DNA from: Eubacteriales bacterium
GTDB lineage: Bacteria > Bacillota_A > Clostridia > Lachnospirales > Lachnospiraceae
Direction: 5' to 3'
Assembly (NCBI GenBank): GCA_030527765.1
Contig: JAUNAE010000077.1
Location: 1 to 12,117, forward strand
Length of the DNA stretch: 12,117 nucleotides
The notes under the pieces are model-generated. The model saw nothing but the letters and a program-made list of their open reading frames with translations. It did no database searches and was not told the DNA's origin. Position 1 is the first letter of the stretch. Every line of letters begins with the position of its first letter. A program made the position numbers and the translations under genes. Positions 1 to 12,117 of this stretch are shown piece by piece.

Positions 1-6
1 GCTCAT
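1..6 (-). CDS. Start of a leftward gene, cut by the window edge
   Basis: Only the first two codons (ATG AGC, Met-Ser) lie in the window. They are called because a strong Shine-Dalgarno sequence, GGAAGGAGGT, lies 7 bases before the ATG on the minus strand. The site sits inside the 3' part of the preceding small leftward gene in another frame, so the two genes overlap and are probably co-translated. The product cannot be named. Confidence 0.5.
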
Positions 7-151
7 GTGATTTACCTCCTTCCACGGTTTGTCTCTGTTTCATTGTTCTGTTGATGCCTTTTGCCAGGTTTGCTGCTGCGATGATGAAGTCGAGCAGGAT
101 ATCAACCAACTCCTGATCCTCAGTCATCATTGGATTCTCGTGCTTCTGCAT
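1..151 (-). CDS. Small acidic mobile-element protein, 3' end outside window
   Basis: The open frame runs leftward for at least 50 codons without a stop. It begins MQKHENPMMTEDQELVDIL and continues through a hydrophobic helix-like stretch (LLDFIIAAANLAKGI, about residues 19-33) into a basic end (RTMKQRQ). The start is supported by AAGGAGGTGAAAGGA directly upstream, with GGAGGT 7 bases before the ATG. A strong ribosome binding site for the next gene lies within its last visible codons, so it is part of a leftward backbone operon with the sigma-like gene about 95 bases upstream. I do not recognise a family. The helix is amphipathic or weakly hydrophobic rather than a convincing membrane span. 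Confidence 0.6.
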   Translation of the reverse strand, partial: MQKHENPMMTEDQELVDILLDFIIAAANLAKGINRTMKQRQTVEGGKSHE

Positions 152-246
152 TCCTTTCACCTCCTTGCTGGAGCTGTATCGTTGTCGCTCCTTGTACCTC
201 CCTATGGAAACGGGGGCCGCTATTTGGCGGAGAATGTGAAAGTTTT

Positions 247-771
247 TTAGAAAAAGTCTGGATAATCAGCTTTGAGTTGGTCACGTACTCTTTTCAGACG
301 ATCCGTGAAGGTCTTCCTTGGAATACCGATTTCCTTTGAGATAGCAGTGTCGGAAAGACCTTCTTCACGAAGACGACCGATTTCCAGTGCCACAGGCATG
401 AGTTCAGCCAGGTGTTCAAGAATATCAATTGCCTCGATGCGGTCGGTAACTACCTCATCAACACGAGGTGCCTGCAGATCCGGCATGGATTCCTGGAGAA
501 AATCGAGCCAGTTAACGGGATTTCCTTTCTTATCTGTAAATTGACTATCGAGGGAGTAGTTTTTACCGCTGGTACGATATGGGCAGTTGCAGCAATCCAT
601 ATCGCAGGTGAGCCATTTGGAAGGCGGGCAGACGCACTGGCCGTGATTCATGCGAGTACGGCGATATGCATCGATGTCGCGGTAGTAGTCTTTGAACTGT
701 TCCTTTGTGCAAGGAACTCTGAGATTTGAAGAACGAATGTAGATGTAGTACTGCTTTTCACTGTTTGACAT
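247..771 (-). CDS. Sigma-70-like helix-turn-helix protein of integrative elements
   Basis: This is a 174-residue protein starting MSNSEKQYYIYIRSS. Residues about 53-75 form a Cys-rich patch (QCVCPPSKWLTCDMDCCNCP), which suggests a metal site. The C-terminal third holds a sigma region 4-like helix-turn-helix (about residues 120-170: LEIGRLREEGLSDTAISKEI, then a recognition helix with RKTFTDRLKRVRDQL). Proteins of this shape are common in Gram-positive integrative elements and are often annotated as RNA polymerase sigma-like, but a true sigma role is unproven. The start at 771 is chosen because CGGAGG lies 8 bases upstream. The same frame is open further up to an ATG at 858 and a TTG at 861, also preceded by a GGAG, which would add about 30 residues. 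The ribosome binding site lies in one arm of a 13-bp inverted repeat, so translation is probably controlled by RNA folding. Confidence 0.75.
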   Translation of the reverse strand: MSNSEKQYYIYIRSSNLRVPCTKEQFKDYYRDIDAYRRTRMNHGQCVCPPSKWLTCDMDCCNCPYRTSGKNYSLDSQFTDKKGNPVNWLDFLQESMPDLQAPRVDEVVTDRIEAIDILEHLAELMPVALEIGRLREEGLSDTAISKEIGIPRKTFTDRLKRVRDQLKADYPDFF

Positions 772-775
772 AAAA

Positions 776-878
776 ATTTCCTCCGTTTGTCGATTTCTCG
801 AAACGGAGGAAATGAAGTGATAGCCGCCAGAAGGGTGCAAAACACCGACCGCAAACATCAACAGATTTCTCCGTTTCG
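776..878 (-). promoter_or_regulatory. Leader hairpin that buries a ribosome binding site, with a competing upstream element
   Basis: Positions 776-788 and 801-813 are a perfect 13-bp inverted repeat (ATTTCCTCCGTTT / AAACGGAGGAAAT) with a 12-base loop. On the leftward transcript the downstream arm contains the GGAGG that serves the sigma-like gene at 771, so the folded form hides it. Further upstream in the transcript, positions 878-865 carry CGAAACGGAGAAAT, a near copy of the sequestering arm's partner with one base missing. That copy could pair with the middle element (799-813) over 14 bp with one bulge and free the ribosome binding site. The pairing is seen directly; the switching model is inference. 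Confidence 0.6.
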
Positions 879-1027
879 GTTTGCAGCTCCCAGCTCAATT
901 GGCAGCTACTTATTATTTAATTGTCCGTCATACAAGGTTGAGCACATCGTTGATCAGGTGATGCCTCATATGGCGGTGGCGCTTTGTCAGATCGTACTTG
1001 TTAAATAGGAAGGCCTGCTTCCAGATA
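879..1027. other. Intergenic stretch, no convincing gene
   Basis: This is the upstream part of the sigma-gene leader, just beyond the Com-like gene's terminator. I see no clear promoter. On the minus strand there is a short open stretch ending at 928 that reads KYDLTKRHRHMRHHLINDVLNLV and looks protein-like. Its only ATG (969) has no ribosome binding site and would give 13 residues, so it may be a decayed gene fragment or chance. Confidence 0.3.
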
Positions 1028-1085
1028 ACAAAAAAAGGCCTGACAAAATACAGGTGCTGTTAACACCTATACTTCGTCAGGCCTT
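1026..1085 (-). terminator. Rho-independent terminator of the Com-like gene
   Basis: A perfect 10-bp inverted repeat (AAGGCCTGAC at 1035-1044 and GTCAGGCCTT at 1076-1085) is followed on the minus strand by a T run (seven T, then GTTATC). The 31-base interior holds a second small hairpin (AGGTG 1052-1056 with CACCT 1064-1068). It begins 16 bases after the stop of the zinc-ribbon gene and would end its leftward transcript, separating it from the sigma-gene leader. Confidence 0.85.
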
Positions 1086-1101
1086 GCTCGCTACGATATT
1101 C

Positions 1102-1272
1102 CTATCGTGCGGCGATTCGCTCAGTACGAACTTCGTGATTTCTGAATTGTACGGACACTACGGATTTGCAGATCGGGCACTTGATGCTGATTGTACCAGT
1201 GACCTTTTCTGGATTAGCGTCGAACAATCTCTTATTTTTACAACATGGACAAGCCACATGCATTTCCTGCAT
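1102..1272 (-). CDS. Com-like zinc-ribbon protein
   Basis: The 56-residue form starts MQEMHVACPCCKNKRLFDA and has two Cys pairs (CPCC near residues 9-12 and CPIC near 32-35) separated by about 20 residues, followed by KSVVSVQF. This layout matches the small zinc-binding Com family, named after the phage Mu protein that binds mRNA to permit mom translation; related proteins occur in Gram-positive mobile elements. No mom-type modification gene is visible nearby. The start is uncertain. The frame is open up to an ATG at 1392, but that codon lies at or above the predicted transcription start. GGGAGG (1288-1283) is 10 bases from the chosen ATG, yet only 5 from an ATG at 1277 in another frame that gives a 39-residue peptide beginning MKCRKC. 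The upstream promoter contains a LexA box, so SOS control is likely. Confidence 0.6.
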   Translation of the reverse strand: MQEMHVACPCCKNKRLFDANPEKVTGTISIKCPICKSVVSVQFRNHEVRTERIAAR

Positions 1273-1394
1273 TTCATATTCGCCTCCCGTGAGAGGCCAG
1301 CCAAAGGGAAAGCTGTCAAAACTGACCGTTGGTATTTTCTCGTTTCCTTTGCACTTATGATCCGTGACCTGGTACCTAATGTAGCGATACAATA

Positions 1395-1423
1395 AATATA
1401 CCGAACATACGTTCTGTTGTCAA
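1395..1423 (-). promoter_or_regulatory. Sigma-A promoter with an embedded LexA (SOS) box
   Basis: Reading leftward, a perfect -35 TTGACA (1423-1418) and a -10 TATATT (1400-1395) are separated by exactly 17 bases. The spacer contains GAACGTATGTTC (1414-1403), an uninterrupted palindrome of the GAAC-N4-GTTC type bound by Gram-positive LexA/DinR. A repressor here would block RNA polymerase directly. The predicted start of transcription is near 1388, giving a leader of a little over 100 bases before the Com-like gene. Confidence 0.8.
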
Positions 1424-1435
1424 ATGAAATCAGAA
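1423..1435. repeat. 13-bp direct repeat, copy 1
   Basis: AATGAAATCAGAA occurs here and again at 1747-1759. This copy abuts the -35 of the LexA-box promoter on its upstream side. It also begins a 14-bp palindrome (TCAGAA TT TTCTGA, 1430-1443). It could be an activator or UP-like element for leftward genes. Confidence 0.5.
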
Positions 1436-1484
1436 TTTTCTGACGAAGTGGTGAGCAGTTTTATGCCATACTCAGGGCTTGTTC

Positions 1485-1676
1485 TTAATTGTCTTTTGCG
1501 ATGAGTTCGAGCTCAGAAAATACTTCGCTGAAGTAACAGGGGTTCAAATCATGAATTCCATGTGCGCCGTATCTCTGAAAAACTGATCGGATTACTTCGT
1601 GACCATACTCGGCTGCCACAGTGGTAGCGACATTCTCGATGTTAATGATCCACATTACTTTATCTGAATAAGTCAC
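1485..1676 (-). CDS. 63-residue mobile-element protein of unknown function
   Basis: The protein reads (V/M)TYSDKVMWIINIENVATT and then a hydrophilic part containing EYGHEVIRSVFQRYGAHGIHDLNPCYFSEVFSELELIAKDN. It looks like a compact globular helical protein without a signal or membrane segment. From memory, similar short proteins with the AHG-x-xDL-x-PCY pattern occur in Gram-positive conjugative elements, with no assigned function. The GTG start at 1676 is preferred because GGGAGGG lies 8 bases upstream; an ATG at 1715 in the same frame has no ribosome binding site. It is transcribed leftward, diverging from the defence operon. I found no clear promoter, although the 13-bp repeat seen beside the LexA promoter recurs 71 bases upstream of this start. 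Confidence 0.7.
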   Translation of the reverse strand: MTYSDKVMWIINIENVATTVAAEYGHEVIRSVFQRYGAHGIHDLNPCYFSEVFSELELIAKDN

Positions 1677-1746
1677 TGCTTTATCCCTCCCATCTATATT
1701 TAAAATATTAATCAAATTGAACTAAGCAAAAAACGAATAGAAACAG

Positions 1747-1759
1747 AATGAAATCAGAA
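1747..1759. repeat. 13-bp direct repeat, copy 2
   Basis: AATGAAATCAGAA is identical to 1423-1435. After two extra bases it is followed by TTTTC, which is also present after copy 1. Both copies lie upstream of leftward genes, so the repeat may mark a shared regulatory site. Confidence 0.5.
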
Positions 1760-1771
1760 GCTTTTCGGAAT

Positions 1772-1808
1772 AAAAAAAACGAGGAGTTCACTCAAAGAGG
1801 AATCCTCG
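1772..1808 (-). terminator. Leftward terminator-like hairpin with no obvious gene upstream of it
   Basis: CGAGGA-G-TTC (1780-1789) pairs with GAATCCTCG (1800-1808), giving a 9-bp stem with one bulged base and a 10-base loop. On the minus strand the stem is followed by eight T (1779-1772). It would stop leftward transcripts coming from the region 1810-2000, where I see no minus-strand gene. It may insulate the backbone genes from antisense transcription or end a short untranslated RNA. Confidence 0.65.
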
Positions 1809-1929
1809 AAAAGGTTGTAATAATATAGCGTAAGACAAAAATATAAGTGAGTTACTGATAAAGGGTGATGGAAGGAACTGATGAAACTTTGAGAATTTAA
1901 AGATAAAAACTAATAATTTCGATATAAAC

Positions 1930-1958
1930 TAGAAAAAAGTAAATGTTTGTGTTATAAT
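1930..1958 (+). promoter_or_regulatory. Promoter of the defence operon
   Basis: A perfect -10 TATAAT (1953-1958) is preceded by the extended -10 dinucleotide TG (1950-1951). With a 17-base spacer the -35 would be TAGAAA (1930-1935), a weak match of 4 out of 6. Transcription would begin near 1965, about 60 bases before the Xre-type gene. The extended -10 can make up for the weak -35. Confidence 0.75.
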
Positions 1959-1966
1959 GTGTTATT

Positions 1967-1988
1967 GAATTAAAGGCGAATTAAAGGC
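1967..1988 (+). repeat. Tandem 11-bp repeat at the transcription start, candidate operator
   Basis: GAATTAAAGGC is present twice head to tail with no spacer, immediately downstream of the -10. An 11-bp period places both copies on one face of the helix. The position, next to a promoter and just before an Xre-type gene, suits an operator for the encoded regulator, though Xre proteins more often bind inverted repeats. Confidence 0.5.
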
Positions 1989-2024
1989 ATCAAGAGATAT
2001 TCAAGCAAGTAAGGAGGCTCACGG

Positions 2025-2231
2025 ATGGAATATAACTACAATAAGTTATGGAAACTGCTGATAGACAAAAACTTGATGAAAAAAGATCTGATGGAAAAAA
2101 CGGGCATCACATCATCTACCATTGCCAAGATGGGAAAGAATAAAGCAGTGAGTATGGAGGTTCTCGGTAAAATATGTATTGCATTGGACTGTAATATAGG
2201 AGACATCGTTGATGTTGTAAAAGAAGATTAA
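2025..2231 (+). CDS. Small Xre/Cro-type HTH regulator of the defence operon
   Basis: This 68-residue protein is little more than a Cro/C1-type helix-turn-helix (about residues 5-65: YNKLWKLLIDKNLMKKDLME, TGITSSTIAKMGKNKAVSME, then LGKICIALDCNIGDIVDVV). The pattern, with a recognition helix around STIAKMGKN and an ending of the form LDCNIGDI, is typical of short YozG-like regulators. It is first in the operon and is preceded by AAGGAGG. The extended -10 promoter and tandem repeat lie within 100 bases upstream, so autoregulation of the whole operon is the likely role. Such regulators commonly lead defence operons and delay expression of restriction enzymes after entry into a new host; that purpose is inferred here. 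Confidence 0.9.
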   Translation: MEYNYNKLWKLLIDKNLMKKDLMEKTGITSSTIAKMGKNKAVSMEVLGKICIALDCNIGDIVDVVKED

Positions 2232-2270
2232 TTTGAAGTAAACCAAACTATAGCAGAAGGAGGTAATCAA

Positions 2271-3788
2271 ATGGAGCATCTTTGTATTGGCTCATACGTG
2301 AGAATCATGACATCATGCACTATTCCTGCGGAGCGCAAGTTTGATCCCTTCTGCGAGAAGGTTATGTTATCGCTATGTCAGGCAGGTGCCACAGTCTTTT
2401 CATATACTTCTTCCGATGGATATGAGGTTACTTATTCATATACCAATTTCAACAAAATTCACTCTTCAAGTCAGAATCTACCAACCGAAGTTATGCAAAT
2501 GGCTTTAAAGAAGGATGCCTATGAAATTGAACGGTATTTCATACAGACCATCATTCCTGTAATGGAAGAAGCACGTAAGAAAAACGCTGTACTTGCATTA
2601 AAAAATGTTATTTTGAAAGATTCTACAATTGCTGACTCTACCCAGCTTGGTACAATTGGCAATCTCACAAAGAATGATCTTAAGAATAAAAATGAGTTTG
2701 TGCTTTCAGAATTCCTGACAGATGTATTCATTTATGCTGTCGCGAAAACAGATAACATGGTAGAAGCTGCATACACCAAATCTATCAAGAAAGATTTCTA
2801 TGCAGCATATAATCTAATGGCCGATACCATTAAGTTTTACGAAGTAACAAAACCGAGAACTACAGCAGCAATACCCCTTACTAGCAAAGGGAAATTCGAT
2901 AAGGTTTTTACGAACGTGTCAAGCGAGACGCTTTCCATATCCGCAAAACATGATTTCCAGATATTCTGTTTAAAGTTTGAGGATTTTGACTTTGACTACA
3001 ACGGTCTGTGGAAGCATCTTCGCAATAATATCGGCTATTATGTCTATTCCAGAGCTCAGATTGAGACTTATATGGAAGAAGATGAGATTTCCGCACTTGC
3101 TTACGATGCAATAGCATATATCAAAGAAGCCATCGCCGCCGGGAATTTTCCTATCGACGATGAGCTTGGTGAACTCTTGCTGTACATATTCCTTGAACAG
3201 GTTCTCGTTGCTCCAAAATTGATGAGCAAGGTAGAAATAGGAAATCACGGCGGTTTTATGACAAGTGAAAGCGCTGGTATCCATCTTCTTACAGCTAATG
3301 AAATTGTCCCCTTTAGTCAGGTTATTCTCGGCACATCGATGATAAATGGTGACTTACAAAAGGCTATAAATTCAGCCTTTGCGGATGCTCAGAAATTAAA
3401 GAATAGAAAGAAAGACGAGCGACGATTTGTTGAATCAAGCATATTTGCTGCTTCTTTCCCATCGGAAATTTACGATCAGCTTGAAGCTTTGATCTTACCT
3501 TCCGAAACGGGCGGTCAAAAACCTGCTACGGCATTTGGTATGTTCTTGGGATACAGCCTGAATGGGGTATCTGCAAACGGAAAAACGGTAAACGAATATC
3601 AGGACGCTGTGTTTGAGCAGGTTAGAAATGACATCAAAAACAATGTGTCATTCATCGAGTCGAAAATTACGCAGTATGGGCTTGACGGCTACTCTTTGTA
3701 TATTTATTTGCTTCCCTTCGCAGATGCGGATGAAGACAAAAAAGATATCATGGCCAAGCTGCTACAATCTGGAGGAGGTGGAGCATGA
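2271..3788 (+). CDS. HamA-like (DUF1837) protein with an extra N-terminal domain; catalytic motif apparently lost
   Basis: This is a 505-residue protein with a strong ribosome binding site (AAGGAGGT). Residues about 220-490 resemble the DUF1837/HamA nuclease of Hachiman: GELLLYIFLEQVLVAPKLMSK (about 300-320), then SESAGIHLL (332-340), VILGTSMINGDLQKAINSA (351-369) and YSLYIYLLPFADA near the end. HamA proteins, as I recall, have a DG-x-H and an LG-E-x-K at the last two motifs. Here the Asp position is Ala335 and the Glu/Lys positions are Thr355 and Met357, which suggests a dead or altered nuclease. HamA is usually about 300 residues. The first 215 or so (with YFIQTIIPVMEEARKKN and LSEFLTDVFIYAVAK) form an added helical domain that I cannot name. 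The stop overlaps the helicase start by 4 bases, and the Gly-rich tail is encoded by the helicase's ribosome binding site. The HamA family is likely from sequence plus partner; loss of activity is inference. Confidence 0.75.
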   Translation: MEHLCIGSYVRIMTSCTIPAERKFDPFCEKVMLSLCQAGATVFSYTSSDGYEVTYSYTNFNKIHSSSQNLPTEVMQMALKKDAYEIERYFIQTIIPVMEEARKKNAVLALKNVILKDSTIADSTQLGTIGNLTKNDLKNKNEFVLSEFLTDVFIYAVAKTDNMVEAAYTKSIKKDFYAAYNLMADTIKFYEVTKPRTTAAIPLTSKGKFDKVFTNVSSETLSISAKHDFQIFCLKFEDFDFDYNGLWKHLRNNIGYYVYSRAQIETYMEEDEISALAYDAIAYIKEAIAAGNFPIDDELGELLLYIFLEQVLVAPKLMSKVEIGNHGGFMTSESAGIHLLTANEIVPFSQVILGTSMINGDLQKAINSAFADAQKLKNRKKDERRFVESSIFAASFPSEIYDQLEALILPSETGGQKPATAFGMFLGYSLNGVSANGKTVNEYQDAVFEQVRNDIKNNVSFIESKITQYGLDGYSLYIYLLPFADADEDKKDIMAKLLQSGGGGA

Positions 3789-6418
3789 GCAATTTCAGAG
3801 ATGTCACCTTCGGGGAGCATTTGTTTTCGAAGATAGATGATAACGCTTATCTGCAAAAGTTGTATCACAATATCCTTATTAACTATTCCAAGCGTTTGTT
3901 CCGTTTGGATGAGATCGAAGAACAGCCTGTCAACATTGGGGATGCTTTGACTTTTGCAGATGTGCTTTCAAAATCCTACGGTACAAACCTATCGGATATT
4001 CATAAGATTCGTGCGCAGGAAATGGTCGCACTGCTTTATGATATGTATCCACAGGATGAGCAGATAAAGTATTATCTCGGATCTGTTCTCGCCAATACAG
4101 GGAATTTCTTAGGTATGAACAGGCTGACACCGGATTTTGAAAATGCCTCACTGCTTGAACGTGTTTATATGCACTTTAACATGGATTATCTGTCTGTACC
4201 GTCAGATGACGGGGCTCATTTTTTTCCTGCACAGAAAGAAATATACGATAGTCTGTCAAGACCTTGTTTCAGTTATTCAGCACCGACATCTATGGGAAAG
4301 TCCTTTATGATGCGTGCGTTTATCAAGCGGCAGATCATGGACGGTGCAAAGAAAAATTTTGCTTTGCTCATTCCGACAAAAGCTCTAATAAACGAGGTTA
4401 CAAGCGAATTAATAGACAGTCTCACTACTCTATTGAAAGAGACTGATTACCGCATTGTAACATCTTCTGGTTCGATGGCATTAGAAACAAAACATAACTA
4501 TATTTTCGTGCTGACGCCGGAGAGAATGCTGTACATTCTGATTAACGACCCTGACCTTATGATCGATTATTTATTTGTAGATGAAGCACATAAAATATCT
4601 TCTGGTGATAAGAGAAGTGCATTCTATTACAAGGTTATCAATAAGTTAGAAGATCGGCGCAGCAGTACGCATATTATATTTGCGTCGCCGAATATCCCAA
4701 ATCCGAGAGTATATCTCGATACGTTGTCAATAGGAGAATGGAGCATCGGTGAAGAATCTATTGTGGCGTGCAGATATGCCCCTGTTAGTCAGTTGAAATA
4801 TATCATTGACTTATGGGAACGTAATATCCGCATCTTTGATTCATACTCAAAGAAATTTATACTGCTGCATGAGATGAATCGGCAGTATTCATTGAGTGAG
4901 GTAATTGCACGAATTGGTGATAAGCGGCATAACATCGTATATTGCAAATCTAAGAATGATGCCATTCAGTTTGCAAGAGATTATGCGAACACACAGAACC
5001 CGATCGGCGATAAAAGGCTACAGGCGTTTGCAGAGGCAATCCGCAGCGATGTCCATAAGGAATACTATCTCGCTGAACTGGTAGAAAAAGGTGTGGCATA
5101 CCACATCGGTTATCTGCCAGCAAATATCAGGATGCAACTGGAGGATTATTATCGTGACGGTCTTATAAAGACCATGTTTTGTACAAGCACCTTGCTGGAA
5201 GGAGTCAATCTGCCTGCAGAAAACCTGTTCATTACAAGCTACAAGAAGGGATTGAGCAACTTTTCTGAGGTTGATTTTAAAAACCTGATAGGGCGTGTGG
5301 GACGTGCCAAATACAACCTATACGGAAATGTCGTTATTGTCCGTCTTCAGAGGCAGGAACGCGAAGAAGACTTGCAGAAATATGAGAATTTGCTGAAGGA
5401 CGATGTGCCTATGCAGAAACTGTCCATAGAAGCAGAATTAAACTCAAACCAGAAAAAGCTCATAGTAGATACGCTCCTTTCTGGAAACGTGGAAATCCAC
5501 AAATCTAAGAAACAGCAAAGTGAAGACAACTATGAGCTGATGAGAAAAACCATGTTAATTCTTGTCGGGGATATAGTTAACGGTAGAAACAGTCGCGTCA
5601 GGATGGAATTTGCACCGTATCTGACACCTGAGACTGAGTTAAAAATTCGGGAGCAATTTTCTGTACCAGAGAAAAAACCAGAGGATGATATTAATGTATC
5701 GTATGATCAGATACAGGGTATCGAAAAACTGATCCGCGACGGACTGACTTACCCGGAAATCAAAGATCCGAAGCGCGGTGCAGATTATTATGAGACACTG
5801 GCATTCCTCAATAAACTAGCTGTGGCGTTCAAGTGGCGTATCTACGAAAACCGAACGCTTGGTGCTGGAGAAGGACAAAATTATTCCAAACTGACATGGT
5901 ATACGGTTCTTTTGAACCAATGGATGCAAGGGCATGGACTCAGCTATATCATCGGACGAAGCATTGATGACTATGACGAGAAAAAGAGGGAATTGAAAGT
6001 TGACTACAATAAATGGGAAGTGTTTGATGGTTCGCAAAAACATATAAACATAATAATTGCCGATACATTGGAGGCGATCGAAGATGTACTTTTATTTCGG
6101 CTTTCAAACTACTTTCTTAAGTTTTCTGAGGAATATAAGCGTCAGCATCCTGATGAACAGTTCACGAATGACTGGTATGAGTTTGTAGAGTACGGAACAA
6201 CGAATCACCTACGAATCATTCTGCAACGGAGTGGCTTCAAACGAGATTCGACTGCATATATCCGAAGAAATGCTGATAAGTACGTACAAGGAACATCAAA
6301 CAATCCCAAGTTACTAAAGAAAGCATTACTGGAGTGCCCAAATGAGCTGGTGAGAAGAGATACTGAAGAAATTCAATACAATGTACCAGAATTATTCATA
6401 AATGAAGGAGAAGAATAA
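3785..6418 (+). CDS. HamB-like superfamily 2 DEAH helicase (Hachiman)
   Basis: This 877-residue ATP-dependent helicase has Walker A APTSMGKS (166-173, Lys172), motif Ia IPTKALINE (196-204), TPER (244-247), DEAH (266-269), a motif III variant FASPN (299-303), a second RecA-like domain starting near NIVYCKSK (383-390), motif V STLLEGVNLPA (468-478) and motif VI GRVGRA (503-508). The GVNLPA and GRVGRA signatures place it near Ski2-like helicases. With a DUF1837 partner directly upstream it fits HamB, the DNA-scanning motor of Hachiman. About 145 residues precede the helicase core, and a long C-terminal region (about 530-877) has no motif I recognise. Translation is coupled to the upstream gene through an ATGA overlap, with GGAGGAGGTGGAG just before the start. 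All core ATPase motifs are intact, so the motor should be active even if its partner is not. Confidence 0.85.
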   Translation: MSNFRDVTFGEHLFSKIDDNAYLQKLYHNILINYSKRLFRLDEIEEQPVNIGDALTFADVLSKSYGTNLSDIHKIRAQEMVALLYDMYPQDEQIKYYLGSVLANTGNFLGMNRLTPDFENASLLERVYMHFNMDYLSVPSDDGAHFFPAQKEIYDSLSRPCFSYSAPTSMGKSFMMRAFIKRQIMDGAKKNFALLIPTKALINEVTSELIDSLTTLLKETDYRIVTSSGSMALETKHNYIFVLTPERMLYILINDPDLMIDYLFVDEAHKISSGDKRSAFYYKVINKLEDRRSSTHIIFASPNIPNPRVYLDTLSIGEWSIGEESIVACRYAPVSQLKYIIDLWERNIRIFDSYSKKFILLHEMNRQYSLSEVIARIGDKRHNIVYCKSKNDAIQFARDYANTQNPIGDKRLQAFAEAIRSDVHKEYYLAELVEKGVAYHIGYLPANIRMQLEDYYRDGLIKTMFCTSTLLEGVNLPAENLFITSYKKGLSNFSEVDFKNLIGRVGRAKYNLYGNVVIVRLQRQEREEDLQKYENLLKDDVPMQKLSIEAELNSNQKKLIVDTLLSGNVEIHKSKKQQSEDNYELMRKTMLILVGDIVNGRNSRVRMEFAPYLTPETELKIREQFSVPEKKPEDDINVSYDQIQGIEKLIRDGLTYPEIKDPKRGADYYETLAFLNKLAVAFKWRIYENRTLGAGEGQNYSKLTWYTVLLNQWMQGHGLSYIIGRSIDDYDEKKRELKVDYNKWEVFDGSQKHINIIIADTLEAIEDVLLFRLSNYFLKFSEEYKRQHPDEQFTNDWYEFVEYGTTNHLRIILQRSGFKRDSTAYIRRNADKYVQGTSNNPKLLKKALLECPNELVRRDTEEIQYNVPELFINEGEE

Positions 6419-8254
6419 ATGGCGATTTTTTATGAAACCGTGCTAACGGTATTAAAATCAGATGAGAGGTTTGTAGCCGAGGATGGCACTTTCTTGCGCA
6501 ATGCAGTTTATGAGGCTGCAATAAAGATGGACGAGAGACTTATTCGTATCCTTCTTGCGAACGATGAAACACGCGCTCGTTTCTTCACGGAAGTCGATGG
6601 TGTCAAGGTGTTTGATAAGATGGGATTTGCATGGGTAATCAATAACAGGCAATTCCTGCCGGATAGTTACACCCGATTTAAGAATAAAATCGGCCTTGCC
6701 GAAGAAAATGGAGATCTTATTTCTACATCTGGCAAAGTTGAACTTGTTTTTCCTTATAAGGATTGCGTTCTGGAAGGCGGTCAGACAAAAGAAGATCAGA
6801 AAAGAAGTGAGATTTTTTATAATGAAACTCTTGCACCCGATGAGGTGGATAGACTTTTGTTTCCTAAAGTATTATCACATGCAACAAAGTTTTCATCTTC
6901 AGGTAAAGAAAAGACGACCTCGTTTAGTGATGAGGATAATCTAATTATCAAGGGAAACAATCTTCTTGCACTTGCTTCTTTGCTAAAAAGATATGAGGGA
7001 AGGATAAAGTGTATTTATATAGATCCACCCTATAACACTGGATCAGATGGATTTAAATACAATGATAATTTCAACCATTCGACGTGGCTTTTGTTTATGA
7101 AAAACAGGCTTCAACTTGCTCATAGACTTCTTAGAAATGATGGAAGTATTTTTGTACAGTGTGACGATTTTGAAGATTCGTATTTAAAAGTATTAATGGA
7201 TGAGATATTCGGACGTGACAACTATAGAAATAAAATCACCTGGAAACGCCGAGGAGGAAGTGCTAATCCCAAAAATCGATTAAACAATGTTACTGATTAT
7301 ATTCTTTGGTATTCAAAATCGGATGCAATGGATTATACTCCGATTTTCACACTTAATGATGAAAAAACTCAGCGATATATTAAGGAACGCTTTACTAATG
7401 TTGATGAGAACGGAAGACGTTTTATGAAATCGCCACTGCAAAGTCCAAACCCACGACCTAATCTCATGTATGAGTACAAGGGGTATAAAGTCCCTGCAAA
7501 AGGGTGGTCGATATCAAAAGAGATTATGGAACAGTGGGATAAAGAGGGGAAATTGTGTTTTCCTGAGGATAAATCCCAAAATATTAATCGTAAAATCTAC
7601 TTAGATGAATATCAAGGACAACCAGTGTCATCTCTATGGACAGATATATATGTTATTAATCCAATGTCAAAAGAGGCAATAGACTTTACCGGTCAAAAAC
7701 CAGAAGCGCTGATAAAACGCATACTTGATATGTGTACACACGAAGGTGATATAGTATTAGATTTCTTTATGGGTACTGGCACAACTGCAGCAACTGCAAT
7801 GAAGATGAAACGAAAATTTATATCAATAGAACAGATGGATTATGTGGAAGACATTACACTTAAACGCCTTCAAAACGTTATAAAAGGTGAAAAAAGTGGT
7901 ATCTCATCTGAAGTAAATTGGGAAGGCGGCGGTTCCTTTGTCTACTGCGAACTTGCCAAGCTTAACCAGACGATAGTTGAAGAAATTGAAACTTCTATTG
8001 ATGATACATCCCTTTTTGATATTTACGAAAGAATGATAAAAGCTGGATTTATCAGTTACAAGATCAATCCGGGTGATATTGATGCTGCCGTCGATAATTA
8101 CGATGCGCTTTCTCTTGATAACAAGAAACGATTTCTGATGGAGATTTTGGATAAGAATCTGTTGTATGTAAATTACTGTGATATAGATGATGAAGAGTTT
8201 GGCATTTCCGATGAGGATAAGACATTTACTCGAAGCTTTTACAGGGAGGGATAA
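6419..8254 (+). CDS. mod: Type III restriction-modification DNA methyltransferase (Mod), beta class
   Basis: This 611-residue adenine-N6 methyltransferase has DPPY in CIYIDPPYNTGSDGFKYNDNF (202-205), followed after a long variable stretch by the AdoMet-binding motif DFFMGTGTT (448-456). The order, with DPPY before FxGxG, defines the beta class used by type III systems. Residues about 260-425 should hold the target recognition domain. The N-terminal 170 residues (LLANDETRARFF, RFKNKIGL, LVFPYKDCVLEGGQT) are typical of Mod. It starts at the base after the helicase stop, with AAGGAG upstream. The Res gene follows after 3 bases, and the Mod tail is encoded by AGGGAGGG, the Res ribosome binding site. 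Mod methylates one strand of an asymmetric site and guides Res. The stretch from about 6840 to 7680 is more A/T-rich than its surroundings, suggesting exchange of recognition sequences. I see no simple repeats of the phase-variable kind. Confidence 0.95.
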   Translation: MAIFYETVLTVLKSDERFVAEDGTFLRNAVYEAAIKMDERLIRILLANDETRARFFTEVDGVKVFDKMGFAWVINNRQFLPDSYTRFKNKIGLAEENGDLISTSGKVELVFPYKDCVLEGGQTKEDQKRSEIFYNETLAPDEVDRLLFPKVLSHATKFSSSGKEKTTSFSDEDNLIIKGNNLLALASLLKRYEGRIKCIYIDPPYNTGSDGFKYNDNFNHSTWLLFMKNRLQLAHRLLRNDGSIFVQCDDFEDSYLKVLMDEIFGRDNYRNKITWKRRGGSANPKNRLNNVTDYILWYSKSDAMDYTPIFTLNDEKTQRYIKERFTNVDENGRRFMKSPLQSPNPRPNLMYEYKGYKVPAKGWSISKEIMEQWDKEGKLCFPEDKSQNINRKIYLDEYQGQPVSSLWTDIYVINPMSKEAIDFTGQKPEALIKRILDMCTHEGDIVLDFFMGTGTTAATAMKMKRKFISIEQMDYVEDITLKRLQNVIKGEKSGISSEVNWEGGGSFVYCELAKLNQTIVEEIETSIDDTSLFDIYERMIKAGFISYKINPGDIDAAVDNYDALSLDNKKRFLMEILDKNLLYVNYCDIDDEEFGISDEDKTFTRSFYREG

Positions 8255-8257
8255 TCG

Positions 8258-10858
8258 ATGGCATTCTTATATGAAAAAATAGATGCCTTGCGTGAATACG
8301 GCAGCAGTGCTGTTCTCCCCTCTTACATTCCGGAGAATCTGAATCCAAACTTCGAGCTGCGCCCTTACCAGAAACAGGCGTTTGAAAACTTTATTACACA
8401 TTTTGAGAATGGTAACCGACCAAAGCCTACGCAGGTGCTTTTTCACATGGCAACCGGCAGTGGAAAGACACTGATTATGGCAGGATTGATGCTGTATCTC
8501 TATAAACAGGGGTATCGGAATTTTCTGTTCTTCGTCAATCTATCGAACATTGTCGAAAAAACAAAAGATAACTTTTTGAATGCAGCCTCCTCTAAGTATC
8601 TTTTTGCAGACGAGATCGTGCTAGACGGAGAACGCATCCGCATCAATCAGGTGAATAATTTCCAGTATGTAGACCGAGATGCCATGAATATCTGCTTTGC
8701 TACTACACAAGGACTCCATATGGATATGTGGATGGCAAAGGAAAATGGGATGTCCTTCGATGACTTTGATGAACAGAAGGTCGTACTGATCTCCGATGAG
8801 GCACATCATTTAAATGTTGATACTAAGAAGAAAATGTCTGCTGACGAGGAATCAAGCTATCATTCCTGGGAACAGACCGTAAAGAATATTTTCAGCCGCA
8901 ATCCCGATAATATTTTGTTGGAGTTTACTGCTACCTGTGACCTTGCAAATCCATCAATTCGTGCAGTATATGAGAATAAGATCATATTTGATTATGCTTT
9001 AGCAAAATTTTACGGCGACAGGTATTCAAAGGATATCCTCACGCTTCGTTCTGACTTGACTGTCATGGAGCGTGCTTTGCAGGCACTTGTCCTTAGTCAA
9101 TATCGCTTAAAAGTGTTTCAATCCCATCGCCTTGGCGTTAAACCTGTTGTGCTCTATAAGGCTGCGAAGATTGCCGATAGCAAGGACTTCATGGCTCAGT
9201 TTATTGAAATGGTAAAAAAACTGACCGGCTCACAGCTTCGAAGCCTTTCTACTGCCGTCAATAATGAGGTTATGCACAAAGCATTTGCGTATTTTGCAAA
9301 CAATGGTATCTCTTTTGAAACGCTCGCCGCAGAACTCCGTGATGATTTTTCTGAGGAACATTGCGTTTCTGTAAACGATGATAAAGATGCCACGCAGAAG
9401 CAGCTTCTCTTAAATTCGCTTGAAGATGCGGATAATCCTTATCGTGCAATTTTTGAGGTAAAAAAGCTGGACGAGGGGTGGGATGTTCTGAACTTGTTTG
9501 ATATTGTACGGCTTTATGAAACAAGACAATCCAGCGGTAAAAAAATAGCTCCTGCAACTATAGCGGAAGCACAGTTGATTGGACGTGGGGCAAGATACTG
9601 CCCATTTCAGCTTGACGATGAGCAGCCTAAATATCAGAGAAAATATGACGAGGATATAACCAGCGAAATGCGTGTCTGCGAGACACTCTATTATCATTGC
9701 CAGAACGATCATCGGTATGTGACGGAACTTCGTAATGCTTTGCGTGAAATTGGTCTCGATACCGACAAAATCGTGCAGCGTGAATATGTCCTTAAGGATG
9801 ATTTTAAAGCGACAGATATATACCGGCAGGGGTTGATCTTTTTAAATGATAGAGAAGTAAAAGACCGGAAAGATGTGCGTGGTCTTACGCCGACCGTACG
9901 CGATAATATATACCGTTTCCAGGCTGCAACGGGAGCTTCCGGAGTTGATTCCGTTATGATTGAAACGTCACAAGGCACTGACCTTGTTTTTGATTTAAAA
10001 ACAGAGCATATGACGATTGGTGAAATTGCGGCAATCAATTATGCAGTTGTTAACAAGGCACTAATGAAGTACCCGATTTTCAAGTTTAACACGTTGCGCT
10101 CATATTTTCCGAATATAAAATCTACAAGGCAGTTTATTACAGATAGCGAATATCTTGGTGCTGTCCGTGTCGATATTCAGAGCAAAGATGTATATCCAAC
10201 AATGGATACGCTTTATGCGGCTGTTTTCTATGTGCTTGGAAAAATTGCAGACTCTATTTCGGGTATTGAGGAAACATACCGAGGAACGAAGAACTTCAGA
10301 GCGAGGAAGATCAGAGATGTCTTTCGTAATAAGACAGTCAACTATACCGATCCGCATGATGGTGGAATTGGTATATCTCAGAACGATCCATCTGTGAAGA
10401 GTGACTGGAAAATTGATCTCTCGACTGAGGACTGGTTTGTTTATACTGATAACTACGGAACATCGGAAGAAAAGGCATTTGTTGCTTACTTCCGTGGATA
10501 TGTTGCTCAGCTGCGAAAAAGATATAATCGTATTTTCCTTATCAGAAACGAGCGTGAATTCCACATCTACTCGTTTGATGACGGTGAACGTTTTGAGCCA
10601 GACTATGTTCTTTTCTTACAGCGCGATAAAACGGATGGGTTTGATCAACTCCAGATTTTTATTGAGCCGAAAGGTAGTCAGCTTCTCGAAAAGGATGCTT
10701 GGAAAGAAAGATTTTTGCTGCAGTTAAAGAAGGAAGCTATACCGACAACGACTTTTGTTGATGATAACGAGTATAAGATTTGGGGACTTCATTTCTTCAA
10801 CCGGGAAAATCGTATGAAGGAAATTGATGAAGAGTTTAAGGCGCTTGTCGTAGAGTAA
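8258..10858 (+). CDS. res: Type III restriction enzyme subunit (Res): helicase plus PD-ExK nuclease
   Basis: This is an 866-residue translocase-nuclease. Near the N-terminus, FELRPYQKQAFENF precedes Walker A ATGSGKT (65-71, Lys70), followed by DEAH (180-183) and TAT in LLEFTATCDL (224-226). The second helicase domain includes VKKLDEGWDVLNLFDIVRL and motif VI QLIGRGARYCPF. The C-terminal nuclease has FEPDY (779-783, Asp782) and IFIEPKG (800-806, Glu803 and Lys805), the PD...E-x-K site expected for Res. Length and domain order match complete Res subunits and there is no frameshift, so the enzyme should be functional. It follows Mod by 3 bases and would form the Mod-Res complex that moves along DNA and cuts when two unmodified sites are met. 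A 154-codon frame on the opposite strand near 10100-10564 is a shadow of this gene. Confidence 0.95.
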   Translation: MAFLYEKIDALREYGSSAVLPSYIPENLNPNFELRPYQKQAFENFITHFENGNRPKPTQVLFHMATGSGKTLIMAGLMLYLYKQGYRNFLFFVNLSNIVEKTKDNFLNAASSKYLFADEIVLDGERIRINQVNNFQYVDRDAMNICFATTQGLHMDMWMAKENGMSFDDFDEQKVVLISDEAHHLNVDTKKKMSADEESSYHSWEQTVKNIFSRNPDNILLEFTATCDLANPSIRAVYENKIIFDYALAKFYGDRYSKDILTLRSDLTVMERALQALVLSQYRLKVFQSHRLGVKPVVLYKAAKIADSKDFMAQFIEMVKKLTGSQLRSLSTAVNNEVMHKAFAYFANNGISFETLAAELRDDFSEEHCVSVNDDKDATQKQLLLNSLEDADNPYRAIFEVKKLDEGWDVLNLFDIVRLYETRQSSGKKIAPATIAEAQLIGRGARYCPFQLDDEQPKYQRKYDEDITSEMRVCETLYYHCQNDHRYVTELRNALREIGLDTDKIVQREYVLKDDFKATDIYRQGLIFLNDREVKDRKDVRGLTPTVRDNIYRFQAATGASGVDSVMIETSQGTDLVFDLKTEHMTIGEIAAINYAVVNKALMKYPIFKFNTLRSYFPNIKSTRQFITDSEYLGAVRVDIQSKDVYPTMDTLYAAVFYVLGKIADSISGIEETYRGTKNFRARKIRDVFRNKTVNYTDPHDGGIGISQNDPSVKSDWKIDLSTEDWFVYTDNYGTSEEKAFVAYFRGYVAQLRKRYNRIFLIRNEREFHIYSFDDGERFEPDYVLFLQRDKTDGFDQLQIFIEPKGSQLLEKDAWKERFLLQLKKEAIPTTTFVDDNEYKIWGLHFFNRENRMKEIDEEFKALVVE

Positions 10859-10875
10859 GGAGGGCGGGTAGGAAT

Positions 10876-11874
10876 ATGCTTAACGAAGAAAAACGAATAT
10901 GGGGTATTCATACCAAGGACGATAATCTATTCTTGCACCAGAATGTTATCGCAATAGGATGGCGAGATATGGGCGATCTGAGCCAGCTCCAGGCAGATCG
11001 CGATATCTTCAAAGAACATTATCAGAAAGTATATCCGGATGCTAAGAAGGGTAGTATTGCGAATGGCGCCGGTATGTTGTATCGATTTGCATATGAGGTG
11101 CAGATTGGGGATTATGTTGTATTTCCATCCAAGATTGACCGGCAGATCAATATCGGTATCGTTGAAGGCGACTATGAGTATCACCCGGAAGCCGCTGAGT
11201 ATGTGCAGCAGCATAAGGTGAAGTGGCTGAAGCATCTGCCACGAACATCCTTCTCTCAGGGGGCGTTATACGAAGTCGGTTCTGCGATGTCCTTCTTCAC
11301 TATAAAGAACTACGCGGACGAGTATCTCGCTGCATTAGACAAAGGATTTAAAAAAAACGTGATGACTACAGATTCTGAAGAGGATGAGAGTGTTGGAGCT
11401 ACAGCGGAAGAAATAGTTGAAGCAACAAGAGATTTCATCCTGAAGGAATTAAGCAAGAATCTGAAGGGCTATGATCTGGAAGAATTCGTAGCTGATCTTC
11501 TGAGAGCTATGGGATATCGCACTACGGTATCTCCGCATGGCGGAGACAGTGGAATTGACATCACTGCCTATAAAGACGAATTGCCACCTCGAATTCTTGT
11601 GCAGGTGAAGAGTCAGGACAGTGATATTAAGGAAACAACAATCCAGTCGCTGAAAGGTGCAATGCGAGAAGGTGACTACGGCCTGTTTGTGACGCTGTCG
11701 AATTATACGAAGAACGCACAAAAATATCTTGATAGTACACCGATTATTCGCGGCATCAATGGAACGGAGCTTGTAGATTTGATTCTGAAGTACTACCACG
11801 ATCTAAGCGAGAAGTACAGGAAGATGATCCCATTGAAGATGGTGTATATTCCGGTTGCGAAGGATGAAGAGTAG
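10876..11874 (+). CDS. Type IV Mrr-family restriction endonuclease with an EVE/PUA-like N-terminal domain
   Basis: This is a 332-residue protein. Residues 7-150 (RIWGIHTKDDNLFLHQNVIA, then IGDYVVFPSK and IGIVEGDYEY) resemble the EVE/PUA-type reader domains that bind modified bases and are often fused to nucleases. An acidic linker (164-180) leads to an Mrr catalytic domain with YDLEEFVADLLRAMGY (Glu203), GGDSGIDI (Asp228) and LVQVKSQ (Gln243, Lys245), the E...D...Q-x-K site of Mrr-type enzymes. All catalytic residues appear intact. It would cut DNA bearing foreign modified bases. It is the last gene of the operon, 17 bases after Res, with TAAGGAGGG at the Res stop. Its coexistence with a methyltransferase implies that it ignores the methylation made by Mod. 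The reader-domain assignment is less certain than the nuclease. Confidence 0.88.
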   Translation: MLNEEKRIWGIHTKDDNLFLHQNVIAIGWRDMGDLSQLQADRDIFKEHYQKVYPDAKKGSIANGAGMLYRFAYEVQIGDYVVFPSKIDRQINIGIVEGDYEYHPEAAEYVQQHKVKWLKHLPRTSFSQGALYEVGSAMSFFTIKNYADEYLAALDKGFKKNVMTTDSEEDESVGATAEEIVEATRDFILKELSKNLKGYDLEEFVADLLRAMGYRTTVSPHGGDSGIDITAYKDELPPRILVQVKSQDSDIKETTIQSLKGAMREGDYGLFVTLSNYTKNAQKYLDSTPIIRGINGTELVDLILKYYHDLSEKYRKMIPLKMVYIPVAKDEE

Positions 11875-11907
11875 CACCTTTTAATTATTCAACACCTTTT
11901 AATTATT
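11875..11907 (+). repeat. Tandem repeat of 15 bp with an 18-bp period after the operon
   Basis: CACCTTTTAATTATT occurs at 11875-11889 and again at 11893-11907, with CAA between. The first copy begins at the base after the last stop codon. It may come from replication slippage, or be a binding site or an element boundary. Its inverted core AATTAAAAGG resembles the AATTAAAGG core of the tandem repeat at the operon promoter. Confidence 0.7.
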
Positions 11908-11908
11908 G

Positions 11909-11921
11909 CGGATTCCATCCG
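11909..11921. other. Short hairpin of unclear role
   Basis: CGGAT and ATCCG pair around a 3-base loop and are followed by an A/T-rich stretch (ATTTATTATAC). This is too weak to call a terminator. A related string (GGATCATCCGA, 11952-11962) occurs about 40 bases further on. Confidence 0.25.
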
Positions 11922-11987
11922 ATTTATTATACTGCAAGACTGATACCGCAAGGATCATCCGACCGGTGACAACGTAACTATTAACAG

Positions 11988-12038
11988 AAACAAGGGTCTC
12001 CAGAGTCGAGCGTAGGCCCTGGAAACCCTTGTTTTACT
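11988..12038 (+). terminator. Large hairpin terminator after the defence operon
   Basis: AAACAAGGGT (11988-11997) pairs with ACCCTTGTTT (12025-12034). After one mismatch the stem continues with TCCAG (11999-12003) and CTGGA (12019-12023), leaving a 15-base loop. The right arm ends in TTTT followed by an A/T-rich stretch. The left arm gives a similar T-rich end on the other strand, so it may work in both directions. It separates the operon from the gene starting at 12075. Confidence 0.7.
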
Positions 12039-12074
12039 TATATTTACCGCCATTTTCGCGAGGGAGGTACATCT

Positions 12075-12117
12075 ATGCCTTGTATCCAATACGATAGGAA
12101 GATAGACCCTTGTATGG
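12075..12117 (+). CDS. Start of a rightward gene, cut by the window edge
   Basis: The first 14 codons read MPCIQYDRKIDPCM and continue past the end. GAGGGAGG lies 7 bases before the ATG. The leader (CCGCCATTTTCGCG then GGGAGGTACA) looks like backbone sequence of an integrative element; GGGAGGTACA also occurs on the minus strand upstream of the small gene at 151. The product cannot be named from this much sequence. It probably resumes the element backbone to the right of the defence cargo. Confidence 0.6.
   Translation, partial: MPCIQYDRKIDPCM

Follow-up and report, generated by a model that had tools for sequence, protein, structure and literature searches.

A HamA domain with replaced catalytic residues in a restriction–modification operon may report broken DNA rather than break it

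In canonical Hachiman, exemplified by the HamAB pair of E. coli ECOR31 (8vx9, 8vxy), the catalytic motif of HamA is D-GEXK, and the accessible parts of two reports state that the E138A,K140A change abolishes defence (PMC12799240, PMC12278908); the adjacent Ski2-like helicase, HamB, responds to DNA ends and damage (accessible text of PMC12278908). Dead HamA domains as such are already in print. AbpA carries one behind another nuclease, and the accessible text of the same report calls it enigmatic why AbpAB keeps it (PMC12278908). In HamMAB, a protease carries a dead HamA domain that seems to make it oligomerise, and the available sections of that source place the protease on HamA, Avs1a and LmuA and devote supplementary figures S6 and S7 to other HamA fusions (PMC12799240). 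LmuA belongs to the Lamassu/ABC-3C systems, in which a variable N-terminal effector precedes a C-terminal domain (CTD); the accessible part of a review describes the former as the likely effector and the latter as possibly docking (PMC10586767).

The window analysed here is a stretch of 12,117 nucleotides from a Lachnospiraceae bacterium, and its plus strand carries an operon that combines Hachiman-like and restriction–modification (RM) genes. The first gene (2025..2231) encodes a 68-aa Cro/C1-type HTH protein (HTH_26, E 3.6e-20), an orthologue of which, 91–97% identical, lies upstream of dead HamA in seven related loci (L001–L007). The HamA gene (2271..3788; PADLOC PDLC00164 over residues 1–501, E 7.5e-200; PF08878) encodes a helical N-terminal extension of residues 1–195 (2271..2855), called the N-domain below, and a HamA (DUF1837) domain of residues 202–501 (2874..3773). 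Its stop is overlapped by the start of hamB (3785..6418), which encodes a Ski2/Hel308-like helicase (PADLOC HamB PDLC00190, E 0) with Walker A GKS (in MGKS) at 170, DEAH at 266 and GRVGR at 503. Then come a type III DNA methyltransferase, Mod (6419..8254; N6_N4_Mtase, E 9.5e-53; TypeIII_RM_meth, E 1.6e-24), with DPPY at 202, and its partner Res (8258..10858; ResIII, E 1.6e-33), with a helicase and an intact PD..ExK nuclease motif (782, 803, 805), so that the type III RM features are all present. An Mrr-type nuclease ends the operon (10876..11874; Mrr_cat, E 4.4e-25; PADLOC candidate PDC-S02, E 6.1e-140). The slot 3′ of Res holds a cluster-c11 protein in 8 of the 9 relatives that reach past Res (the one member scanned matched DUF4357 and PADLOC PDC-S14), and GmrSD nucleases come after several type I versions of dead-HamA loci. 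Upstream, on the minus strand, lies a DUF2800 cis-regulatory RNA (817–976; Rfam RF02960, 121.5 bits), beside an ORF (247–861) with weak sigma-factor matches.

The HamA domain keeps the fold of the family. PF08878 matched residues 246–483 (E 2.6e-29, 103.2 bits, cut-off 25), and the predicted model fits HamA structures over residues 202–501. A preliminary description of this DNA had proposed an intact reading frame, preserved fold signatures and an intact helicase partner, and each was borne out: the ORF runs uninterrupted from 2271 to 3788 (505 aa), it contains GELLLYIFLEQ, APKLMSK, SAGIHLL and ILGTSMI, and the HamB motifs are complete. Its principal claim, replacement of the catalytic residues, also stands. 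When 29 family members, the window included, were aligned profile to profile with 12 intact HamAs (hhalign, E 6.8e-53), SAGIHLL paired with SDGVHLL and ILGTSMI with IFGESKL. In place of the D, G-E and K that are invariant across the 12 intact HamAs, the window protein has Ala335 for the catalytic Asp (codon 3273..3275, plus strand), Thr355 for the Glu of GExK (3333..3335, plus) and Met357 for its Lys (3339..3341, plus). With the D-GExK nuclease residues of the family absent, the domain is, judging by its sequence, almost certainly catalytically dead. The three replacements had been taken as independent, and here the alignment disagrees: Glu and Lys are absent from 29 of 29 aligned sequences and Asp persists in the more distant ones, so the loss was inherited and stepwise.

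Among 194 aligned proteins, Glu occupies the catalytic column in only seven (L058, L064 and L066–L070), all short HamAs with the full D-E-K, and Lys alone is kept in four further proteins (P0106, L012, L051, L065). From a search that found 131 homologues, the analysis drew on the 120 listed. As a control, PF08878 was run against genomes of Clostridia (391), Bacilli (398), Gammaproteobacteria (369) and Actinobacteria (394) and scored above the cut-off in 48 of them. Four centre genomes of the class search (two dead, two intact, chosen by hand) were left out, and 44 HamAs were fetched. Those with letters at the motif (n = 43) kept Glu in 42, Lys in 43 and Asp in 42 cases. With nearly all control HamAs keeping these residues, their loss is the mark of one clade, and all 43 scored proteins lie outside it. 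A pattern scan of one genome per species, across 84,980 species, returned 73 loci in total, seven of them intact. The dead clade is uncommon and is spread over Bacillota and Actinomycetota. On a quick tree built without the three catalytic columns, the dead proteins need one change, and their 39-row clade has 97% SH-aLRT. Two Lactobacillaceae HamAs with an N-domain, L051 and L065, have lost Glu, keep Lys and lack an RM operon (in L051 a C5-methylase-like gene lies on the opposite strand); they fall just outside the dead clade in the quick tree and inside it, beside the window's group, in the dead-HamA tree, the latter placement carrying a long-branch warning. No member of the dead set has the Glu; Asp disappeared at a later stage, on the branch of the window and on certain others.

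The protein is not decaying. Over the HamA domain, dN/dS was 0.041/0.807 against L001, 0.049/0.679 against L003 and 0.061/0.929 against L004 (the comparison with L006 was saturated), low values that point to purifying selection, and HamB has kept its motifs in 64 or 65 of 65 proteins, a set that also covers intact-HamA loci (a fragment, L136, was omitted from the motif counts and L166 from the neighbourhood counts). The earlier proposal of selection for a non-nuclease role is thus well supported by the kept fold, the intact HamB, a dN/dS of about 0.05–0.08 and the clade-wide loss. Its choice of ‘scaffold or sensor’ was a guess made without the anatomy, although sensing or docking fits the precedents of AbpA and of the protease–HamA fusion. 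What it overlooked was the N-domain, a likely new effector or adaptor, the conserved RM partner and the dead HamAs already published.

The N-domain was modelled with confidence as a helical structure (pLDDT 87.9, pTM 0.87) that had no match among PDB or viral-library structures; its sequence gave no convincing PDB match (best E 0.33) and no Pfam match. An XRE-like HTH within it, suspected from a ‘G....P’ pattern, was unsupported by hhalign against the operon's own HTH family. Queries with a single HamA returned only HamA-type proteins and fragments; a domain-only alignment and a genome search found the other architectures. In the 391 Clostridia genomes, the N-domain profile matched five proteins: a window-type HamA (from the centre genome), two ending in CTD11, one ending in CTD6 and one STAND-like NTPase, whose NTPase matches fall below the Pfam cut-offs. 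The domain thus sits on the ABC-3C CTD11 in L209 and L210 and on CTD6/LmuA (PADLOC LmuA) in L212. STAND-like NTPases with an N-domain-like N-terminus occur in L006 (4561–6858), L007, L063 and L211, and in the first three the gene shares its locus with the dead-HamA RM operon. The N-domain thus fills the effector position on three sensor types, much as the published protease does on HamA, Avs1a and LmuA; it is likely a new effector or adaptor, and it may be an adaptor only.

Set against the described systems, the locus shares parts with each. With canonical Hachiman it has in common the HamA fold and an adjacent Ski2-like HamB with intact motifs, and it differs in its replaced D-GExK, its 195-aa N-domain and its RM operon. 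AbpAB, a Cap4-like nuclease on a dead HamA, likewise joins an N-terminal extension to a dead HamA domain and a helicase, whereas the extension in the window is helical, found no nuclease match and has RM genes alongside; of the family profile, only the part from position 189 onwards matched the AbpA chain (9wh1_A). HamMAB, with its protease–dead HamA and the MBL nuclease HamM, shares the lost D-GEXK and a fused N-terminal domain, and its protease, like the N-domain, also occurs on LmuA. The window has a different N-domain and an RM partner, however: the 505-aa protein gave no protease match, the remaining five genes of the operon match HTH, helicase, Mod, Res and Mrr, and no HamM-like nuclease is among the matched genes. 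In Lamassu/ABC-3C, relatives of the N-domain precede CTD11 or CTD6 and an SMC-like ATPase adjoins. There the sensor is SMC-like instead of HamB; in the window, a scan of the six genes gave no match to a CTD or SMC protein, both of which are found in L213–L215. Unlike plain type III RM, finally, the Mod–Res pair, with intact motifs in both genes, is preceded by HTH, dead HamA and HamB.

Of the 50 dead loci whose flanks were long enough, 41 have RM genes in one co-directional run with HamA (no gap above 200 bases); for intact loci the count is 4 of 40. Thinning at 80% identity gives 26/32 and 4/38, and taking the nearest two genes on either side gives 45/50 and 3/40, all obtained with detection models that were built from the gene clusters of the first 73 loci and the window and that favour the dead set. 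A Pfam scan of 150 of the 151 neighbour proteins of the 40 intact loci served as a control: it matched 152 families, among whose 25 most frequent were ResIII (4), C5 methylase (2) and Eco47II (1), and HsdM, HsdS and HsdR were outside these 25, which leaves at most one member each. The RM partner is of type I (HsdM/HsdS/HsdR), type II (C5 or D12 methylase with an LlaJI- or SacI-like endonuclease) or type III (Mod/Res). Parsimony on the dead-HamA tree calls for six or more changes of type across the 40 typed rows (type I, 23; type II, 6; type III, 11); we assigned the types according to hits to the models and to Pfam, and the five dead loci that lack RM were omitted. Its nuclease motifs are kept: that of Res in 10 of 10 aligned proteins, the window's included, and that of HsdR in all 25 with letters at the motif, five fragments having been set aside.

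The association has exceptions. Our models found no RM gene among the nearest neighbours of 5 of the 50 dead loci (L021, L025, L062, L065 and L072), though L072 has other ResIII/McrB-like genes. In a viral collection, RM genes were in the strict run at only 15 of 25 dead loci, and at 18 of 25 once L173, L180 and L189 (gaps of 212–270 bases) are added; this set is not wholly independent of the genome loci, since L206 is similar to L063 and the query taken from L213 has an identical counterpart in L218. Two intact HamAs near the dead clade, L159 and L066, are also close to RM genes, so RM linkage alone needs no dead HamA. In L066 (1876–8974), a D12 methylase, an AlwI-type endonuclease, a RecQ-like helicase and a DprA-like gene precede the intact HamA, an order hinting that RM linkage may precede catalytic loss. 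Because the loss is essentially one evolutionary event, the correlation of dead HamA with RM does not represent many independent cases, and Fisher values overstate independence. With this in view, we still consider it very probable that the dead HamA–HamB pair is functionally coupled to RM.

Two further arrangements bear on this coupling. In L213 and L214 the gene order is HTH, N-domain–CTD11, an SMC-like DUF2326 protein, Mod and Res, and the HTH proteins are 69% and 63% identical to the window's. Mod and Res there are the same kinds of protein as in the window without being near relatives: Mod matched at 28–43% identity over 98–145 residues (tblastn), the window Res gave no tblastn match in these loci at E 1e-3, and their Res was recognised by a two-sequence model from L036 and L039. 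The viral collection holds 17 loci with full or near-full relatives of N-domain–CTD11 (67–100% identity): HTH precedes in all 17, 12 reach the SMC gene, and Mod and Res follow it in all 10 that are long enough. These ABC-3C loci have the window's gene order with HamA–HamB replaced by another ATPase, and the N-domain is reused on another sensor within that order. In L213 the ABC-3C version has a phage-type replication module (DUF2800, ssDNA-binding protein, DNA polymerase A) upstream of it; given the DUF2800 RNA in the window, the two versions may share one type of hotspot. In L215 (4222–7471), the ABC-3C middle component MC2 and an SMC-like ATPase adjoin the LmuA-type N-domain protein, and an HsdR gene stands about 1 kb off on the opposite strand.

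The second arrangement concerns dead HamAs that lack the N-domain. Upstream of these is a gene, c5; it encodes an Ig-like protein that is similar to the N-domain in its N-terminal part. The match is remote (9% identity; hhalign probability 57.7 against HamA N-domains and 74.6, E 2.6e-5, against a broader set) and below the usual 90%, the best of 33 control families reaching 5.6. Where at least 7.8 kb of upstream sequence was at hand for short and N-fused loci (7 N-fused, 13 short and 2 truncated loci left out), c5 was present in 20/20 short dead loci and 0/23 N-fused ones, and it was found in 0/49 intact loci. Its place is four to eight genes ahead of HamA, and 16 of the 20 loci have both within one strict gene run. 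The Ig-like domain (two members scanned) matches PF16158 (‘Ig-like domain from next to BRCA1 gene’), which is an uncommon component for an RM operon of bacteria; L032 (2938–3789) is an example, with 19 other loci.

The precedent of canonical HamB and the gene anatomy make the following the simplest account. The HamA domain would be a dead docking domain under HamB control, and HamB with dead HamA would form a sensor of DNA ends or DNA damage built into the RM operon. The RM enzyme (here Mod–Res) would cut unmodified phage DNA, HamB would load on the cut DNA, dead HamA would relay the signal by conformational change or oligomerisation, and the N-domain (1–195) would act as, or recruit, a new effector. 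Sequence and structural prediction show the groundwork, namely the replaced residues, the kept fold, the intact HamB and RM motifs, the linkage of the clade to RM and the reuse of the N-domain. From it we infer which way the signal runs, that DNA ends set off the response in this clade, and that the N-domain is active as an effector; the first half leans on precedent and conserved linkage, and the last step on where the domain is placed. For the whole chain, from RM cut through HamB and dead HamA to the N-domain, we regard the case for and against as evenly balanced. More tentatively, a wider ‘sense-the-cut’ scheme can be put forward, in which operons for RM of types I, II and III would include their own sensor of DNA ends with the shared N-domain as output, dead HamA–HamB and the unrelated ABC-3C SMC-like ATPase would replace one another in the slot between HTH and type III Mod–Res, and the cut would trigger a second effector.

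Other readings exist, and they and the main one are not mutually exclusive. Type I and III RM enzymes carry their own motors, which counts against the most durable of them, namely that the RM nuclease is the effector, HamB and dead HamA are an accessory motor aiding the RM enzyme in the destruction of DNA, and the N-domain, fused or in c5, is only an adaptor docking to RM. Intact RM nuclease motifs and the company that the N-domain keeps with RM on two unrelated sensors speak for it, as does the small, mostly helical and non-enzymatic nature of EAD-type adaptors (accessible text of PMC7159879); given that the N-domain also caps STAND-like NTPases and that a few dead HamAs have no RM neighbour, we judge it rather unlikely. 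Quite unlikely is a guard arrangement, in which the RM enzyme silences the HamAB/N-domain unit and phage inhibition of RM releases it. Here the comparison is PrrC/EcoprrI, likewise an extra defence gene linked to an RM system, where the linked type I enzyme silences PrrC and a phage anti-restriction factor activates it (available part of PMC2610378). Linkage to RM of types I, II and III suits this; the window's effector is unrelated, however, and HamB, by precedent a DNA sensor, as well as the swapped-in SMC-like DUF2326 partner, suggest that DNA and not RM integrity is the signal. RM operons gain from damage-linked control of restriction, and the sensor might accordingly detect host DNA damage and damp the RM nuclease against self-cutting. 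We find this very unlikely: although canonical HamB does sense DNA damage (accessible text of PMC12278908), the N-domain in the ABC-3C effector slot would be left unexplained.

Plain clustering in defence islands, with RM nearby and no functional link, could account for the 4 of 40 intact HamAs near RM genes under the strict rule, but it is highly improbable in view of the 41 of 50 dead loci, the recurring orders of tightly spaced co-directional genes, a link that stays while the RM type is replaced at least six times and the complementarity of c5 and the fused N-domain. That HamA still cuts DNA with relocated catalytic residues is scarcely credible: Glu301 of LGELLLY is kept and aligns to an invariant Glu of intact HamAs, but the D, E and K columns are all replaced in the window, the Lys column at residue 320, invariant in the 12 intact HamAs, is variable among the 29 family members, and no conserved replacement acid or Lys was seen beside the motif in the family alignment.

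The RM-operon context and the shared helper domain suggest that dead HamA reports broken DNA rather than breaking it. For the RM-linked clade, the N-domain and the sensor swap, we found no description in the full-text literature that could be searched, and they may have been mentioned before. The N-domain, apparently undescribed and common to Hachiman, Lamassu/ABC-3C and STAND-like proteins, is a candidate new effector or adaptor to characterise. As a natural set that ties dead HamA to RM and to one exchangeable N-domain, the clade makes the purpose of dead HamA a testable question, which now becomes whether RM cleavage itself is the trigger of the sensor. In that case restriction, commonly regarded as a cut that stands by itself, would double as the alarm that rouses a second layer of defence. 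The response would then have two steps, restriction first and, set off by the break in the phage DNA, another effector after it.
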